Positions 1-64,000 of a stretch of 64,000 nt of DNA are shown here, one piece after another (position 1 is the first letter of the stretch; every line of letters starts with the position of its first letter). This DNA is from Candidatus Zixiibacteriota bacterium (GTDB lineage Bacteria; Zixibacteria; MSB-5A5; GN15; JAAZOE01), in assembly GCA_030668485.1 (NCBI GenBank), contig DAOUTW010000001.1, positions 62,001 through 126,000 of the forward strand, written 5' to 3'. The position numbers were made by a program, and so were the translations under genes. Below the pieces are notes generated by a model that was not told the origin of the DNA, did not search any database, and worked only from the letters and a program-made list of their open reading frames with translations.

Positions 1-1
1 T

Positions 2-1963
2 GAATATCCCCATATCGAACAGAGCTTCAAAAGCGCCCAATTTCCGGCCGATATTATCAAAGGGCTCTCGATGGCGCTCGATGATTTCGATGATTGCCCG
101 ATCATCGTCCGCAGTTCCAGCCTTCTCGAAGACCGTGCCGGGTCGTCTTTCTCCGGAAAATACAAAAGTCTTTTTCTGGCCAATCAAGGCGGAAAACAGG
201 AACGTCTCGACGCCCTGATGGATGCGATAGCGGAGGTTTATGCTTCCACCTTCGGGCCCGATCCGATCGAATACCGCACCGAACGCGGGCTGATTGATTT
301 CGGGGAAGAGATGGGAATCATGATTCAGGAAGTCGTCGGCAGCAAGGTGGGAAAATACTTCCTGCCGTCATTTGCTGGAGTAGCTTTCAGCAAAAACGAA
401 TTCCGCTGGTCGCCGACCATCAAACGCGAAGACGGCCTCATCCGCCTTGTACCGGGATTGGGAACGCGAGCCGTAGACCGCCTCAGCGACGATTATCCGG
501 TTATGTTTGCGCCGGGACAGCCTGGGATGAGAGTCAATGTTACCCCGGATGAGGTGATGCGTTACTCGCCCAAACGAATCGATGTGATCAACCTCAAGAA
601 AAATTGCTTTGAAACGATTTCCCTCAATGATTTCGTCAAGGAAGTGAAATTCCAGCTTCCCGGAATCAAAGATATCGTGTCTATTTTCAAGGATGGCCAT
701 CTACATAAACCGGCCGGACTCAGTATCGACTTCGATAACGACAAACTTGTCGCAACTTTTGAAGGCCTGATGTCAAGCGCTACGTTTGTAAAACGTATGA
801 AGAAGATCCTGAAAACTTTGGAGGAAATCCTCGGCTATTCCGTCGATCTCGAATTCGCCTCCGACGGAAAAGATATCTACCTCCTGCAATGCCGTCCCCA
901 GAGTCATTCGGGTGAGAGTCTGCCGTCTCCGATCCCCAAAGACCTGCCGGAAAAGCAGATTCTCTTTTCGGCCAATCGCTTCATATCGAACGGGCGTGTC
1001 CCCGATATCACTCATATCGTTTATGTCGATCCGACCGAGTATACCGATCTGAATGATCAGAGCATGATGATCAAAGTTGGTCGAGCCGTGGGAAAATTGA
1101 ACAAGATCCTGCCCAAGCATCAATTTGTTCTGATGGGACCGGGACGATGGGGCAGCAGGGGAGATATCAGGCTGGGCGTCAATGTCACTTATGCGGATAT
1201 CAACAATGCCGCCATGTTGATCGAGATGGCCTTCAAAAAAGGTGATTATTCGCCCGACCTTTCATTCGGCACTCATTTCTTTCAGGATCTGGTCGAGGCC
1301 AATATCCGGTATTTACCACTGTATCCCGATGATGACGACGTCATTTTCAATGAACGTTTTTTAAACCGGTCTCGGAATATCCTGGCCGAGGTTCTGCCCG
1401 AATACGAATCATTATCGGGAATTATACGGCTGATCGATGTCCCGAAGAACAGCGATGATCAGGTGCTGCGAATCCTGATGAACGCCGATCTCGACGATGC
1501 GATCGGTTATCTGGCAGCACCGCGGTCCGAGGCGGAGCCGGTCTCGGTTGTCGATGAGCATGAACCGTACAAGGAGAACTACTGGCACTGGCGGTTGCAG
1601 GCGGCCAAGGTGATCGCAAGCTGCCTCGACCTGAATCGTTTCGGGGTTGCCGGTCTCTATGTTTTCGGAAGTACCAAGAATGCTACCGCCGGCCCCGGAA
1701 GCGATATTGATTTGCTGGTGCATTTTCGGGGATCGGCCGTTCAACTCGAAAATCTGACCTACTGGTTCGAGGGGTGGAGCCTCAGCTTGGGCGAAGTTAA
1801 TTATCTCCGGACCGGATATAAATCCGATGGCCTGCTCGATGTCCATATTATTACTGACAAGGATATTGCCGAGAAGTCGAGCTATGCGGTCAAAATAGGC
1901 GCCCCGACCGACGCCGCCAGACCGCTGGCTCTGGGTAATGGAAATGATGTCGATTCAGATTAA
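2..1963 (+). CDS. PEP synthase-like (PEP/pyruvate-binding) protein fused to a nucleotidyltransferase domain, 5' partial
   Basis: The frame is open from the left edge, so the true start lies outside; 653 residues are visible. The visible N-terminal part matches the ATP-grasp PEP/pyruvate-binding domain of PPDK and PEP synthase (IIVRSSSLLED, SSFSGKYKS) and closes with LLQCRPQS near residue 295. The middle carries GPGRWGSRGDIRLG and LSFGTHFFQDL, seen in PEP-synthase-like proteins that lack the swivelling phosphohistidine and PEP-barrel domains; neither domain is present here. About 110 residues from the end, VFGSTKN...SDIDLLV is a nucleotidyltransferase GS-x-DxD signature. The architecture suggests a dikinase-like phosphotransferase with a second nucleotidyl-transfer activity, but the substrate cannot be read from the sequence. 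It converges with, and overlaps by 9 nt, the following minus-strand gene. Confidence 0.75.
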   Translation, partial: EYPHIEQSFKSAQFPADIIKGLSMALDDFDDCPIIVRSSSLLEDRAGSSFSGKYKSLFLANQGGKQERLDALMDAIAEVYASTFGPDPIEYRTERGLIDFGEEMGIMIQEVVGSKVGKYFLPSFAGVAFSKNEFRWSPTIKREDGLIRLVPGLGTRAVDRLSDDYPVMFAPGQPGMRVNVTPDEVMRYSPKRIDVINLKKNCFETISLNDFVKEVKFQLPGIKDIVSIFKDGHLHKPAGLSIDFDNDKLVATFEGLMSSATFVKRMKKILKTLEEILGYSVDLEFASDGKDIYLLQCRPQSHSGESLPSPIPKDLPEKQILFSANRFISNGRVPDITHIVYVDPTEYTDLNDQSMMIKVGRAVGKLNKILPKHQFVLMGPGRWGSRGDIRLGVNVTYADINNAAMLIEMAFKKGDYSPDLSFGTHFFQDLVEANIRYLPLYPDDDDVIFNERFLNRSRNILAEVLPEYESLSGIIRLIDVPKNSDDQVLRILMNADLDDAIGYLAAPRSEAEPVSVVDEHEPYKENYWHWRLQAAKVIASCLDLNRFGVAGLYVFGSTKNATAGPGSDIDLLVHFRGSAVQLENLTYWFEGWSLSLGEVNYLRTGYKSDGLLDVHIITDKDIAEKSSYAVKIGAPTDAARPLALGNGNDVDSD

Positions 1964-2815
1964 TTGACGTTCCGCCTTTTCGGGGCGGTCAAGGTCGAAT
2001 CGCACTACTGCCAGTTCCGGACCATCATGAGCCGCGGAAAAGCACCACGTTTCTCCAATACGATCCTGCCAACTACCGGTTAAACGGGCCGACTCATGAA
2101 CATGACCATGAAGCGTAATCAGTGGCTGATACGACTTTATAAACCTCTGAATGGCGATACTCCCGATATTAACATCAAGCGGAACATTATCGATCATCTT
2201 GCCTTCAAGATTCGCCCGGTCAAGGTTGGTTTTATATGGCGGGGAGTGAAACAGGAAAACAGCCCGATCCAAATCGTCCGATCCGACCAATTGCTCCAAA
2301 TCTTTTGCTATTGTTTCGTACTCGATCTTATGCCTTTCAACCGGAACCGAACGATAGCCCTCGGTGGGAGGGATGCATCCCGGATCAACATGGCGCGACA
2401 CATCATATCGCTCCCAGTCTTTCAGCATAATTGGACTCGGTGGGATGCAGGCATATCCATAAATATTGAAGTTACCGAAGGCGAACCTTCGTTCGTGAAT
2501 ATAATGCCAAACACCGCTATCGGCGGCGTCAATTATACTCTGCTCTTCGAACTTCCCGTCATCATTGCCCAGGATGATAAATACCTCAGGATATTCATCG
2601 GCCATCCTGTTGCGGATATCGGATAGATGTTTCACAAGATAGTTATTGATGAAATCGCCCTGTACCTCGTCAGCGTCGGCCATGCCCCAGATACCCGGCA
2701 GCAGATCCCCCCCCAGGAAGACTACCGACGGTTTCTCCTCGAGCAGGCAATGGAAGAGCTTGTCATATCTATTAATCTGCCCATGCAGGTCGGAAACAAA
2801 TAAACAGGATGTCAC
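1955..2815 (-). CDS. Calcineurin-like metallophosphoesterase
   Basis: This 286-residue protein has the metal-binding blocks of calcineurin-like phosphoesterases in order: FVSDLHGQ (D-x-H) at the N terminus, LGGDLLPG near residue 35, ILGNDD near residue 83 and LHGHVHES near residue 235. It has no signal peptide and is probably cytosolic. Its 3' end overlaps the convergent PEP-synthase-like gene by 9 nt. Phosphodiesterase or phosphatase activity is expected from the family; the substrate is unknown. Confidence 0.85.
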   Translation of the reverse strand: MTSCLFVSDLHGQINRYDKLFHCLLEEKPSVVFLGGDLLPGIWGMADADEVQGDFINNYLVKHLSDIRNRMADEYPEVFIILGNDDGKFEEQSIIDAADSGVWHYIHERRFAFGNFNIYGYACIPPSPIMLKDWERYDVSRHVDPGCIPPTEGYRSVPVERHKIEYETIAKDLEQLVGSDDLDRAVFLFHSPPYKTNLDRANLEGKMIDNVPLDVNIGSIAIQRFIKSYQPLITLHGHVHESARLTGSWQDRIGETWCFSAAHDGPELAVVRFDLDRPEKAERQLI

Positions 2816-2950
2816 CGGATCTCCCTCTCGGATTAGTTCATCATTTTGATCGGTCGCAACAATATAAACTGTTTTTTGGGCCTTTTCTCTAAAAAAATGT
2901 CATTGAGTGTATTGCCGAATACAAAGAATTACTGATGCAATGCCGTTGAA

Positions 2951-2973
2951 AGATTTACCCGCTTTGTGCAACA
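2951..2973 (+). promoter_or_regulatory. Conserved leader motif, copy 1
   Basis: This 23-nt segment (core ACCCGCTTT-G-TGCAACA) recurs at 4090-4112 with one mismatch, and in shorter form (ATGCAACA) at 7234-7241. Each copy ends about 94-99 nt before the chosen start codon of the next gene (3067, 4212, 7336). The function is unknown. A shared upstream regulatory element or leader RNA motif is inferred from the repetition and constant spacing. Confidence 0.45.
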
Positions 2974-3066
2974 AATAATATAGAAAAGGAAATTGATTTG
3001 AATATCACCTCATACCCTGAATCGTGTCTGAGTATTAGCCATTGTATCTTAACAAAGGATGCAGTC

Positions 3067-3321
3067 ATGCAAGAGCTGAAAAAATACCAGGCCCATGTTA
3101 TTACTTGCCTTATAATTCTGATAATTATTGTCGTGGCGGCAATTCTGTCAGGCAGTGTCCCCACCGAGCAGGCGATGAACGATTCGCATTTGGGTCAGGA
3201 AAAACTCGATACGGTTGCAAACTCCGACGAAGCCTGCAACCGCATTGAGCCGATGTATTGTTATCAAACCAACTATCCTGAAGATCAGCCGACCGGTATT
3301 AATACACCGGCAGCTATTTGA
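3067..3321 (+). CDS. Small single-pass membrane protein, unknown function
   Basis: I chose the ATG at 3067 because AAAGGA lies 6 nt upstream; an in-frame extension to 2998 is possible. The 84-residue product starts MQELKKYQ and has one strongly hydrophobic segment (about residues 9-30, ITCLIILIIIVVAAIL). A polar tail of about 50 residues with two cysteines (EACNRIEPMYCYQ) follows. I do not recognise the family. The gene follows copy 1 of the conserved leader motif and converges with the acetate-transporter-like gene. A short membrane-anchored protein is all that can be supported. Confidence 0.45.
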   Translation: MQELKKYQAHVITCLIILIIIVVAAILSGSVPTEQAMNDSHLGQEKLDTVANSDEACNRIEPMYCYQTNYPEDQPTGINTPAAI

Positions 3322-3336
3322 TATATTGCTTCCTTC

Positions 3337-3891
3337 TTACCCGATTGGCAGGATCGTTCTCCCCCGTGATTCGTTTATGACTTCAGCCATAGCCAGGTAG
3401 ATTGCAGACAAACCGCAAACTATACCCTCATATCCGGCCAAAGTCTTGATCGCCGTCGATCCCGTCCAGTCGCCGATGGCCAGAAGCCAGAACAGAATTG
3501 TCAAAGAAAAGAAAACGAATTGCAGCGCGCGATTTTTCCCGAAGGTCCCGAACCACATGAAAAAAGTGAAAAGTCCCCACATAAACAGGTACCAGCCTAT
3601 AAAACCGGCATGTGCCTGATCGCCCCACCCGAGCCGGGGAAGAATCAAAAGCGCCGCCAGAGACAGCCAGAACAGGCCGTAAGAAGTAAAGGCGGTGGTG
3701 CCGAATGTATTTCCTTTTTTAAATTCCATGATACCGGCGATGATTTGAGCCAATCCGCCGTAAAATATGCCCATCCCCAAAATCATCGATCCCAGGGGAT
3801 AAAATCCGGCATTATGAATATTCAATAAAACGGTGGTCATACCGAAGCCCATTAATCCGAGCGGAGCCGGATTAGATAAATTATCGTTCAT
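3337..3891 (-). CDS. satP: GPR1/FUN34/YaaH (SatP-type) acetate/succinate transporter
   Basis: The 184-residue protein begins [20 protein letters not shown], which carries the NPAPLGL signature of the YaaH/SatP (acetate uptake transporter) family. The usual FxNxHNAG-like segment follows ([13 protein letters not shown]). Six hydrophobic segments can be traced, as expected for this family, and the length is typical. GGAGG lies 7 nt upstream of the ATG. Family knowledge supports proton-coupled acetate or succinate movement across the inner membrane. It is monocistronic and transcribed divergently from the C25 protease gene. Confidence 0.88.
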
Positions 3892-4047
3892 TACATCCTC
3901 CCAGATGTTTATTTATTGCCTGGTGCGATAATGACATCGAACAAAACGGCCCAATTTACGGTCATAATTCGAATCCGGCAAGCGAATTCGAAGAGAACTA
4001 TATCGAAAATAGCGACTCTGTGATCCTGGAAACAATCAATACATAAA

Positions 4048-4075
4048 TTGACAATTCAAGAATAAATTGTATAAT
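4048..4075 (+). promoter_or_regulatory. Sigma-70-type promoter upstream of C25 protease 1
   Basis: TTGACA (4048-4053), a 16-nt spacer and TATAAT (4070-4075) match both consensus hexamers exactly. Transcription would start near 4082, giving a leader of about 130 nt that begins just before the conserved leader motif at 4090. The rest of the 3892-4211 gap holds no gene I can support. Confidence 0.7.
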
Positions 4076-4089
4076 ATAGATATAACGAC

Positions 4090-4112
4090 AGATTTACCCG
4101 CTTTATGCAACA
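4090..4112 (+). promoter_or_regulatory. Conserved leader motif, copy 2
   Basis: It matches copy 1 (2951-2973) at 22 of 23 positions (core ACCCGCTTT-A-TGCAACA). It lies just downstream of the predicted transcription start and 99 nt before the ATG at 4212. It is therefore more likely a leader (RNA or DNA-binding) element than a promoter hexamer. Confidence 0.5.
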
Positions 4113-4211
4113 CTTGAGGTGAATAAATACGCCTTTGATTAACGATGTGTTATCATCTCGGTACTTGACCTATCGGTAACCTGAAATAATTGCCGCGGCC
4201 CTGGGAGGATT

Positions 4212-7091
4212 ATGCAAGTTACTCAAACATTATCGCTTAGCCGCCGCGTGCGGCTTCTAAAGATAACCGCAATATTGGTCCTTTCTATCTCAGCTTCCGT
4301 GCTATCTGCCGGTACTTTTTCGCTGGAATACTCTTTTAACAGCCCCGAAATCGCTCCCGTTACCATCGCAGATCAAATATATCACAGCATTGTCATGAAT
4401 GCCTGCCCCAACGGCGGCGAAATCGGCTGCCCCGCACTGCCGTATCGCGGAGCGAAAATCCTTATCCCCTATGGCCAAAAGGTGGTCAATATTGAAATCA
4501 TTGCCGCCCCAAAAATAGTTCTGGGCGAAGGTTATCTTTTAGAGCCGGTTACAGCGCCTATACCATTGTCCGTTAAAACCGAAGACCGGTTATTACCGAT
4601 ATTAAGGCAGGAAATATATAATCTGGATTCTCCCTATCCGGATGTCAGGTTTGAAAAAACCGGACAATACAGTTTTCGTGGATATGATATCCTGGTTCTG
4701 AAATTGTCGCCGGTTGAATATATTCCGTTGTCGGGACAAATATCTTATTATCCCCGATTGCAAGTAATCGTCAATACAATCGCCGATAATAAAGATTACT
4801 CGACCTATCGCGGACTTACCAAAGACGAGTTTGCGGTGGGGAAAATGGTGGATAATTCGACTGAGGTCATCTCATATCCGACGGCTGAAAAGAGCAGCAG
4901 CGATAGTTATGATCTGCTGATAATGACAGTCCCCTGGTTGGTAGATGCCTTCCAGCCATTGAAGGCCTTTCATGATTCAACCGGGGTCCCGACTGAGATT
5001 TTCACAATTGTTGATGTCCTCAACGAAGTCGGCAACGATATCCCCGATGATATCCGTGAGTTCATAAAATTGAAGTACCTTCAGGATGGAATCTCATATG
5101 TCCTGATCGGCGATGATAATAGTCTGATTCCGACCAAAACCCTTTACGTCGAAATAGAGGGAAGTTCTCCGGATGATAGTTCTATCGTCGAGTTCGGCAT
5201 GCCGTCCGATTTCTTCTTCGGCTGTCTCGATGGTCCTTTCGATTACGATGGTGACGGTCAGGCGGGTGAACCGAATGACGGGGAAGGGGGCGGGGATGTC
5301 GATCTGTTTGCCGAATTATACATTGGCCGCGCATCAGTCGATGACGAAACCGAAGCGGCCCGCTTTGTCGAAAAAACAATCAGGTATCTGACCTCGGAGA
5401 GTGACTACAAGAAGGATGTACTGATTTGCGGTGAAAAGACGTATTTCCCCGGCCTTATGAGGTTTGGCAAACAGTCATTGATCGAACTTGTCGATGGCAC
5501 CGATCTGCACGGCTACTCAACTGTCGGCATCCCATCCGATCTATACAATATCAACTGGCTTTGCGACATGGACGGCACCTGGGATCCTCAGGAGTTAATC
5601 GACTTAATCAACGGCGGAACCCATTTTATAAACCACCTCGGACATAATCACTATCAGGTTGCCCTGAAACTTTGGTTTTATCACCTCGAGCAACTAACCA
5701 ACTCGGACCTTACCATGGTCTATTCCCAGGGATGTTATGCCGGTGGATTCGATACTCTCGATTGCTGGGCCGAATATATTACCACCAAAACCGATCATGG
5801 AGCCTTCGCCGCTATTATGAACGCCCGGTATGGCCTTGGCTCCTATAATGATTCCGATAGTCCGTCACAGAGGTACAACAGAGAATTCTGGGATGCGGTA
5901 TTCAATCCTGCTGAAGAAAAAACGGAAATCGGACGGGCTAATCAGGATTCCAAAGAAGACAATGTTTACCGGATCAATGAAGGCGGCATGCGCTGGATTT
6001 ACTACGGCCTGAACCTTTTCGGAGATCCGACCGTCAATCTGAAGCGATTTCCCGGACTTGTCTTCAGTTATCCTGACGGAATACCATCGCTTTCTGCCGT
6101 CGGTCAGCCGATATCATTTGAAGTTGCCCTGACAGGAATTTACGGAGGAGTGCCGGTCGCCGGGAGCGGTCAATTGCATTACAGCATAAACGGCGGCGAT
6201 TTAGTCGTTTTATCAATGACAGAAACGTCCCCCGATCACTACCTGGCCACTTTGCCGGGAATTGACTGCGGTGACACCTTGTCGTTTCATGTCAGCGCCG
6301 AGGAATCCGTCACTGGACGATTAAATGATCCCCATGATAATACCACCTTTTCCCTGATCCCGATCGTCAGAACCATTACCGCTTTTGAGGATGACTTTGA
6401 AACCGATAAAGGATGGACAACCACCGATGATATGTGGCAGCGCGGTATCCCCACCGGTTCCGGCGGCGAGTATGGCCTGCCCGACCCTGTCTCCGGATGT
6501 GTTGGCGTCAATGTCTATGGCTACTGTCTCGATGGAGATTATGAAAACGGCCTTTCCGAAAAATACCTTATCAGCCCTCCTGTCGACTGCACCCACCTGG
6601 ATAATGTCCACCTTTTCTTTGAGCGTTGGCTCGGTGTCGGTCACCCTCCGGGAGATTGCGCCTCGGTTGCTGTCAGTTACGATGGGATAGAATGGACGAC
6701 CATCTGGCAAAACCCGGGATTAATGCAGGATTCCTCATGGATTGCAATGGACTTTGATGTAACAGAAATGGCCGCTTTTCAATCGTCAGTATATTTTCGC
6801 TGGACCATGGGACCGACCGATGAAACCTGGCGCTATTGTGGATGGAATATCGATGATGTCCGGGTGGTGAGTTATGATTGCCGGGGATACTACTGCGGTG
6901 ATGCCAATGGCGATGATCTTGTAAATATCGGCGATGCCGTCTATCTGGTTAGCCATGTTTTCGGAGGCGGACCGGCGCCACAGCCTCCTGAGGCCGGGGA
7001 TGCCAATGCCGATGGCGGCATCAATGTGGGCGATGCGGTTTACCTGATTAATTATATCTTCAAAGGGGGACCCCGGCCGCAATGTCCGTAG
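4212..7091 (+). CDS. Secreted gingipain-type (family C25) cysteine protease with C-terminal dockerin repeats
   Basis: The 959-residue product has a signal peptide (about residues 1-33) and a C25 propeptide-like region (PALPYRGAKILIPYGQ). The C25 catalytic domain is about residues 230-615. The clan CD dyad is visible as His478 in NHLGHNHY and Cys508 in YSQGCYAG, 30 residues apart as in gingipains. An Ig-like region follows, then a MAM/jelly-roll-like domain starting FEDDFETDKGW. At the C terminus are two dockerin-like calcium loops (GDANGDDLVNIGDAVYL and GDANADGGINVGDAVYL). An extracellular endopeptidase is expected. It is paralogous to the next gene. GGGAGG precedes the ATG by 5 nt. Confidence 0.9.
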   Translation: MQVTQTLSLSRRVRLLKITAILVLSISASVLSAGTFSLEYSFNSPEIAPVTIADQIYHSIVMNACPNGGEIGCPALPYRGAKILIPYGQKVVNIEIIAAPKIVLGEGYLLEPVTAPIPLSVKTEDRLLPILRQEIYNLDSPYPDVRFEKTGQYSFRGYDILVLKLSPVEYIPLSGQISYYPRLQVIVNTIADNKDYSTYRGLTKDEFAVGKMVDNSTEVISYPTAEKSSSDSYDLLIMTVPWLVDAFQPLKAFHDSTGVPTEIFTIVDVLNEVGNDIPDDIREFIKLKYLQDGISYVLIGDDNSLIPTKTLYVEIEGSSPDDSSIVEFGMPSDFFFGCLDGPFDYDGDGQAGEPNDGEGGGDVDLFAELYIGRASVDDETEAARFVEKTIRYLTSESDYKKDVLICGEKTYFPGLMRFGKQSLIELVDGTDLHGYSTVGIPSDLYNINWLCDMDGTWDPQELIDLINGGTHFINHLGHNHYQVALKLWFYHLEQLTNSDLTMVYSQGCYAGGFDTLDCWAEYITTKTDHGAFAAIMNARYGLGSYNDSDSPSQRYNREFWDAVFNPAEEKTEIGRANQDSKEDNVYRINEGGMRWIYYGLNLFGDPTVNLKRFPGLVFSYPDGIPSLSAVGQPISFEVALTGIYGGVPVAGSGQLHYSINGGDLVVLSMTETSPDHYLATLPGIDCGDTLSFHVSAEESVTGRLNDPHDNTTFSLIPIVRTITAFEDDFETDKGWTTTDDMWQRGIPTGSGGEYGLPDPVSGCVGVNVYGYCLDGDYENGLSEKYLISPPVDCTHLDNVHLFFERWLGVGHPPGDCASVAVSYDGIEWTTIWQNPGLMQDSSWIAMDFDVTEMAAFQSSVYFRWTMGPTDETWRYCGWNIDDVRVVSYDCRGYYCGDANGDDLVNIGDAVYLVSHVFGGGPAPQPPEAGDANADGGINVGDAVYLINYIFKGGPRPQCP

Positions 7092-7119
7092 AACATTACA
7101 GACAATAGCATTCATGTAG

Positions 7120-7145
7120 GGTGAGGTAGACGCCTCTCCTTTTTT
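7120..7145 (+). terminator. Intrinsic terminator after C25 protease 1
   Basis: GGTGAGG (7120-7126) pairs with CCTCTCC (7133-7139), with one mismatch. Six T residues follow (7140-7145). It separates the two paralogous protease genes into independent transcripts. Confidence 0.6.
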
Positions 7146-7218
7146 ATCAAATAGTCCAATTCCGCAGGCGTGATCGCTATTAAGTTGAGAGAATCAATAA
7201 TATACCAAAAAAAATGAA

Positions 7219-7241
7219 AGACTTTCATCCCTGATGCAACA
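7219..7241 (+). promoter_or_regulatory. Conserved leader motif, diverged copy 3
   Basis: The 3' half, ATGCAACA (7234-7241), matches copies 1 and 2 exactly, and a CCC sits upstream as in them; the remainder has diverged. It ends 94 nt before the chosen start at 7336. A GGCC-GAAA-GGCC tetraloop hairpin (7303-7314) lies between it and the start codon. Confidence 0.3.
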
Positions 7242-7335
7242 TTTCAAACAGGAAGAGAAACTTGCAGTTACGGCACCGCCCACACTTCATTGCCTGAAAA
7301 TTGGCCGAAAGGCCACTAAAATAGGACTACGGACC

Positions 7336-10212
7336 ATGAAGACAAAAAATCTCAAAACAAGTAATTTAAAAGGCCTGTTAGTGATTGTCCTGGGGACGCT
7401 ATTAATATCATTATCGGTAGATCCGGTGACGGCCGAACCTTTGAAGATTGTATATGAATTTGAGCGGCCGGAAATTAGGCAAATCACTACCGGCGGCGAA
7501 ACCTATGACAGGATTTTCATGCCGGGTTCTCCCAACGGGGGCGATGCCGGATACCCGGCCCTTCCGACCCGCGGAGCCCGGCTCCTAATCCCTTATGGTA
7601 CTGAGATTTCAAGCATCGAGATAATTCCGGGGGAAGATATTTCCCTGGGATCAGGTTATTATATCGAGCCAGTAACTCTGCCCTTCCCGATATCACTGGG
7701 ACCGGATGATCGCCACCTGCCGCATCCTGACGAACTCGTGTATTCATCCACAAACGCCCTGCCGGGAAAAACTTGGGAAGAGATCGGTACTTATCTCTTC
7801 CGGGGTTATAGTATCTTGACTCTGAAGTTAAACCCGGTTGAATATATCCCTGCAACAGGCGAACTATCGTATTATGCAAAACTGACGGTCATCGTCAACA
7901 CAGATGCCGTAGATAAAGCGCCGGGACTATATCGAGGTTTGCCCGAAGATGATATGGCGGTTCGCCAAAGGGTTGACAATCAGGAGGCAGCCGATACCTA
8001 TCTGGCGGCGCCGAAAAGCGGTGGTAAAAGCAATGAGCTTTTGATAATCACCTCGCCGACTCTGGCAGAATATTTCCAGCCTCTTAAGGATTACCATGAC
8101 ACCACCGGAATTCCGACGGAAATCGTCACCACGACCGACATAGGCTCGGCCGGCACCGACGATATCCGCGATTATATCCGAGACCGCTACCTCAATGACG
8201 GTATTCAATATGTTTTAATCGGTGGCGACGACCATGTTATTCAACCGAAAAAATTATTTGTCAAAACCCATGAAGGAGAAGACGAAATAGTAGAATGGTC
8301 TATGCCCTCCGATTTTTATTTCGGCTGCCTGGATGGTACTTTCGATTATGACGCCGACGGATTCCCCGGTGAACCGACTGACGGCGAAGGAGGCGGGGAT
8401 GTCGATTTAATGGCCGAAGTTTATATCGGGCGCGCATCAGCCAGTATATCCGCCGATGTTACCCGCTTTGTCAACAAAACCATCCAGTATCTGGAGGCGG
8501 ACGGCTCATATCTTGACAATTTCCTTATGTGCGGCGAACACCTAAGGTTTAGCGGCTGGGGTGAGTATGGAGGCTATTCACTTGATGAGCTTATCGACGG
8601 CTCCGATGAGCATGGATACACCACAGTCGGTATTCCGTCGAGCGTATATTCTATCGACCGTCTATACGATCTGACCTATCCGGGAAACAATTGGCCCGCA
8701 TCTCAGGTCACAACTCGAGTAAATAACGGATTGCACGTCATCAATCACTTTGGTCATTGTAATGCTGACTGGGCGTTGAAAATGACCGGAAACGCAGCGA
8801 TGAGTTCCTTTGTCAACAGTGATCATTTCTTCATCTATTCCCAGGGATGCATTGCCGGACAATTTGACGGTTTTGATGGCTGGGCTGAGAAAGTACAGAT
8901 CAAAATTGACGGTGGTGCTTTCGCCGCCGTGATGAACGCTCGTTTCGGGTTTGGGGCGTTCAGCACCGACGGCCCGTCGCATCGGTTTAACCGCGAATTC
9001 TGGGATGCGGTGTTCAATCCTGATGAAAATATAACCGAACTGGGACGAACCAATCAGGATTCCAAGGAAGATAATCTCTACCGCATCAACGAGCTCTGCA
9101 TGCGCTGGTGCTACTATGAACTCAATCTGTTCGGCGATCCAACCATTTCTTTCAAAACCAAACCCGGTATAGTCTTTGACTATCCCGACGGGGTGCCGGA
9201 ATTTGTGTCTCCCGATGAGACCACTCCAGTCAATATCAATGTTTCATGCGTCTGCGATGCTTCGACTATTCCGGGTAGCGGACAACTCCATTACATGGTC
9301 AATGGAGGCCCTCAACAAATGGCCGCCCTGTCCGAACCGGCTACCGGTGAGTATGTCGCCACCCTGCCGGAATTATCCTGCGGCGACATCGTCGAATTTT
9401 ATATTAGTGTGGAGGAGACCACTCTGGGCGTATTGAATGACCCCGATCCGGCGTCACCGCATCTGATCTATGTGGGTGACAGCACCATTACTATCTATGA
9501 GGATGATTTTGAAACGGAAAATGGCTGGATTACCGAAGGTCAATGGGCGCGGGGTATTCCCACCGGAGAGGGAGGTGTTGACCAGGCTTATGGCGGAGAA
9601 GATCCCATCGAAGGTACCAATGGTCCCAGCGTCTATGGCTATAACCTCAGCGGTGACTATAACAATTACATGGATGAAATGAATCTCACCAGCACCCCGA
9701 TCGATTGCAGCGCCTTCGATAATGTCAAACTCAGCTATATGCGGTGGCTGGGAGTCGAGCGCTCATCCTACGATCATGCCTATATCCGGGTATCGAGTGA
9801 TGGTATCAACTGGACGACTGTCTGGACGAATACGGCCAACATCGTTGATAATCTCTGGGTCGAGGTCGACCTTGATATCACGGAAACAGCCGCCAATCAA
9901 GCGACTGTATATCTGCGCTGGACTATGGGCGAAACCAGTAACAGCGACAGGTATTGTGGCTGGAATATTGATGATGTTCAGGTAACTTCGCGGTTGTGCA
10001 CTCCGGCATACATCTGTGGTGACGCCAACGGGGATGCAGCAGTCAACGTGGCCGATGCCGTTTTTATGATTAATTATGTTTTTAAGGGCGGTGCGGCACC
10101 GGAGCCTGTGGAAGCTGGGGACGCCAATGGCGATGGCGACGCCAATGTTGCCGATGCTGTATATCTCATAAATTACGTTTTCAACGGCGGCCCCCCACCG
10201 CTTTGTCCGTAA
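7336..10212 (+). CDS. Secreted gingipain-type (family C25) cysteine protease with dockerin repeats, paralogue 2
   Basis: I chose the ATG at 7336 because it opens a classical signal peptide (MKTKNLKTSNLKG, then a hydrophobic core ending at VTAEP). The frame stays open upstream to 7234, but that extension does not look like a protein N terminus. The 958-residue domain order is the same as in the preceding gene: propeptide, C25 catalytic domain with His474 (NHFGHCN) and Cys505 (YSQGCIAG), Ig-like region, MAM-like domain (YEDDFETENGW) and two dockerin-like repeats (GDANGDAAVNVADAVFM, GDANGDGDANVADAVYL). It is a tandem duplicate that has clearly diverged. An extracellular or surface protease is expected. 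Confidence 0.9.
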   Translation: MKTKNLKTSNLKGLLVIVLGTLLISLSVDPVTAEPLKIVYEFERPEIRQITTGGETYDRIFMPGSPNGGDAGYPALPTRGARLLIPYGTEISSIEIIPGEDISLGSGYYIEPVTLPFPISLGPDDRHLPHPDELVYSSTNALPGKTWEEIGTYLFRGYSILTLKLNPVEYIPATGELSYYAKLTVIVNTDAVDKAPGLYRGLPEDDMAVRQRVDNQEAADTYLAAPKSGGKSNELLIITSPTLAEYFQPLKDYHDTTGIPTEIVTTTDIGSAGTDDIRDYIRDRYLNDGIQYVLIGGDDHVIQPKKLFVKTHEGEDEIVEWSMPSDFYFGCLDGTFDYDADGFPGEPTDGEGGGDVDLMAEVYIGRASASISADVTRFVNKTIQYLEADGSYLDNFLMCGEHLRFSGWGEYGGYSLDELIDGSDEHGYTTVGIPSSVYSIDRLYDLTYPGNNWPASQVTTRVNNGLHVINHFGHCNADWALKMTGNAAMSSFVNSDHFFIYSQGCIAGQFDGFDGWAEKVQIKIDGGAFAAVMNARFGFGAFSTDGPSHRFNREFWDAVFNPDENITELGRTNQDSKEDNLYRINELCMRWCYYELNLFGDPTISFKTKPGIVFDYPDGVPEFVSPDETTPVNINVSCVCDASTIPGSGQLHYMVNGGPQQMAALSEPATGEYVATLPELSCGDIVEFYISVEETTLGVLNDPDPASPHLIYVGDSTITIYEDDFETENGWITEGQWARGIPTGEGGVDQAYGGEDPIEGTNGPSVYGYNLSGDYNNYMDEMNLTSTPIDCSAFDNVKLSYMRWLGVERSSYDHAYIRVSSDGINWTTVWTNTANIVDNLWVEVDLDITETAANQATVYLRWTMGETSNSDRYCGWNIDDVQVTSRLCTPAYICGDANGDAAVNVADAVFMINYVFKGGAAPEPVEAGDANGDGDANVADAVYLINYVFNGGPPPLCP

Positions 10213-10235
10213 TGAAACTATATCAACCTGCAATA

Positions 10236-10272
10236 ACAGGAGAGACGACCAGGGTCTCTCCTGTTTGCGTTT
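10236..10272 (+). terminator. Strong intrinsic terminator after C25 protease 2
   Basis: ACAGGAGAGAC (10236-10246) and GTCTCTCCTGT (10254-10264) form a perfect 11-bp stem with a 7-nt loop, followed by TTGCGTTT. It isolates the protease gene from the glycan locus. Confidence 0.75.
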
Positions 10273-10400
10273 CAAGCGTTGCTCAATCGCTGAATTCAAA
10301 ATCACAAACGAAAAAAAGACGCTTGTGATTTAACCTCCATCTCTGTATCTATAATGAGGCAAGGCAGGATCTGTGAATAATAGTTGAGACAGGGATAGAG

Positions 10401-11378
10401 ATGAAGCGTCATAAATATAATCCGATAATCACCCGCGCCGATATCCCGGAAATCGGCCCGCATTTGATCGATGTCTCCTCGGTTTTCAATCCCGGCGCCA
10501 TAAAATTCAAGGACAAATACCTGCTGATGCTGCGAGTTCAAAACCGGGGCCGGGAAACATTTCTCATGACTGCCGAAAGCCGCGACGGCATTGATTTCAC
10601 GATAAATCCGAAAGTCGTCCATTTCAATGGCATCGAGGAAGTAAATGAAAAGATATATCACGTTTACGACCCGCGCATAACTCATATTGACGATCAATAC
10701 TACATCATGGTCGCCATTGATATGGAGGACGTATGCCGTCTTGGGTTGGCCCGGACCAATAATTTTGAGGGCTATGATTTTATCGGCATCGTTTCCGGTG
10801 ATGACAATCGAAATGGTGTCCTGTTCCCCGAAAAGATCGGCGGCAAGTACATGAGATTGGATCGTCCCAATAAATCCCGCCTGGAATCCGGCCTTACCTC
10901 GGGCGATAGCATCTGCCTTTCCGAATCTGATGACATGATCAAATGGAACACGATTGGCGAAGTAATGCAGGGACGTCCCCATTATTGGGATGAAAGGATC
11001 GGTGCCGGTCCGCCACCGGTAAAAACCCACGAAGGCTGGCTACTGGTTTATCATGGTATCGCCACCCATTTCGCAGGCAACAATATCTATCAGGCGGGAG
11101 TGGCCCTGCTGGATCTGGAAAATCCGACCGTGGTACTAGCTCGAAGCCGATACAATATTCTCGAACCACGCGAAAGCTATGAACTGACAGGTCAGGTCCC
11201 CAATGTTGTCTTCCCCGGCGGCATGATCGTCGATGACTACGACGCCGACCAATTCGCTCTGCCGGACAGCCGGGCCTTGATATACTACGGCGCCGCTGAT
11301 ACCTGCGTAGGACTTCTTGAAACCAAAGTTGGGGAATTGGTCACAGCCTGTTATGAGGGGCGAGAAAGTGGCCGCTAA
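10401..11378 (+). CDS. GH130 family beta-mannoside phosphorylase/hydrolase
   Basis: The 325-residue cytosolic protein has the five-bladed propeller signatures of GH130: FNPGAIKFKDKYLLMLRVQ, VYDPRITHIDDQYY with the catalytic Asp90 of DPR, ERIGAGPPPVKT, WLLVYHG, and the closing LIYYGAADTCVGL. GH130 enzymes phosphorolyse beta-1,4-mannosides such as Man-GlcNAc or hydrolyse beta-1,2-mannosides. With PNGase F, GH99, GH38 and GH20 genes downstream, action on the Man-beta-1,4-GlcNAc core of N-glycans is the likely role, by inference. It starts the co-directional locus; a TATAAT hexamer at 10350-10355 may be its -10 box. Its 3' end overlaps the remnant gene by 11 nt. Confidence 0.88.
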   Translation: MKRHKYNPIITRADIPEIGPHLIDVSSVFNPGAIKFKDKYLLMLRVQNRGRETFLMTAESRDGIDFTINPKVVHFNGIEEVNEKIYHVYDPRITHIDDQYYIMVAIDMEDVCRLGLARTNNFEGYDFIGIVSGDDNRNGVLFPEKIGGKYMRLDRPNKSRLESGLTSGDSICLSESDDMIKWNTIGEVMQGRPHYWDERIGAGPPPVKTHEGWLLVYHGIATHFAGNNIYQAGVALLDLENPTVVLARSRYNILEPRESYELTGQVPNVVFPGGMIVDDYDADQFALPDSRALIYYGAADTCVGLLETKVGELVTACYEGRESGR

Positions 11379-11523
11379 ACAGACCGCATCTCCGAAAAAG
11401 CTTTTAATGATTCATCATTCCCATGCCGACATTGGTTACACCGATCCGCATCGCGCCATCGGGCACGTCCGCGATACCAGCCTCGATTTGCTATGTTTTC
11501 GAATGGGAGAAGAAAAAGCATGA
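11368..11523 (+). pseudogene. Remnant of a GH38-like (alpha-mannosidase-type) gene
   Basis: A GTG at 11368 preceded by GAGGGG opens a 51-residue frame, coupled by overlap to GH130 upstream and by an ATGA overlap to the CBM9 gene downstream. Residues 12-26 read LMIHHSHADIGYTDP. This is the N-terminal first-strand motif of GH38-type enzymes, in which H-x-D binds the catalytic zinc. Nothing else of the roughly 800-1000-residue enzyme remains. The simplest reading is a large internal in-frame deletion that joined the first 40 codons to the last few. Expression as a 51-residue peptide is possible but a function is unlikely. Confidence 0.55.
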
Positions 11524-12701
11524 AGGATATACATAGCCAGTTCCATAAACAGGCTACCATGATATCATCAATTTTCGTAATTGTGACTCTCCTCATCAGC
11601 TTAATTATAAATGGGTGCTGTCAATGTGATCAGGACACATTGATCAAAATATCCGATAACGCTATGCCTGAGCCCCAAATCGATTTCGCTCCCAGGCAGT
11701 ATGTCTGCTATCGTGCGCCGGGACCGGTTAAAATCGATGGACGGCTGAATGACCGAGCCTGGAATGAGGCGCCGTGGACCGATTCCTTCATCGATATTGA
11801 GGGTGAAGGTAAACCGGTACCCCGTTTCAAAACCCGCGCTAAAATGCTGTGGGACGACCGGTACTTTTATATTGCCGGTGAGATGGAGGAACCGGATGTC
11901 TGGGCCATCCTGACCGACCGCGATGCCGTAATTTTCTATGATAACGATTTTGAAGTTTTCATCGACCCCGATGGCGATACCCATGAATATTATGAACTGG
12001 AAGTCAACGCTCTTGAAACCGAATGGGATCTTTTCCTGGTCAAACCTTATCGCGACGGCGGACCGGCGGTCAATGCTTGGGATATCCAGGAGCTTGAAAC
12101 TGCGGTACATGTCGAGGGCACCATCAATCAACCGGGCGATACCGATGAAGGGTGGAGTATCGAAATCGCCATCCCGTGGGAAGTCCTGAAACAATGCGCC
12201 CACAAGGATGCGCCTCCGAAAGATGGTGACCGCTGGCGGGTGAATTTCTCGCGCGTACAATGGCAAACCGAAGTTATCGACGGCAGATATGTTAAACTTA
12301 CCGATCCCGTAACCGGCAAGAACCTCCCGGAAGATAACTGGGTCTGGTCACCTCAGGGATTGATCAATATGCACTACCCTGAAATGTGGGGGTTCGTCCA
12401 GTTTTCAGAGAAATCGGCCGGAGGAGAAAAGGACAGTTTTGCACCTGACCCGGTCGAAAAGGCTCAATGGGCTTTGAGGAAATTATACTATAAGCAAAGA
12501 ACGCATAAAATGCAGTATGGCGAATATACAGCCGATATAAACCGCCTCGAAATGGGCAGCATTGAAATCGATAATTTTTCATGGCCACCTAAAATTAGTT
12601 GTACTTCTACGATGTTTGAGGCTTATATTGAAAGCACCGACAAAAATCAGCAATTATATATTTCGCAGGACGGTCAAACCTGGAATCAGAGGCTTAAATG
12701 A
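11520..12701 (+). CDS. CBM9-like carbohydrate-binding lipoprotein
   Basis: The ATG at 11520 overlaps the upstream remnant (ATGA); a start at 11493 is less likely because 11520 directly opens the signal sequence. Hydrophobic residues up to LIINGCCQCD give a lipobox cysteine near residue 33. The body matches CBM9/DOMON-like sugar-binding modules: VKIDGRLNDRAWNEAPW, KMLWDDRYFYIAGEME, FEVFIDPDGD and EGWSIEIAIPW. The 393-residue protein is probably a surface-anchored glycan-binding partner of the GH99 and PNGase F lipoproteins. It overlaps the GH99 gene by 4 nt, indicating translational coupling. Confidence 0.8.
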   Translation: MKDIHSQFHKQATMISSIFVIVTLLISLIINGCCQCDQDTLIKISDNAMPEPQIDFAPRQYVCYRAPGPVKIDGRLNDRAWNEAPWTDSFIDIEGEGKPVPRFKTRAKMLWDDRYFYIAGEMEEPDVWAILTDRDAVIFYDNDFEVFIDPDGDTHEYYELEVNALETEWDLFLVKPYRDGGPAVNAWDIQELETAVHVEGTINQPGDTDEGWSIEIAIPWEVLKQCAHKDAPPKDGDRWRVNFSRVQWQTEVIDGRYVKLTDPVTGKNLPEDNWVWSPQGLINMHYPEMWGFVQFSEKSAGGEKDSFAPDPVEKAQWALRKLYYKQRTHKMQYGEYTADINRLEMGSIEIDNFSWPPKISCTSTMFEAYIESTDKNQQLYISQDGQTWNQRLK

Positions 12702-14344
12702 TGCGATTGCAGTATTTTAATCTGTTGATTGGGGGAATTCTATGGTTCGCTATAACCGGCTGTGATAGCCTGAGCAAAAAAGACTCTCCCGACATAAAAA
12801 CTGATGAAACGGTGGTCGCCTTTTATTACCCCTGGTATGGCAATCCGGATGTAGACGGTGAATACCGCCACTGGAACCATCAAATATTTGGTTACGATAA
12901 TGACACCCTATCATTTTCCGGGGGCGATGATATCGGTGCCAATTATTATCCTCAGCTGGGGTGTTATAGTTCCAATGATAAAGAACTTCTGAAGACCCAC
13001 ATGCAGCAGCTCGGTCAGGCCGGGATAGGGCTTTTGTCGGTTTCATGGTGGGGGGAAGGAAGCTATGAGGATCGCGTTATTCCGCTTCTTCTGGATGCGG
13101 CCGAGGATTTCGATATCAAAGTATGTTTTCATATCGAGCCGTTCGAGAATCGCAATGCCATGTCGGTGGCAAAGGCGGCTGGATATATTATCGATAACTA
13201 TGGCAATCATGCCGCCTTTTACCGCGACCATAGAAATGGCGACCGGCCGCTGTTTTTCGTCTATGATTCTTATCTTATAGATGCCTCCGAATGGGCATCG
13301 ATTCTCAATCCGGACTCCGCCAATACCATTCGGGGAACAAAATACGATGCCTTGGTGATTGCCCTCTGGGTTTTACCGCATGAGGAGCGCTTTATCATCG
13401 ATGGAGGATTCGACGGTTTCTATACCTACTTTGCCATCGACGAGTTCACTTTTGGATCGACTCTTGCCAATTGGCCGCAACTCTCCGAATGGGCAAATCA
13501 AAACAACAAAATATTTATACCCTGCGTCGGACCGGGGTATAGTGATACCCGTATCCGGCCCCAAAATGATGAGTATATTCGTGACAGAGATCATGGAGCA
13601 TACTACGATCGCTATTTCGAGGTTGCTCTCAGGATCAATCCGCCTTTCATTGGGATTACATCATTCAATGAATGGCACGAAGGAACCCAGATAGAACCGG
13701 CTATTCCCCAAAAGTCAGGTTCCTATATGTACAATGATTACATGCCGTTGCCTCCCGATTATTACCTGAATAGAACCCGCTATTGGATTACCCAGCGTGA
13801 GGAATATGCTTCCGGATCATCGGAAGCTATTAATGGTATCGACGCTTTTGAACAGGAAACGGTCAATCATCTGGGGCGGCATAAGAAAGTAACTTTCTTG
13901 TACTCCTACGACCCCAAGTTCGACGCCGGCGGAGAAATGGGACTGCTCGACGGTCGCATCGGGTCGGCAAGCTTCCGTGACGGATGCTGGCAGGGATTTG
14001 AGCAGATCGATTTTTCTGCAGTTGTCGATCTTGAAGAGATAAGAGCATTGTCCGAAATCAAGATCAACTTTCTGCAGGACGAGACTTTCTGGATATTTCA
14101 ACCCTCGTACATTGAACTTCTGATTTCGCAGGACAACGCATGGTATGAGTCCTTGCCGATCATTGAAAATGATCCCCCCGAAAAAGGACAGGAGGCTTTT
14201 GTCAAACCTTATATCTTTGGAGTTGCCGGGAAAGATGTCAGGTATATCAAAATCCTGGCTCGAAATATCGGAACCTGCCCCCAATGGCATCCCGGTTCCG
14301 GCGGCAAAGCCTGGCTCTTTGTCGATGAAATCATAATCCAATAA
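12698..14344 (+). CDS. GH99 family endo-alpha-1,2-mannosidase/mannanase lipoprotein
   Basis: The 548-residue protein starts with a lipoprotein signal (WFAITGCDS). The catalytic barrel begins VVAFYYPWYGNPD, the GH99 N-terminal signature, and contains SFNEWHEGTQIEP with Glu325 and Glu328, the acidic pair typical of GH99. Family enzymes cut internal alpha-1,2-mannosidic bonds in N-glycans or yeast mannan. The C-terminal 150 residues (KVTFLYSYDPKFDAGGEMGLLDGRIG..., ending in an F5/8C-like beta-sandwich) look like an accessory sugar-binding domain. It overlaps the CBM9 gene by 4 nt. Surface-exposed initial depolymerisation of the glycan is inferred. Confidence 0.85.
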   Translation: MMRLQYFNLLIGGILWFAITGCDSLSKKDSPDIKTDETVVAFYYPWYGNPDVDGEYRHWNHQIFGYDNDTLSFSGGDDIGANYYPQLGCYSSNDKELLKTHMQQLGQAGIGLLSVSWWGEGSYEDRVIPLLLDAAEDFDIKVCFHIEPFENRNAMSVAKAAGYIIDNYGNHAAFYRDHRNGDRPLFFVYDSYLIDASEWASILNPDSANTIRGTKYDALVIALWVLPHEERFIIDGGFDGFYTYFAIDEFTFGSTLANWPQLSEWANQNNKIFIPCVGPGYSDTRIRPQNDEYIRDRDHGAYYDRYFEVALRINPPFIGITSFNEWHEGTQIEPAIPQKSGSYMYNDYMPLPPDYYLNRTRYWITQREEYASGSSEAINGIDAFEQETVNHLGRHKKVTFLYSYDPKFDAGGEMGLLDGRIGSASFRDGCWQGFEQIDFSAVVDLEEIRALSEIKINFLQDETFWIFQPSYIELLISQDNAWYESLPIIENDPPEKGQEAFVKPYIFGVAGKDVRYIKILARNIGTCPQWHPGSGGKAWLFVDEIIIQ

Positions 14345-14492
14345 TCCCTATTGCCGATCACTGTTTGGAACCGGGTATAAATCTTCCGCCAAGACACTTG
14401 AGTTCTTCTTCTCTTTTTTCTCTTTGTCATCGTTGTCATAATCATTACTTTCAGATTATGCAATCTGCCTGCACCGATTTGAAAGGCGTATA

Positions 14493-16607
14493 ATGAACCT
14501 GACGGCAATCGACTGGGCTATCGTTTTCACCATTATGGCCTTAATGTTCGTCTCCGTAATCGCAAGCAAAAAGCTAATGCGCAGCGTTGCCGATTTTCTG
14601 GCTGCCGGTCGCTCGGCAGGACGCTATGTTATCAGCGTCGCCAGTGGCGTTGCCGGATTGGGCGCCATTACGGTCGTTAGCTATATGGAAATGAATTATA
14701 TCGCCGGGTTTTCTCTTTCATGGTGGGGAATGACCTCCGGACTGGTCATCCTGTTCGTCACCGTATCCGGCTGGGTGATTTATCGCTTCCGACAAACTCG
14801 CTGTCTCACCCTGGCCCAGTTTTTTGAAATTCGCTATAGCCGAAGGTTCAGAATCTTTACCGGCCTGGTTGCCTTTCTTGCAGGCTTGATTAATTTTGGG
14901 ATTTTTCCGGCAGTCGGCGCGAGGTTCTTTATTTACTTCTGCGGCTTGCCGCAATCTTTTATGTTTCTGGGAATGGAACTTGGCACATACCCGCTCCTGA
15001 TGATCATTCTCCTCGTCATATCGCTGTATTTCGTATACACCGGCGGTCAAATCGCGGTTATCATCGCCGACTTCTTCCAGGGCGCTTTTATCAACATCGT
15101 CTTTGTCATCATGATCCTGTTTCTCTTTTTCTCCGTCGACTGGGGGCAGGTTCAGGAGACCCTGGTCAATGCGCCAAAGATCCTCGCTACCCAGGAAATA
15201 GAAAATGTAAAAAAGACGGACGATTTTCAACTCCTGTCCGAGATCGAACGGCAGGAAAAAGAGAACGAAATTCAGGATAAACACCAGAACGCATCCAGAA
15301 TTAATCCCTTCCATACCAGCCATGTCGATGATTTTAATTTCTGGTTTTTTCTTATCGGTGTCATCGGTGTCATGTACGGAACGATGTCATGGCAGGGAAC
15401 CCAGGCATATAACGCTTCCGCCAAAAGCGCCCATGAGGCCAAGATGGGAGGTGTTCTGTCCGGCTGGCGAGGTTTGCCGCAAACCCTTTTCTTTCTTTTT
15501 GTACCGATTATCGCCTTTACCGTTATGAACCACGGCGATTTTTCCGCCATCTCAGACAAAGTCAATTCCACTCTGGCCACACTGAACCCCGAAGCGATAC
15601 GAAGTCAGCTCCGGGTGCCCCTGGTGTTGGCCAGCCTTCTGCCGGTCGGCCTGATGGGCGCTTTCGCAGCCGTAATGCTGGCGGCATTCATCAGCACCCA
15701 CGACACTTACCTCCACTCATGGGGGACCATTATAGTGCAGGATGTGATCATGCCGTTCCGCAAAAAGCCGTTCACACCCAAACAACACCTGTTCATCCTG
15801 CGTCTGGCTATTTTGGGAGTGGCGGTATTTATATTCTTTTTCAGCCTTCTGTTTCAGCAAACTCAGAAAATCGCCCTGTTTTTCGCCATTACCGGAGCTA
15901 TCTTCGCCGGAGGATCAGGGGCGGTTATCATTGGCGGCCTGTACTGGAAACGAGGAACGGCCGGCGCAGCCTGGACCTCCATAATTGTCGGTGCCGGAAT
16001 AGCGGTCGGCGGCATCATCATGCATCAAATCCCGGATGAAATGCTGGTCGTCGGTTCCGATTCGGGAATGTTTGGCGCGATGATCCTGCAGGCGGTCACC
16101 TTCATGAAATCGATCAACGGCCAGCTTTACTGGGGGATGGGGATGGGGCTGTCATCCCTCACCTATGTAATCGTATCTCTCGCGCAGCGCCGCAAACCGT
16201 TTGAACTCGACAAATTATTGCATCGCGGTAAGTATGTTATCAAAGAGGAAACTAAAATAGTGAACCGAAGGCACGAGCGAGGATGGAAACTGCTCGGCAT
16301 GGGTAAGGAATTCACGCGCATCGACAAATTAATATACATCGTAAATTATATCTGGACCTTCGGATGGACAATCGTCTTCATTGTCGGTACTATCTACAAC
16401 CTGTCGCATGAGGTCAGCGATGATTCATGGATGCAGTTCTGGAAAATATTCCTCCTGATACATATAGCCCTGGCAGTGGTATCGATAATCTGGTTTACCA
16501 TTGGCGGACTGATCGACCTCAAGGCGATGATACATAGGTTGCGCACCACCAAACGCGACGACAGCGACGATGGTTTTATAACAGGAGTCAATTCGCAGGC
16601 GGATTGA
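14493..16607 (+). CDS. Sodium:solute symporter (SSS family), long form
   Basis: This 704-residue inner-membrane protein has about 13-14 hydrophobic segments and SSS-family features: an ADFLAAGRSAGR loop after helix 1, GLGAITVVSYMEM, and HDTYLHSWGTIIVQDV in the middle. SSS proteins are commonly nearer 500-550 residues. Here an insert of about 60 charged residues (about residues 225-285, with EIERQEKENEIQDKHQ) sits between helices, and a C-terminal extension carries extra helices. No TonB/SusC-type transporter or ABC importer is in the locus, so this is the only visible candidate for uptake of released mannosides or GlcNAc-containing sugars. The RBS is GAAAGG. Confidence 0.88.
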   Translation: MNLTAIDWAIVFTIMALMFVSVIASKKLMRSVADFLAAGRSAGRYVISVASGVAGLGAITVVSYMEMNYIAGFSLSWWGMTSGLVILFVTVSGWVIYRFRQTRCLTLAQFFEIRYSRRFRIFTGLVAFLAGLINFGIFPAVGARFFIYFCGLPQSFMFLGMELGTYPLLMIILLVISLYFVYTGGQIAVIIADFFQGAFINIVFVIMILFLFFSVDWGQVQETLVNAPKILATQEIENVKKTDDFQLLSEIERQEKENEIQDKHQNASRINPFHTSHVDDFNFWFFLIGVIGVMYGTMSWQGTQAYNASAKSAHEAKMGGVLSGWRGLPQTLFFLFVPIIAFTVMNHGDFSAISDKVNSTLATLNPEAIRSQLRVPLVLASLLPVGLMGAFAAVMLAAFISTHDTYLHSWGTIIVQDVIMPFRKKPFTPKQHLFILRLAILGVAVFIFFFSLLFQQTQKIALFFAITGAIFAGGSGAVIIGGLYWKRGTAGAAWTSIIVGAGIAVGGIIMHQIPDEMLVVGSDSGMFGAMILQAVTFMKSINGQLYWGMGMGLSSLTYVIVSLAQRRKPFELDKLLHRGKYVIKEETKIVNRRHERGWKLLGMGKEFTRIDKLIYIVNYIWTFGWTIVFIVGTIYNLSHEVSDDSWMQFWKIFLLIHIALAVVSIIWFTIGGLIDLKAMIHRLRTTKRDDSDDGFITGVNSQAD

Positions 16608-16631
16608 TGTTGCCTTTATGTGAGGATAAAC

Positions 16632-19600
16632 GTGAACGAAAAAGAAATGCAGATATATATCACCAGAGTTGACCGGTTTATAGATCGAGTCGCCGGGCAA
16701 ATCCTTGGTGAATCTATTCAGTTTGAGGTGATTTTCGCTTCATCGAAAGATCCTGTCGAATTTGGCAGACGTCTGGACCTGCAGTACCGACCGATCGGCG
16801 AAGGTGACCTATGGGGGCATGCCTGGGACAGCGCCTGGTTCAATCTTAAGGCTGCCATCCCCGATTCATGGATGGGCCGCAAGGTTGTCGCCCGTCTCGA
16901 TTTCTCCGGCGAAGGTCTTGTTCATTCCGCCGATGGTGAAATCATGCAGGGAATCAGCAATGGGTCGGTATTCGATGCCGAATTCAGTCGAGATATCGTC
17001 CACCTCTTTGATGCCTGCAAGGGCGGTGAAAAAATAGAACTCTGGGTTGAAGCTGCTGCCAATGGCCTCTTCGGGGTTTTCACCGAGCCTGACCCGCCCG
17101 AAGATTCTCCCCGTCGCTATGGACATTACGATGCCGCCGTCAAATCGATCCAGCTGTGCCAGTTCCACGAAGATATCTGGCATCTCTGGCTCGACCTGAA
17201 AATCCTGGCCGGTCTCATAAAAACCATGCCGGAGAAAAGCGTCCGGCGAGCGCGGATCATCAAAACCGTCAACGATGCCATCGATCTCCTGGATGCAACT
17301 CCCGACAATATAAAAGGATGCTCAGATATCCTTCGTCGGGTCCTTGCCCAACCGGCTTCAGCATCCGATCTATCTGTCCTGGCCGTCGGTCATGCCCATA
17401 TCGATACTGCCTGGCTGTGGCCGATCAGCGAATCGATCCGCAAATGCGCCCGAACCTTTTCCAGTCAGATCGCCCTTATTGAGAAATATCCGGATTATAT
17501 TTTCGGAGCCTCGCAACCTCAGCATTATGCCTTTGTCAAAGAGCACTATCCCGATCTGTATGATAAAATCGTGAAAGCGGTCAAGGCGGGCAGATGGGAG
17601 CCGCAGGGCGGCATGTGGGTCGAGGCCGACTGCAATCTCATAAGCGGCGAATCGATGATCCGGCAAATACTCCACGGAAAAAACTTTTTTATGGATGAGT
17701 TTGGTATTGAAGTTAAAAATCTGTGGCTGCCTGATGTTTTCGGCTATTCGGCCGCCATGCCGCAGATCATGAAAAAAAGCGGCATCGACTTTTTCCTGAC
17801 CCAGAAAATGTCGTGGAATCAGATAAATGAATTCCCGCATCACACTTTCATGTGGCGAGGGATTGACGGTAGTGAAGTATTGACACATTTCCCTCCCGAA
17901 AATACATATAACAGCCAGCTCGGAACCGACTATCTCGTCCCGGCGCGCGATACTTTCAAAGAAAAAGAGTTCATCGACGAATTTATCAGTCTCTTCGGTG
18001 TCGGCGATGGCGGCGGCGGTCCCAAAGAGGAAAATATAGAACTGGGGCGGCGGATGGGCGACCTCGAGGGCTCGCCCCGCGTCAGATTCGGAACCGCTGC
18101 AGAGTTCTTTGACGGTCTGAGTAAACACAAAGATAACCTTGCCACTTGGGTCGGCGAATTGTACCTCGAACTGCATCGAGGTACCCTGACCACTCAGGCA
18201 AAGGTTAAGAAGGCTAATCGCTATCTGGAAAACAAACTCAGGACCGTGGAACTACTCAGCTCATGCCTGCCATTGAATATTTATCCCTCCGAAGCGCTTG
18301 ATATGAACTGGAAAAAGCTCCTGCTTCATCAATTCCATGATATCCTGCCCGGGTCCAGCATTACCAAAGCCTATGAAGTCACCCATGCCGATCATGCCGA
18401 TTTGATCCATCGGTGCGACGAATTGACGGAATTGGCTGCAGGGCGCATCTTTGAAAAAGATGATGACTCGTTGGTTCTGTTCAATAGTCTGCCGTATCGG
18501 TTCGAGGGACCACTGACGTTTCCCGATGGCTGGCAAAACGGATCGGTTGTCGATAATAATGATCGAGAACTCCCGGTCCAAAAGGTTGGTGATCGCCTGC
18601 TGGTCGATGTGGCGATCGATCCGTATTCTTTCCTGACTTTAAAACGAATCCCCGGAAATGCCGAAGTATCCGATGAGGAGAATAACCTGATTCTCGAAAA
18701 CGATCTCATCCGCTATGAATTCGAAGAGAATGGTTCGGTGATAAGAGCCTGGGACAAGGAGCATGATTACGAAATTATCCCGGCGGACGAAAGTGGCAAC
18801 GCCCTTACTCTCTACGACGACCACCCTAATAACTGGGATGCTTGGGATATAGACCTCTTTTATGAAAAATGCATCGCCGATACGGCTCATACCATTTCGG
18901 TAACCGATCATGGTTCGGGAAAACTGCGCCGACAGATACGCTTCCAATTGAAAATCGGAAATTCGAGTATTATCCAGGATGTTTCTCTGGATCATAACAC
19001 CCGGCGACTCGATTTTAAGAGCACTGTTGAATGGGTCGAGAAGCACAAAATGCTGCGTGTCGCCTTTCCGGTGACTGTGCGGTCGGATAAGGCAAGTTTT
19101 GATATCCAGTACGGCTATGTCGAAAGACCGACGCATCGCAATACTTCCTGGGATGTCGCCCGGTTCGAGGTCCCGGCACATCGATACGCCGATCTGTCGA
19201 ATCATGATTATGGTGTCGCGCTTCTCAATGACAGCAAATATGGCTACAAGATTAATGACAACATCATTGATCTCAATCTCCTGCGCTCGTCTACCTACCC
19301 CGATCCGGACGCCGATCAGGGACGGCATCAGTTCACATACAGTTTCTTGCCGCATTTGGGAAATCTTATAAACTCCGATGTCATTAAACAGGCGGCACTG
19401 TTGAATCAGCCGCCGGAAATTTTTTCAGGGTTCCGGGCAGAGTTACAAAAACTCCCATGGCGGGTGTCAGGTGAGGGAATCTCTTTGGAGGTTGTGAAGA
19501 AGGCCGAAAAGGAGGATTGCCTGATACTTCGCATCACGGAAGCATTGGGCCGGCATTCATCCGGAGAACTCATCGTCGATATTCCCGGCGCGAAACTAAT

Positions 19601-19712
19601 TGAAACCGATTTGATGGAATGGAATGACGGAATAATCCAGTCATGCGATAAACCGATCTCATTGCGGATGCAGCCATTTGAGATCCGAACATATAAACTA
19701 AAAGGGTGTTGA
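16632..19712 (+). CDS. GH38 family alpha-mannosidase, cytoplasmic
   Basis: I chose the GTG at 16632 because GAGG lies 6 nt upstream; a GTG at 16620 is an in-frame alternative. The 1026-residue protein has the GH38 zinc motif VGHAHIDTAWLWP (His and Asp about residues 254-258). It also has the nucleophile motif LWLPDVFGYSAAMPQ (Asp about 368), the mid-domain FHDILPGSSI, and the long beta-rich C-terminal domain ending in FEIRTYKLKG. No signal peptide is present, so exo-trimming of imported alpha-mannosides inside the cell is expected. It follows the symporter by 24 nt and precedes the PNGase F gene by 1 nt. Confidence 0.92.
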   Translation: MNEKEMQIYITRVDRFIDRVAGQILGESIQFEVIFASSKDPVEFGRRLDLQYRPIGEGDLWGHAWDSAWFNLKAAIPDSWMGRKVVARLDFSGEGLVHSADGEIMQGISNGSVFDAEFSRDIVHLFDACKGGEKIELWVEAAANGLFGVFTEPDPPEDSPRRYGHYDAAVKSIQLCQFHEDIWHLWLDLKILAGLIKTMPEKSVRRARIIKTVNDAIDLLDATPDNIKGCSDILRRVLAQPASASDLSVLAVGHAHIDTAWLWPISESIRKCARTFSSQIALIEKYPDYIFGASQPQHYAFVKEHYPDLYDKIVKAVKAGRWEPQGGMWVEADCNLISGESMIRQILHGKNFFMDEFGIEVKNLWLPDVFGYSAAMPQIMKKSGIDFFLTQKMSWNQINEFPHHTFMWRGIDGSEVLTHFPPENTYNSQLGTDYLVPARDTFKEKEFIDEFISLFGVGDGGGGPKEENIELGRRMGDLEGSPRVRFGTAAEFFDGLSKHKDNLATWVGELYLELHRGTLTTQAKVKKANRYLENKLRTVELLSSCLPLNIYPSEALDMNWKKLLLHQFHDILPGSSITKAYEVTHADHADLIHRCDELTELAAGRIFEKDDDSLVLFNSLPYRFEGPLTFPDGWQNGSVVDNNDRELPVQKVGDRLLVDVAIDPYSFLTLKRIPGNAEVSDEENNLILENDLIRYEFEENGSVIRAWDKEHDYEIIPADESGNALTLYDDHPNNWDAWDIDLFYEKCIADTAHTISVTDHGSGKLRRQIRFQLKIGNSSIIQDVSLDHNTRRLDFKSTVEWVEKHKMLRVAFPVTVRSDKASFDIQYGYVERPTHRNTSWDVARFEVPAHRYADLSNHDYGVALLNDSKYGYKINDNIIDLNLLRSSTYPDPDADQGRHQFTYSFLPHLGNLINSDVIKQAALLNQPPEIFSGFRAELQKLPWRVSGEGISLEVVKKAEKEDCLILRITEALGRHSSGELIVDIPGAKLIETDLMEWNDGIIQSCDKPISLRMQPFEIRTYKLKGC

Positions 19713-19713
19713 T

Positions 19714-20739
19714 ATGAGCGCAAAACTGATTGGCATGGCGGTAGTCCTGACAATCGCCATAATCTTCAGTGGGGCAGGATGTATTCAGAAGCGTGACATT
19801 CCGGTGGAGGCCGAAGGGGAGACGATTGAAATTTTCAAAGAAAATAGCATCCACTTCAACCCCGATCAACCGGATCAATTTGCGACTGAAGTCGTGGCAT
19901 CGTTCGACAACGGCCGGGTCATTTCGAAAACCGTAATTCTCCCGGAACATGACGGCCCGGTAAAGGTTATTGCCCATGTGGCGCTTCATCCGATTCCCAA
20001 AGATGAAGTGTCGGTGCAGGACAAATGGGATCGCGCTGGAAATATAAGACTCAGCCGGGAGGGTCTGCCCGATATCGAGATCGTAAAATTCATTACCGCC
20101 TACGGTGGTTTCACCGAATACGATGTCGATGTCTCCCACCTGGCGCCACTACTGAGCGGCAAGTGTACCCTCAAGGGATTTGTCGATACCTGGGTCAGCC
20201 CGGGATGGAAGATCGATTTCAGCCTGACCTTTACGGAAGATGATTATGCCGATACACCCGATTGGATACAGGCCGCCTTGTACGAAGAATCTTTTGATAA
20301 TGAAAAGATCGGTCCCGACGGCATTACTATCAACGTTAATGTCCCGCATGGCCTCAAGCGCGTGATTATGAATTACCTTGTGTCAGGTCATTGCACCGAT
20401 GGCCGCGATGCCGATGAATTCGTATCCAAAGACAACGTTATCTATGTCGACGACCGGGAAGTCTATCGTTTCAAACCCTGGCGGGACGACTGCTTGCGAT
20501 TCCGGGCGATCAATCCCTATTGTCGCCGTTGGTCCGATGGCAACTGGTCGTCCGATTACAGCCGTAGCGGATGGTGCCCGGGTGATAAAGTCGATCCGAT
20601 CGCAATTGATCTCACGCCATACCTGACCCCGGGCGAACATACCGTGCGTTTTGTCATAGAAAATATCCGCCCGAAAGATGAACAGGAACATTTCGGATAC
20701 TGGCGCGTCTCCAGCCATATTTTGGGATGGAATAATTAG
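19714..20739 (+). CDS. PNGase F-like peptide-N-glycosidase lipoprotein
   Basis: The 341-residue protein has a lipobox (FSGAGCIQ, Cys23) and both eight-stranded halves of PNGase F. The N-terminal half shows DKWDRAGNIRL, VKFITAYGG and the FVDTW block. The C-terminal half shows DADEFVSKDNVIYVD, NWSSDYSRSGWCPG and the closing beta strands. Compared from memory with the Elizabethkingia enzyme, Asp106 corresponds to catalytic Asp60 and Glu235 to Glu206. The position of Glu118 (TETW) is Asp158 here (VDTW). The expected reaction is release of whole N-glycans from glycoprotein asparagine at the cell surface. It is embedded between GH38 and GH20, which supports an N-glycan pathway. Confidence 0.82.
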   Translation: MSAKLIGMAVVLTIAIIFSGAGCIQKRDIPVEAEGETIEIFKENSIHFNPDQPDQFATEVVASFDNGRVISKTVILPEHDGPVKVIAHVALHPIPKDEVSVQDKWDRAGNIRLSREGLPDIEIVKFITAYGGFTEYDVDVSHLAPLLSGKCTLKGFVDTWVSPGWKIDFSLTFTEDDYADTPDWIQAALYEESFDNEKIGPDGITINVNVPHGLKRVIMNYLVSGHCTDGRDADEFVSKDNVIYVDDREVYRFKPWRDDCLRFRAINPYCRRWSDGNWSSDYSRSGWCPGDKVDPIAIDLTPYLTPGEHTVRFVIENIRPKDEQEHFGYWRVSSHILGWNN

Positions 20740-20748
20740 AGTCAGGTC

Positions 20749-22281
20749 ATGACGCCTCATGACGATAAACTGCCGATTGATATCATACCGCGGCCGGTCA
20801 GCATAAAGCGGGGTAGAGGTAGTTTTCAACTTCATTCTTATGCGGTAATTACCGCCTTTGCCGAGGATGCAAAGGTCGGCGAATTGGCCAGCTACCTTGC
20901 AGCGCAAGTCAAATTATTCACCGGCCTGTCTCTGAAAATAATCGATCCCGATGAGAATGACATAGGTCGTCCGGCCATCATTCTCGGCCTGATGGTGAAA
21001 CCGTATCACACTGAGATCGATTATTATCACCTGAAAGTTACCGCCAAAGAAATTACACTGGATGCCTTTACCCCGGTCGGGCTTTTCCGGGGGATACAAT
21101 CCTTGCTTCAATTGATTCATGTCACCGATGCGAGGACATGCGAGGCCGCAATTCCCGAAGTCGAAATAAAGGACTATGCCTCGTTTAAGTGGCGCGGGAT
21201 GCATCTCGATGTCAGCCGCCATTTTTTTCCAAAAGAATTCATTAAAAAAAATATCGACCTGATCGCCATGTACAAGATGAATATTTTCCACTGGCATCTC
21301 ACCGACGATCAGGGCTGGCGGATCGAAATAATGAAATATCCGAGACTGACAGAAGTCGGGGCGTGGCGAACGGAAGAGGATGGTAGCCGCTACGGCGGTT
21401 TTTACACTCAGGATGACATCCGCGAAATAGTCGAATATGCCAAAACGAGATATGTTACCATTGTGCCGGAGATCGACATCCCCGGCCATTCTCTGGCGGC
21501 GCTGGCGGCATATCCCGAATACTCCTGTACCGGCGGGCCATTTGAAGTGCCCAATACCTGGGGAATCTTCGATGATGTCTTTTGTCCCGGTAAGGAGGAA
21601 ACATTTACTTTTCTCGAAAATATCCTCGATGAAGTGATCGAACTCTTCCAATGTCGCTCTATTCATATCGGGGGAGATGAATGCCCCAAAACAAGATGGC
21701 GTGATCATCATCTTTGCCGGGAGCGGATAGAACGCAATGGTATGAAAAATGACGAACAGCTTCAGAGCTACTTTATTCACCGCATTTCTCATTTTCTCGA
21801 ATCCCGAAATGTGGGAGTCATCGGATGGGATGAAATCCTCGAAGGGGGTGCATTCACCCGGGCAATAATCATGGCCTGGCGCGGCATGGAATATGGTTGC
21901 CGAGCGATTGAAGAGGGCAACCCCGTGATCATGACCCCGACCTCCCATTGTTATTTCGACTATTATCAAGCCAAGGACGGCGAGCCGAAAGCGATCGGCG
22001 GTTATCTGCCATTGGAAAAAGTATATTCGTTCAATCCGATACCGGCCGATATTTCGCCCGACAAGATTGGCCTCATTTTCGGTGGGCAGGGCAATGTCTG
22101 GACTGAATATATGCCGGATTCCAACCATGTAGAATATATGATCCTGCCGCGCATGTGCGCGATGGCGGAGGTATTGTGGTCTCCAATAAGCATCCGCGAT
22201 TTTAGTGATTTCAAGAAACGGCTTAAATCTCATTATCCTCGCCTCGATCTCCTTGAATGCTTCTACCGGCTCCACGAATAG
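20749..22281 (+). CDS. GH20 beta-N-acetylhexosaminidase, cytoplasmic
   Basis: The 510-residue protein opens with the GH20b-type domain (IIPRPVSIKRGRGSF). The barrel follows: FKWRGMHLDVSRHFF, the active-site HWHLTDDQGWRIEI, and the catalytic pair Asp310-Glu311 in IHIGGDECPK. It then has VIGWDEILEGG and GGQGNVWTEYM. There is no signal peptide, so it should act inside the cell, removing terminal beta-GlcNAc, for example from chitobiose left when PNGase F releases an intact glycan. It begins 10 nt after the PNGase F gene and ends the clearly glycan-directed run of genes. Confidence 0.92.
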   Translation: MTPHDDKLPIDIIPRPVSIKRGRGSFQLHSYAVITAFAEDAKVGELASYLAAQVKLFTGLSLKIIDPDENDIGRPAIILGLMVKPYHTEIDYYHLKVTAKEITLDAFTPVGLFRGIQSLLQLIHVTDARTCEAAIPEVEIKDYASFKWRGMHLDVSRHFFPKEFIKKNIDLIAMYKMNIFHWHLTDDQGWRIEIMKYPRLTEVGAWRTEEDGSRYGGFYTQDDIREIVEYAKTRYVTIVPEIDIPGHSLAALAAYPEYSCTGGPFEVPNTWGIFDDVFCPGKEETFTFLENILDEVIELFQCRSIHIGGDECPKTRWRDHHLCRERIERNGMKNDEQLQSYFIHRISHFLESRNVGVIGWDEILEGGAFTRAIIMAWRGMEYGCRAIEEGNPVIMTPTSHCYFDYYQAKDGEPKAIGGYLPLEKVYSFNPIPADISPDKIGLIFGGQGNVWTEYMPDSNHVEYMILPRMCAMAEVLWSPISIRDFSDFKKRLKSHYPRLDLLECFYRLHE

Positions 22282-22510
22282 GTGGCAGGGTGACGTCAAA
22301 CCACAGTGGCTGGAGCAATTGCTCGAATTTCATCAGTCAAACGGCGGTCGCATTGGCTCGTATCAGATACCGCAGGCCAGAAAACGCTTGCGTACAATCG
22401 GGGCAAGGGGTAATTTACCGGTGATAGTGTCAATTGTTTGCCCTGATAATTCGACCTGATGAGGCAACAGCCAATGATGCTTTTCAATCACTTCGCACGA
22501 GGATATCATA

Positions 22511-23446
22511 ATGTCGTATGGACCCTCACTTGGAAATATTGCCGGCGCGATTGCAGCCGTCATTATATGTACCATAATAATCATCTCCTGTAGCGGATCG
22601 GGAGAAAAGGAAGAACCGTCAGCCATGGACAAACTTGTGCCCGCTGAAATGCTCGGATGGAAGGCGCAGCCGGAAACCGAAAAGTATGACCGCGAAACCA
22701 TTTTCGACTATATCAACGGCGCCGGAGAAGTTTATCTGTCTTACGGCTTCCAAAAGGTCGATGTCACCCGGTTTTCCAAAGCTGACGCACCTGAAATTTC
22801 CGTAGAAATTTTCGACATGAAAACACCCGAGGATGCCTACGGGGTCTTCAGTCATTCGCGTGAAAGCGAAGAAGAGGGAATCGGCGGCGGATATGAATTC
22901 GGAGGAAGCCTGCTCTGTTTCTGGAAAGGTCAGTACTTCGCCTGCGTAAGATCCGATGAGGATACCCCCGAATCGAAGGACGCGGTCTTTGCTATGGCAC
23001 GCAGCATCGACAGCAGTATCGCATCCGCCGGGAACAAACCGGATGTCGTAGGCTTTCTGCCGTCCTCGAACCTTGGCAAAGGTTCGGTGCGCTATTTCCA
23101 CAGTCAGGCCTCGTTGAATTATCATTATTTCCTCTCCGAGGAAAACCTGCTGCATCTGGATACGAACACCCAGGCAGCTCTGGGAAGTTATAATCCCGGT
23201 AATGTCAACCTGCTCTGTGTTCAATATCCGAACCCGGATCTGGCCCGGGCGGCATACGACAGTTTCATCGATGGTTTCATGCCCGAGGGAAAAGAAACCG
23301 GCGCGGCCAAAGTTGAAAATCATCGCTGGGTGGTGGCCGAGGTCATCGACAACTGTGTTGTTATCGTTTTCGATGTCAAGCATGAGATGGCGGGGCGTAC
23401 TTTATTGAAGTCATGTGCAGAAAATATACAGGGGCTGACAACATAG
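22511..23446 (+). CDS. DUF6599-type lipoprotein, unknown function
   Basis: The 311-residue protein has a hydrophobic leader ending in a lipobox (IIISCSGSG, Cys near 27). The body reads YDRETIFDYINGAGEVYLSYGF and ISVEIFDMKTPEDAYGVFS, hallmarks as I recall them of the uncharacterised DUF6599 family. It then has an internal repeat-like half (GSVRYFHSQASLNYHYF...). ACGAGGA precedes the ATG. It lies 229 nt after GH20 and 38 nt before the DUF362 gene, so it more likely pairs with DUF362 than with the glycan genes. No biochemical role is known to me. Confidence 0.65.
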   Translation: MSYGPSLGNIAGAIAAVIICTIIIISCSGSGEKEEPSAMDKLVPAEMLGWKAQPETEKYDRETIFDYINGAGEVYLSYGFQKVDVTRFSKADAPEISVEIFDMKTPEDAYGVFSHSRESEEEGIGGGYEFGGSLLCFWKGQYFACVRSDEDTPESKDAVFAMARSIDSSIASAGNKPDVVGFLPSSNLGKGSVRYFHSQASLNYHYFLSEENLLHLDTNTQAALGSYNPGNVNLLCVQYPNPDLARAAYDSFIDGFMPEGKETGAAKVENHRWVVAEVIDNCVVIVFDVKHEMAGRTLLKSCAENIQGLTT

Positions 23447-23484
23447 CATAACGGCCCAACAATTATAATGATCGGGGGAAGGTT

Positions 23485-24384
23485 ATGTCGGAAGATAATA
23501 AACATTTCACGCGGCGTGACTTTATCAAAACCACCGGGGCCGTCGCCATCGGGGTCGGGCTGGGGCTTCCGGCGTTGGCCGAGGAAACGACCGAGGCGGT
23601 TACCAAATCGAAAGTGGTTCTGATCCGGCATCCGGAAGTGGTCGGCGCAAAAAACAAGATCAACGGCGAAATTATCCAAGGGATGATGGATGAGGCGATG
23701 ACGAAACTTTTCGCCAAGGACGATCCGGTCGCCTGCTGGAAGGAGATTATCAAACCGGATGATGTCGTTGGGATCAAATCGAATGTCTGGAAATTCCTGA
23801 GAACCCCGCCGGAACTGGAACAATCGCTCAAGGGCGGCATCATGGCTGCCGGCGTGCCGGAGAAGAATATCGACATCGAGGACCGACATGTTCTCGAAAA
23901 TCCGATTTTCCAGAAAGCTACAGCCCTGATCAACACTCGCCCGATGCGAACTCATGCCTGGTCGGGGGTCGGCAGCCTGATCAAGAACCATATTATGTTC
24001 GTTCCGTTTCCTCAGAATTATCACGGCAACTCATGCGCCTACCTCGGTGCCGTCTGGACCGTTCCGGCCTGCAAGGACAAGACCCGGCTCAATGTCCTGG
24101 TGATGCTGACACCGCAGTTCAACACCGCCGGGCCGCATCATTACGACGCCAAATACACCTGGACCTACGGCGGCCTGATTGTCAGCACCGATCCGGTCGC
24201 AGCCGATACGATCGGGCTGAAAATCCTTCAGGCCAAAAGGCAGGCGTATTTTGGTGAGGACAAGCCGATCAAACCGTCGGCACATCATATCGCAATCGCC
24301 GACACCAAATACCACCTCGGCACCAGCGACCTGAACAAGATCGACCTGATCCGCCTCGGCTGGGAAGATGATAGCCTGATATAG
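23485..24384 (+). CDS. DUF362 domain protein with Tat signal
   Basis: The 299-residue product starts with a twin-arginine signal (RRDFIKTTGAVAIG, cleavage near ALAEE), so a folded, possibly cofactor-bearing protein is exported. The mature part shows DUF362-like blocks: VVGIKSNVWKF, INTRPMRTHAWSGVGSLIKNHI and the C-terminal DPVAADTIGLKIL. Only three cysteines are seen and no ferredoxin-type CxxCxxC motif is visible. GGGGGAAGG is near the start. It follows the DUF6599 lipoprotein gene by 38 nt, probably in one transcript. Function is unknown. Confidence 0.75.
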   Translation: MSEDNKHFTRRDFIKTTGAVAIGVGLGLPALAEETTEAVTKSKVVLIRHPEVVGAKNKINGEIIQGMMDEAMTKLFAKDDPVACWKEIIKPDDVVGIKSNVWKFLRTPPELEQSLKGGIMAAGVPEKNIDIEDRHVLENPIFQKATALINTRPMRTHAWSGVGSLIKNHIMFVPFPQNYHGNSCAYLGAVWTVPACKDKTRLNVLVMLTPQFNTAGPHHYDAKYTWTYGGLIVSTDPVAADTIGLKILQAKRQAYFGEDKPIKPSAHHIAIADTKYHLGTSDLNKIDLIRLGWEDDSLI

Positions 24385-24443
24385 CACAGGATCATCCACG
24401 CGACAGCCAAAAGGTGGCTCCTGCCACCGCGGCGATCTTCTGT

Positions 24444-24800
24444 CTGCCGGTGTATGTATTTTACATACACCCGGCATTATTTTATGTCCCCTATTTGGAT
24501 GTCGCGCAATGGTTTGTGCGAGGTTTGGCTTTGTTTGCTCATTTTTTAAGTTTTTTCTTTTTTGGGCATCATTTTAGGCTCTGTCTCAGACCAATGTGCC
24601 TGTCTCGCAATGGCTTTGGGTTCGTTTTTCATATTTAAGGTTTTTCCTTTCTTTGGCTTTCACAATCTCTGCACGTCATCGCTGTAGATGTCAGGTAATT
24701 CGAGCGAAGCGAAGTGTGGGGCCGACGTGGCGATCTCTAATTATTAGGGAAGGGACAGGATCAACAGCGATTCTATGTTGATTTTGGGGGCAGGCGCGAT
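24444..24800. repeat. Long intergenic direct repeat, copy A
   Basis: The 24385-25465 gap has no convincing gene. It contains two diverged copies of a composite repeat about 590 nt apart. Copy A begins with a hairpin (GGTGTATGTA 24449-24458 / TACATACACC 24462-24471). Three blocks shared with copy B follow: GATGTCGCGC...TTTGGCTTTG (about 24497-24550), GGGTTCGTTTTTCATATTTA and downstream (about 24617-24682), and GCGAAGCGAAGTGTGGGGCC and downstream (about 24698-24786). The shared blocks look about 85-90 percent identical by eye. Confidence 0.65.
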
Positions 24801-25003
24801 GGTGACCGGAAGTTGGAGTTGTAAACTGCGATCAGAGATCGCAGCCACCTGTCTGTCTTCTTAAGAAACCCGGAGCAGAGCTCCGGGCCACGCAGATTAA
24901 TGGTCCCGGGCACCAGGCTCCAAAATTACGTATAAGATGTAATCAAACATAGGCTTACCGGGAACTGGGTTTGTTTTGTACAATAAAGGTTTTCCAAGAT
25001 TAT

Positions 25004-25375
25004 CCCACCCGAAACGTTAGGAAGCGTTTCAGGTGGGGCACCAAGCATTTTTTTAACATACATCCCGATCTCATTTCATGTTCCATATGAGGATGTCGCG
25101 CATTGGGTTGCGCGGAATTTGGCTTTGGTCGCTCATTTTTAAAGAATTTTGCGGCAGGGGCCGCTTTTTGGCTTTCGCTGTTGTATGACAAGGGTTTTGG
25201 GTTCGTTTTTCATATTTAAGGTTTTTCCTTTCTTTGGCTTCACAATCTCCGCAGTCATCGCGAGGAGGCCCGCAAATTCGAGCGAAGCGAAGTGTGGGGC
25301 CGACGTGGCGATCTCCAATTATTGGGGAAGGGGCAGGATCAACAGCGATGTTATGTCGATTTTGCCGCCAGAAGG
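25004..25375. repeat. Long intergenic direct repeat, copy B
   Basis: Copy B begins with a hairpin in the slot occupied by the copy A hairpin, but with a different stem (CCCACC-GAAACG 25004-25016 / CGTTTC-GGTGGG 25025-25037). The three shared blocks follow at about 25092-25145, 25197-25261 and 25275-25363. A related hairpin followed by a similar CACCAA tract occurs at 34334-34370. Between the copies (24801-25003) there is another CCCGGAGC/GCTCCGGG palindrome near 24875. A TGTTGGCG/CGCCAACA hairpin (25430-25457) sits at the 3' end of the radical SAM gene. Confidence 0.65.
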
Positions 25376-25465
25376 CGAATTGAGGCTGTTGTGTGCGTGG
25401 TGTACGTCCTCGTGCACCAGCGTCTCTTATGTTGGCGCTCGGAGACGTACGCCAACAACGAAAAA

Positions 25466-26614
25466 CTAATTCTCCGTACCTTCATTAAATTCAAACTCTT
25501 CCCGACCATAAAACCTTCGGCTGGGCCAGTGCTTTTGAATTCGACTATCAAAACCGTAAGGACAATTTGAGCAGTTTAATTGCAGGCAGTCTATTATTGC
25601 GGCTTTATGTTTGTCACCGAATAATATGTCCTTCAACCGATTTTGATTCAGGTTTCCCAGCGGATCTTGAGCCGGGCAAAGTTGTACAGCTCCATCCGGT
25701 CTAACCCGAACCATCATATATCGGTCACAGGGGACATTCATTCCGGGTTTCATTATCAGCCAGTCCGGAATTGAGCGCAAACCCATCAAGGAATGTCCTA
25801 TGATACTTGGATATCTGTTTTTTAGTTCAATCACTTCACGGATAATTGAAATAATGCCCGCGCGGTCTTCAGGGCGAAATTGCAATTTACCTTCAGGTCC
25901 TTTATTCAGGTAAGGGGCAGCATAATGAACAGGATTAATATCGAAGCGATTAATCTTGTATTTTACGGCAAAATCCCAGGCATTCTCCAAAGCCTCACTG
26001 TTGCATGTCAGACGACTTAATAACCAATGCATGCCAAAGACTATTTCCGTCCCATACCTGCCTCGTAGATGGTCCATTGATTTTGTCAGCCTTAGATACA
26101 TACCGTCTCTTTGAACATACCGATCATATTGCCTGCCAGTACCATAAAATCCCATGCTTATCCTTCGCGCTCCGGCCGAGTATAGATCGTCAATTTTCTC
26201 TTTAAGGAGGGTACCATTAGTTATAATCAATATCGGTAGCTCCAGATTTGTCGCATGTTCTATCATCTTTGACAGGTCGGGATGCAAAAGCGGCTCGCCT
26301 CCGCTGAATACCACATTCCAAAAACCCAGGGCCTTGGCATCTGAAAGTATTCCTTTGACAATATCGAGAGAGATCATCTTACCCGGCAAATAATCCCTTC
26401 CGTAGTTGCACCCCAGGCACCTTTGGCTGCAACTAGAGATAAGAGATAAGCCCAGAGTTCTTGGTTTGAGTTTAATCATAGAAGAATAGTGTGTTCCAAG
26501 AGACTGTCTGAGCATACTGAGCAAATAATCACAGTTTAAGGCAGAGTTTTTCAAACGACTGTGTTTTTGCAGGAATGGCATAAGATGTCTACGAGCAGTG
26601 GTTGAAATACCCAT
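25466..26614 (-). CDS. Radical SAM protein with SPASM-like C-terminal cysteines
   Basis: The 382-residue protein has the radical SAM motif CSQRCLGC (CxxxCxxC, about residues 62-69), the FSGGEPLLHP loop (about 100) and ITNGTLL strand. It ends with a cysteine-rich region (CDRYMMV, QLCPAQDPLGNL, CLQLNCSNCPYG) like the SPASM/twitch domains that hold auxiliary iron-sulfur clusters. Such proteins modify peptides or act as anaerobic maturases. No precursor peptide or partner enzyme is recognisable next door, so the substrate is unknown. It sits in an AT-richer accessory region beside the repeats and the transposon, suggesting acquired DNA. Confidence 0.8.
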   Translation of the reverse strand: MGISTTARRHLMPFLQKHSRLKNSALNCDYLLSMLRQSLGTHYSSMIKLKPRTLGLSLISSCSQRCLGCNYGRDYLPGKMISLDIVKGILSDAKALGFWNVVFSGGEPLLHPDLSKMIEHATNLELPILIITNGTLLKEKIDDLYSAGARRISMGFYGTGRQYDRYVQRDGMYLRLTKSMDHLRGRYGTEIVFGMHWLLSRLTCNSEALENAWDFAVKYKINRFDINPVHYAAPYLNKGPEGKLQFRPEDRAGIISIIREVIELKNRYPSIIGHSLMGLRSIPDWLIMKPGMNVPCDRYMMVRVRPDGAVQLCPAQDPLGNLNQNRLKDILFGDKHKAAIIDCLQLNCSNCPYGFDSRIQKHWPSRRFYGREEFEFNEGTEN

Positions 26615-26698
26615 TGAAGAGCCTCCGGTCAGTCATAATAATACAATATAAATAAATTTATTATATTATTATTATATTTGACTAGCCTGTTTTTCAAG

Positions 26699-26887
26699 TT
26701 ATGAATACTGAGACTTATCATATAATGCCCAGTCGATAAACATATGGATTAGTATCGATGAAACTATACTTAAGAATCCAGCACTCATATTCAATATTTT
26801 CAGTATCAAAGGCTTAGGTAATATCTTCTTTCGTACAATATAAAGCCCCATCGTCACCTGAACGCAATATGAGACGACCAAATCCAT
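26699..26887 (-). CDS. Possible small membrane protein, unknown function
   Basis: This 62-residue frame starts MDLVVSYCVQVTMGLYIVRKK and contains two hydrophobic stretches (about residues 3-18 and 30-52). A weak AGGGA precedes the ATG. It lies in very AT-rich sequence upstream of the radical SAM gene on the same strand. I do not recognise it; it could be a chance frame. The following 26888-27146 stretch shows nothing I can name. Confidence 0.3.
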   Translation of the reverse strand: MDLVVSYCVQVTMGLYIVRKKILPKPLILKILNMSAGFLSIVSSILIHMFIDWALYDKSQYS

Positions 26888-27146
26888 CTATCCCTGATTC
26901 TCAAAAAATGTTAACGACAGAGAACCAGACAGATTGGTTGCTCCAGCGGAATTCTCTTTTTCCCATGAAAGGGCCATATTCAAAGACAATTATATAAATA
27001 CGACAGTTTCAATAACCCTTAGATTGATGGTTTCCTCCTGCAAGAAGTATCGATAAGTATTTCTTGACCCCAGTTGTCGATTAATGGAGAGGGGTAATCC
27101 TAATAAAAGTAATATAGGGGGATATGGCGATGAAGTCAAGGGTATT

Positions 27147-27166
27147 GATTTCTCGGTAGTGGGTCA
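27147..27166 (+). repeat. Left transposon end: 8-bp target duplication plus 12-bp terminal inverted repeat
   Basis: GATTTCTC (27147-27154) is followed by the terminal repeat GGTAGTGGGTCA (27155-27166). The same octamer lies immediately outside the opposite end at 30298-30305, and the 12-mer is perfectly inverted at 30286-30297. Beyond 12 bp the ends continue to match imperfectly (xTTTxAA). Confidence 0.9.
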
Positions 27167-27168
27167 CT

Positions 27169-28011
27169 TTAAATTTTCCTCTCTTTTTCCTCGACCAGCT
27201 TAACAATATCCTCAATCTCCCATAATTTCTTAGTGACTCCGGCTTCCATAGCCGGGGTTACTCTTAGGGTTCGGTGAATTCTAACAAAGTTATAGTACAT
27301 AAAATGTAGGGCTATCGCATATTCAAGGTTTTGAATCTTCTTTGAAAAGCCGTTTGTTAAACGAGTAAAACGCCTCATACTCATTCGCATAGTCAAATTT
27401 TGACGTTCCACGAAGGAAGTAGAGACGTGCTTTTTGTCAGGCTTACCGATAAGCGATTGCCTTCTTGCCCCGATGCACATTGGTGGGCTGTATCTGCCCG
27501 CTTCTGTCTTTTCTGTGCCGTAGAGCTTAATGAGCATTGCATAGTCAATATCATTGCCAAATACCTCGTCAACCGCATCTAAGTAGGCTCTAAGGCCGTC
27601 AGTTGTCAATTGTACCTTATTGGCGAGCCTTTCTTTGACATCGGTTAGAAATATTCTGGCGTGATGAGCGTCACGTAAGCCGACAAACCAAGAGACGGCC
27701 AGCTTAGTATCGGAGTCAATAGCGACAAAGGTCCAGACATCGCCATAACCAAATTGACCCCTTTTATCTTCGGGAACATTCTTGGCTTTGGCATAGCAGT
27801 AACTCCAAATTTCATCAGCCTGTATCCGCTTACAGTTTAGATTGCGCAAAGTCTTGTCTTGATATTCGGCGCAAACTGATCCGACATCGGCCAAGAGCTT
27901 GACTATAGTATTCTTGGCAACTCCTGTCATTCTAACAGTAGAGCGGATGGAGTTTCCCTCTACTAAGGCCGCTAAGACCTGAACTCTTTTTTCTCTGCTT
28001 AGCTTTCTCAT
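27169..28011 (-). CDS. IS1-family DDE transposase
   Basis: The 280-residue protein has an N-terminal helix-turn-helix region (MRKLSREKRVQVLAALVEGN, then SIRSTVRMTGVAKNTIVKLL) and a DDE-type catalytic core: Asp in IQADEIWSY, Asp in LTTDGLRAY and Glu in FVERQNLTMR. The domain order and the closing NFVRIHRTLRVTPAMEAGV resemble single-frame proteins usually filed under the IS1 family. The stop codon is 3 nt from the left terminal repeat. It looks intact, so the element may be active. A strong promoter lies just upstream. Confidence 0.88.
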   Translation of the reverse strand: MRKLSREKRVQVLAALVEGNSIRSTVRMTGVAKNTIVKLLADVGSVCAEYQDKTLRNLNCKRIQADEIWSYCYAKAKNVPEDKRGQFGYGDVWTFVAIDSDTKLAVSWFVGLRDAHHARIFLTDVKERLANKVQLTTDGLRAYLDAVDEVFGNDIDYAMLIKLYGTEKTEAGRYSPPMCIGARRQSLIGKPDKKHVSTSFVERQNLTMRMSMRRFTRLTNGFSKKIQNLEYAIALHFMYYNFVRIHRTLRVTPAMEAGVTKKLWEIEDIVKLVEEKERKI

Positions 28012-28019
28012 AATGACTT

Positions 28020-28070
28020 AATATACGTGACCGCTCAGGCATTGTCAAGTAAAATATGCATGACCGCTCA
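28020..28070 (-). promoter_or_regulatory. Transposase promoter with paired direct-repeat operator
   Basis: Read on the minus strand, TTGACA (28043-28048), a 17-nt spacer and TATATT (28020-28025) form a near-consensus promoter just before the transposase start. The decamer TGACCGCTCA occurs twice in the same direction, at 28029-28038 inside the spacer and at 28061-28070 upstream of the -35 box. The copies are 32 bp apart, about three helical turns. A 14-bp inverted repeat (28041-28054 / 28084-28097) overlaps the -35 box. Autoregulation of transposition is inferred. Confidence 0.55.
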
Positions 28071-28128
28071 AGAAAAATACAATTTTTACTTGACAATACC
28101 TTGTATTGAGTCGATATTAAAAAGGAAT

Positions 28129-28212
28129 GGGTACGGCGGGACTCGAACCCGCTTGGTGGTCAGCACCCATAGCTTGCAAAGCTATTGCGTCTACCTGTTT
28201 CGCCACGTACCC
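28129..28212 (-). tRNA. Class II tRNA with leucine-type body and UGC (alanine) anticodon
   Basis: The minus strand folds perfectly. The acceptor is GGGTACG/CGTACCC (7 bp). The D arm is GCG/CGC with the leucine-type GGTAGACGC segment. The anticodon stem ATAGC/GCTAT has loop TTTGCAA, so the anticodon is UGC. The long variable arm is GGTG/CACC. The T arm is GCGGG/CCCGC with loop TTCGAGT. The discriminator is A73 and no CCA is encoded. The long variable arm, D arm and A73 are leucine-tRNA features. The G3:U70 pair that alanyl-tRNA synthetase needs is absent (G3:C70). Charging with leucine and reading of GCA as leucine is therefore predicted, but untested. Confidence 0.85.
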
Positions 28213-28232
28213 ATGACCTTTTTGTTTTTTCT

Positions 28233-28300
28233 GGAGCCAGCCGGATTCGAACCGGCGTCAATCAGGTGCAAACCCTGTTGACGTCACCCAGACTGGCCCC
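28233..28300 (-). tRNA. Shortened tRNA-like structure
   Basis: This lies 20 nt upstream of the preceding tRNA on the same strand. It has a 7-bp acceptor (GGGGCCA/TGGCTCC, one G-U) and a canonical T arm (GCCGG-TTCGAAT-CCGGC) with discriminator A. It is only 68 nt long. The best remaining fold is a 3-bp D hairpin (GTC/GAC) and an extended anticodon arm (GTCAA-CAGG / CCTG-A-TTGAC, one bulged A) with loop GTTTGCA and no variable arm. If the loop is read canonically the anticodon is UUG, with an unusual C37. It could be a degenerate tRNA, a tRNA mimic or an unconventional working tRNA. Confidence 0.5.
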
Positions 28301-28317
28301 ATATCGAAGTTAAGAGA

Positions 28318-28342
28318 CTCAGGCTGTGCAAACCAGCCTGAG
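28318..28342. other. 8-bp perfect hairpin whose loop copies the tRNA-like anticodon loop
   Basis: CTCAGGCT (28318-28325) and AGCCTGAG (28335-28342) flank a 9-nt loop, GTGCAAACC. On the minus strand the loop reads GGTTTGCAC, nearly the same as the anticodon loop of the tRNA-like structure 18 nt away. It immediately follows the stop of the 28348-28764 gene and could be its terminator. However, the better T tract (TTTTCTT) lies on the plus-strand side. Confidence 0.5.
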
Positions 28343-28347
28343 TTTTC

Positions 28348-28764
28348 TTATGTACTTATTATTTTCCATCTCGCAAAGCGTGTACTTCCAGTTTTCTGAA
28401 ATCGCCTACCCTTATGTTTCCAAAGCGTATTTCCTAATGTTGAAGAAGAAAGGGTCTTGCCGAATTTTTTAGCATATCGATCTCTGATTTCTTGATTGCC
28501 TATAGCATATCCAGCATCTTTCAATATCCAAGAGATACCCTCAGCCACTGTCATATTCTCAATATCTTCTGGGGTCAATTCCTCTGACACATTATCCACG
28601 ATAAGGACTTGATTCCCCTCTGGTAATTGTGATGAGAGTTCCTGGAGCTTGTGCAGACGAGCTTGTTGCGCATCAATAGCCCTGTCTACGATGCGGCGAA
28701 TTTCTGGCCAACTCTCCTCTCCGAGCAGGTCAACCAACGCTTGCAAGAGTTCTTTCTTATCCAT
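28348..28764 (-). CDS. Hypothetical protein with a winged-helix-like C-terminal half
   Basis: I chose the ATG at 28764 (MDKKELLQALVDLLGEE) because GAGG lies 6 nt upstream; a start 12 nt earlier is possible. The 138-residue protein has an acidic helical N-terminal half. The C-terminal half (MTVAEGISWILKDAGYAIG, then NQEIRDRYAKKFGKTLSSST and LWKHKGRRFQKTG) resembles the winged-helix layout of HARE-HTH-type domains. DNA or RNA binding is suggested but unproven. It is a transposon passenger on the transposase strand, directly upstream of the tRNA-like pair. Confidence 0.55.
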   Translation of the reverse strand: MDKKELLQALVDLLGEESWPEIRRIVDRAIDAQQARLHKLQELSSQLPEGNQVLIVDNVSEELTPEDIENMTVAEGISWILKDAGYAIGNQEIRDRYAKKFGKTLSSSTLGNTLWKHKGRRFQKTGSTRFARWKIIST

Positions 28765-28797
28765 CAATATCCTCAATTCAATTTCTGTTCAGGGAAT

Positions 28798-28826
28798 ATA
28801 GTAAGGAAAAGCTGAATACTTGTCAA
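28798..28826 (-). promoter_or_regulatory. Promoter for the winged-helix-like passenger gene
   Basis: On the minus strand TTGACA (28821-28826), a 17-nt spacer and TACTAT (28798-28803) form a plausible sigma-70 promoter about 35 nt before the start codon at 28764. Transcripts from here could run on through the two tRNA-like genes. Confidence 0.5.
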
Positions 28827-28992
28827 GCCCTATCTCCTTTTTATTATCACTTTATTCTCCTTTAAATTTAATTATAAAGGGAGAAGAACTAAAAACGAGA
28901 GGGGATAGATGTTGTTTCAAGAGGGGTAGTTAGGTGATTCAATACTTATTATGCCTGTAAGAGGCTATACCACTATACTTTAGAAACACATG

Positions 28993-29256
28993 TTATGGTT
29001 TTTTCTTCCACCTTGCTTTGGCCGCCTTGCTCGCGGCCTCTGACCGCTCTTCTGGAGTCATTTTTTTTGCCCTTGCTGGCCCGCCCTTTTTACCACCAAG
29101 ACGGCCTAAGGCAACTGCTGCCGGATTCTTGCCCTCGTCTTCCGGCTTTGACTCTTCGACAGACTCTTCTGGCTTCGGATTAGTAGCTTGATTGGCTACC
29201 GTACTGGCCAGTTCGTTAATATCGAGCTTTTTCTTTTTGCTTGACCGCTTTTGCAT
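28993..29256 (-). CDS. Small basic protein with GRLGGKKGGPARAKKM motif
   Basis: The 87-residue protein has a lysine-rich start (MQKRSSKKKKLD), an acidic linker (KPEESVEESKPEDEGK) and a basic C-terminal motif (VALGRLGGKKGGPARAKKM, then TPEERSEAASKAAKARWKKK). This motif recurs in small bacterial proteins that I know only as uncharacterised or histone-H1-like. Nucleic-acid binding is likely from charge alone. TTGACA at 29286-29291 with TATCTT at 29263-29268 would start transcription almost at the ATG, so the message may be nearly leaderless. It is a transposon passenger. Confidence 0.6.
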   Translation of the reverse strand: MQKRSSKKKKLDINELASTVANQATNPKPEESVEESKPEDEGKNPAAVALGRLGGKKGGPARAKKMTPEERSEAASKAAKARWKKKP

Positions 29257-29312
29257 ACCCCTAAGATATAAATGGTTTGAATATATGTCAAGGAAATAAA
29301 TTAGGGGAAGAC

Positions 29313-29349
29313 ATTCGTATAGGTATATATAATATATACCTATACGAAT
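29313..29349. promoter_or_regulatory. 37-nt near-perfect palindrome between divergent passenger genes
   Basis: Two 18-nt arms (each containing ATTCGTATAGG... inverted) flank a single central base with no mismatch. It lies between the divergent small basic protein gene and the HicB/HicA pair. Candidates are a dimeric or tetrameric repressor operator, such as an antitoxin site, or a recombination site of the transposon. The remainder of 29257-29507 holds no gene I can support. Confidence 0.6.
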
Positions 29350-29507
29350 AATTAAAATAATCGTTGCTTTTTTGCTTTTGAGACGTATAATTAGGGGATG
29401 AGTGCCGATAATAATACGGTAGTGTCCTAATCACATTTTGTTTTCAGGCTGGAGGCAAAGTTGACATCAGCCGGATTTACTTCACTTTTTGTTAATATGG
29501 CAACCAA

Positions 29508-29957
29508 ATGAAACCGATGAAAAGAAAAGATAAAGCACAGGGCATATTCGTTGGGAAGAACATGCAGAAGGGTAAGTCTAAGCCCGAATTTACTATTTTC
29601 GGATATGTGAAGCCTGAAGACAAACATTGGATTGCGGTATGTGTTAATATGTGTCTTGTCGGCCAAGGGAAAAATCCAAAAGAGGCTCTCGAAAAGCTTG
29701 TTGAGTCGGCATCTTCATATATACAGGCATTGAAACATGATTATCCGCGCAAATGGAAATCAAAATTGGAGTGTGAATCGCCCCCGGAATTTATAAAAGA
29801 ATTTAACGAAATACTTAATCAACTTAAGCCTTTATTTGATTCTATGGCCGAGCAAACAGCAAAGAAAAGAGCCGTAAGCCCTCCGATGCCTATTCTTAAA
29901 CCTAATATGTTACCGGGGAATATATTTGTCCAACCGATTTCCGCAAATTACGCCTAA
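29508..29957 (+). CDS. HicB-like antitoxin
   Basis: The 149-residue protein contains the HicB partial RNase H-like fold: IFGYVKPEDKHWIAVCVNMCLVGQG, where EDKHWIAVCVN corresponds to the usual D-x-GYWVA-x-P strand. A KNPKEALEKLVESA helix follows. The long C-terminal tail (residues about 75-149) shows no obvious ribbon-helix-helix or HTH. Antitoxins of this family bind and neutralise the HicA RNase. The gene overlaps the toxin-like gene by 32 nt, with the antitoxin first, the reverse of the more common hicA-hicB order. Confidence 0.65.
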   Translation: MKPMKRKDKAQGIFVGKNMQKGKSKPEFTIFGYVKPEDKHWIAVCVNMCLVGQGKNPKEALEKLVESASSYIQALKHDYPRKWKSKLECESPPEFIKEFNEILNQLKPLFDSMAEQTAKKRAVSPPMPILKPNMLPGNIFVQPISANYA

Positions 29958-30225
29958 ACAAGCCGAAGATATCGCCAAAGCTAACGGTTGGGAAGATACT
30001 AAAGCTCCCCGAACAAGTGGAGATCACAATTATTATAGACGCCCTGATTTTGAATTACCCCTACAAATTGATATGGGAGAAACCGCATTCTACGAGAAAT
30101 ATATAAAAATGATGATGAAGAGAATGAATCTAACGAGAGAACAATTTTACGGTTCAACCAAAAAGATGGCTAAGAAGGCTGGCGTAAAATATATTTGCCC
30201 CAAGAAACAAGACGATAATGAATAA
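29926..30225 (+). CDS. HicA-like mRNA interferase toxin (TTG start)
   Basis: The 99-residue frame begins at TTG 29926 with CCGGGGAA 7 nt upstream, inside the 3' end of hicB. FPQITPKQAEDIAKANGW matches the HicA helix (normally P-x-LTG-x-E-ll-kaL-x-x-x-GF), and SGDHNYYRRPD places a histidine where HicA carries its catalytic one (G-SHH). The C-terminal extension (TREQFYGSTKKMAKKAGVKY) is longer than in most HicA proteins. Ribosome-dependent or free mRNA cleavage is expected from the family. It lies 60 nt from the right transposon end and may stabilise the element. Confidence 0.6.
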   Translation: MSNRFPQITPKQAEDIAKANGWEDTKAPRTSGDHNYYRRPDFELPLQIDMGETAFYEKYIKMMMKRMNLTREQFYGSTKKMAKKAGVKYICPKKQDDNE

Positions 30226-30285
30226 AATCTAAACTGACCTACTTTTCAAATTCCATGCCAGAAATGCCCCCAACTATTTTCAAAC

Positions 30286-30305
30286 TGACCCACTACCGAT
30301 TTCTC
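30286..30305 (-). repeat. Right transposon end: terminal inverted repeat plus 8-bp target duplication
   Basis: TGACCCACTACC (30286-30297) is the perfect inverse of the left end and is followed at once by the duplicated target GATTTCTC (30298-30305). Confidence 0.9.
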
Positions 30306-30342
30306 GACGCCGACTCACTACTTCCGCCGCAAAAAATGGCCG

Positions 30343-30371
30343 AAAAAAAACGGCAGATGTTATATCTGCCG
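30343..30371 (-). terminator. Intrinsic terminator for the 30451-31029 gene
   Basis: CGGCAGAT (30351-30358) and ATCTGCCG (30364-30371) form a perfect 8-bp stem with a 5-nt loop. On the minus strand eight T residues follow (30343-30350). It serves the gene that ends 80 nt away. Confidence 0.8.
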
Positions 30372-30450
30372 CTTGTGTATCAATCAATGTGTATCTAATG
30401 CGGACGGTCCGCTGGCTTGTCGGTTCGCCCGTTGGGTTCGCTGTTTGCTC

Positions 30451-31029
30451 TTACCAGTCAAGTTGAGCTATGGCCGGGATATCCTCTTCCATATCATAAA
30501 AAAGGTCGTCGAGATCGTCAGCCATTTCTTCGATTTCCTCAGCCTTCTCTTCCAACAGCTCGGCTTTGGCTTCCAGAGCCTCAGTTTGCCGCTCCATATC
30601 CTCGTCGAGATCATCCTCGTCATAATCGGTAAAGATCATCTTGATCACGCCGCCGATCGCCTTGAGGCCGATCTTGGCGCCTTCGATCCCGATTTTGGCC
30701 CCCTCTTTTCCGATTTCAAGGGCATAATCCTTGATGTCGTAGACCAGAGTATGATATTCCTCGATAAGTTTTTGCTGTTCTTTGGTCGTCTTGACCAGAT
30801 CGCCATTGATATACAGCTCGTAATCATCGGTAATCTCGATTTCGTCATCTTCGTATTCGTTGGTGATGATCACAGAACCGTCTTCGAGGTCGATAATCAT
30901 GTCGTCGGAACTGTAAAGCTGGCCGTCAAATAGAGAAAGATTGCGATGATGTTTGCCGGCGAAACCGGGCGAAGCGGAAATCAGCAGAAATGCCAGGGCG
31001 ACAGCTATGAAGTATTTTGTGTATTGCAT
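30451..31029 (-). CDS. Secreted acidic protein with coiled-coil C terminus, unknown function
   Basis: The 192-residue product has a signal peptide cleaved near SPGFAGK. A beta-rich segment follows (LYSSDDMIIDLEDGSVIITN), then repeated small helical motifs (KEGAKIGIEGAKIGLKAIGG). A strongly acidic helical tail (RQTEALEAKAELLEEKAEEI) should form a coiled coil. The layout recalls YggN/DUF2884-type periplasmic proteins, but that link is weak. It is monocistronic, with a terminator downstream and a divergent MFS gene upstream. Confidence 0.6.
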   Translation of the reverse strand: MQYTKYFIAVALAFLLISASPGFAGKHHRNLSLFDGQLYSSDDMIIDLEDGSVIITNEYEDDEIEITDDYELYINGDLVKTTKEQQKLIEEYHTLVYDIKDYALEIGKEGAKIGIEGAKIGLKAIGGVIKMIFTDYDEDDLDEDMERQTEALEAKAELLEEKAEEIEEMADDLDDLFYDMEEDIPAIAQLDW

Positions 31030-31145
31030 TTGTAACCTCCCGTATAATATCGAGCTTCCATTTAATAGACGGGAAATAGGGCCAAAAGGTTGCAGAACAG
31101 TAACATTTCGGTCCGATTACCGAGGCCGCCTTCCTTATTAAGTTT

Positions 31146-31174
31146 TTGCCCTTTTGGTCCCGAAATGCTATAAT
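31146..31174 (+). promoter_or_regulatory. Sigma-70-type promoter for the MFS transporter gene
   Basis: TTGCCC (31146-31151), a 17-nt spacer and a perfect TATAAT (31169-31174) lie directly upstream. The expected transcription start near 31181 leaves almost no leader if the GTG at 31182 is used, and about 20 nt for the ATG at 31203. Confidence 0.55.
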
Positions 31175-31202
31175 ACAAATCGTGAATCCCAAAAATGACA
31201 TA

Positions 31203-32588
31203 ATGCGGCGGGATGTTATCTCATGGGCTCTCTACGATTTCGCCAATACCATTTATTCCATGAATATCCTGTCGCTCTATTTCGCCGGATGGCTGGTGAT
31301 CGATCTTGGTTTTGAGGATATCCATTACTCGCTGGCTTTCTCCGCCTCGATGCTCGCCTCGGCTATCATCATGCCGGCCCTCGGGTATATTTCGGATCGG
31401 AAAAGTCAGAAAAGTCCGCGCAATTCAAGTATATTGTCCCAGCCAAGGCTGCTGTTGCTTCTGATATTTACTGCCGGCGCGGTCGTGTCGGTTATTGCTT
31501 TTACGATCACCCCGGTGTCGTCCATCGCCCTGATTCTGATTTTCTTCGGGTTGTCCAATTTCTTTTTCGAGGGGGGAATTGTCTTTTACAATGCCCTGCT
31601 CGATTCGGTTTCGAATCCCGATAATGTCGGCAAGGTTTCCGGTTTCGGGGTCAGCCTCGGTTATGGCGGTTCAGTCGTCGGCATGGTTTTGGTGTTGCCC
31701 TTCGTGACCGGCGATTTGTTTGGGTTGGATATCCCGTTCATTGAGGGTGGTGGAAAATCGGCCGCCTTTTTGCCGACAGCCATTTTCTATGCCTTATTCT
31801 CCATCCCGATATTCCTATTCGTCCGCGAGAGGGCAAGGGCAGGGGGGGCAGGGGCCCCACTTCTGTTGGGTCAGACTGAGAGTCAGGCGGAAAGCAATAA
31901 TAAATCCGGGTTGATAGCAGCATATAGAGATATCTGGCGGTCGTTGAAGTCGACTGAGAAATATCCCGGAATGCTCAGATTTCTGATTTCCGATTATTTT
32001 TTCGAAGACGCCATCGCCACCGTAATTATCTTTATGGCAATTTTCACCGAAAGAGTCCTCGGACTGGGCGATAGCGACCGGGTTACATTTTTCATTCTCT
32101 CAACGGTTTTCGCCATGATTGGCGCCTATTTGCTGGGGCTGATGGCTGATCGGTTTTCGCCCAAAAAGACTTTGTTCTGGATTGTTGCCGGTTGGATTAT
32201 TGTCCTGCTGTTTTTCGCCATTAACAGTAATCAAACTGTTTTTTGGATTCTGGGCCCGGTAGTCGGAATCCTTTTGGGCGGAGTTTGGGCGGTGTCACGG
32301 TCACTGCTTATGCAGCTTTCTCCGCCGGAAAAACTTGGCGAATTCTTTGGTCTTTTCTCGCTGTCGGGTCGCGCGGCGGCTGTGGTCGGGCCGTTGGTAT
32401 GGGGTGGAGTGGTTCTCCTTTTTTCGCAGAACAATGCCTTTGGGCGAAGTGTCGCCGAATTGCTGGGTATGACCGGCGAAGCGGCTGACAAGCTGCCATA
32501 TCGTCTGGCGGTGATATCACTGGCGGCGATGATGGCGGTCGGCCTGTATATTTTCCGGAAAGTTCCCGATCGAAAGGTCACCCGTTGA
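31203..32588 (+). CDS. UMF1/Atg22-type MFS transporter
   Basis: I chose the ATG at 31203 because MRRDVISWALYDFANTIYS is the typical N-terminal signature of UMF1-family (vacuole effluxer Atg22-like) transporters; a GTG at 31182 is possible. The 461-residue protein has about 12 hydrophobic segments and the MFS loop GYISDRKSQ after helix 2. Family members are thought to export amino acids or other small solutes. The gene overlaps the methyltransferase gene by 4 nt. Confidence 0.82.
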   Translation: MRRDVISWALYDFANTIYSMNILSLYFAGWLVIDLGFEDIHYSLAFSASMLASAIIMPALGYISDRKSQKSPRNSSILSQPRLLLLLIFTAGAVVSVIAFTITPVSSIALILIFFGLSNFFFEGGIVFYNALLDSVSNPDNVGKVSGFGVSLGYGGSVVGMVLVLPFVTGDLFGLDIPFIEGGGKSAAFLPTAIFYALFSIPIFLFVRERARAGGAGAPLLLGQTESQAESNNKSGLIAAYRDIWRSLKSTEKYPGMLRFLISDYFFEDAIATVIIFMAIFTERVLGLGDSDRVTFFILSTVFAMIGAYLLGLMADRFSPKKTLFWIVAGWIIVLLFFAINSNQTVFWILGPVVGILLGGVWAVSRSLLMQLSPPEKLGEFFGLFSLSGRAAAVVGPLVWGGVVLLFSQNNAFGRSVAELLGMTGEAADKLPYRLAVISLAAMMAVGLYIFRKVPDRKVTR

Positions 32589-33238
32589 ATCACGACGAAA
32601 CGATCAAATATTATCAGATGCGGGCGGGAGAGTATGACAAAGTCTACTCTCGCGATAATCCCGGCCGACAGGAGGAACTGGCCGAGCTATATAGTCTGTC
32701 CCGGGGGACTCTGAAAGGCCGACATATCCTCGATCTGGCCTGTGGTACCGGTTTCTGGACTCGTTTGATATCGGAAGAGGCGGCCTCGATTGTCGGGGTC
32801 GATATTAACCAGGCGACTCTGGTGGAGGCGGAAAAGAAGACCTATCATTGCCCGGTAAGATTTATACAAGCCGATGTCTTCCACACGCCGTTTAATGCCG
32901 GTGAATTCGACGGCCTTTTGTTGACCTATCTTCTCTCTCATCTCAAGCGCCAGGATATCGACCCTCTGGCACAGAAAATCCGCAACATTATAAAGCCGGG
33001 ATCGCCCGCTTTTGTGTGCGACAACAACCTGGTCTGCGAAATAGAACCCGATCTTATTTGGGACGATGATCATATAAACTCGTATAAGATACGCCGCCTT
33101 GAAAACGGCAATGAATACCGGATACTGAAAAACTATTTTGAGAAAGATGAATTGATCGAGATATTCCGGACATGGGGCATGATAGAAAAACTGTCTTTTG
33201 GCACTTATTATTGGTCGGCTATTCTGAAAGTTCAATAA
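32585..33238 (+). CDS. Class I SAM-dependent methyltransferase
   Basis: The TTG at 32585 overlaps the upstream stop (TTGA). The 217-residue protein has the Rossmann motif I HILDLACGTGFWT, then VGVDINQ (motif II), FIQADVFHTPF and LLTYLLSHL. A C-terminal half for substrate binding follows. The substrate is not evident; the order resembles small-molecule methyltransferases of the UbiE/Methyltransf_11 type. It is translationally coupled to the MFS gene and is followed 21 nt later by the PHP gene. Confidence 0.85.
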   Translation: MNHDETIKYYQMRAGEYDKVYSRDNPGRQEELAELYSLSRGTLKGRHILDLACGTGFWTRLISEEAASIVGVDINQATLVEAEKKTYHCPVRFIQADVFHTPFNAGEFDGLLLTYLLSHLKRQDIDPLAQKIRNIIKPGSPAFVCDNNLVCEIEPDLIWDDDHINSYKIRRLENGNEYRILKNYFEKDELIEIFRTWGMIEKLSFGTYYWSAILKVQ

Positions 33239-33259
33239 CTGAGAAGGCGAGTCATCGCT

Positions 33260-34294
33260 ATGGATTACAAAATTATAACCGGCGTTGTTCATGTCCACAC
33301 GCTCGACTCCGACGGCACCAAGACTCATGAGGAGGTCGCCGCCATTGCGGGAGAGGTCGGTCTCGATTTTATCCTGTTTGCCGACCATATGACCCTGCAG
33401 GGTCTCGATGAAGGTAAAGAAGGTTTTTACGGCGATGTACTCGCCCTGATCGGTTATGAACATAACGACCACGACGACTGCAATCATTATTTGATATACG
33501 AAAACGACAAGGTTCTTCCCGCCTCGATGACTGCTGCCGAATATGTGGCCGCCGCCTCTCAGGCGGGGGCGTTGGGAATTATGGCTCACCCCGATGAAAT
33601 GCGCGGCCGGGACGCCCGGTTCCGGTCTTATCCCTGGACCGACTGGAATGTCGAGGGATTCAACGGCATGGAAATCTGGAACCAGATGTCGGAATGGATG
33701 GAGGGGTTGAAATTTTACAATCAAATCCTGATGGTCCTTTCACCGCGAAAATGGCTCCAGTCGCCGACCAGCCGCGTTCGGCGAAAATGGGACGATATCA
33801 ACACCCGTCGCAAGGTGGTCGGGATCGCCTCGGTTGATGCTCATGGTTTCCTTTATCGGGCCGGACCGTTGCGGTTGACCATTTTCCCATATAAAGTTCA
33901 ATTCAAAACGCTGCGTTCGCATCTGATGCTGACCGAACCGCTTTCGCGGGATTTGGAGACCGCTAAAAAGCAGATTTACGATGCGATCCGTGATTGCCGT
34001 GTTTTCATGTCCAATTATCGCTGGGGCGAGGCCAAAAATTTTCGGTTTGAAATCGGTAACGCATCTACTTCCGCAGCGATAGGCGGCGAGATCACACTTG
34101 AAGAGGACACTAAGGCAATCGTGACCATTCCGCTGGTTGGCCGTATTCGCCTGATCGGAAACGGCAAATTGATGGCTGAGAAAAAGGGCAAATCCTTCGA
34201 GCATATTATCACCCAGCCCGGCGTCTATCGCGTCGAGGTGTACCGCGGTAAGAAGGGGTGGATATTTTCCAACCATATCCGGGTGGTGGAGTAA
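33260..34294 (+). CDS. PHP-domain phosphoesterase-like protein
   Basis: The 344-residue protein starts with the PHP metal motif HVHTLDSDGTKTHEEV, then LDFILFADHMTL. GYEHNDHDDCNHYLIY and IMAHPDEMRGRD supply later His/Asp ligands, with IASVDAHGFL near the middle. The C-terminal 80 residues look like a beta-sandwich. PHP enzymes hydrolyse phosphoesters with a trinuclear metal site; the substrate here is unknown. It is the last gene of the MFS-methyltransferase-PHP cluster. Confidence 0.82.
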   Translation: MDYKIITGVVHVHTLDSDGTKTHEEVAAIAGEVGLDFILFADHMTLQGLDEGKEGFYGDVLALIGYEHNDHDDCNHYLIYENDKVLPASMTAAEYVAAASQAGALGIMAHPDEMRGRDARFRSYPWTDWNVEGFNGMEIWNQMSEWMEGLKFYNQILMVLSPRKWLQSPTSRVRRKWDDINTRRKVVGIASVDAHGFLYRAGPLRLTIFPYKVQFKTLRSHLMLTEPLSRDLETAKKQIYDAIRDCRVFMSNYRWGEAKNFRFEIGNASTSAAIGGEITLEEDTKAIVTIPLVGRIRLIGNGKLMAEKKGKSFEHIITQPGVYRVEVYRGKKGWIFSNHIRVVE

Positions 34295-34333
34295 GAGTAA
34301 TTGATTGGGTGATTTATCCTTTAGATATATAAA

Positions 34334-34370
34334 CCCACCCGAAATCCGCAAGAGGCGGATTACGGGTGGG
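34334..34370. repeat. Hairpin repeat related to the one at 25004
   Basis: CCCACCCG-A-AATCCGC (34334-34349) pairs with GCGGATT-A-CGGGTGGG (34355-34370), with one mismatch. It is followed by GCCACCAACGAGCA, close to the GCACCAAGCA that follows the 25004 hairpin. Two instances with shared ends but different inner stems suggest a dispersed palindromic repeat family. It lies 40 nt after the PHP gene and could also act as its terminator, but no T tract follows. Confidence 0.55.
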
Positions 34371-34390
34371 CCACCAACGAGCACTTAAAT

Positions 34391-34511
34391 ATGTGTACGG
34401 TTCGCCGCGGGGAGTCCACATCGTCCGATTTTTCCCCGGCGGGTCACATGCCAAGAGGCGCAGGACCTGCCGGAACGTTCAAAAGCCGATGTGGACATCG
34501 GCACTGCACAT
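34391..34511. ncRNA. Candidate structured RNA upstream of the nuo operon
   Basis: Nested complementary segments define a stable fold: ATGTG (34391-34395) with CACAT (34507-34511), GTCCACATCG (34414-34423) with CGATGTGGAC (34487-34496), and CCGGCGGG (34436-34443) with CCTGCCGG (34466-34473, one G-U). No coding frame of note spans it. It may be an independent small RNA or another palindromic repeat. It ends before the predicted nuo promoter, so it is not part of that leader. The rest of 34295-34723 shows only that promoter. Confidence 0.4.
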
Positions 34512-34671
34512 GTAGTTACCCCCATCCCAATCTGATTTTAATAACAGGGTATTACTTGTTCGAAATTCCAGATTCGTAAGGTGTTGCCAATCAATAAACA
34601 AGAATTAATAATCATTATTAATGAGATTATAAAACCGGAAGAATAAAAGCCCCGAAAAAGGCAGATTACTA

Positions 34672-34700
34672 TTGACAGTCTGGGGGAATATTATTACCAT
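34672..34700 (+). promoter_or_regulatory. Putative nuo operon promoter
   Basis: TTGACA (34672-34677), a 17-nt spacer and TACCAT (34695-34700) would start transcription near 34707, 17 nt before the chosen nuoA start. Confidence 0.5.
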
Positions 34701-34723
34701 TGCTGGACTATTTGGTGGAAACT

Positions 34724-35080
34724 ATGTTTGAGACTTTCTTTCCCATACTCGTTTTGGTGGCATTGGTTACGGCCACCGCCGGCGTCTTTCTGACGTTGTC
34801 AGTTCTTTTTGGTAAAAAAACCAAGAACACAGTCAAGGAAGAACCGTACGAAAGCGGCATGCCGCCGATCGGGGATACCCGGGAGCGCTTCTCGGTAAAA
34901 TTTTATATGGTCGCCATCCTCTTTATCATTTTCGATATCGAGGTGGTTTTCCTGTATCCCTGGGCCGTCATCTATCAAGAATTGGCTTTGTTCGGATTGA
35001 TCGAAATGACGGTCTTTATCGCCATTCTGCTGGTCGGGTATTTTTACGTCTTGCGTGCGGGAGCCTTGAAATGGGATTAG
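34724..35080 (+). CDS. nuoA: NADH-quinone oxidoreductase subunit A
   Basis: I chose the ATG at 34724 because GGTGGA lies 5 nt upstream and the predicted transcription start lies between it and the alternative TTG at 34700. The 118-residue protein has three membrane helices. The conserved loop [20 protein letters not shown] holds the cytoplasmic/ quinone-site cysteine-loop equivalent, and [20 protein letters not shown] is near the second helix. It is part of the membrane arm near the quinone channel. It overlaps nuoB by 10 nt. Confidence 0.92.
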
Positions 35081-35586
35081 AAGAGAATATCCCCGATTCA
35101 ATAATACTCACAACTGTCGATTACGTGGTCAACTGGTCGCGCAAATCGTCTATGTGGCCGTTCGGATTCGGGCTGGCCTGTTGTGCGATTGAGATGATAG
35201 CGACTTTTGCGGCTCATTTCGACCTGGCCCGCTTCGGGATGGAGGTTATGCGCCCGTCGCCGAGACAGGCCGACCTGATGATTGTCGCCGGGCGAGTTTC
35301 CAACAAAATGGCCCCGGTGGTCAAACGGCTTTATGACCAGATGCCTAACCCGAAATGGGTTATCTCTATGGGCGCCTGCGCTTCCTGCGGCGGAATTTTC
35401 AATAACTATGCCATTTTACAGGGCGTTGACCGGATTATTCCGGTCGATATTTATATCCCCGGTTGTCCGCCCCGGCCGGAACAGTTAATCGACGGTATCG
35501 TTCGCCTGCACAAAAAGGTTATGACGGAGTCGGTCAAGGATAAGAGGGAAACGCAACCGCAGCGGATTGTGAGTAAAAAGGGCTGA
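35071..35586 (+). CDS. nuoB: NADH-quinone oxidoreductase subunit B
   Basis: The 171-residue protein carries the ligands of the N2 [4Fe-4S] cluster: adjacent cysteines in GLACCAIEM, Cys in GACASCGG, and Cys in [10 protein letters not shown]. It also has the [15 protein letters not shown] stretch. N2 passes electrons to quinone at the NuoB/NuoD interface. The start overlaps the end of nuoA. The length and motifs are typical. Confidence 0.95.
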
Positions 35587-35614
35587 AGATTTTTTTTGGA
35601 TGAACTTGTGAAAT

Positions 35615-36148
35615 ATGGGACAAGCTGAGTTGACAAAGGTCGAAGAGGAAATCCTGCAGGTTTTGCAGGAGCAGTTCGGTGAGGGTATAACCGGCCATAG
35701 CAAATTCGCCGATCAGCTTTCGATTTATATCACCGATGATATCCTTTTCGAATTGGCCCGCTTTATGAAAGAGGAGGACCAGACCGATTTCGATCTGCTC
35801 TCCGATATTTGCGGTGTCGACTGGATCGATTGCCCCGAACAGCGTTTTGAACTGGTATACAATTTCTATTCGATAAATAAAAATGTCAGAATTCTCATAA
35901 GAACTACCGTTCCTGACAGCGAAACCCCGTCAATTCGGTCGATTCAGCCGGTATATCCCGGCGCCGACTGGATGGAACGGGAAGTTTACGATATGCTGGG
36001 AATCGAATTCGAAGGCCACCCCGATCTGCAGCGGATAATAACGCCGGAAGGAATGGAAGGCTGGCCGCATCGCAAAGATTTCCCGCTCACCTACGAAGCT
36101 CCGCAATTCAGCCATAACAAAGATAATCCGCCGGAGATAATTAAATGA
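35615..36148 (+). CDS. nuoC: NADH-quinone oxidoreductase subunit C
   Basis: The 177-residue protein has the NuoC/30-kDa subunit signature MEREVYDMLGIEFEGHPDLQ, then HRKDFPL near the C terminus. It is a peripheral-arm structural subunit packing on NuoD. It is separate from nuoD here (4-nt overlap), unlike the nuoCD fusion of E. coli. Confidence 0.94.
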   Translation: MGQAELTKVEEEILQVLQEQFGEGITGHSKFADQLSIYITDDILFELARFMKEEDQTDFDLLSDICGVDWIDCPEQRFELVYNFYSINKNVRILIRTTVPDSETPSIRSIQPVYPGADWMEREVYDMLGIEFEGHPDLQRIITPEGMEGWPHRKDFPLTYEAPQFSHNKDNPPEIIK

Positions 36149-37320
36149 CGACCGGCGCGAAGACCATGACGCTCAATCTGGGCCCGCAACACCCTGCCAC
36201 ACACGGGGTTTTGCGAGTGGTCCTGGAACTTGACGGTGAAACCGTTCTGCAAGCAACGTCATACCTGGGTTATCTCCATACCGGAATCGAAAAAAACGCT
36301 GAGGATAAGCTGTATTACAAAGTTATCCCGATGACCGACCGGATGGATTACCTGGCCCCGATGTCGAATAACCTTGGCTATGTTTTGGCGGTGGAAAAAC
36401 TTCTGGGAATCGAAGTACCTGAAAAAGTTAAATATGCTCGCGTTCTTTTGACCGAATTGACCCGACTCAACAACCATCTCGTCTGGCTTGGTACTCATGC
36501 CCTTGATGTCGGCGCGATGTCGATGCTGCTCTATACTTTCCGCGAACGCGAATTGATCCTCGATATATATGAAGCGGTTTCGGGTCAGCGGATGATGTCA
36601 TCCTATTTCCGGATTGGCGGATTGGCTTACGATCTGCCGATAGATTTAGACAAAAAGGTCAAGAACGTTCTCAAGGTCCTGCCGGAAAAGATGCTGGAAT
36701 ATGAAAATCTCCTGACCAACAACCGCATCTGGATCAAAAGATTAACGGGCGTGGGGACGATCACGGCCCAGCAGGCCCTCGATTTGTCGCTCACCGGACC
36801 GTTGCTTCGTTCCACCGGCGTTAATTATGACGTCCGCAAGGCGGCACCCTACAGCGGCTATGAAAAATTTGATTTTGATGTTCCGCTCGGAAAAAACGGC
36901 GATTGTTATGACCGTTACCTGATCCGGCTGGAAGAGATGCGGCAGTCGCTCCGTATTATGAAGCAGGCCTTGAATGGTATGCCGGAGGGACCGTATAGAG
37001 CTCATGTTCCGGGCGTGGTTCTACCGCCCAAACAGCAGGTCCTGACCCAGATGGAAGCTTTGATCTTCCATTTCAAAATTATCACCGATGGTTTCAAAGT
37101 TCCGGCCGGTTCGTATTATCAGGCAATTGAATCTCCCAAAGGCGAACTTGGCTTTTACATGGTTTCCGACGGCTCCAACAAGCCGTACCGGATGCGGGTC
37201 CGTCCGCCGTCATTTATCAATCTGCAGGCTCTCAGCCCGATGGTCATCGGGAGGCTGGTGTCCGACGTGATCACCTGTATCGGTTCCATCGATATTGTTC
37301 TCGGCGAGGTTGACCGATGA
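36145..37320 (+). CDS. nuoD: NADH-quinone oxidoreductase subunit D
   Basis: The 391-residue protein starts with MTLNLGPQHPATHGVLRV, the family signature, with the GYLHTGIEKNAED histidine loop at the quinone site. The C terminus is GSIDIVLGEVDR. It forms the quinone-reducing cavity with NuoB. It overlaps nuoC and nuoE by 4 nt each, so the three are translationally coupled. Confidence 0.95.
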   Translation: MTTGAKTMTLNLGPQHPATHGVLRVVLELDGETVLQATSYLGYLHTGIEKNAEDKLYYKVIPMTDRMDYLAPMSNNLGYVLAVEKLLGIEVPEKVKYARVLLTELTRLNNHLVWLGTHALDVGAMSMLLYTFRERELILDIYEAVSGQRMMSSYFRIGGLAYDLPIDLDKKVKNVLKVLPEKMLEYENLLTNNRIWIKRLTGVGTITAQQALDLSLTGPLLRSTGVNYDVRKAAPYSGYEKFDFDVPLGKNGDCYDRYLIRLEEMRQSLRIMKQALNGMPEGPYRAHVPGVVLPPKQQVLTQMEALIFHFKIITDGFKVPAGSYYQAIESPKGELGFYMVSDGSNKPYRMRVRPPSFINLQALSPMVIGRLVSDVITCIGSIDIVLGEVDR

Positions 37321-37808
37321 TTCTGAACGACGCGACCATCAAGGAAATCACGACCCGCATGGAGCGATACCCATCGCGCAAGTCGGCAATATTGCCGGCT
37401 CTGACCTATGCCTATCGGCAGGTGGGCCATCTGGATGCTCCGGTTTACAAGGAACTTTCAAAAATTATCGATATTCCGTATGTCGAGATCGCCGAAGCGG
37501 CCTCGTTCTATACCATGTTTCCCAAGAAAGAAGTCGGGCGTTACCTTATCCAGGTTTGTCACAATATTTCATGTTCGCTTCGCGGCGCCGACAATATGCT
37601 GATTTATATGCAGGAAAAGCTGGGAATAAAGATGGGCGAGACCACCCCCGACAATCTTTTCACGCTGATTTCGGTGGAATGTCTCGGAGGTTGTTCGGCG
37701 GCCCCGATGATGCAGGTTAATCAAACCTTTTATGAAGATTTGACCCGCGAGAAAATAGATAAAATTCTGGCCGATCTGAGCGCCGAAGCTGAAAAGGACG
37801 GGAAGTAG
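37317..37808 (+). CDS. nuoE: NADH-quinone oxidoreductase subunit E
   Basis: The 163-residue thioredoxin-fold subunit shows the N1a [2Fe-2S] ligand pattern: two cysteines in QVCHNISCSLRG and two in VECLGGCSAAPMM. The N terminus has the helical RKSAILPALTYAYRQVGHL segment. It works with NuoF at the NADH-oxidising tip. It overlaps nuoD by 4 nt. Confidence 0.94.
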   Translation: MILNDATIKEITTRMERYPSRKSAILPALTYAYRQVGHLDAPVYKELSKIIDIPYVEIAEAASFYTMFPKKEVGRYLIQVCHNISCSLRGADNMLIYMQEKLGIKMGETTPDNLFTLISVECLGGCSAAPMMQVNQTFYEDLTREKIDKILADLSAEAEKDGK

Positions 37809-37809
37809 T

Positions 37810-39090
37810 ATGGAGAAGGTCCTTTTCAAATATGTCGAGGAGCCGCAGCAATACCTGATCGACAACTATATCAAAAACGGCGGTTACCAGGCACTCCCCA
37901 AAGTCCTGAAAGATTTCACACCGGACGAACTGATTGAAGAGGTCAAAAAGTCGGGCGTGCGTGGGCGCGGCGGAGCCGGATTCCCGGCCGGACTTAAATG
38001 GAGTTTCGTTCCCAAAACCGACGTCAAGCCGAAATACCTCTGCTGCAATGCCGATGAATCGGAACCGGGTACGTGTAAGGACCGCGTTCTTATGGAATGC
38101 GATCCCCATATGGTGATCGAGGGTTGCATTATTGCCGCCTTTGCTATCCAGGCTCATCATGCATTCATTTATATCCGCGGCGAATTCGCTTATCCTGCCT
38201 TCCGGATGGAAGAGGCGGTCAACGAGGCGTATGGCAAAGGTTATCTCGGAAAAAACATCCTCGGCTCCGGATTTGACCTCGATATGATCGTTCACACCGG
38301 CGGCGGCGCTTATATCTGCGGCGAAGAAACGGCTCTGCTATCATCGCTCGAAGGCGACCGCGGCATGTCGCGGATCAGACCGCCGTTTCCCGCCATCGAA
38401 GGTCTCTATAGTTGCCCGACCGTGGTCAACAATGTCGAGACACTGGCCAGTATACCGCACATAATCAATCGCGGCGTCGACTGGTACCGGACCTATGGAA
38501 CCGAAAAATCGGCTGGTTCAAAAATCTTTTCCTTATCGGGCAATGTCAATCGCCCCGGCAACTACGAAGTCGAACTCGGAACTCCCCTGTCGTACGTCAT
38601 CAATGAACTCGGCGGCGGTATCCAGACCGGACATAAACTGAAAGCGATTATCCCCGGCGGATCGTCGACTCCGCTGCTTATGCCCGATCAGATCGACACC
38701 CCGCTCGATTATGAAGCGGTTGCCGAAGCCGGTTCGATGCTCGGATCGGGAGCGATTATAGTCATCGACGAGCGGGCCTGCATGGTCTGGGTGGCGATGA
38801 AGCTGATAAATTTCTATCAACACGAGTCCTGCGGCAAATGTACCCCGTGTCGCGAGGGGACTCTCTGGCTGAAGCGACTGATTAACCGGATAGAACATGG
38901 GGAAGGCAAAAAAGGCGACATCGAACTTATTCTCGATATTTGCGAAAATATCATGGGACGGACGATCTGTCCTCTCGGCGACGCGGCAGTGATGCCGACC
39001 GAGTCGATTATCAAGCATTTCCGGGATGAGTTTGAATATCACATCGAGCACAAGAAGTGCAAGGTGAAAACCGATTACGCGTTTGAATAA
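37810..39090 (+). CDS. nuoF: NADH-quinone oxidoreductase subunit F
   Basis: The 426-residue protein carries the glycine-rich NADH/FMN segment VRGRGGAGFPAGLKW, then YLCCNADESEPGTCKDR. Further on are GGGAYICGEETALLSSLEG and the N3 cluster motif ESCGKCTPCREG with a later Cys in TICPLGDAA. It binds NADH and FMN and is the electron entry point. It begins 1 nt after nuoE. Confidence 0.95.
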   Translation: MEKVLFKYVEEPQQYLIDNYIKNGGYQALPKVLKDFTPDELIEEVKKSGVRGRGGAGFPAGLKWSFVPKTDVKPKYLCCNADESEPGTCKDRVLMECDPHMVIEGCIIAAFAIQAHHAFIYIRGEFAYPAFRMEEAVNEAYGKGYLGKNILGSGFDLDMIVHTGGGAYICGEETALLSSLEGDRGMSRIRPPFPAIEGLYSCPTVVNNVETLASIPHIINRGVDWYRTYGTEKSAGSKIFSLSGNVNRPGNYEVELGTPLSYVINELGGGIQTGHKLKAIIPGGSSTPLLMPDQIDTPLDYEAVAEAGSMLGSGAIIVIDERACMVWVAMKLINFYQHESCGKCTPCREGTLWLKRLINRIEHGEGKKGDIELILDICENIMGRTICPLGDAAVMPTESIIKHFRDEFEYHIEHKKCKVKTDYAFE

Positions 39091-39094
39091 GAGT

Positions 39095-41644
39095 ATGTCA
39101 GATAACGGCAAAGAACAGATTACATTGACCATAGACGGCCGCGAAGTCACCGTCGATAAGGGGACGACCGTCCTTGAGGCGGCTCGCAGTATCGGTATCG
39201 ATATACCGTATTTCTGCTGGCATCCCAAACTCGATTCGGTCGGCGCCTGCCGGATGTGTCTGGTCGCGATAGAAAAATTCCCCAAACCGGTTGTTTCCTG
39301 CGCTACCGATGTGATGCCCGGGATGGTGGTCCGCACCGATACCGATGAAATCGTCAAGGCCCGCCGGGGAGTGCTTGAATTTCTGCTTCTGAATCACCCG
39401 CTCGACTGTCCTACCTGCGATAAAGGCGGCGAATGCGATCTTCAGGATAACGTTTTCAGCAACGGGATCGATACTTCACGCCAGACATTCCTGCGTAACC
39501 GCGTTATCGACGAAGAAACCAAGACCACCTTCGATGACAAACGGATCGGGCCGGAAATTATCCGCAACATGAATCGCTGCGTTACCTGTTTCAAATGCGT
39601 TCGCTTCAACAAGGAAATCGCCGGCGAATTTGACCTCGGTGTTTATCAGCGCGGCAGCAGCACCGTTATTGACACTCCTCCGGGAGAACCGATCGATAAC
39701 CTGTACTCCGGTAATGTCGTCGAAATCTGCCCCGTCGGTGCTTTAACCAACACCGATTGGCGCTACAAAGTCCGGGTATGGAAGACCAAACAGGCCGATT
39801 CGATCTCCAGCTATGATGCCGACGGCCAGAATATAAAACTATACTACGATCATCGTCTGATCCATCGCGCTATGTCACGGCCCAACGACGATGTCGATGA
39901 AGGTTGGATCTGTAATATCGCCCGCTACGGTTACCAGTATATTAATTCACTGGACCGTATCACCAAACCGTTGATCAAGAAAGAAGGCCAGCAGGTCGAG
40001 GCGACCTGGGATGAGGCGATAAAGCTGATCGCCAAACGATTTAAAGAGATCAAGGATAAAAAAGGATCGGTCTGCATCGCCGGACTGACCGGAGGCAATC
40101 TTTCGACCGAAACGAATTACCTCTTCAACAAATTTTTCCGTCACAACCTGCATTCCAATTCGGTGGATTATCGTCTCGAAAATATCGACCTGAAGGACGG
40201 CGTGGAAACCGCCGCCTATAATTGCTTGAGCGCCGCTCCGTTCAAGATCGCAGATCTTGAGAAGGCCGACACGATCCTGATTTTCGCCTCGAATTTCATC
40301 AAGGATCATCCAATCGTAAACCTGAGACTGCGCAAAGCTCATCGTAAAAACGGCGCCCGCGTTTATACCGCTAATCCGGTAGTGACCAAATCGGCCGATA
40401 TTTCAGTCGATGAGTTGATTTATCAACCCGACACCGAAGCGGCCTTTCTGATTGCTCTGATTCATGCCGTTATCGACCATAAGCTGTACAAAAATATAGA
40501 TGAGTCCAAAGCGGCCGAAATCAAAACCGTATTAAAACCGGCCAGCTTATCCGAAGCGGCCGGGATTTGTGGTATTGATGAAGCAAGGATTACCGAACTG
40601 GCCCGCGCTCTGGCAGCCGGAGAGAACCTGTATATTCTGGCGGGCGAATATCTCAAAGCTTCACAGCATCGACACACCATCGCCAACGGCCTGTTTAATT
40701 TGGCTAATCTGCTTGGTGTGGATGATGACAAAGCCGCAATTTTGGCGACTCATGCCAATTCGATTGGCGCCGACCGGGTGGGATTGAGACCCAATCTATC
40801 GGCTTCGCTGGCCGAAACACTGGCCTCGAAATGGGAAGCGGAACTTCCCGATTCATCCGGCTGCAGCACATCACAGATTTTCAAAGGCGCTCTTGGCGAG
40901 GAAATAGATTCGATTTTCATTATGGGCGCCAACCCGGCCATGCGGTATCCCGATGGCCCGTTCGTCAATGCCGCCCTCGACAAACTCGATTTCCTGGTTG
41001 TGGCCGATCTGTTTGAAACCGCTACCACCGCCAAGGCCGATGTTGTCCTGCCCCTGGCCGGATGGTCTGAACAATCCGGGTCGTATGTGAACCTGGAAGG
41101 ACGTTACCAACCATTCAGTAAAGCATTGCCGTCGAAACAAGGTGTCAAAACCGGTATAGAAATCATCCGCAGCCTGGCCGAGGCGATGGAAGCGCCTCTG
41201 GGGCTCGATGATAAAACTTTGGAAACGGAAACGAAAGAAGTCGTCGATAGCTGGAAGCGTGAACCGCGCGCCGTCGATACCTTTTACGATGTCAAACAGT
41301 CAGGCGTCATAGATCATGGCGATTTTCCGTATCGCCTGCTGATCGGCAATGACCTCCATCATTACGGCTATCTTTCCGAACATTGCCCATCGCTGATGCG
41401 TTTCACATCCGATGTGTATCTGGAAATGTCGCCAAATCTGGCGGAAAAATTGAAAATTGCCGATGGCGATCTGGTTCGGGTCGAATCGTCAACCGGCAAA
41501 CTGGTCCTTAAAGTCAGGTTTTCGGAGTATTTTGAAGGCGAAGTCCTGTTTATACCGAATAACTTCTCTTCGGTTGAGGTAAACCATCTCGTCTCCCGCG
41601 AAGGGGGAGGCTGGGTCAAGATCGAAAAACTGGATGATAAATAA
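39095..41644 (+). CDS. nuoG: NADH-quinone oxidoreductase subunit G
   Basis: I chose the ATG at 39095; a TTG at 39083 overlapping nuoF is less likely. The 849-residue protein has an N-terminal [2Fe-2S] ferredoxin domain (PYFCWHPKLDSVGACRMCLV, then CATDV) and a His-ligated cluster region (LLNHPLDCPTCDKGGECDLQD). The N4 cluster follows (NRCVTCFKCVRFNKE, VEICPVGALT). After these comes a long molybdopterin-oxidoreductase-like domain (EGWICNIARYGYQYI...), which in complex I is structural. The length is typical of the larger NuoG forms. Confidence 0.93.
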   Translation: MSDNGKEQITLTIDGREVTVDKGTTVLEAARSIGIDIPYFCWHPKLDSVGACRMCLVAIEKFPKPVVSCATDVMPGMVVRTDTDEIVKARRGVLEFLLLNHPLDCPTCDKGGECDLQDNVFSNGIDTSRQTFLRNRVIDEETKTTFDDKRIGPEIIRNMNRCVTCFKCVRFNKEIAGEFDLGVYQRGSSTVIDTPPGEPIDNLYSGNVVEICPVGALTNTDWRYKVRVWKTKQADSISSYDADGQNIKLYYDHRLIHRAMSRPNDDVDEGWICNIARYGYQYINSLDRITKPLIKKEGQQVEATWDEAIKLIAKRFKEIKDKKGSVCIAGLTGGNLSTETNYLFNKFFRHNLHSNSVDYRLENIDLKDGVETAAYNCLSAAPFKIADLEKADTILIFASNFIKDHPIVNLRLRKAHRKNGARVYTANPVVTKSADISVDELIYQPDTEAAFLIALIHAVIDHKLYKNIDESKAAEIKTVLKPASLSEAAGICGIDEARITELARALAAGENLYILAGEYLKASQHRHTIANGLFNLANLLGVDDDKAAILATHANSIGADRVGLRPNLSASLAETLASKWEAELPDSSGCSTSQIFKGALGEEIDSIFIMGANPAMRYPDGPFVNAALDKLDFLVVADLFETATTAKADVVLPLAGWSEQSGSYVNLEGRYQPFSKALPSKQGVKTGIEIIRSLAEAMEAPLGLDDKTLETETKEVVDSWKREPRAVDTFYDVKQSGVIDHGDFPYRLLIGNDLHHYGYLSEHCPSLMRFTSDVYLEMSPNLAEKLKIADGDLVRVESSTGKLVLKVRFSEYFEGEVLFIPNNFSSVEVNHLVSREGGGWVKIEKLDDK

Positions 41645-42636
41645 TGGGTGACCTGACATACATAGTGCTCATCATCGTTAAGGTTGTGGTCGTCTATATG
41701 GCGGTTATTACCGGATGTGCCTATGCCACCTGGCTCGAAAGAAAACTGCTGGGTCGCTTGCAGCATCGGGTCGGCCCGACCTATGTCGGACCGTTCGGGT
41801 TGTTACAGCCGATCGCCGATGGCCTCAAGCTGATCTTCAAAGAAGATGTCATTCCCAGCCAGGCGGAAAAATTCATCCTGATAATCGCCCCGGTCATAGC
41901 TTTTATTCCCGGTTTCCTCGCTTTTGCAGTCATACCGATCGGACCGCCGATAGAACTTTTCGGCTATACTATTCCGCTGACGATATCCGATCTGAATATC
42001 GGAATTTTGTTCATCCTGGCGACAACCTCTCTGGGAGTCTATGGCCTGGCCCTCGGTGGTTGGTCATCCGGATCCAAATATTCTCTTCTGGGCGGTATTC
42101 GCAGTTCGGCTCAAATGATTTCCTACGAAGTCTCATATGGCCTTGCGCTGGTGCCGATTGTGATGATCGCCGGAACGTTGTCGCTGAATGAAATAGTCGC
42201 TCAGCAATCCTCGGTTTTCGACTGGTATGTCTTTAAAAATCCGGTTGCCTTTTTGATTTTCTGGATTTGCGCCGTGGCCGAAACCAACCGCTTGCCTTTC
42301 GATATGCCGGAAGCGGAATCGGAACTGGTCGCCGGTTATCTCACCGAATATTCATCGATGCGGTTCTCGATGTTTTTTGTTGGAGAATATGCCAATATGA
42401 TCACCGCCGCGGCAGTGGTCGCGACCGTGTTTTTCGGCGGGTGGCAGGGACCGTTTTTGCCCGGCCCGCTTTGGCTGGTGCTAAAAGTTATCGTCTTTAT
42501 GGTTTTTTACATTTGGTTCCGGGCGACATTCCCGAGATTGAGGTACGATCAATTGATGGACCTGGGGTGGAAGGTACTCTTCCCTCTGGCTCTGCTTAAC
42601 GTTTTAGTTACAGGGATTATTCTCTACCTGTTTTAG
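41644..42636 (+). CDS. nuoH: NADH-quinone oxidoreductase subunit H
   Basis: The 330-residue membrane subunit has the ND1 signatures GRLQHRVGPTYVGPFGLLQP and ADGLKLIFKED. AETNRLPFDMPEAESELVAG is the conserved acidic loop at the quinone entrance. Eight or so hydrophobic segments can be traced. The start overlaps the last base of nuoG. Confidence 0.95.
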   Translation: MGDLTYIVLIIVKVVVVYMAVITGCAYATWLERKLLGRLQHRVGPTYVGPFGLLQPIADGLKLIFKEDVIPSQAEKFILIIAPVIAFIPGFLAFAVIPIGPPIELFGYTIPLTISDLNIGILFILATTSLGVYGLALGGWSSGSKYSLLGGIRSSAQMISYEVSYGLALVPIVMIAGTLSLNEIVAQQSSVFDWYVFKNPVAFLIFWICAVAETNRLPFDMPEAESELVAGYLTEYSSMRFSMFFVGEYANMITAAAVVATVFFGGWQGPFLPGPLWLVLKVIVFMVFYIWFRATFPRLRYDQLMDLGWKVLFPLALLNVLVTGIILYLF

Positions 42637-42639
42637 ATT

Positions 42640-43134
42640 ATGTGGCGAACTTTTTGGGATATAATTAAAACCACTTTTGTGGCGTTGCCGATCGGGCTCT
42701 ATACGACTTTCAGGCACCTGTTTAAAAAACCGGTAACGAAGAAATACCCCCGGGTTAAATCGGAGATGGCGCCTCGCTATCGGGGATTGCATTATCTCGA
42801 AAGGTATGAAGACGGCAGCGAGCGATGCGTTTGCTGCGGTCTCTGCGCCGCCGCCTGCCCAGCCGACGCCATTTATATGGAACCGGCCGAAAACGAAAAA
42901 GGCGAACGTTACGCCGCGGTATATGAGATTAACCTCATCCGCTGTATTTTCTGCGGTTTCTGTGAAGAAGCCTGTCCCGAAGAAGCGATCTTCCTCGGGC
43001 ATGAATTTGAACTGGCCGACGATCATCGCGATAAATTTATTTATGACAAGGAAAAGATGCTCGTCGATCATCCCCGCAAGGATCGCCCGTACAAAACCCT
43101 GCACCGGCGGACGCGGAGACATTATGATGTATAA
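42640..43134 (+). CDS. nuoI: NADH-quinone oxidoreductase subunit I
   Basis: The 164-residue protein contains two ferredoxin-type [4Fe-4S] motifs, CVCCGLCAAACPADAI (about residue 64) and CIFCGFCEEACPEEAI (about 105). These bind clusters N6a and N6b that lead to N2. An amphipathic N-terminal helix (WDIIKTTFVALPIGLYTTF) should lie on the membrane. It starts 3 nt after nuoH. Confidence 0.95.
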   Translation: MWRTFWDIIKTTFVALPIGLYTTFRHLFKKPVTKKYPRVKSEMAPRYRGLHYLERYEDGSERCVCCGLCAAACPADAIYMEPAENEKGERYAAVYEINLIRCIFCGFCEEACPEEAIFLGHEFELADDHRDKFIYDKEKMLVDHPRKDRPYKTLHRRTRRHYDV

Positions 43135-43161
43135 TCACAAGGCGAGGAGGATAAACTGAGC

Positions 43162-43653
43162 GTGGAAATGGTGTTGTTTGCCGTGGCCGCGATTATCGCG
43201 CTGGCCTCGGCCGTCATGGTGATTACGGCTAAAAGCCCCGTCGGCAGCGTCCTGTATCTGATCATTTCGATCCTGGCGCAGTCGGTGCTCTATATCCAGT
43301 TGTCCGGGCTTTTCGTCGCTGCCTTTTTGGTGCTTGTTTACGGCGGCGCGATTCTGGTCCTCTTCCTGTTCGTCATCATGATGCTCAATATCCGCTATGC
43401 CAACCTCGGCGACGACACTTTGTCTAAAATTAAACCGCTCGGATGGGTTTTCGGGCTTGTCTTGCTGGCGGAAATGGTCTGGGTTTCGATGGGCGTATCT
43501 TCACGTATGGCGGAAGTAGGCGAAAATTTCGGTAACGTCCCCGAAGTTGCGCACTTGCTCTATGGCAAATTCGTCTATCCGTTCGAACTGACTTCCATCC
43601 TGCTGCTAACGGCGATTGTCGGAGCGGTGGTTATGGCCAGGAAAGGATCGTAA
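43162..43653 (+). CDS. nuoJ: NADH-quinone oxidoreductase subunit J
   Basis: The start is a GTG at 43162 with AGGAGG about 13 nt upstream; the ATG at 43168 is an alternative. The 163-residue protein has five hydrophobic segments and the ND6 signature YGGAILVLFLFVIMMLN with the pi-bulge helix region. It is a membrane-arm subunit linking the quinone site and the proton channels. A 27-nt gap separates it from nuoI. Confidence 0.9.
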   Translation: MEMVLFAVAAIIALASAVMVITAKSPVGSVLYLIISILAQSVLYIQLSGLFVAAFLVLVYGGAILVLFLFVIMMLNIRYANLGDDTLSKIKPLGWVFGLVLLAEMVWVSMGVSSRMAEVGENFGNVPEVAHLLYGKFVYPFELTSILLLTAIVGAVVMARKGS

Positions 43654-43654
43654 T

Positions 43655-43957
43655 ATGGTACCGGTCGATTATTATATTATCCTTTCGGCGTTTTTGTTCG
43701 TGATCGGCGTCATCGGCGTCATTATCTCGCGCAATCTGATAATAATGTTTATTTCGATTGAGATTATGCTCAACGCCGCCAATCTGGCCATTATGGCTTT
43801 CTCGCGCCATCTCAAACTGATGGACGGGCATGTCTTTGTGTTTCTGGTGATGACGGTGGCGGCGGCCGAGGCGGCCGTAGGTCTGGCCATCATTATCGCC
43901 ATCTTTCGCGGTCGGGAATCGGTTGATGCCGATGCTCTTAATTTGATGAAATGGTAA
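43655..43957 (+). CDS. nuoK: NADH-quinone oxidoreductase subunit K
   Basis: I chose the ATG at 43655 because it gives the usual short N terminus (MVPVDYYIILSAFLFVIGVIG) and a 100-residue protein, the normal NuoK length. The frame stays open back into nuoJ, but that part is nuoJ antiframe noise. IEIMLNAANLAIMAFSR carries the conserved glutamate of the proton path, and AAAEAAVGLAIIIAIFR the second acidic helix. It starts 1 nt after nuoJ. Confidence 0.94.
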   Translation: MVPVDYYIILSAFLFVIGVIGVIISRNLIIMFISIEIMLNAANLAIMAFSRHLKLMDGHVFVFLVMTVAAAEAAVGLAIIIAIFRGRESVDADALNLMKW

Positions 43958-43961
43958 AGGG

Positions 43962-45887
43962 ATGTTTGAATATATCTTTATAGTGCCTCTGCTGCCTCTG
44001 CTGGCCTTTATCATCAACGGGCTGTTCCACAACCGCCTTTCCAAAGGCTTTGTGCAAACTCTGGCGGTTGGCGCTCCCGGCCTGTCGTTCATCCTCTCGA
44101 TTGCCCTCTTCTTCAAACTCCTGACTCTAGAACCGAGTCAGCGCGTGGTGGAACAGGTCCTCTTCTCATGGATTCCGGTCGGCTCGCTTCAACTCGATTT
44201 CGCCTTCCTCCTCGACCCTCTCTCGGCTGTTATGATTTTGGTCGTTTCGGGAGTCGGCTTTTTGATTCATGTCTACTCGATCGGATACATGGCTCACGAT
44301 CCCGGCGTCAAACGGTTCTTCATCTACATGAACCTGTTTATGTTCTCGATGCTGACGCTGGTGCTGGGTAACAACCTGATTGTTCTCTTTATCGGATGGG
44401 AAGGTGTCGGGCTCTGTAGTTATCTGCTGATCGGTTTCTGGTTCACCAAAAAGTCGGCCGCCGACGCCGGCAAAAAAGCTTTTATTGTCAACCGTATCGG
44501 TGACTTCGGATTCCTGCTCGGCAGCTTCATTATCTTCTGGGCCGCCGGCACTCTTCAGTTTACCGAACTGGCCCAAAAGGCCCCGGACGCATTTATTGTC
44601 GGGGGGGGAGTTGTAACCTGGGCGACGCTCTTACTCTTCTTCGGCGCCACCGGTAAATCGGCCCAGATACCTTTATATATCTGGCTACCCGATGCTATGG
44701 AAGGCCCGACCCCGGTATCGGCTCTGATCCATGCCGCCACTATGGTTACCGCCGGCGTATACATGCTGGTCCGGCTGAATTTCTTGTTCGTATTGGCCCC
44801 GACCACGATGCTGGTCGTTGCTATTGTCGGATGCGCTACCGCCTTCATCGCAGCCACAATCGGGCTGGCTCAGAACGATATCAAGCGGGTTCTGGCCTAT
44901 TCCACCGTCAGTCAGCTTGGATATATGATGATGGCTTGCGGTGTCGCCGCCTTCACCGCCGGAATCTTCCACCTGATGACCCACGCCTTCTTCAAGGCTC
45001 TGCTCTTCCTCGGTTCCGGCTCGGTCATCCACGCCATGTCCGACGAACAGGACATGCGCAAGATGGGCGGACTCAGAAAGCATTTGCCGATCACCTATAA
45101 AACATTCCTGATGGGGACGCTGGCTATCGCCGGTATCCCGCTTTTCTCAGGCTTTTTCTCCAAGGATGAAATCCTCTGGAAATCGTTCTCGTCCAGTAAT
45201 GGTCACATTGTTTTCTGGATTATCGGCGTTGTCACTGCCGCCCTGACCGCTTTCTACATGTTCCGATTGCTTTATCTGACTTTCTTCGGTGAGGGGCGCT
45301 ACGATAAACATACCGCCGATCATCTTCACGAATCGCCGAGATTTATGACCATGCCGCTGGTGGCGCTGGCGGTGCTTTCGGTTGTCGGTGGCTGGATAGG
45401 TATCCCGTATGTTCTCGGCGGGGGAGCCTGGTTTGCAAAATTTCTTGAGCCGGTGATGGCTCAAATGCCGGCGCATGGCGGCGCCGAGGCGCATCATGAC
45501 GCCACCCTCGAATATGGCCTGATGGCGTTCACCATCATCCTCGTCCTGGTCTCGATCTACCTGGCCTATTATTTCTATCGCAAAAATCTCGCTAAGGCCG
45601 ATTCGCTGCGTCAGTCATTGTCGGTCTTCCATAAGGCGGTATACAATAAATATTGGGTCGATGAGTTCTATGGCGCCACAATCGTGCGACCAATTGTCAA
45701 CGGTTCGATCTTCCTCTGGAAAATCGTCGATGTGCTCTTGATCGATGGCATTGCCAACGGCCTGGCCCGCATTGTGGGCGATATGTCGGAAACCTTCCGG
45801 CGTATGCAGACCGGGTATCTCAGGGGATATTTGACTGCCTTCTTGATAGGCGTGGTTCTGGTTATCGGCTTTTTGGTGGTGAGGTAG
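43962..45887 (+). CDS. nuoL: NADH-quinone oxidoreductase subunit L
   Basis: The 641-residue antiporter-like subunit has the conserved FIGWEGVGLCSYLLIGFWF glutamate helix, and IWLPDAMEGPTPVSALIHAATM with the proton-channel lysine/histidine region. It also has LAYSTVSQLGYMMMACG and a long C-terminal extension with the lateral helix (KAVYNKYWVDEFYGATIVRP). It is a distal proton pump. It begins 4 nt after nuoK. Confidence 0.95.
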   Translation: MFEYIFIVPLLPLLAFIINGLFHNRLSKGFVQTLAVGAPGLSFILSIALFFKLLTLEPSQRVVEQVLFSWIPVGSLQLDFAFLLDPLSAVMILVVSGVGFLIHVYSIGYMAHDPGVKRFFIYMNLFMFSMLTLVLGNNLIVLFIGWEGVGLCSYLLIGFWFTKKSAADAGKKAFIVNRIGDFGFLLGSFIIFWAAGTLQFTELAQKAPDAFIVGGGVVTWATLLLFFGATGKSAQIPLYIWLPDAMEGPTPVSALIHAATMVTAGVYMLVRLNFLFVLAPTTMLVVAIVGCATAFIAATIGLAQNDIKRVLAYSTVSQLGYMMMACGVAAFTAGIFHLMTHAFFKALLFLGSGSVIHAMSDEQDMRKMGGLRKHLPITYKTFLMGTLAIAGIPLFSGFFSKDEILWKSFSSSNGHIVFWIIGVVTAALTAFYMFRLLYLTFFGEGRYDKHTADHLHESPRFMTMPLVALAVLSVVGGWIGIPYVLGGGAWFAKFLEPVMAQMPAHGGAEAHHDATLEYGLMAFTIILVLVSIYLAYYFYRKNLAKADSLRQSLSVFHKAVYNKYWVDEFYGATIVRPIVNGSIFLWKIVDVLLIDGIANGLARIVGDMSETFRRMQTGYLRGYLTAFLIGVVLVIGFLVVR

Positions 45888-45890
45888 AGA

Positions 45891-47462
45891 ATGGATAGCT
45901 GGATTCTGTCGATAGTTGCTTTCCTGCCTCTTTTGGGGGCGTTCTTCATTCTGTTGCTTCCCAACGATCATCATGTCTCAATCAAGCATTCGGCATGGTT
46001 TTTCTCGATCCTGACCTTTGTCGCCTCGCTCTGTCTGCTCTTCCGTTTCGATACGGTTGCCACCGGGATGCAGTTCGTGGCTAATATCCCGTGGGTATCG
46101 GAGCTTGGAATCAGCTACCATGTCGGTATCGACGGCATTTCTCTTTTGCTGGTGCTGCTGACAACTTTCCTGACTTCGATTGCTATCCTTTCGACCTTCA
46201 GCGCCGTGGAACATTCCCACAAAGGCTTTTACGCCTCGCTGCTGCTGCTCGAAACCGGCATGCTCGGTGTTTTCGTCACTCTCGACCTGTTCATGTTCTA
46301 TGTTTTCTGGGAAGTGATGTTGATCCCGATGTATTTCTTGATCGGTGTCTGGGGTGGCCAGAGGCGCGTCTATGCCGCGATAAAATTTGTTTTATTCACG
46401 ATGGTCGGGTCGCTGTTGATGCTGGTCGCGCTGCTGGTGCTCTACTTCGAGTATCATACCATCTTCGGCGAATATACCTTTGACTTGCTAAAAATAACCG
46501 GGATGCCCCTAACGCGCGAGATGCAGATGTGGCTGTTCGCCGCTTTCGGCCTCGCCTTTATTATCAAAGTCCCGATGTGGCCGTTCCATACCTGGTTACC
46601 CGACGCCCATGTCGAAGCGCCGACGGCGGGATCGGTTATCCTGGCCGGTGTTCTGCTTAAGATGGGGGCTTACGGTTTCCTTCGCTTCTGCCTTCCGATC
46701 TTCCCCGTTGCCACGTTTGAATTTATGCCCCTGATCTCGGTTCTGGCCGTCATAGGGATTATCTATGGCGCTCTGGTCGCCATGGTTCAGAAAGATATAA
46801 AGTCACTGGTGGCTTTCTCATCGGTGTCGCATATGGGCTTTATCATGCTTGGCATGATGACGCTCAATCTGCAAGGGATGGAAGGTTCGATCATACAAAT
46901 GATCAACCACGGTATCTCTACCGGCGCTCTCTTTATTCTGGTCGGGATGATCTACGAACGACGCCATACCCGCCTGATTTCCGAATACGGCGGTTTGGCC
47001 GGGCGCGTTCCGGTCTATTCGACTTTCTTTATGATCGTCCTGTTGTCGTCAATCGGCGTTCCGGGGACAAACGGTTTTATCGGAGAATTTACCATTCTGC
47101 TGGGGGCCTGGTCCTATAATAAAGTCTATGCCATCCTGGCCGCGTCAGGCGTCATCTTTGCCGCCTGTTATATGCTATGGATGTATCAGCGGGTATTCTA
47201 CGGGAAAATCACCAACAAGGCCAATGAAAAGCTGACCGACCTGACCCTGAGAGAAAAGGTTGTCCTGGTTCCTCTGGTGATCATGATTTTCTGGATTGGT
47301 TTCTATCCCAAACCGTTCTTTGAGCTGATGGAGCCTTCGGTGAAAACGATTATCACTCAGGTTGAAAAAGGCCGGGGTATGTATGAGGCCAACAAGGAAG
47401 CCAGGGCGGTGCAATCGGCCCTTGATGAAGAAGCTGCCAATGGCAATGGAGACGACCAGTAA
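45891..47462 (+). CDS. nuoM: NADH-quinone oxidoreductase subunit M
   Basis: The 523-residue antiporter-like subunit shows MFYVFWEVMLIPMYFLIGVW (glutamate of the pump), FHTWLPDAHVEAPTAGSVIL, and SLVAFSSVSHMGFIMLG. Fourteen hydrophobic segments are expected. It starts 3 nt after nuoL, and its stop overlaps the ATG of the glutaredoxin-like gene (TAATG). Confidence 0.95.
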   Translation: MDSWILSIVAFLPLLGAFFILLLPNDHHVSIKHSAWFFSILTFVASLCLLFRFDTVATGMQFVANIPWVSELGISYHVGIDGISLLLVLLTTFLTSIAILSTFSAVEHSHKGFYASLLLLETGMLGVFVTLDLFMFYVFWEVMLIPMYFLIGVWGGQRRVYAAIKFVLFTMVGSLLMLVALLVLYFEYHTIFGEYTFDLLKITGMPLTREMQMWLFAAFGLAFIIKVPMWPFHTWLPDAHVEAPTAGSVILAGVLLKMGAYGFLRFCLPIFPVATFEFMPLISVLAVIGIIYGALVAMVQKDIKSLVAFSSVSHMGFIMLGMMTLNLQGMEGSIIQMINHGISTGALFILVGMIYERRHTRLISEYGGLAGRVPVYSTFFMIVLLSSIGVPGTNGFIGEFTILLGAWSYNKVYAILAASGVIFAACYMLWMYQRVFYGKITNKANEKLTDLTLREKVVLVPLVIMIFWIGFYPKPFFELMEPSVKTIITQVEKGRGMYEANKEARAVQSALDEEAANGNGDDQ

Positions 47463-47674
47463 TGGCTGATGTCACCATGTATACCAAGCCGGGGTGTCCC
47501 TATTGCGCCGCCGCCAAAGACCATTACAACCAAGAGGGAATAGCCTTCGATGAGATAAACGTCATCGACAATCCCGTAGCGCAGAAAAAAGTTCTCGAAT
47601 TATCCGGCGGCGAGAGAATAGTGCCGGTCGTTATCGACAAAGGCAAGGCCAAAATCGGATGGGGTGGCGGCTGA
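47462..47674 (+). CDS. Glutaredoxin-like protein of the UXX-star type (cysteine form)
   Basis: The 70-residue protein starts MADVTMYTKPGCPYCAAAKD, a glutaredoxin fold with CPYC at residues 12-15. It ends IVPVVIDKGKAKIGWGGG, the G-W/F-GGG tail characteristic, as I recall, of the UXX-star (seleno)protein family, whose relatives can carry selenocysteine; here both positions are ordinary cysteine codons. It is coupled to nuoM by overlap and followed by a strong hairpin before nuoN. A thiol-redox role tied to complex I assembly or protection is inferred from position only. Confidence 0.75.
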   Translation: MADVTMYTKPGCPYCAAAKDHYNQEGIAFDEINVIDNPVAQKKVLELSGGERIVPVVIDKGKAKIGWGGG

Positions 47675-47688
47675 GGATTCTAAATTTT

Positions 47689-47708
47689 TTCGCGGCCGTG
47701 GCCGCGAA
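47689..47708. other. Perfect 9-bp hairpin inside the nuo operon
   Basis: TTCGCGGCC (47689-47697), GT, GGCCGCGAA (47700-47708) lie between the glutaredoxin-like gene and nuoN. No T tract follows on the plus strand, so an mRNA stability or processing element is more likely than a full terminator. The TTTTTT upstream would make it terminator-like only on the minus strand. Confidence 0.6.
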
Positions 47709-47735
47709 TTTGAGTAACACGACCTGGAGACAGAT

Positions 47736-49190
47736 ATGCCGCAGTTGACCGCTGCAATAAATCTTAAGATCATCATGCCGGAGCTGATGCTTCTGGTAGC
47801 TGCCTTTATTATTCTCCTGGCGGCCCCTCTGACCCGGAAGCGGATTATTTCACCGGCCCTGTCGCTGATTGCCGTAATGGTTTCTCTCTATTTCGTAATC
47901 GTGTCCTGGAACCAGCAGGAGACCGGCTACTTCGATATGGTTGTCTGCGACAACTTCTGTCTCTTCTGCAAACTGATCTTCCTGCTCACCTGCGGAACCG
48001 CGGTGTTGGTCTCGCGCGATTACCTCGCCCGGCGCGGTATCGACCGCCCCGAATATTATGCCCTGATGCTGATCTCGACTGCCGGGATGATGGTCATGGT
48101 TTCCTCATCCAACCTGATGGTTATTTTCCTCGGGCTGGAGATTATGTCGATGCCGCTTTATGTCCTGGCCGGCTTTATGCGCAGCAACCTCAAATCGATC
48201 GAATCATCGGCCAAATATTTCTTTATGGGCGCGTTCGCCTCGGCTTTCCTTCTCTATGGTATCGCGCTGGTTTATGGCGGCACCGGAACCACCGACCTGC
48301 GCCAGATTTTCATGTCGTCCGGGATCGCCCTGCAGAAAAGTCAACTCTACCTGATGATCGGCGCCGCCATGATCCTTATCGGCTTCGCCTTCAAGATCGC
48401 CTCGTTCCCGTTCCATATGTGGGTGCCCGATGTTTACGAAGGCGCTCCCACGCCGGTGACTGCCTTTTTCTCGATTGCTCCCAAAGCGGCCGGTGTCGCA
48501 GCCTTGTTGCGAATTTTCATGATCGGCTTCGGAACGGTGCATGCCGAATTCGCACCCCTGTTCTGGATTCTCGCTTTCCTGACCATGACGGTCGGTAATC
48601 TCCTGGCGCTGATGCAGGATAATGTCAAACGAATGTTGGCCTATAGTTCCATCGCTCATGCCGGGTATCTGCTGATAGCCGTTACCGCCGGTATCGACGA
48701 AGCGATTTCGGGTGCGCTGTTTTATCTGCTGGCATATGGATTTTTCAACATGGGCGCTTTTGCTATTTTGATTATCATCGAAAACAAAAGCGGCGGCTCC
48801 AACCATATCGACACCTTCAAAGGCCTGGCCTCGCGCCATCCCTGGCTGTCAGTATTCCTGGCCTTGTTTATGTTCTCTTTGGCCGGTTTTCCGCCGACGG
48901 CCGGTTTCTTCGGTAAGTTTTATCTGTTTTCCGCAGCGATCAAGGCCGGATTGGTATGGCTGGTGGTTCTGGCGGTGATGAACAGTCTTATCTCGGTTTT
49001 CTATTATCTCCGTCCGATCAAGGCCGCTTTCTTTGATCATCCCGATGAGGATGAAGATATCCGCAAGCCGGTGGTCGGCCCGATGGTTGCCGTAGCGTTA
49101 TTCATCACCATTTCGGGAACGTTGCTTCTCGGAATCTTCCCCGGATACATCCTCAAACTGGCAACCTCGTCAGTGTTTATGATATTATAA
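47736..49190 (+). CDS. nuoN: NADH-quinone oxidoreductase subunit N
   Basis: The 484-residue antiporter-like subunit contains NLMVIFLGLEIMSMPLYVLAG with the channel glutamate. It also has FPFHMWVPDVYEGAPTPVTAFF, MLAYSSIAHAGYLLIAV and SLAGFPPTAGFFGKFYLF. GGAG lies about 8 nt before the ATG. It completes the 14-subunit set and is the last gene of the operon, separated from nuoM by the glutaredoxin-like gene and a hairpin. Confidence 0.95.
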   Translation: MPQLTAAINLKIIMPELMLLVAAFIILLAAPLTRKRIISPALSLIAVMVSLYFVIVSWNQQETGYFDMVVCDNFCLFCKLIFLLTCGTAVLVSRDYLARRGIDRPEYYALMLISTAGMMVMVSSSNLMVIFLGLEIMSMPLYVLAGFMRSNLKSIESSAKYFFMGAFASAFLLYGIALVYGGTGTTDLRQIFMSSGIALQKSQLYLMIGAAMILIGFAFKIASFPFHMWVPDVYEGAPTPVTAFFSIAPKAAGVAALLRIFMIGFGTVHAEFAPLFWILAFLTMTVGNLLALMQDNVKRMLAYSSIAHAGYLLIAVTAGIDEAISGALFYLLAYGFFNMGAFAILIIIENKSGGSNHIDTFKGLASRHPWLSVFLALFMFSLAGFPPTAGFFGKFYLFSAAIKAGLVWLVVLAVMNSLISVFYYLRPIKAAFFDHPDEDEDIRKPVVGPMVAVALFITISGTLLLGIFPGYILKLATSSVFMIL

Positions 49191-49211
49191 ACGGCAGAAG
49201 CCGGTTTTTAT
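49190..49211 (+). terminator. Weak intrinsic terminator after nuoN
   Basis: CGGC (49192-49195) and GCCG (49200-49203) form a short stem with an AGAA loop, extended by A/T pairs across a bulge. It is followed by TTTTTATT (from 49205). The remainder of the gap to 49482 is AT-rich. A TTGACA at 49358-49363 may be a -35 box, but no convincing -10 is at the right spacing. Confidence 0.4.
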
Positions 49212-49482
49212 TATATCCCCACTAATATAATCTTGCCTGCTTGCTGACTGACCAGTCTCGCTATTGGATTATTAAAAATGTGATTGCCTTGTCTCATTCT
49301 CCATGGCCTTAAGCCAGGTCTTCATAAGATATATCACTCAGAAAAACGAGAAAGCTATTGACAATTCGATGGGATTATGGCACTATTATAAGATCAAAAG
49401 GTATAAATAACTTTTCTATTTACTTAAATGTCCCTTAGGGGAAATCTGAACAATTAAATACTTAAGGCAAGGAGGAATGGTA

Positions 49483-50247
49483 ATGTTAAAATGTTTTTTA
49501 ACCTGCTTTATGCTTGGGGCCGTTTTGTTTGTATCAGCGACGGCCGTAGCAGACTCCGGATCCCCTGCGCGGCAAATCGTGCCGGAATCGCCGAATGACA
49601 TCACCGAGAAAACCGGTTTGCAGGAAGGATGGCTAATCCTCAACGGTCAATTGTTAGAAAGGCCGTACACGTTGGAGAGGACAGAGAGTGGGGTAAGTGT
49701 CAATGGCCGTGGCGTTTTGGAACCTCCGTCGTATCCTCAAGTAATATCGGTAAGCGACGAAACAGCAGCACGCCATGAGTTGAGCGTGACTTTTTGGAAA
49801 CAGTTTTATGGCTGGGTCGATGAAGAAGGAATTGATCTCGCCAGAAGCAAGGCGGTCGCCTTTATGCAGGCCCAACCGATCGTGGAGAGTGCAGCCCTTG
49901 CCGGTGAAAACGAATTGAGAATCAAGTATAAGGGTTTGCCCTTCGAAGAAAGATTGTATCTGGAGAAAAAGACCGAAGCAAGGCCTGACTTGGAAGATCG
50001 TCGGCAAAAATATGCCGATGATTATTACGAGTCTTTGAATCGCTGGCTTGAAAAAGGTTGTTTGGTCATTATCAGTGATGGCGTCCTGATGGTTACGCCG
50101 CCTTCGGAGGGGGAGTCAACCGTCAAGTCGATCAAATCAATAATCTCATCTCAGGCATCAACTGTGGATAAATTAGAATCTTTGAAAGCGATTGTTCCAG
50201 ATCGGGCGATGGCAAAGCGCATCGTTAATTCCTTTGAAATAGAATAA
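49483..50247 (+). CDS. Secreted hypothetical protein
   Basis: I chose the ATG at 49483 because AAGGAGGA ends 6 nt upstream; the ATG at 49477 is too close. The 254-residue product has a signal peptide (MLKCFLTCFMLGAVLFVS, cleavage near AVADS). A short beta-rich segment (GWLILNGQLLERPYTLER) and a helical region follow (FEERLYLEKKTEARPDLED, QKYADDYYESLNRWLEKG). I do not recognise the family. It lies 86 nt upstream of the VWA/dockerin gene on the same strand and may be co-transcribed with it. Confidence 0.6.
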   Translation: MLKCFLTCFMLGAVLFVSATAVADSGSPARQIVPESPNDITEKTGLQEGWLILNGQLLERPYTLERTESGVSVNGRGVLEPPSYPQVISVSDETAARHELSVTFWKQFYGWVDEEGIDLARSKAVAFMQAQPIVESAALAGENELRIKYKGLPFEERLYLEKKTEARPDLEDRRQKYADDYYESLNRWLEKGCLVIISDGVLMVTPPSEGESTVKSIKSIISSQASTVDKLESLKAIVPDRAMAKRIVNSFEIE

Positions 50248-50333
50248 CCTATTATTCATCATCGTAAAAGGATCGATCTTTGTGTTTTTGGGTATTTCTG
50301 TTAGAATTTTCGCAATTAAAGGAGAACAATGCT

Positions 50334-52730
50334 ATGATATATAGATATTTAAGAGGAGCATCATCTCTGATTATAAGCTTGATGATGCTAATGACGATTT
50401 GGGTCACACCCGGTGCCGCCCAGAATCTCACAGTGGGAGATGATGTCGGCGGCGATCATATTGCCTATCTGTTTGCGCCATATATGTGGGAAGCAGACAG
50501 AGGGGAAGGAGCTTACCGAGACCATGTAGGAGTTGGCGGGGTAGGAATTGGCGGGCAGCAATATGGCTATATTGCCTATTCAGAAGGAATCGGACCAAAT
50601 CCGGGACCGACTTCATGCACCCTGGAAAGATTCCGGGAAATTCTTGAAGATAATAGTGAATTCCTTGGGACTTTATTGATCACTACGCACGGTAATACAG
50701 ATGTTCTTGCAGTTGAGTCTTATGAGTATTCCGACACTGGCCTACAAGACCGCGACGATGCTCTCAATGCTTACCTTGCTGCCGGCTATACCAATGATGA
50801 GATTTTTGGAACCGAGTCATCAGGACAAAGTTCCTATTGTATCGCCGTTACCGATCAATTTATAACAAGGGTGGCGCATGATCTTACTCAGGGATTGGTT
50901 TATGTTGGAGCTTGCCAGGGTGGGACTATGACGGACGATTTTGTCGCCGCAAATGCCAGAGTAGCAGTAGGAAACGGCGACTCACCTAATTCCGGTCAGC
51001 AAAACACTAGAGTCACAACCTTTTTTGAGCGGATGGATGGCAAGCATGGACAGGCAAATCGTACCGTCGCCAATGCTATGGCCGGCTTGACCTTAACTCC
51101 CTCAGGGGCAACCAACACCACTTTGGCGCCGTCAGTGGTCAGCCATAGTATACCCTGCCCACTGAAGGAAGGCGATATCGTCTCTTTCACATTTGATACC
51201 CGATGTAACGAGGGAATAACACCCAACATAATGGGAATTGGATGCACCATTGGTAACGAGCAATGGCTCGGCGGCGGTTCTATTCTGCAGGGCGAATGTA
51301 CCAGTCCACCGGCGCCGGGAGCTAATGATTTCACTGTGAGCGTTAAATGGGATAATGTTTACAGTGACCGGAATGTGGCTCGTATGGACGGCAATACCAG
51401 CCCTGGCGGTACCAATGCCGAGGGTCCGGCCCATGATAATTATGACATTGAGGAATCTTGCGCAGGACAGCTTGATGTCATTTTCATTATGGATGTTACC
51501 GGTAGTACTGGTGATCTGCTGCCGCAGTGGCAATCTCATATGCCTTCGGCCATAGCCGCTATTCAGACCGTATTCCCCGGTTCCCGTTTCGGCCTGGTCT
51601 CCCATTTGGATTATCCTTTCCATCCCTATGGGGACACAGGAGAATGGGCATTCAGGATGGAATCGCCGCTGGTGGCAAATACATCGTCGTTGCTGGCTGC
51701 CCTGTCCTCGCTGAGCAATGGTTGGGGAAATGACAACCCGGAATCGCAATATGAGGCCATTTATCAGACTATCACCGGGGAGGGCCGAGATCTGACCGGA
51801 GATGGAGACTATAACGATGTCGGCGAGATTTTTCCGACCGACATGGGTTACATGCCGGGGAATAACATAATAATATTCCATTTCACCTGGCCGGCAATGT
51901 TCCATGATTGGGATTCCAACCACAACTACCCATATTCCGGTGCGCAGCCGGTCGCCGGTCGCACCGCCACAATTGCGGCCCTGCTGTCCAAACCGGTAAT
52001 TTATTTCGGTCTTGTCACAAGCAAGGAAGGCGATTACATATCTCCTCAAACCGGCGAAGAGATGAACGATTATGCTCTGGATCAGGGCCGCGATCAGATG
52101 CAGGAACTGGCAGATCTGACCGGGGGAGCCGTCTTGAATGTTGGATATGATTTAAGCGGACTTGATGAGGCAATCGCTGAAGCGCTTGATGTCATCAATC
52201 CTTCGGTGTCCATCTCGCCCAACCCAATGTATGCCATCTATGCGCACCTTATGGATACAACCTATGCCACAATACGCATAACGGATATCGGGTCGGCGGT
52301 TTATCACCCATTGGATATCAATCCAGGGACAGTGATTATAAATGGCGTTTTAAGTCCTTCCTTATGGGATTTGACTGATCTGATTGCGGAACTAAAGGTC
52401 CCATTAAATAGTTTTATTCACAGCTACCCACTCTGGTGGGATACGACGCAGGAAGTCTTCACGGTTGAAGGGGCTTTCAACGATGGGACACCTTTCACTA
52501 CCGAGGGTGCTTTTACTTGCATCGGTCATATATCCGGTGATGCCAACGATGATGGTTATGTCAACACAGGAGATGTCGTCTATCTAATCAACTATATATT
52601 TAACGGCGGGCCGCCGCCGCATCTGCTCGCGGCCGGAGACGCCAATGGCGATGGCGAAGTTAGTGTTGGCGATGCCGTTTACCTGGTTCGATACCTATTC
52701 GGTAATGGACCCAGGCCGCTTCACTCCTGA
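50334..52730 (+). CDS. Secreted protein with clan CD protease-like domain, VWA domain and dockerin repeats
   Basis: I chose the ATG at 50334 because AAAGGAG lies upstream and a signal peptide follows (cleavage near PGAAQ). In the 798-residue product, residues about 35-250 contain LLITTHGNTD (His119) and LVYVGACQGG (Cys194). This His-Gly/Ala-Cys pattern is typical of clan CD cysteine proteases. Residues about 378-600 are a VWA domain with MIDAS start LDVIFIMDVTGSTGD. A C-terminal linker (ISPNPMYAIYAHLMDTTYAT) shared with the 58836 gene leads into two dockerin-like repeats (GDANDDGYVNTGDVVYL, GDANGDGEVSVGDAVYL). An extracellular, possibly proteolytic, adhesive protein is inferred. Confidence 0.72.
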   Translation: MIYRYLRGASSLIISLMMLMTIWVTPGAAQNLTVGDDVGGDHIAYLFAPYMWEADRGEGAYRDHVGVGGVGIGGQQYGYIAYSEGIGPNPGPTSCTLERFREILEDNSEFLGTLLITTHGNTDVLAVESYEYSDTGLQDRDDALNAYLAAGYTNDEIFGTESSGQSSYCIAVTDQFITRVAHDLTQGLVYVGACQGGTMTDDFVAANARVAVGNGDSPNSGQQNTRVTTFFERMDGKHGQANRTVANAMAGLTLTPSGATNTTLAPSVVSHSIPCPLKEGDIVSFTFDTRCNEGITPNIMGIGCTIGNEQWLGGGSILQGECTSPPAPGANDFTVSVKWDNVYSDRNVARMDGNTSPGGTNAEGPAHDNYDIEESCAGQLDVIFIMDVTGSTGDLLPQWQSHMPSAIAAIQTVFPGSRFGLVSHLDYPFHPYGDTGEWAFRMESPLVANTSSLLAALSSLSNGWGNDNPESQYEAIYQTITGEGRDLTGDGDYNDVGEIFPTDMGYMPGNNIIIFHFTWPAMFHDWDSNHNYPYSGAQPVAGRTATIAALLSKPVIYFGLVTSKEGDYISPQTGEEMNDYALDQGRDQMQELADLTGGAVLNVGYDLSGLDEAIAEALDVINPSVSISPNPMYAIYAHLMDTTYATIRITDIGSAVYHPLDINPGTVIINGVLSPSLWDLTDLIAELKVPLNSFIHSYPLWWDTTQEVFTVEGAFNDGTPFTTEGAFTCIGHISGDANDDGYVNTGDVVYLINYIFNGGPPPHLLAAGDANGDGEVSVGDAVYLVRYLFGNGPRPLHS

Positions 52731-52750
52731 TACTCTGTCTAATTTAGTAC

Positions 52751-52789
52751 GGGCCGGTTCCGTGTTGGACCGGCCCGCTTTCATTTTTT
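52751..52789 (+). terminator. Intrinsic terminator after the VWA/dockerin gene
   Basis: GGGCCGGT (52751-52758) and ACCGGCCC (52769-52776) form a perfect 8-bp stem, followed by TTTCATTTTTT. Confidence 0.8.
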
Positions 52790-52925
52790 GACTTCCATTT
52801 ACAGTTTCACGTGAGCAAATTTCTATTTATCTAAACGCGATAGACTATTTCAGGGAATTTATTTGAACCTTATCACCAGGTACGTGGCCTGGGGTTCCGC
52901 CGCTACGGAGTCTCCGTGGACACAC

Positions 52926-55652
52926 CTACAACTCATACCAGCATGGTTCGGGGCCGGATTTGAAGACGTAATTGATAATATGCACCGCGTCGCCGATATT
53001 GGCTTCGCCACTACAATTGGCGTCGGCCTCCAGCATGCTTTGAGGCTCCGGGCCAAATTTGAATATCCAACTTATCATATAAACGGCATCGCCGACATTG
53101 GCATCGCCATCATAATTGGCATCACCAGACATTTCCCAAACGATATAATTGTAATCGAATAAGACCGCCATGCTGTCATCGACAATATGCTCCACCGGAT
53201 CGCTCTGCCACACATACGGCAAGGCCCGGCAATCAATTTCGGATATTCCAATAACGGCCGAGTCCTGCATCCCGGAATCGCCGACCGACAAATACTGGAA
53301 TTTGATATTGCCGTTGCGGGTCAGGATAATTTCAAACGTCATCGAATCATCCGGGAAACTGTAACTGGCGACGTCATGATAAGCGATAATAAACGTATCT
53401 GGATAGGAACGATAGAAGTAAACCGTACCGTGACCGCCCGATGACGTATCCATATTCAGATCATTCCAGAATGGCGCCACGAATGTTTCGAACGGAGGAT
53501 TCGGGATCGGAACCTCGTCGAAATAGCCGTCGATATTGACATTGGAATCGGTAAATGATATACCTCCGTTGGCTCCCATATAGACATATATATAGGAACT
53601 GTCATAAAACGGGAAATCAAAAGCCATATAATGCGGACCGGCACTGCCGTCATCCATGATTTCTTCGGTCACAAAATCATTGTACCATGAATAGGTCGGG
53701 ATTTCCAAGCCGATGGATGTAATATCGACCCAGTCAAATTCCGGACCGCCAGGCTCGGATGATGTTGTTACCGTATATGTCGTGTCGGCACACGGCACCG
53801 TAAGGAAAACCGGGACAACCGCTTCCTGATCCAGAGTTTGTCCTTGCTCGCCGTAAACGATTTCAACCAGCCCTTTGTATATCTGCGACCGATCCTCTAT
53901 AACCGATCCGTCAATCGTAAGCTCCACCGTCATAAAACCAAGCGGCGGGATGGCGCCGGTCGGATCATTGACCAGCAGCCAGTCACCGATAGGATCTTTG
54001 GCCAGACTGTCAAGACCGACCGCCGAATACTCATAAGTCTTATCCGAGGCATTGTTGATAATATCAAAATAGATCGACATCTGCGTCCCGACCGTTATCG
54101 AGGTATCGAAATAAATCGGGTCGAGAGAAATATCGGGGGGAGGCTGCAAAGCCGAATCGGCTGCCTTAAGATTAGGGCGGGGGCCGATATTGAGCCATGA
54201 TGACGGCTGTTGCGGTGTTGCGGTCGCCCGGAGGACATCGCGGGCGCGGTCGGCATCGAGTAAGGCTCCGCCGTACCGTTCCTTGTAGATCCCTTGTAAG
54301 GCTCCCACCGCTCCGGCCACTATCGGCGCCGCCGATGAGGTGCCGTTGAAACCGCCGGTATAATATTGGCGCTCATCGCCGCCGCCGCTGAATAAAAAGC
54401 CGTATCCGGTGGTAACCACTTCCTGACCATACCCCTGGAGATTGAGGCGTTCTCCGTAATTGGAAAAGTCCATCTTGGAGCGATCCTCGCCATAATTCCC
54501 CGATGGCGGCGCACCCGCACCGATCATGATAGCATGGGAGTTACGGTAGGTGGTGTCAAAAAGGTTTTCATATATTTCATCATCGAGGTATTCATAACCG
54601 TTGCCAGCCGCCTCCACAACGATAATACCCTTGGCCCATGCCAGTTGCAGGGCGTCAAAATTCGCTTGCCAGTATTCCATGCAAACATAACCCATCTGAT
54701 CGTCGCGCGGCGTGAAATCATAGCGCGGTCCGGGAGAATGCAGCTCCATGAGGAGAATATCGCCGGCCTCCATGCTGTCGACGGCTATCAGTATCGCCTC
54801 GGTTGTGCTTATTCCTCCGATCGACACCATCCCAATACTGGCATCTGGTACAATACCGGTGATACCATAACCGTTATCTCCGCCGATCAGGATTCCGATC
54901 ACGGCCGTTCCATGATCGCGCCAGTTCTGATCATCGATCAAATCTCCGGCAATCAATCCTCCGACAGCGGCGTCAAGATCCTCATGGTCGAATTTCCAAT
55001 TTCCTTCAATATCGACAATCCTGATTCCGGCCCCGCTTCCCCCGGTAATGGTTCGGGAATAATCGGCGTCAATTCCCTCCGGTGCCGGCCGCAGGTACAG
55101 TTGCAGGCTATCATAATGTGGGGTGGGCGGGGAGATGTCTCCGGCAAAAAATGGCCGTGGTTCAGCATAAGCTATTTCAACTTCGGGAAGAGTATTCAAT
55201 CGCGATACCAGATTTTCGGCCTCAGCCGGTGAGTTTACTCCGATACTGAAATAATTATTCATATCGGCCAGTTGACGGCTGCATTTATTTTCCAGCAAAA
55301 ACTTTTCGCGTTCAACCTGATCGGGTGATTTATTCGAAACCGGTCTGACTTCACCGCGTGAATGCATCCTGATAATATCATTGACGCCGTCGACATTATG
55401 ACCGCCCAGAGAATAAAGTTTATCACCCGCCAATCGCCCCCTCGCTCCGGAGATCAGCTTCACCATAACTCGGTCGATTTCTGCCTGAGGGCTGATATTA
55501 ATGGCTGGTGATTTAACAGCCACCTGGCGAGGCAACAGGTTGGCATGCTTGATCTTAATATTCGGAGAGTCAGGCTTTTGCGCGGCAAAAACCGCCGCCC
55601 ACAGGCAGATTGTGAGGATGATGGCTAAAATCGAAGCAGCTTTGAATCTCAT
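52926..55652 (-). CDS. Secreted subtilisin-like (S8) serine protease with dockerin repeats
   Basis: I chose the ATG giving MRFKAASILAIIL because AAGGTGG lies 8 nt upstream; a start 30 nt earlier is open. The 908-residue product has a signal peptide and an inhibitor-like propeptide. The S8 catalytic set follows: Asp214 (RIVDIEGNW), His247 (WRDHGTAVIG), Asn351 (EAAGNGYE) and Ser439 (FNGTSSAAPIVAG). A beta-sandwich region follows, then two dockerin-like repeats (GDANYDGDANVGDAVYM, ADANCSGEANIGDAVHI). The catalytic residues all look intact. It converges with the VWA/dockerin gene. Confidence 0.9.
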   Translation of the reverse strand: MRFKAASILAIILTICLWAAVFAAQKPDSPNIKIKHANLLPRQVAVKSPAINISPQAEIDRVMVKLISGARGRLAGDKLYSLGGHNVDGVNDIIRMHSRGEVRPVSNKSPDQVEREKFLLENKCSRQLADMNNYFSIGVNSPAEAENLVSRLNTLPEVEIAYAEPRPFFAGDISPPTPHYDSLQLYLRPAPEGIDADYSRTITGGSGAGIRIVDIEGNWKFDHEDLDAAVGGLIAGDLIDDQNWRDHGTAVIGILIGGDNGYGITGIVPDASIGMVSIGGISTTEAILIAVDSMEAGDILLMELHSPGPRYDFTPRDDQMGYVCMEYWQANFDALQLAWAKGIIVVEAAGNGYEYLDDEIYENLFDTTYRNSHAIMIGAGAPPSGNYGEDRSKMDFSNYGERLNLQGYGQEVVTTGYGFLFSGGGDERQYYTGGFNGTSSAAPIVAGAVGALQGIYKERYGGALLDADRARDVLRATATPQQPSSWLNIGPRPNLKAADSALQPPPDISLDPIYFDTSITVGTQMSIYFDIINNASDKTYEYSAVGLDSLAKDPIGDWLLVNDPTGAIPPLGFMTVELTIDGSVIEDRSQIYKGLVEIVYGEQGQTLDQEAVVPVFLTVPCADTTYTVTTSSEPGGPEFDWVDITSIGLEIPTYSWYNDFVTEEIMDDGSAGPHYMAFDFPFYDSSYIYVYMGANGGISFTDSNVNIDGYFDEVPIPNPPFETFVAPFWNDLNMDTSSGGHGTVYFYRSYPDTFIIAYHDVASYSFPDDSMTFEIILTRNGNIKFQYLSVGDSGMQDSAVIGISEIDCRALPYVWQSDPVEHIVDDSMAVLFDYNYIVWEMSGDANYDGDANVGDAVYMISWIFKFGPEPQSMLEADANCSGEANIGDAVHIINYVFKSGPEPCWYEL

Positions 55653-55799
55653 CCGGAACACCACCTTAAAAAGGCAAGACATAGGGGTAAATACGTCTCC
55701 GATCGGTCTCTATAATAATATACGTCGCCGTGGCTATTTGTCAACAGCCTGTCTGTCTACTAATTATATCGGACGAAAGGCAAAATTGTTGGGCAGAAT

Positions 55800-57194
55800 T
55801 TAGCCCAGACGGAGTTTGTTACTTATCGCTTCGATATTGAGCGGATATTTGGCGGTAAAACAACCGACACAGAAATCGTCATCGGGCAAAGAGGGCATCG
55901 CCTGCATCCCCTTAACCGATAAATATCCCAGCGATTCCACTTTGAGATATTTCCGAATCTCTTCGATTGATTTCTGATTGGCGATAAATTCACCTTTGGT
56001 CGGCATATCTATGCCGAAATAACAGGGTGAGATGATCGGCGGCGATGAAACCCGGAAATGGATTTCCTTGGCCCCGGCCTGACGCACTAACTGCACCAGT
56101 TTTTTGGAAGTGGTGCCGCGGACAATCGAATCATCGACCAGGACCACTCGCTGACCCTCGATCACCCCTTTGACCGGGTTGAACTTGACCTTGACATCGA
56201 GGTCCCTGATTTTCTGTTCGGGGTCGATAAACGATCGCCCGACATAGTGATTTCGGATCAGCCCGATCTCGAACTTGATACCCGATTCCTCGGAATAACC
56301 GAGCGCCGCAGTATTGGCCGAGTCGGGGATACCGATTACGATATCGGCCTCGGTCGGATGTTCCCGAGCCAAAAGCCGTCCCAGACGCCGGCGGACCTTG
56401 TCGACATTTTCGCCGAAGACAATCGAATCGGGACGCGAGAAATATATATATTCGAAGATACAAAAGGCATGACGAGATTTGCTGTGAGGAAATTCGGAAC
56501 GCAAACCGTTGGACGAAATTTCCAGCACTTCGCCCGGTTCGACATCGCGTTCATACTTGGCCCCGATAATATCGAAAGCGCAGGTTTCCGAGGCAACCAC
56601 CCAATGGCCGTTTAATCGTCCCAGGGCCAGAGGTCGAAAACCCCAGGGATCACGGGCGGCAATAATCCTGTCCTCGTCACAGAAAAGATAACAATAAGCG
56701 CCTTTGAGCTTCTTGACGGCATCGCAGATTTTGCTGAAATTATCGATTCCTTTGGAGCGAGCCACCAGATGCAAGATGATTTCAGAATCGGACGTCGTCT
56801 GGAATATGGAACCACTGGCTTCCAGCTTATTTTTCAGGTAGACGGAATTGGTCAGGTTGCCATTATGAGCCACCGCCAACATCCGGTCCCGGTTGGTAAT
56901 TAAAAACGGCTGAATATTGGTAATGGAGCTGGCGCCGGTTGTCGAATAACGAACATGACCGACAGCGATGTTACCCTTGAGATGATCAAATGCATGTTCA
57001 CCGGAAAAAACATCTGAGACCTCGCCCATGCCCTTATATAAATGTAAGTGTTTTTTGTCGGAAGTAACTATTCCAGCCGATTCCTGCCCCCGATGTTGCA
57101 GGGAATAAAGCCCGAAGTAAGTTAGCTCAGCGGCCTTCCTGGCTCCTAAAATACCGAAGACACCGCAATTGTCATGTATCATCTCTTCAGCCAT
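55800..57194 (-). CDS. purF: Amidophosphoribosyltransferase
   Basis: The 464-residue enzyme makes phosphoribosylamine from PRPP and glutamine, the first step of purine synthesis. The N-terminal MAEEMIHDNCGVFGILG has the Ntn nucleophile Cys10 after a short propeptide. QHRGQESAGI and the PRPP-binding VVLVDDSIVRGTTSK follow. Cysteines in RHAFCIFEY, ISPCYFGID and FCVGCFTA match the four ligands of the [4Fe-4S] form found in Bacillus-type enzymes. The gene stands alone among secreted-protein genes. Confidence 0.95.
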   Translation of the reverse strand: MAEEMIHDNCGVFGILGARKAAELTYFGLYSLQHRGQESAGIVTSDKKHLHLYKGMGEVSDVFSGEHAFDHLKGNIAVGHVRYSTTGASSITNIQPFLITNRDRMLAVAHNGNLTNSVYLKNKLEASGSIFQTTSDSEIILHLVARSKGIDNFSKICDAVKKLKGAYCYLFCDEDRIIAARDPWGFRPLALGRLNGHWVVASETCAFDIIGAKYERDVEPGEVLEISSNGLRSEFPHSKSRHAFCIFEYIYFSRPDSIVFGENVDKVRRRLGRLLAREHPTEADIVIGIPDSANTAALGYSEESGIKFEIGLIRNHYVGRSFIDPEQKIRDLDVKVKFNPVKGVIEGQRVVLVDDSIVRGTTSKKLVQLVRQAGAKEIHFRVSSPPIISPCYFGIDMPTKGEFIANQKSIEEIRKYLKVESLGYLSVKGMQAMPSLPDDDFCVGCFTAKYPLNIEAISNKLRLG

Positions 57195-57221
57195 CTGCGT
57201 TTCTCCGCTAGGAAAGCTTCT

Positions 57222-57249
57222 AATTTATCATTTTTTTGCTGTCTGTCAA
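57222..57249 (-). promoter_or_regulatory. purF promoter
   Basis: On the minus strand TTGACA (57244-57249), a 16-nt spacer and TAAATT (57222-57227) lie 28 nt or more upstream of the purF start. The rest of the 57195-57485 gap shows no gene. Confidence 0.5.
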
Positions 57250-57485
57250 GGTGTCAGACAGATAATATTAATGCAAAATATATGAAAAGTGCTTCATATC
57301 CGCCTCAAAGGCCCAAAAATCAAGCCGGAACAATGAAAAAGCTGGCCCCGGAGGGCATCTCTAAGTATAAATAATAAGGGCATTTGGGTGGATTAACTTA
57401 CTACCGGTCCTGCCGTGGATGGTCCCGATCAAAATTCGTTCTATTTTTCATCAAGGGCATACCATTTGCTCAAACAAGTATTGAT

Positions 57486-58244
57486 ATGAGTAATTTGTCC
57501 CATAAAGAAGAGTCCAAATACCGGGCCCTGGCAGACGCGGCTCTTGCCGCCAGCGAGGGAAACGATATCGAAATCGTGGCCGAAAAAGGGCTCGCCGGAG
57601 CGGCTGATTATATCGGGCTGGCCGCCGGGTCTTTGATCTTATGGGACAGCAGCGACGAAATAGTCACCCGCGCCGTAAATGCAGGAACCGACGAGGACAG
57701 GGAAATCCTCGATGATACTGAAAAATCCCTCCTGATGATGCTCCGCAAAAATTTCAAAATGAAATCGGCCTACATGGAACTGGGCGGAGAAAAGGCCAAA
57801 TCGGTTTTCTTCCTTCCCATCGAAATCGAATCTCGCCAATTCGGCGCCTTGATCGGTATTAGAAAAGACAAGGTCCGGCTACACGATTATGATCAGTTCC
57901 TGCGAGCGCTGGCTTCGGTGCTGGCTCTGGTATCGGCTCCCAAAAAGGCCATCGAGGACCTCGCCGTAGGCATGAATCATGAAATCAATAATTACCTGAC
58001 ACCTCTGCTGGGAAATCTGGAACTGCTGGAAGATCCCGGTCTCAAACTTTCGGATGATGTCCGCAAGAAACTCGATGTTATTCAGCAGTCAGCCAAGAAA
58101 ATAGCAAAAGTAACCGCTCGTCTAAAAGAAGTCTCCAAACTTCCCCGGGTTCAGTATGTCGACGATGAATGGATGGTGAACCTTTCTGCCGAAGAAGAAG
58201 AGATCGACCGGGATAACGACAAGGATAATGATGAAAACGATTGA
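57486..58244 (+). CDS. GAF domain plus histidine-kinase DHp-like protein without an ATPase domain
   Basis: I chose the ATG at 57486 (MSNLSHKEESKYRALADAAL); the frame is open upstream to 57384 but that part looks non-coding. The 252-residue protein has a GAF-like sensor region (about residues 10-155). A DHp-type helix follows, with AVGMNHEINNYLTPLLGNLE, where the H-E-[IN]-N-N motif matches the phospho-acceptor histidine box. The second DHp helix follows, and then an acidic tail (SAEEEEIDRDNDKDNDEND) replaces the HATPase_c domain. It cannot autophosphorylate by itself. A phosphotransfer or decoy role is possible. Confidence 0.65.
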   Translation: MSNLSHKEESKYRALADAALAASEGNDIEIVAEKGLAGAADYIGLAAGSLILWDSSDEIVTRAVNAGTDEDREILDDTEKSLLMMLRKNFKMKSAYMELGGEKAKSVFFLPIEIESRQFGALIGIRKDKVRLHDYDQFLRALASVLALVSAPKKAIEDLAVGMNHEINNYLTPLLGNLELLEDPGLKLSDDVRKKLDVIQQSAKKIAKVTARLKEVSKLPRVQYVDDEWMVNLSAEEEEIDRDNDKDNDEND

Positions 58245-58344
58245 ACGAACAAAAATAAAGAATAAGATCAAAGCCCGTGTGCGCAATCGGCGCGATGCCA
58301 TAACCAAGGTACAATCGAAACGGGCCAATAAAAAAGCTTTGTGA
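58228..58344 (+). CDS. Possible 38-residue basic protein
   Basis: An ATG at 58228, 3 nt after AAGG, opens a frame overlapping the last 17 nt of the GAF-DHp gene in another frame. The product starts MMKTIERTKIKNKIKARVR and has about 15 Lys/Arg and almost no acidic residues, the mirror image of the acidic tail of its neighbour. It may be a chance frame or a small coupled partner. I have no family match. Confidence 0.35.
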   Translation: MMKTIERTKIKNKIKARVRNRRDAITKVQSKRANKKAL

Positions 58345-58430
58345 CAAATACCATCGATTCGTTTGATGCACAGGGAAGATAAAGCCGGTGCATCATAGTC
58401 AAGCCCCCATATCCCCTCCTCTCATCCCCG

Positions 58431-58477
58431 ATAGGCCGGTCGCCCCGCCGGCCTTTTCTTATGGCGCGAGCCATTCC
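58431..58477 (+). terminator. Double-hairpin terminator repeat, copy 1
   Basis: GGCCGG (58434-58439) pairs with CCGGCC (58448-58453), followed by TTTTCTT. A second small hairpin follows, ATGGC-GCGA-GCCAT. The same 47-nt arrangement recurs at 60567-60613 with the second loop changed to AAAA but both stems conserved. Confidence 0.7.
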
Positions 58478-58503
58478 CGATATGATCGCTTACCTTATTT
58501 GAC

Positions 58504-58532
58504 TTGACAGCAAATTAAGAAAAGCCTATAAT
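58504..58532 (+). promoter_or_regulatory. Perfect consensus sigma-70 promoter with long leader
   Basis: TTGACA (58504-58509), a 17-nt spacer and TATAAT (58527-58532) match the consensus exactly. The next start codon is at 58836, leaving a leader of nearly 300 nt. In the leader a hairpin (ATGCC-A-GGGC / GCCC-GGCAT, 58768-58791) lies shortly before the GGAGGAGGA ribosome site. The remainder of the gap shows no gene. Confidence 0.7.
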
Positions 58533-58835
58533 AAATATGATTCTCAGGGCACGTCCGATTTTCGGGATTGAATCAATCTGTTATAATAATATGGCCTTAG
58601 TGGTCAATGCTATCATAAAGTTTTACTGCAGGCGCTTCTTCGGTAGAGAGGGTAAGTCAAAATAGATGAATTACAAATTGTGTTTGTATGGGGATGGTAT
58701 CAATTATCTCATCGCGTAATTTATTAAACCGATAGCCATCCTCATCAGGAAATAAGGAAAATCTGTCATGCCAGGGCGATAAGCCCGGCATATATATCGT
58801 CAGAGGCAAAAACAAAACGATGGAGGAGGAACATT

Positions 58836-60548
58836 ATGGAATATCGCAAGGTAGTCGCAATCATCCTGCTGATAATGGGAGCGATGATTTTTTCATCGTC
58901 CGGGTTGGCGCAGGATGACCCCAAGGATACATATTATATGTATGTCAACTGGAATCCGGGGATCAACTATACTACCGGTATTAATGGGTACGTTGACAAT
59001 CATGGTTATCTGGGTGATGCTGGTGAAGAGTATGTTTTTGTCGTCGGGGGACCTGATTATACCGGGCATCACACCGCCTATGTATACCGGGTCGATACCG
59101 ACGGTGATCCAAATATGCATCCGAGTAATCCAGATGCCACCGGCCCAATAGCGACGCGCACCTTTACCTTGATCAATTCTCATTATCTGGGATACTACCG
59201 CGCCGGTCACGAGAATGCATTCTACATTGACGATAGTGGAATCTACTATGGTGCTTCTCCTGGATGGAGTGGATCTGCGGCTCCCGGATGGGGCGGAATA
59301 TTTCACTGGGATTTTGATTGGAATGAAATCGGTTGGGAAGTACCCGTGCCGGTAGCCCGAGCACAGACACTGGCACGTAATCCCAATACCGGGGAGTGGT
59401 GGATAGGCGATACCGATCGCCGATTGTTCCGATGGGATGGATCAGCGTGGGTGTACATGTTTACCCATCCCAATATGTCCGGAGGGCATCATGACGGGAT
59501 GGAAATTATCGGCAATATTTTAAGCGTTTCGGATATGACTTCAGATGTTATATACCAGTATCGTCTCGATGCTTCCGGAAATCCAATTGATCCTCCCGCC
59601 TCACCATTTAAAATATTTACTTATTCGGCTGGCCCTCCAGTTGAAGGGATGGGATATGGACCCAATCGCCATATTTGGATTGCCGGATATGGCTCCGGCA
59701 CCATTTATGAAATCGGTGGAGGGGGGCTGATACGGGATATTGAAGATCAAATTAAGAAATCGGGAGAGCTTTTTGATTCCTTTGATTTGGACGACTATAC
59801 ACAGGATTTACTCGAACCGGTTACCTGGACATACGCCGGGAACATTGTCCTCAGTGTAGCTGTTGATGGCGACAATATGGTCACCATTACCTATCCTGAC
59901 GGTTGGACCGGAAGTGAGACAATTATATTTACGGCCACTGGTGATGATGGTACCGTCATAGCTGATGACGCCACATTCACGGTCCTACCCGCTTTGGAGG
60001 CGTTGTGCGTTGTAATCCCCGACACCATGTACATGTACTACGCTTATGCCCTCGATCCGATGATAGGGACGATATATCTCGGTAATTTGCCGCCGACGCA
60101 TACTGTGAATGATATAAATACGTCGACGTTAGCCATTAATAGTGAAATTGATCCGACTTCGGTTACCTTGCTCTCGGAATTTCCCGGTTTCGACGATCAG
60201 GTCCTGGCTCTCGAATTTTCGATAACTGATTTCCTCTTCAGCTATACCTCTGTATGGGATATGGAAGATCACCCGTTTACCGTTTCCGGTGAGTGCAGCG
60301 ACGGTGCCCACCTTGTTGCTGAAGGAGTGGTTACCATAATTGGTCATATATCCGGTGATGCCAATGGCGATGGAGCCGTCGATATCGGCGATGCCGTTTA
60401 TCTTATCAACTATGTTTTCAACGATGGTCAGCCGCCGCCGTTTATGGATTCGGGTGATGCCAATTGCGACGGTCGAGTCGATATTGGTGATGCTGTCTAT
60501 CTGGTTCGTTACCTGTTCTTCCACGGACCGGAACCCTGCCATCCATAA
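58836..60548 (+). CDS. Secreted beta-propeller-like protein with dockerin repeats
   Basis: The 570-residue product has a signal peptide (cleavage near GLAQDD) and a region rich in W-x-G and aromatic strands (EYVFVVGGPDYTGHHTAYVY, EWWIGDTDRRLFRWDGSAWV, RHIWIAGYGSGTIYEIGGGG). This reads like a beta-propeller of about residues 40-310. An Ig-like linker similar to the one in the 50334 gene follows (VVIPDTMYMYYAYALD). It ends with two dockerin-like repeats (GDANGDGAVDIGDAVYL, GDANCDGRVDIGDAVYL). GGAGGAGGA precedes the ATG. The function is unknown; surface binding is likely. Confidence 0.75.
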   Translation: MEYRKVVAIILLIMGAMIFSSSGLAQDDPKDTYYMYVNWNPGINYTTGINGYVDNHGYLGDAGEEYVFVVGGPDYTGHHTAYVYRVDTDGDPNMHPSNPDATGPIATRTFTLINSHYLGYYRAGHENAFYIDDSGIYYGASPGWSGSAAPGWGGIFHWDFDWNEIGWEVPVPVARAQTLARNPNTGEWWIGDTDRRLFRWDGSAWVYMFTHPNMSGGHHDGMEIIGNILSVSDMTSDVIYQYRLDASGNPIDPPASPFKIFTYSAGPPVEGMGYGPNRHIWIAGYGSGTIYEIGGGGLIRDIEDQIKKSGELFDSFDLDDYTQDLLEPVTWTYAGNIVLSVAVDGDNMVTITYPDGWTGSETIIFTATGDDGTVIADDATFTVLPALEALCVVIPDTMYMYYAYALDPMIGTIYLGNLPPTHTVNDINTSTLAINSEIDPTSVTLLSEFPGFDDQVLALEFSITDFLFSYTSVWDMEDHPFTVSGECSDGAHLVAEGVVTIIGHISGDANGDGAVDIGDAVYLINYVFNDGQPPPFMDSGDANCDGRVDIGDAVYLVRYLFFHGPEPCHP

Positions 60549-60566
60549 TTGCACATATAAGTAAAA

Positions 60567-60613
60567 ATAGGCCGGTCGCCCCGCCGGCCTTTTCTTATGG
60601 CAAAAGCCATTCC
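60567..60613 (+). terminator. Double-hairpin terminator repeat, copy 2
   Basis: GGCCGG (60570-60575) pairs with CCGGCC (60584-60589), followed by TTTTCTT and ATGGC-AAAA-GCCAT. It closes the 58836 gene and copies the element at 58431-58477. Confidence 0.75.
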
Positions 60614-60755
60614 TCTGCTGTCGCGAGAATGATCGAAAACTATTGGTTGAAGTTAAACTTGCCTTTAGAAGCTGAGCCTCTTATAATTCAAAAGGAGCTT
60701 TCTTCAAAATCACAGGGACCAAAAGTTCATTAAATGAAATAGACAGGGAAAAGGT

Positions 60756-61298
60756 ATGAAAATGCGAAATATTTACCGGGTTGCTGTCGCAGTATTGGCA
60801 TTGCTATGGATTGCCGTATTGATCGGCTGCTGCGGTGAATGCACGGTTGATACACGGGAAGAGGACAACAAGGCCACCGTGAGGAAAATACACGAGGAAG
60901 TATCAAAGGGAAACATGGCAATATTCGATGAAGTGTTAGCTCCCAATTATGTGCGACATTGTCAGGCTATGCCTCCCGAATTTCAGGAGCTTGAGGGAAC
61001 AGAAGTATTTCTGGCCTTTATCGAGGATTGGCTGAAGGCTGTCCCGGACAACAAGGACGTGATTGAGTTGATGATCGCCGAAGGCGACATGGTGGCATAT
61101 ATAACCACCATGACCGGTACGCAGACAGGCCCGTTAGATGCCTTACCAGCCAGCGGCAAAAGCTTTTCTCTGACGAATATTATTATCCATAGATTCGAGA
61201 ACGGTAAAATCGCCGAAACGTGGGTAAGCTGGGATAATGTTTCCATGTTGACACAGCTTGGATTTTTCCCGCCTCCACCGCCACCTGAAAAGCCATAA
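60756..61298 (+). CDS. SnoaL-like (ester cyclase/NTF2-fold) lipoprotein
   Basis: The 180-residue protein has a lipoprotein signal (IAVLIGCCGEC). Its NTF2-fold sequence is typical of SnoaL-like ester cyclase family proteins: NKATVRKIHEEVSKGNMAIF, VLAPNYVRH, FLAFIEDWLKAVPD, and the C-terminal IIIHRFENGKIAETWVSWDN. A proline-rich tail (PPPPPPEKP) follows. Family members bind or isomerise small hydrophobic molecules, but many are of unknown function. It is monocistronic. Confidence 0.8.
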   Translation: MKMRNIYRVAVAVLALLWIAVLIGCCGECTVDTREEDNKATVRKIHEEVSKGNMAIFDEVLAPNYVRHCQAMPPEFQELEGTEVFLAFIEDWLKAVPDNKDVIELMIAEGDMVAYITTMTGTQTGPLDALPASGKSFSLTNIIIHRFENGKIAETWVSWDNVSMLTQLGFFPPPPPPEKP

Positions 61299-61375
61299 AT
61301 CCAAATATCTGCTATCGGGCGGGAGCTACACTCCCGCCCATGAATATCTTAGGAACATCTGCAAATCGACCGAGT

Positions 61376-62830
61376 CTACGGTCCCGGGCGGCTTTGCTGG
61401 AACCTGATTTCGCATCCAGTATGCATAACCATCGCACCATTGTATATTTTGATACCACGGTCCGGTATCGGAGTATAGAGCACCGACGGGCTGCGCGAAC
61501 TACCGTCGAATCTAACCGTTTCCGCACCACAGGTCAGCTTTACCCCCGGAAGGAACTGGATAAACTGCCCGGCTTGAAATTCTGCGGCGGTTCCGATGCA
61601 GTCGCGATCGACATAACGATAAGGAAACGGCAAAGTAGACAGGGGACCGAGAAACATATCGCCCAGACTTTGAATGGGCACAATACCGGTAATCATATAT
61701 TCTTGAACCCAACTGGCGGTATCAACGACCTGGAGCAGACCATCCAGAGCAAACCAGGCATTGTTGTCGTCGTTCCATCCGTAATTCATATGATATTCGG
61801 GTTGATAGCTTCCCCAAAACCATTCTCTCCAGCCGTCGAGGACAATCGAATGTCCCATAATTCGATACTGTATGGGACGATTAACGTTGAGTTGTGGCTT
61901 TACCATCTCCCACCATAATGAGCCGGCAAACGACCTTCTATGGAAAACGGAACAGTCCTCATACTTCCATATCTCATAAACAGATTCCATATTGGAAGTG
62001 GGAGTCGATGATGCGCATCCATCACTGCACCAATCCATGCCGACGAACACGCCGATGGTGAAACACAGTTCGGCGACACTATCCATTACCTGGGTGGGTG
62101 AACTTTGGTCGACAACATCGTACATAAGGTCCCATCGTCGCCCTGGCGGCCATGACCAGTAGCGCATAATTTGAGCGCCTGCGAGGGCCACACATCCAAC
62201 GGAGCAATTGGTTTCCGTACATCCGTTATGAGCAGCCGGTGTTTGCAGGAAATAAGGATAGAATTGATGCCATGATGATGACAGGAGCGAATCGCCCGCG
62301 ACGTAATTGGCCTTATCCGCATCCAGAGCAAGTTCCTGAAGAAAGTCTTCGCTCGAGACGTTCAATTTATCCAGGGTCGCCTTGTATTTGTATGCCAGCA
62401 ATTGTTCGACCTCTTGAATACTCACCGTTGCGGCAGGTCCTGCCTGGGCCTCAATCTCATTGAGCATCCGATCCATCTGGAACTTGATGAGATCGGTCGG
62501 ACCGTCTTCAGCTTCAAGATCGAGGGTGGAATTGCCGGAATAGGTTTTGACCGGAGCCAGCCCTTTGATCAGCGAGACAATCACATAACCGCCTGGCTCA
62601 ACCGGGCAATAATATCCCAGAAGCTTGTCGCTTTGCCTAAATTCATTCACAGCCGAAATCTCGGCAGCTTCATGACCACCCCAACTGCCGGTGGTATGGA
62701 TAATCAGCCTGACCCAGTTGTTCGCTATTTGCAGAGCTTCATCGCTGGTAACCACATCTGATCGAACCGGCGACGAAAAGCATATCAAGGCCGCAACAGC
62801 AAACAAAAGAGTAATGTTTAAATATCGCAT
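61376..62830 (-). CDS. Secreted family C10 (streptopain-type) cysteine protease
   Basis: I chose the ATG giving MRYLNITLLFAVAALICF because AAAGGAGAG lies 6 nt upstream. The 484-residue product has a signal peptide and a C10 propeptide (TSDEALQIANNW, YYCPVEPGGYVIVS). The catalytic Cys lies in NCSVGCVALAGAQIMRYW and the His in MGHSIVLDGW, with HMNYGW following. The C-terminal 90 residues form a beta-rich tail without a dockerin. It starts 13 nt after the tail-fibre-like gene, so the two are probably one transcript. Confidence 0.88.
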   Translation of the reverse strand: MRYLNITLLFAVAALICFSSPVRSDVVTSDEALQIANNWVRLIIHTTGSWGGHEAAEISAVNEFRQSDKLLGYYCPVEPGGYVIVSLIKGLAPVKTYSGNSTLDLEAEDGPTDLIKFQMDRMLNEIEAQAGPAATVSIQEVEQLLAYKYKATLDKLNVSSEDFLQELALDADKANYVAGDSLLSSSWHQFYPYFLQTPAAHNGCTETNCSVGCVALAGAQIMRYWSWPPGRRWDLMYDVVDQSSPTQVMDSVAELCFTIGVFVGMDWCSDGCASSTPTSNMESVYEIWKYEDCSVFHRRSFAGSLWWEMVKPQLNVNRPIQYRIMGHSIVLDGWREWFWGSYQPEYHMNYGWNDDNNAWFALDGLLQVVDTASWVQEYMITGIVPIQSLGDMFLGPLSTLPFPYRYVDRDCIGTAAEFQAGQFIQFLPGVKLTCGAETVRFDGSSRSPSVLYTPIPDRGIKIYNGAMVMHTGCEIRFQQSRPGP

Positions 62831-62843
62831 TTTTCTCTCTCCT

Positions 62844-64000
62844 TTACTGAAGCGTAACCAGGACAAGTATTTTACCCTTTTGACCCTTTTCCATTCTCTG
62901 CATCGCTTTCCCCAAAATAGCTCCCCGGGTGCGATTGTGATCGTTGGCTTTCATGGCATAACCGGGCAGGGAAGAGGTCGTGAGGAGATCGCCCGGCTCG
63001 ATGGCGGCGGTCGTCGCATCGACATTGCAATAAACCCGTCCCGCCAGCGCCACATCCATATCGTACTTGTCGCCCCCAAGCCGCACACCCGATCCAAGCC
63101 CGTTGGCGCCGGCAACGATACCGGCCACTTTGCTGTCGTATGCAGAATTGCTTACCGCCAGTTTACCGGGATTATCCGGGTCGATAATAACGACTGTGCC
63201 GGGGTCAATTTCGTGCTTTTGCGAAACATCAAACCCTTCGGCATAGTCGAGACCTTCGCCCAATTCGAGTATGGTTTCTCCGTCAATTTTACTGACCAGA
63301 ATAACATTCCCCCTAAATTTAGCGGCATACCCGGTCCACCCACCAACCGCCTCGATACCGATTCCATCATCACCGAAGGCCTTGGCATAAACTGCCCGCC
63401 CGCCCTCAGAGCTGGTAATAGCATGGACACCATGTCCGCCAGGGCCGGATGCTTCACCATAAACACCGTGGCCGTCAACGCCAGTGGCAATACCATAAAC
63501 TCCGTGGCCGGAATCGCCAGCGGCACTACCATATACTCCGTGGCTGGCAGCGCCAACGACATTACCATAAACTCCGTAGCTGCTGTCCTGATTGGCATCC
63601 CCGTAAAGCCCATAACCCATTAGGCCGGTTGCGTAACCGCGGACCCCGGTTCCAAGCATGCCAGTGGCACTGCCCCTGACACCTGCTCCGCCCGAACTGG
63701 AGGTTATTCCCTTAATGGCATTGATCATAACACCGGAAGCCTCGGCTGTGATAGCAGTACCGCTTTCATTGATAACATGCAATTTCGCCGCCGGGTTGGT
63801 TGTTCCAAGACCAACCGTCCCCAGTTCGAAATTTCCGAAAATAAGGGGCGTGACTGTGCTTGAATTGGCGATAAATAGTCTGTCGTAACCGCTTTCATAG
63901 TAACCGGCATCATGACCGATGAAAACATTGCCCGATCCGGTAGCATTGGCACCCGCCGATTTACCAATAAACGTATTGTTTTCCCCCGGGGCGCTAATTC
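62844..64000 (-). CDS. Repeat-rich tail-fibre/trimeric-adhesin-like protein, 5' end outside window
   Basis: The frame is open to the right edge, so the start lies outside; about 385 residues are visible. It begins with head-type motifs (NNTFIGKSAGANATGSGNVF, then GHDAGYYESGYDRLFIANSS) and the GLGTTNPAAKLHV element common before collagen-like or chaperone stalks. About six GHGVYG-type repeats of 11-21 residues follow. The conserved C-terminal domain reads LDYAEGFDVSQKHEIDPGTV and GRVYCNVDATTAAIEPGDLL, and ends KGKILVLVTLQ. Such proteins form surface fibres; a trimeric fold is inferred. It is followed by the C10 protease gene. Confidence 0.72.
   Translation of the reverse strand, partial: ISAPGENNTFIGKSAGANATGSGNVFIGHDAGYYESGYDRLFIANSSTVTPLIFGNFELGTVGLGTTNPAAKLHVINESGTAITAEASGVMINAIKGITSSSGGAGVRGSATGMLGTGVRGYATGLMGYGLYGDANQDSSYGVYGNVVGAASHGVYGSAAGDSGHGVYGIATGVDGHGVYGEASGPGGHGVHAITSSEGGRAVYAKAFGDDGIGIEAVGGWTGYAAKFRGNVILVSKIDGETILELGEGLDYAEGFDVSQKHEIDPGTVVIIDPDNPGKLAVSNSAYDSKVAGIVAGANGLGSGVRLGGDKYDMDVALAGRVYCNVDATTAAIEPGDLLTTSSLPGYAMKANDHNRTRGAILGKAMQRMEKGQKGKILVLVTLQ

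What the first reader, a model, noticed from the sequence alone, without database searches (positions are those of the whole stretch)
28129..28212. Leucine-type tRNA with alanine anticodon UGC on a mobile element
The cloverleaf is perfect: long variable arm, leucine-type D arm, A73, and anticodon loop TTTGCAA. Leucyl-tRNA synthetase generally ignores the anticodon, and the alanine determinant G3:U70 is missing. If expressed, it should insert leucine at GCA codons. A transposon-borne mistranslating tRNA could be a selfish or regulatory device, an anti-host or anti-phage tool, or a private code for passenger genes.
Basis: partly seen in the sequence, partly recalled or inferred. Interest (0 to 1): 0.88.

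Follow-up and report, generated by a model that had tools for sequence, protein, structure and literature searches.

The report
Transposon carrying code-breaking tRNA genes
A small bacterial transposon carries a leucine-type tRNA with an alanine anticodon plus a stripped-down alanine-type tRNA, and related transposons in other bacterial groups carry similar mismatched tRNAs, which would misread the genetic code if they are made and charged (not yet shown).

Summary
28128-28212 (-) is an intact tRNA (ARAGORN; Rfam 57.1 bits) with a leucine body, A73, G3:C70 and anticodon UGC. Its loop context (GCUUUGCAAGC) matches the host's own tRNA-Ala(UGC). It lies inside a 3143-bp IS1-like transposon (27155-30297; inverted ends, 8-bp target duplication). 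The arrangement recurs: a tRNA-like gene lies upstream of the transposase in 33 of 203 related loci (0 in shuffles). Where body and anticodon can be read they disagree: Leu or Ser bodies with Ala, Ile, Tyr or Pro anticodons; probably Arg bodies with Ser-codon anticodons; Gly bodies with enlarged or shifted loops. All 16 alanine-type RNAs keep G1-C72, G2-C71, G3:U70 and A73 while the other acceptor pairs co-vary. So charging identity appears to be kept while decoding is altered, close to published allo-tRNAs but with ordinary cloverleafs, several isotypes and a transposon address. A private code in the transposase, avoidance of misread codons and hairpin-anticodon pairing were tested and not supported. 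Most likely: LeuRS charges it and it inserts Leu at GCA in a regulated, possibly toxin-like module. Expression, charging and function are untested.

The parts
27147..27154 (.). target-site duplication GATTTCTC, left copy
   Evidence: exact repeat at 30298-30305
27155..30297 (.). IS1-like transposon, 3143 bp, ends GGTAGTGGGTCACTTTAAA / inverted copy GGTAGTGGGTCAGTTTGAAA
   Evidence: inverted repeat I3, target duplication, same ends with 8-10 bp target duplications on related elements L042, L046, L144, L059 and L032
27169..28011 (-). transposase gene, 280 aa, IS1-related
   Evidence: NCBIfam transpos_IS1 49.6 bits, below the 100-bit cut-off; relatives annotated 'IS1 family transposase'; 75-82% identical relatives in other genomes of the phylum
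28020..28048 (-). transposase promoter TTGACA-17-TATATT ending 8 nt before the ATG (probably leaderless)
   Evidence: same layout in relatives
28128..28212 (-). tRNA 'B': leucine body, anticodon UGC (28176-28178), long variable arm, A73, no encoded CCA (host Leu tRNAs also lack it)
28232..28300 (-). tRNA-like RNA 'A': G3:U70 and A73 (alanine identity), minimal D arm, about 9-bp arm with loop GUUUGCA, no variable loop; resembles the tRNA-like domain of tmRNA without the mRNA domain
   Evidence: homologues match the ends of Rfam tmRNA below the gathering score
28317..28343 (-). perfect 10-bp hairpin directly before the tRNAs, probably a terminator or attenuator
   Evidence: a hairpin precedes the tRNA in most tRNA-bearing relatives
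28348..28764 (-). passenger gene, 138 aa, weakly winged-helix-like, directly upstream of the hairpin and tRNAs
   Evidence: Pfam only sub-threshold (HTH_33, E 0.063); low-confidence fold, no PDB match
28798..28826 (-). promoter-like site upstream of the 138-aa gene; no such site was found between that gene and the tRNAs, so co-transcription is inferred
   Evidence: consensus match only
28993..29256 (-). small basic passenger protein (NPAAVALGRLGGKKGG...), common passenger of this transposon family
   Evidence: family members in 91 related elements; annotated 'histone H1' in one relative
29508..29957 (+). passenger gene, HicB-like by eye
   Evidence: no Pfam, NCBIfam or PADLOC match
29926..30225 (+). 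passenger gene, HicA-like by eye
   Evidence: no Pfam, NCBIfam, PADLOC or PDB-sequence match
30298..30305 (.). target-site duplication GATTTCTC, right copy

Best explanation
This is a transposon-borne miscoding tRNA module. Shown from sequence: an intact leucine-type tRNA carries the complete anticodon-loop context of tRNA-Ala(UGC) and sits with a reduced alanine-identity tRNA-like RNA between a small passenger gene and the transposase of an IS1-like transposon; many related transposons carry tRNAs whose identity body and anticodon disagree. Inferred: the RNAs are transcribed with the upstream passenger gene past an attenuating hairpin, cut out by the tRNA processing enzymes, and charged according to the body (LeuRS for B, AlaRS for A). 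The B tRNA then inserts leucine at a fraction of GCA alanine codons in competition with host tRNA-Ala(UGC). More speculative: its use to the transposon is a toxin-like or stress-inducing effect on host translation held in check by the co-encoded protein, because the same slot in sister transposons holds protein toxin-antitoxin pairs.
For: Intact fold and Leu body. Loop identical to host Ala(UGC). Leucine identity rests on A73, not on the anticodon, in E. coli (PMC9976931). Recurrence: strict tRNA finder hits 33/203 regions upstream of related transposases, 0/203 shuffles, 1/185 downstream controls. Mismatched body and anticodon in relatives: Ser body with UGC, UAU twice, GUA; Leu body with UGG; probably Arg bodies with ACU or GCU. 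Stems of 22 B-type tRNAs almost fully paired, 153/154 acceptor and 107/110 T-stem pairs, at 15-30% divergence from the nearest host-type tRNA. In 15 non-Gly B loops U33 is kept in 12 and a purine at 37 in all 15 (read). A-type: G1-C72, G2-C71, G3:U70, A73 in 16/16 with compensatory change at pairs 4-7. The module is retained in L032, an IR-bounded element without a recognisable transposase. Precedent: allo-tRNAs with Ser or Ala identity and non-cognate anticodons insert the body's amino acid in E. coli (PMC7609411). Sister elements carry HigBA, RES-Xre and other passengers.
Against: No expression, processing or charging data. No promoter-like site directly before the tRNAs, and a hairpin lies between. 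No codon avoidance in transposases. The toxin-like step rests only on slot analogy; in the window a HicBA-like pair is also present, so the tRNA does not simply replace it. Three of 15 loops have C33, and some Gly-type arms are poorly paired, which is compatible with relaxed constraint. Arg assignment of several short-arm bodies is ambiguous.
Confidence: 0.5

Rival explanations
1. Structural role without decoding: the tRNA-like folds act as processing sites or insulators. RNase P and the 3' enzymes cut at them, giving the passenger mRNA a hairpin-protected 3' end and stopping read-through into the transposase gene. The anticodon is then irrelevant and drifts.
For: Acceptor and T stems (the RNase P determinants) are the best kept parts. 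A hairpin lies just before the tRNA in most cases. Anticodons vary widely, some anticodon arms are odd, and A-type has no normal anticodon arm.
Against: U33 in 12/15 and purine 37 in 15/15 non-Gly loops; the WIN-B loop equals the host Ala loop; G3:U70 and A73 invariant in A-type is not needed for processing; most related elements do without any tRNA.
Confidence: 0.25
2. Decaying passenger: host tRNAs captured by chance while the transposon moved, with anticodon changes by drift and no function.
For: Different tRNAs in closely related elements; several loops with C33; L042 B has a stem mismatch in acceptor and T arm.
Against: Near-complete pairing despite 15-30% divergence, invariant alanine identity in 16/16 A-type RNAs, recurrence at one fixed position in elements from several phyla.
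Confidence: 0.12
3. Decoy: charged or uncharged tRNA look-alikes that absorb anticodon nucleases, for example from host defence, prophages or toxins, and so protect the element's host or the element.
For: Diverse anticodons on stable bodies; tRNA-cutting toxins are common; sister elements carry toxin-antitoxin pairs.
Against: No nuclease partner identified; no PADLOC match in the element; a decoy would be expected to carry the body of the cut tRNA, not a foreign body.
Confidence: 0.08
4. Private code: the tRNA suppresses a lesion in genes of the element, so that they are made correctly only when the tRNA is present.
For: The loops look like classical missense, frameshift and nonsense suppressors; phages use suppressor tRNAs this way (PMC9523058, PMC10607447).
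Against: Misread codons of the transposase sit at positions where the standard residue is consensus or ordinary; transposases of the second clade have normal stops and no read-through extension. Passenger genes were not aligned in the same way.
Confidence: 0.05

Closest known systems
allo-tRNAs (Mukai et al. 2017, as reviewed in PMC7609411)
   Same: tRNA bodies with Ser or G3:U70 Ala identity and many non-cognate anticodons (UAU commonest), inserting the body's amino acid in E. coli; [quoted passage not shown]
   Different: Allo-tRNAs are defined by a 12-bp 8/4 or 9/3 acceptor domain; here the B tRNA has an ordinary 7/5 cloverleaf and a leucine body, and relatives use Ser, probably Arg, and Gly bodies. 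The address is a defined IS1-like transposon family with inverted ends and target duplications.
phage-encoded suppressor tRNAs used with recoded stop codons (e.g. PMC9523058, PMC10607447)
   Same: tRNAs on a mobile element that change decoding.
   Different: Those serve stop codons recoded in the phage's own genes; here sense codons are affected and no recoding of the transposase was found.
tmRNA tRNA-like domain (RF00023)
   Same: The A-type RNA shares the G3:U70 acceptor, A73, reduced D region and T arm; homologues match the model's two ends (L033 37.0, L242 25.8, L217 17.6 bits).
   Different: No mRNA-like domain or tag frame, about 69 nt long, scores below the 47-bit gathering score; a 9-10-bp arm with a 7-nt loop replaces it.
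toxin-antitoxin genes carried within transposons (e.g. Tn3 family, PMC7157771)
   Same: Sister elements of this family carry HigBA or RES-Xre pairs in the same slot.
   Different: Here the candidate active part would be a tRNA; no toxicity is shown.
classical missense and frameshift suppressor tRNAs (from general knowledge)
   Same: Leu/Ser bodies with foreign anticodons and Gly tRNAs with an extra C in the loop mirror laboratory suppressors.
   Different: These are natural, transposon-borne and long retained.

Membership tests
leucine tRNA (body) | overall body similarity with anticodon arm masked | tested here: met
   Leu 68.0 against 52.3 for the next isotype; nearest four references all Leu
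leucine tRNA (body) | discriminator A73 and Leu-type D arm, long variable arm | tested here: met
   A73; D region 17/19 to host Leu(UAG)
leucine tRNA (body) | charged by LeuRS | not testable with these tools
   needs aminoacylation assay
alanine tRNA | G3:U70 in the acceptor stem (for B) | tested here: not met
   G3:C70
alanine tRNA | G3:U70 and A73 (for A) | tested here: met
   16/16 A-type RNAs including the window's
allo-tRNA | 12-bp 8/4 or 9/3 acceptor domain | tested here: not met
   7-bp acceptor and 5-bp T stem
allo-tRNA | anticodon not cognate to the body's identity | tested here: met
   Leu body with UGC
tmRNA (for A) | Rfam RF00023 gathering score 47 bits | tested here: not met
   the window's A is not reported at gathering threshold; best homologue 37.0 bits
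tmRNA (for A) | mRNA-like domain with tag reading frame | tested here: not met
   RNA is about 69 nt with a 7-nt loop
IS1 family transposon | GGTAGTG-type inverted ends and 8-9 bp target duplication | tested here: met
IS1 family transposon | transposase above the curated IS1 cut-off | tested here: inconclusive
   49.6 bits, cut-off 100; relatives are annotated IS1 family
toxin-antitoxin module | toxicity of one component neutralised by the other | not testable with these tools
   only analogy of position

The most novel reading that the evidence does not exclude
A family of IS1-like transposons found in several bacterial phyla carries dedicated code-breaking tRNAs (missense, +1 frameshift and possibly nonsense type) whose charging identity is kept by selection while the anticodon is altered, together with a tmRNA-like mini tRNA-Ala, as an RNA counterpart of toxin-antitoxin passengers.
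Probability: 0.35. Interest if true: 0.9.

Novelty: new variant of a known kind. Interest (0 to 1): 0.72.

Why it matters
If the tRNAs are active, mistranslation is something transposons carry and spread, not only an error. That would give a natural, testable case of selection for miscoding, extend the allo-tRNA story from odd cloverleafs to ordinary ones with a clear mobile address, and offer ready-made orthogonal suppressor tRNAs. The alanine-identity mini-tRNA, with invariant G3:U70 across 16 diverged copies, is a second unexplained RNA worth biochemical study.

Tried and rejected
(1) Private code in the transposase: rejected; misread codons sit at standard-residue positions. (2) Self-protection by avoiding misread codons: not supported, 70 observed against 60.4 expected; GCA in this element slightly in excess, P 0.07. 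(3) Hairpin loop before the tRNA pairs with the anticodon loop: striking single cases, but permutation P = 0.27 (B) and 0.52 (A). (4) Nonsense read-through of second-clade transposases by A-type RNAs with UUA/CUA-like loops: no extension after the stop. (5) DUF5343 as a general tRNA partner: within these transposons it was seen only with tRNAs, but no tRNA-like fold was found near the six Pfam DUF5343 loci of the phylum; no relatives in the plasmid or viral collections. (6) Fold of the 138-aa passenger: pLDDT 58, no PDB match. (8) A first nearest-tRNA comparison matched L111 to another copy of itself, so no recent-capture claim is made from it. (9) The A-type multiple alignments misplace the 5' end of some rows and were not used for counting; acceptor pairs were counted directly, and a pair-count call failed on length.

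Full report
What is there. The tRNA at 28128-28212 (-) is real: ARAGORN and Rfam both find it, the acceptor and T stems are fully paired, position 3:70 is G:C and the discriminator is A. With the anticodon arm masked, its nearest relatives among 140 reference tRNAs from five genomes are all leucine tRNAs (68.0 against 52.3 for the next isotype; leave-one-out accuracy of the method 123/140, no Leu errors). The anticodon loop and its closing pairs, GCUUUGCAAGC, are identical to those of the host's own tRNA-Ala(UGC). It is therefore a chimera in the plain sense: leucine body, alanine loop. The missing CCA is normal here, since host leucine tRNAs also lack it.

The element. Inverted ends GGTAGTGGGTCA... 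at 27155 and 30297 and the 8-bp duplication GATTTCTC define a 3143-bp transposon. Its transposase is IS1-related but scores below the curated cut-off; relatives are annotated IS1 family. The order on the minus strand is: small basic protein (28993-29256), 138-aa gene (28348-28764), hairpin (28317-28343), a second tRNA-like RNA (28232-28300), the leucine-type tRNA (28128-28212), transposase promoter and transposase (27169-28011). No promoter-like site was found between the 138-aa gene and the tRNAs, so co-transcription is inferred. A HicB/HicA-like pair (by eye only; no family match) lies on the plus strand at the other end. The tRNA region occurs once in the genome.

The second RNA. 28232-28300 folds as a 7-bp acceptor with G3:U70 and A73, a minimal D arm, an arm of about 9 bp with loop GUUUGCA, and a T arm. 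Homologues match the two ends of the tmRNA model below its threshold. In 16 such RNAs, pairs 1, 2 and 3 (G-C, G-C, G:U) and A73 never vary, while pairs 4-7 change with full compensation. That is what one expects if AlaRS recognition is kept by selection.

Recurrence. Relatives of the transposase were collected from genome and viral contigs and from whole genomes of several phyla. A strict tRNA-fold finder hits 33 of 203 regions upstream of the transposase, 0 of 203 shuffles and 1 of 185 downstream controls; the 33 include duplicate loci of the same elements. Where both ends were found, the tRNA lies inside the element (L042, L046; L032). L032 lacks a recognisable transposase but keeps both RNAs. 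About 15 non-glycine B-type tRNAs have bodies and anticodons that disagree: Ser body with UGC, UAU (twice) or GUA; Leu body with UGC or UGG; a long-arm body with CGC; short-arm, probably Arg, bodies with ACU or GCU, which would read Ser AGY codons; some short-arm assignments are ambiguous. Glycine-bodied ones have enlarged or shifted anticodon loops such as CUUCCCAC. Loops keep U33 in 12 of 15 and a purine at 37 in 15 of 15 (read), so most look able to decode; shared ancestry with normal tRNAs weakens this argument somewhat. Serine, leucine and alanine are the identities least dependent on the anticodon (for leucine, PMC9976931), which fits a pattern of kept charging and altered decoding.

How it may work. 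Shown: sequence, fold, location, recurrence, constraint on stems and on alanine identity. Inferred: transcription with the 138-aa gene, processing, charging by LeuRS and insertion of Leu at GCA. Speculative: that the benefit is a toxin-like or stress effect controlled by the co-encoded protein; the support is that sister elements carry HigBA, RES-Xre and other passengers in the same slot. Tests that could have supported a private code or self-protection gave negative results for the transposase, and an attractive hairpin-anticodon pairing idea failed a permutation test. A structural role (processing site or insulator) is the main rival.

Comparison. The nearest described objects are allo-tRNAs, which also carry Ser or Ala identity with foreign anticodons and insert the body's amino acid; [quoted passage not shown] The window's tRNA fails their defining 12-bp acceptor domain, so it is not filed as one, but it would work like one. 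The primary 2017 paper was not held, so earlier mention of IS1-like elements there cannot be excluded.

Noticed in passing
window 28232-28300 (-): Reduced tRNA-like RNA with alanine identity next to the reported tRNA; homologues in both clades of the transposon family, some with loops whose centre reads UUA or CUA.
   Followed up: yes
window 29418: Internal IS1-type end GGTAGTGTCCTAATCAC, in the style of a second clade of elements, bordering the HicBA-like pair; the element may be a fusion of two.
   Followed up: partly
window 28037-28101: Inverted repeat around the transposase promoter with a second promoter-like site (28090-28118, +) pointing into the tRNAs from the other side; a palindromic GAGCGGTCA motif in the promoter spacer recurs in relatives.
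   Followed up: no
related elements, e.g. L382-L385: Small basic NPAAVALGRLGGxKGG protein is a near-standard passenger of this transposon family (91 elements), sometimes annotated histone H1; function unknown.
   Followed up: no
L050, L214, L217, L228, L270, L032, L033: DUF5343-like passenger genes were seen only in tRNA-bearing elements among those examined.
   Followed up: partly
L111, L112, L114, L116 (Tsuneonella rigui KCTC 42620): Four copies of an element with a glycine-type tRNA with an enlarged anticodon loop in a cultured strain.
   Followed up: no
window 25466-26614 (-): Radical SAM/SPASM protein gene just outside the element.
   Followed up: no
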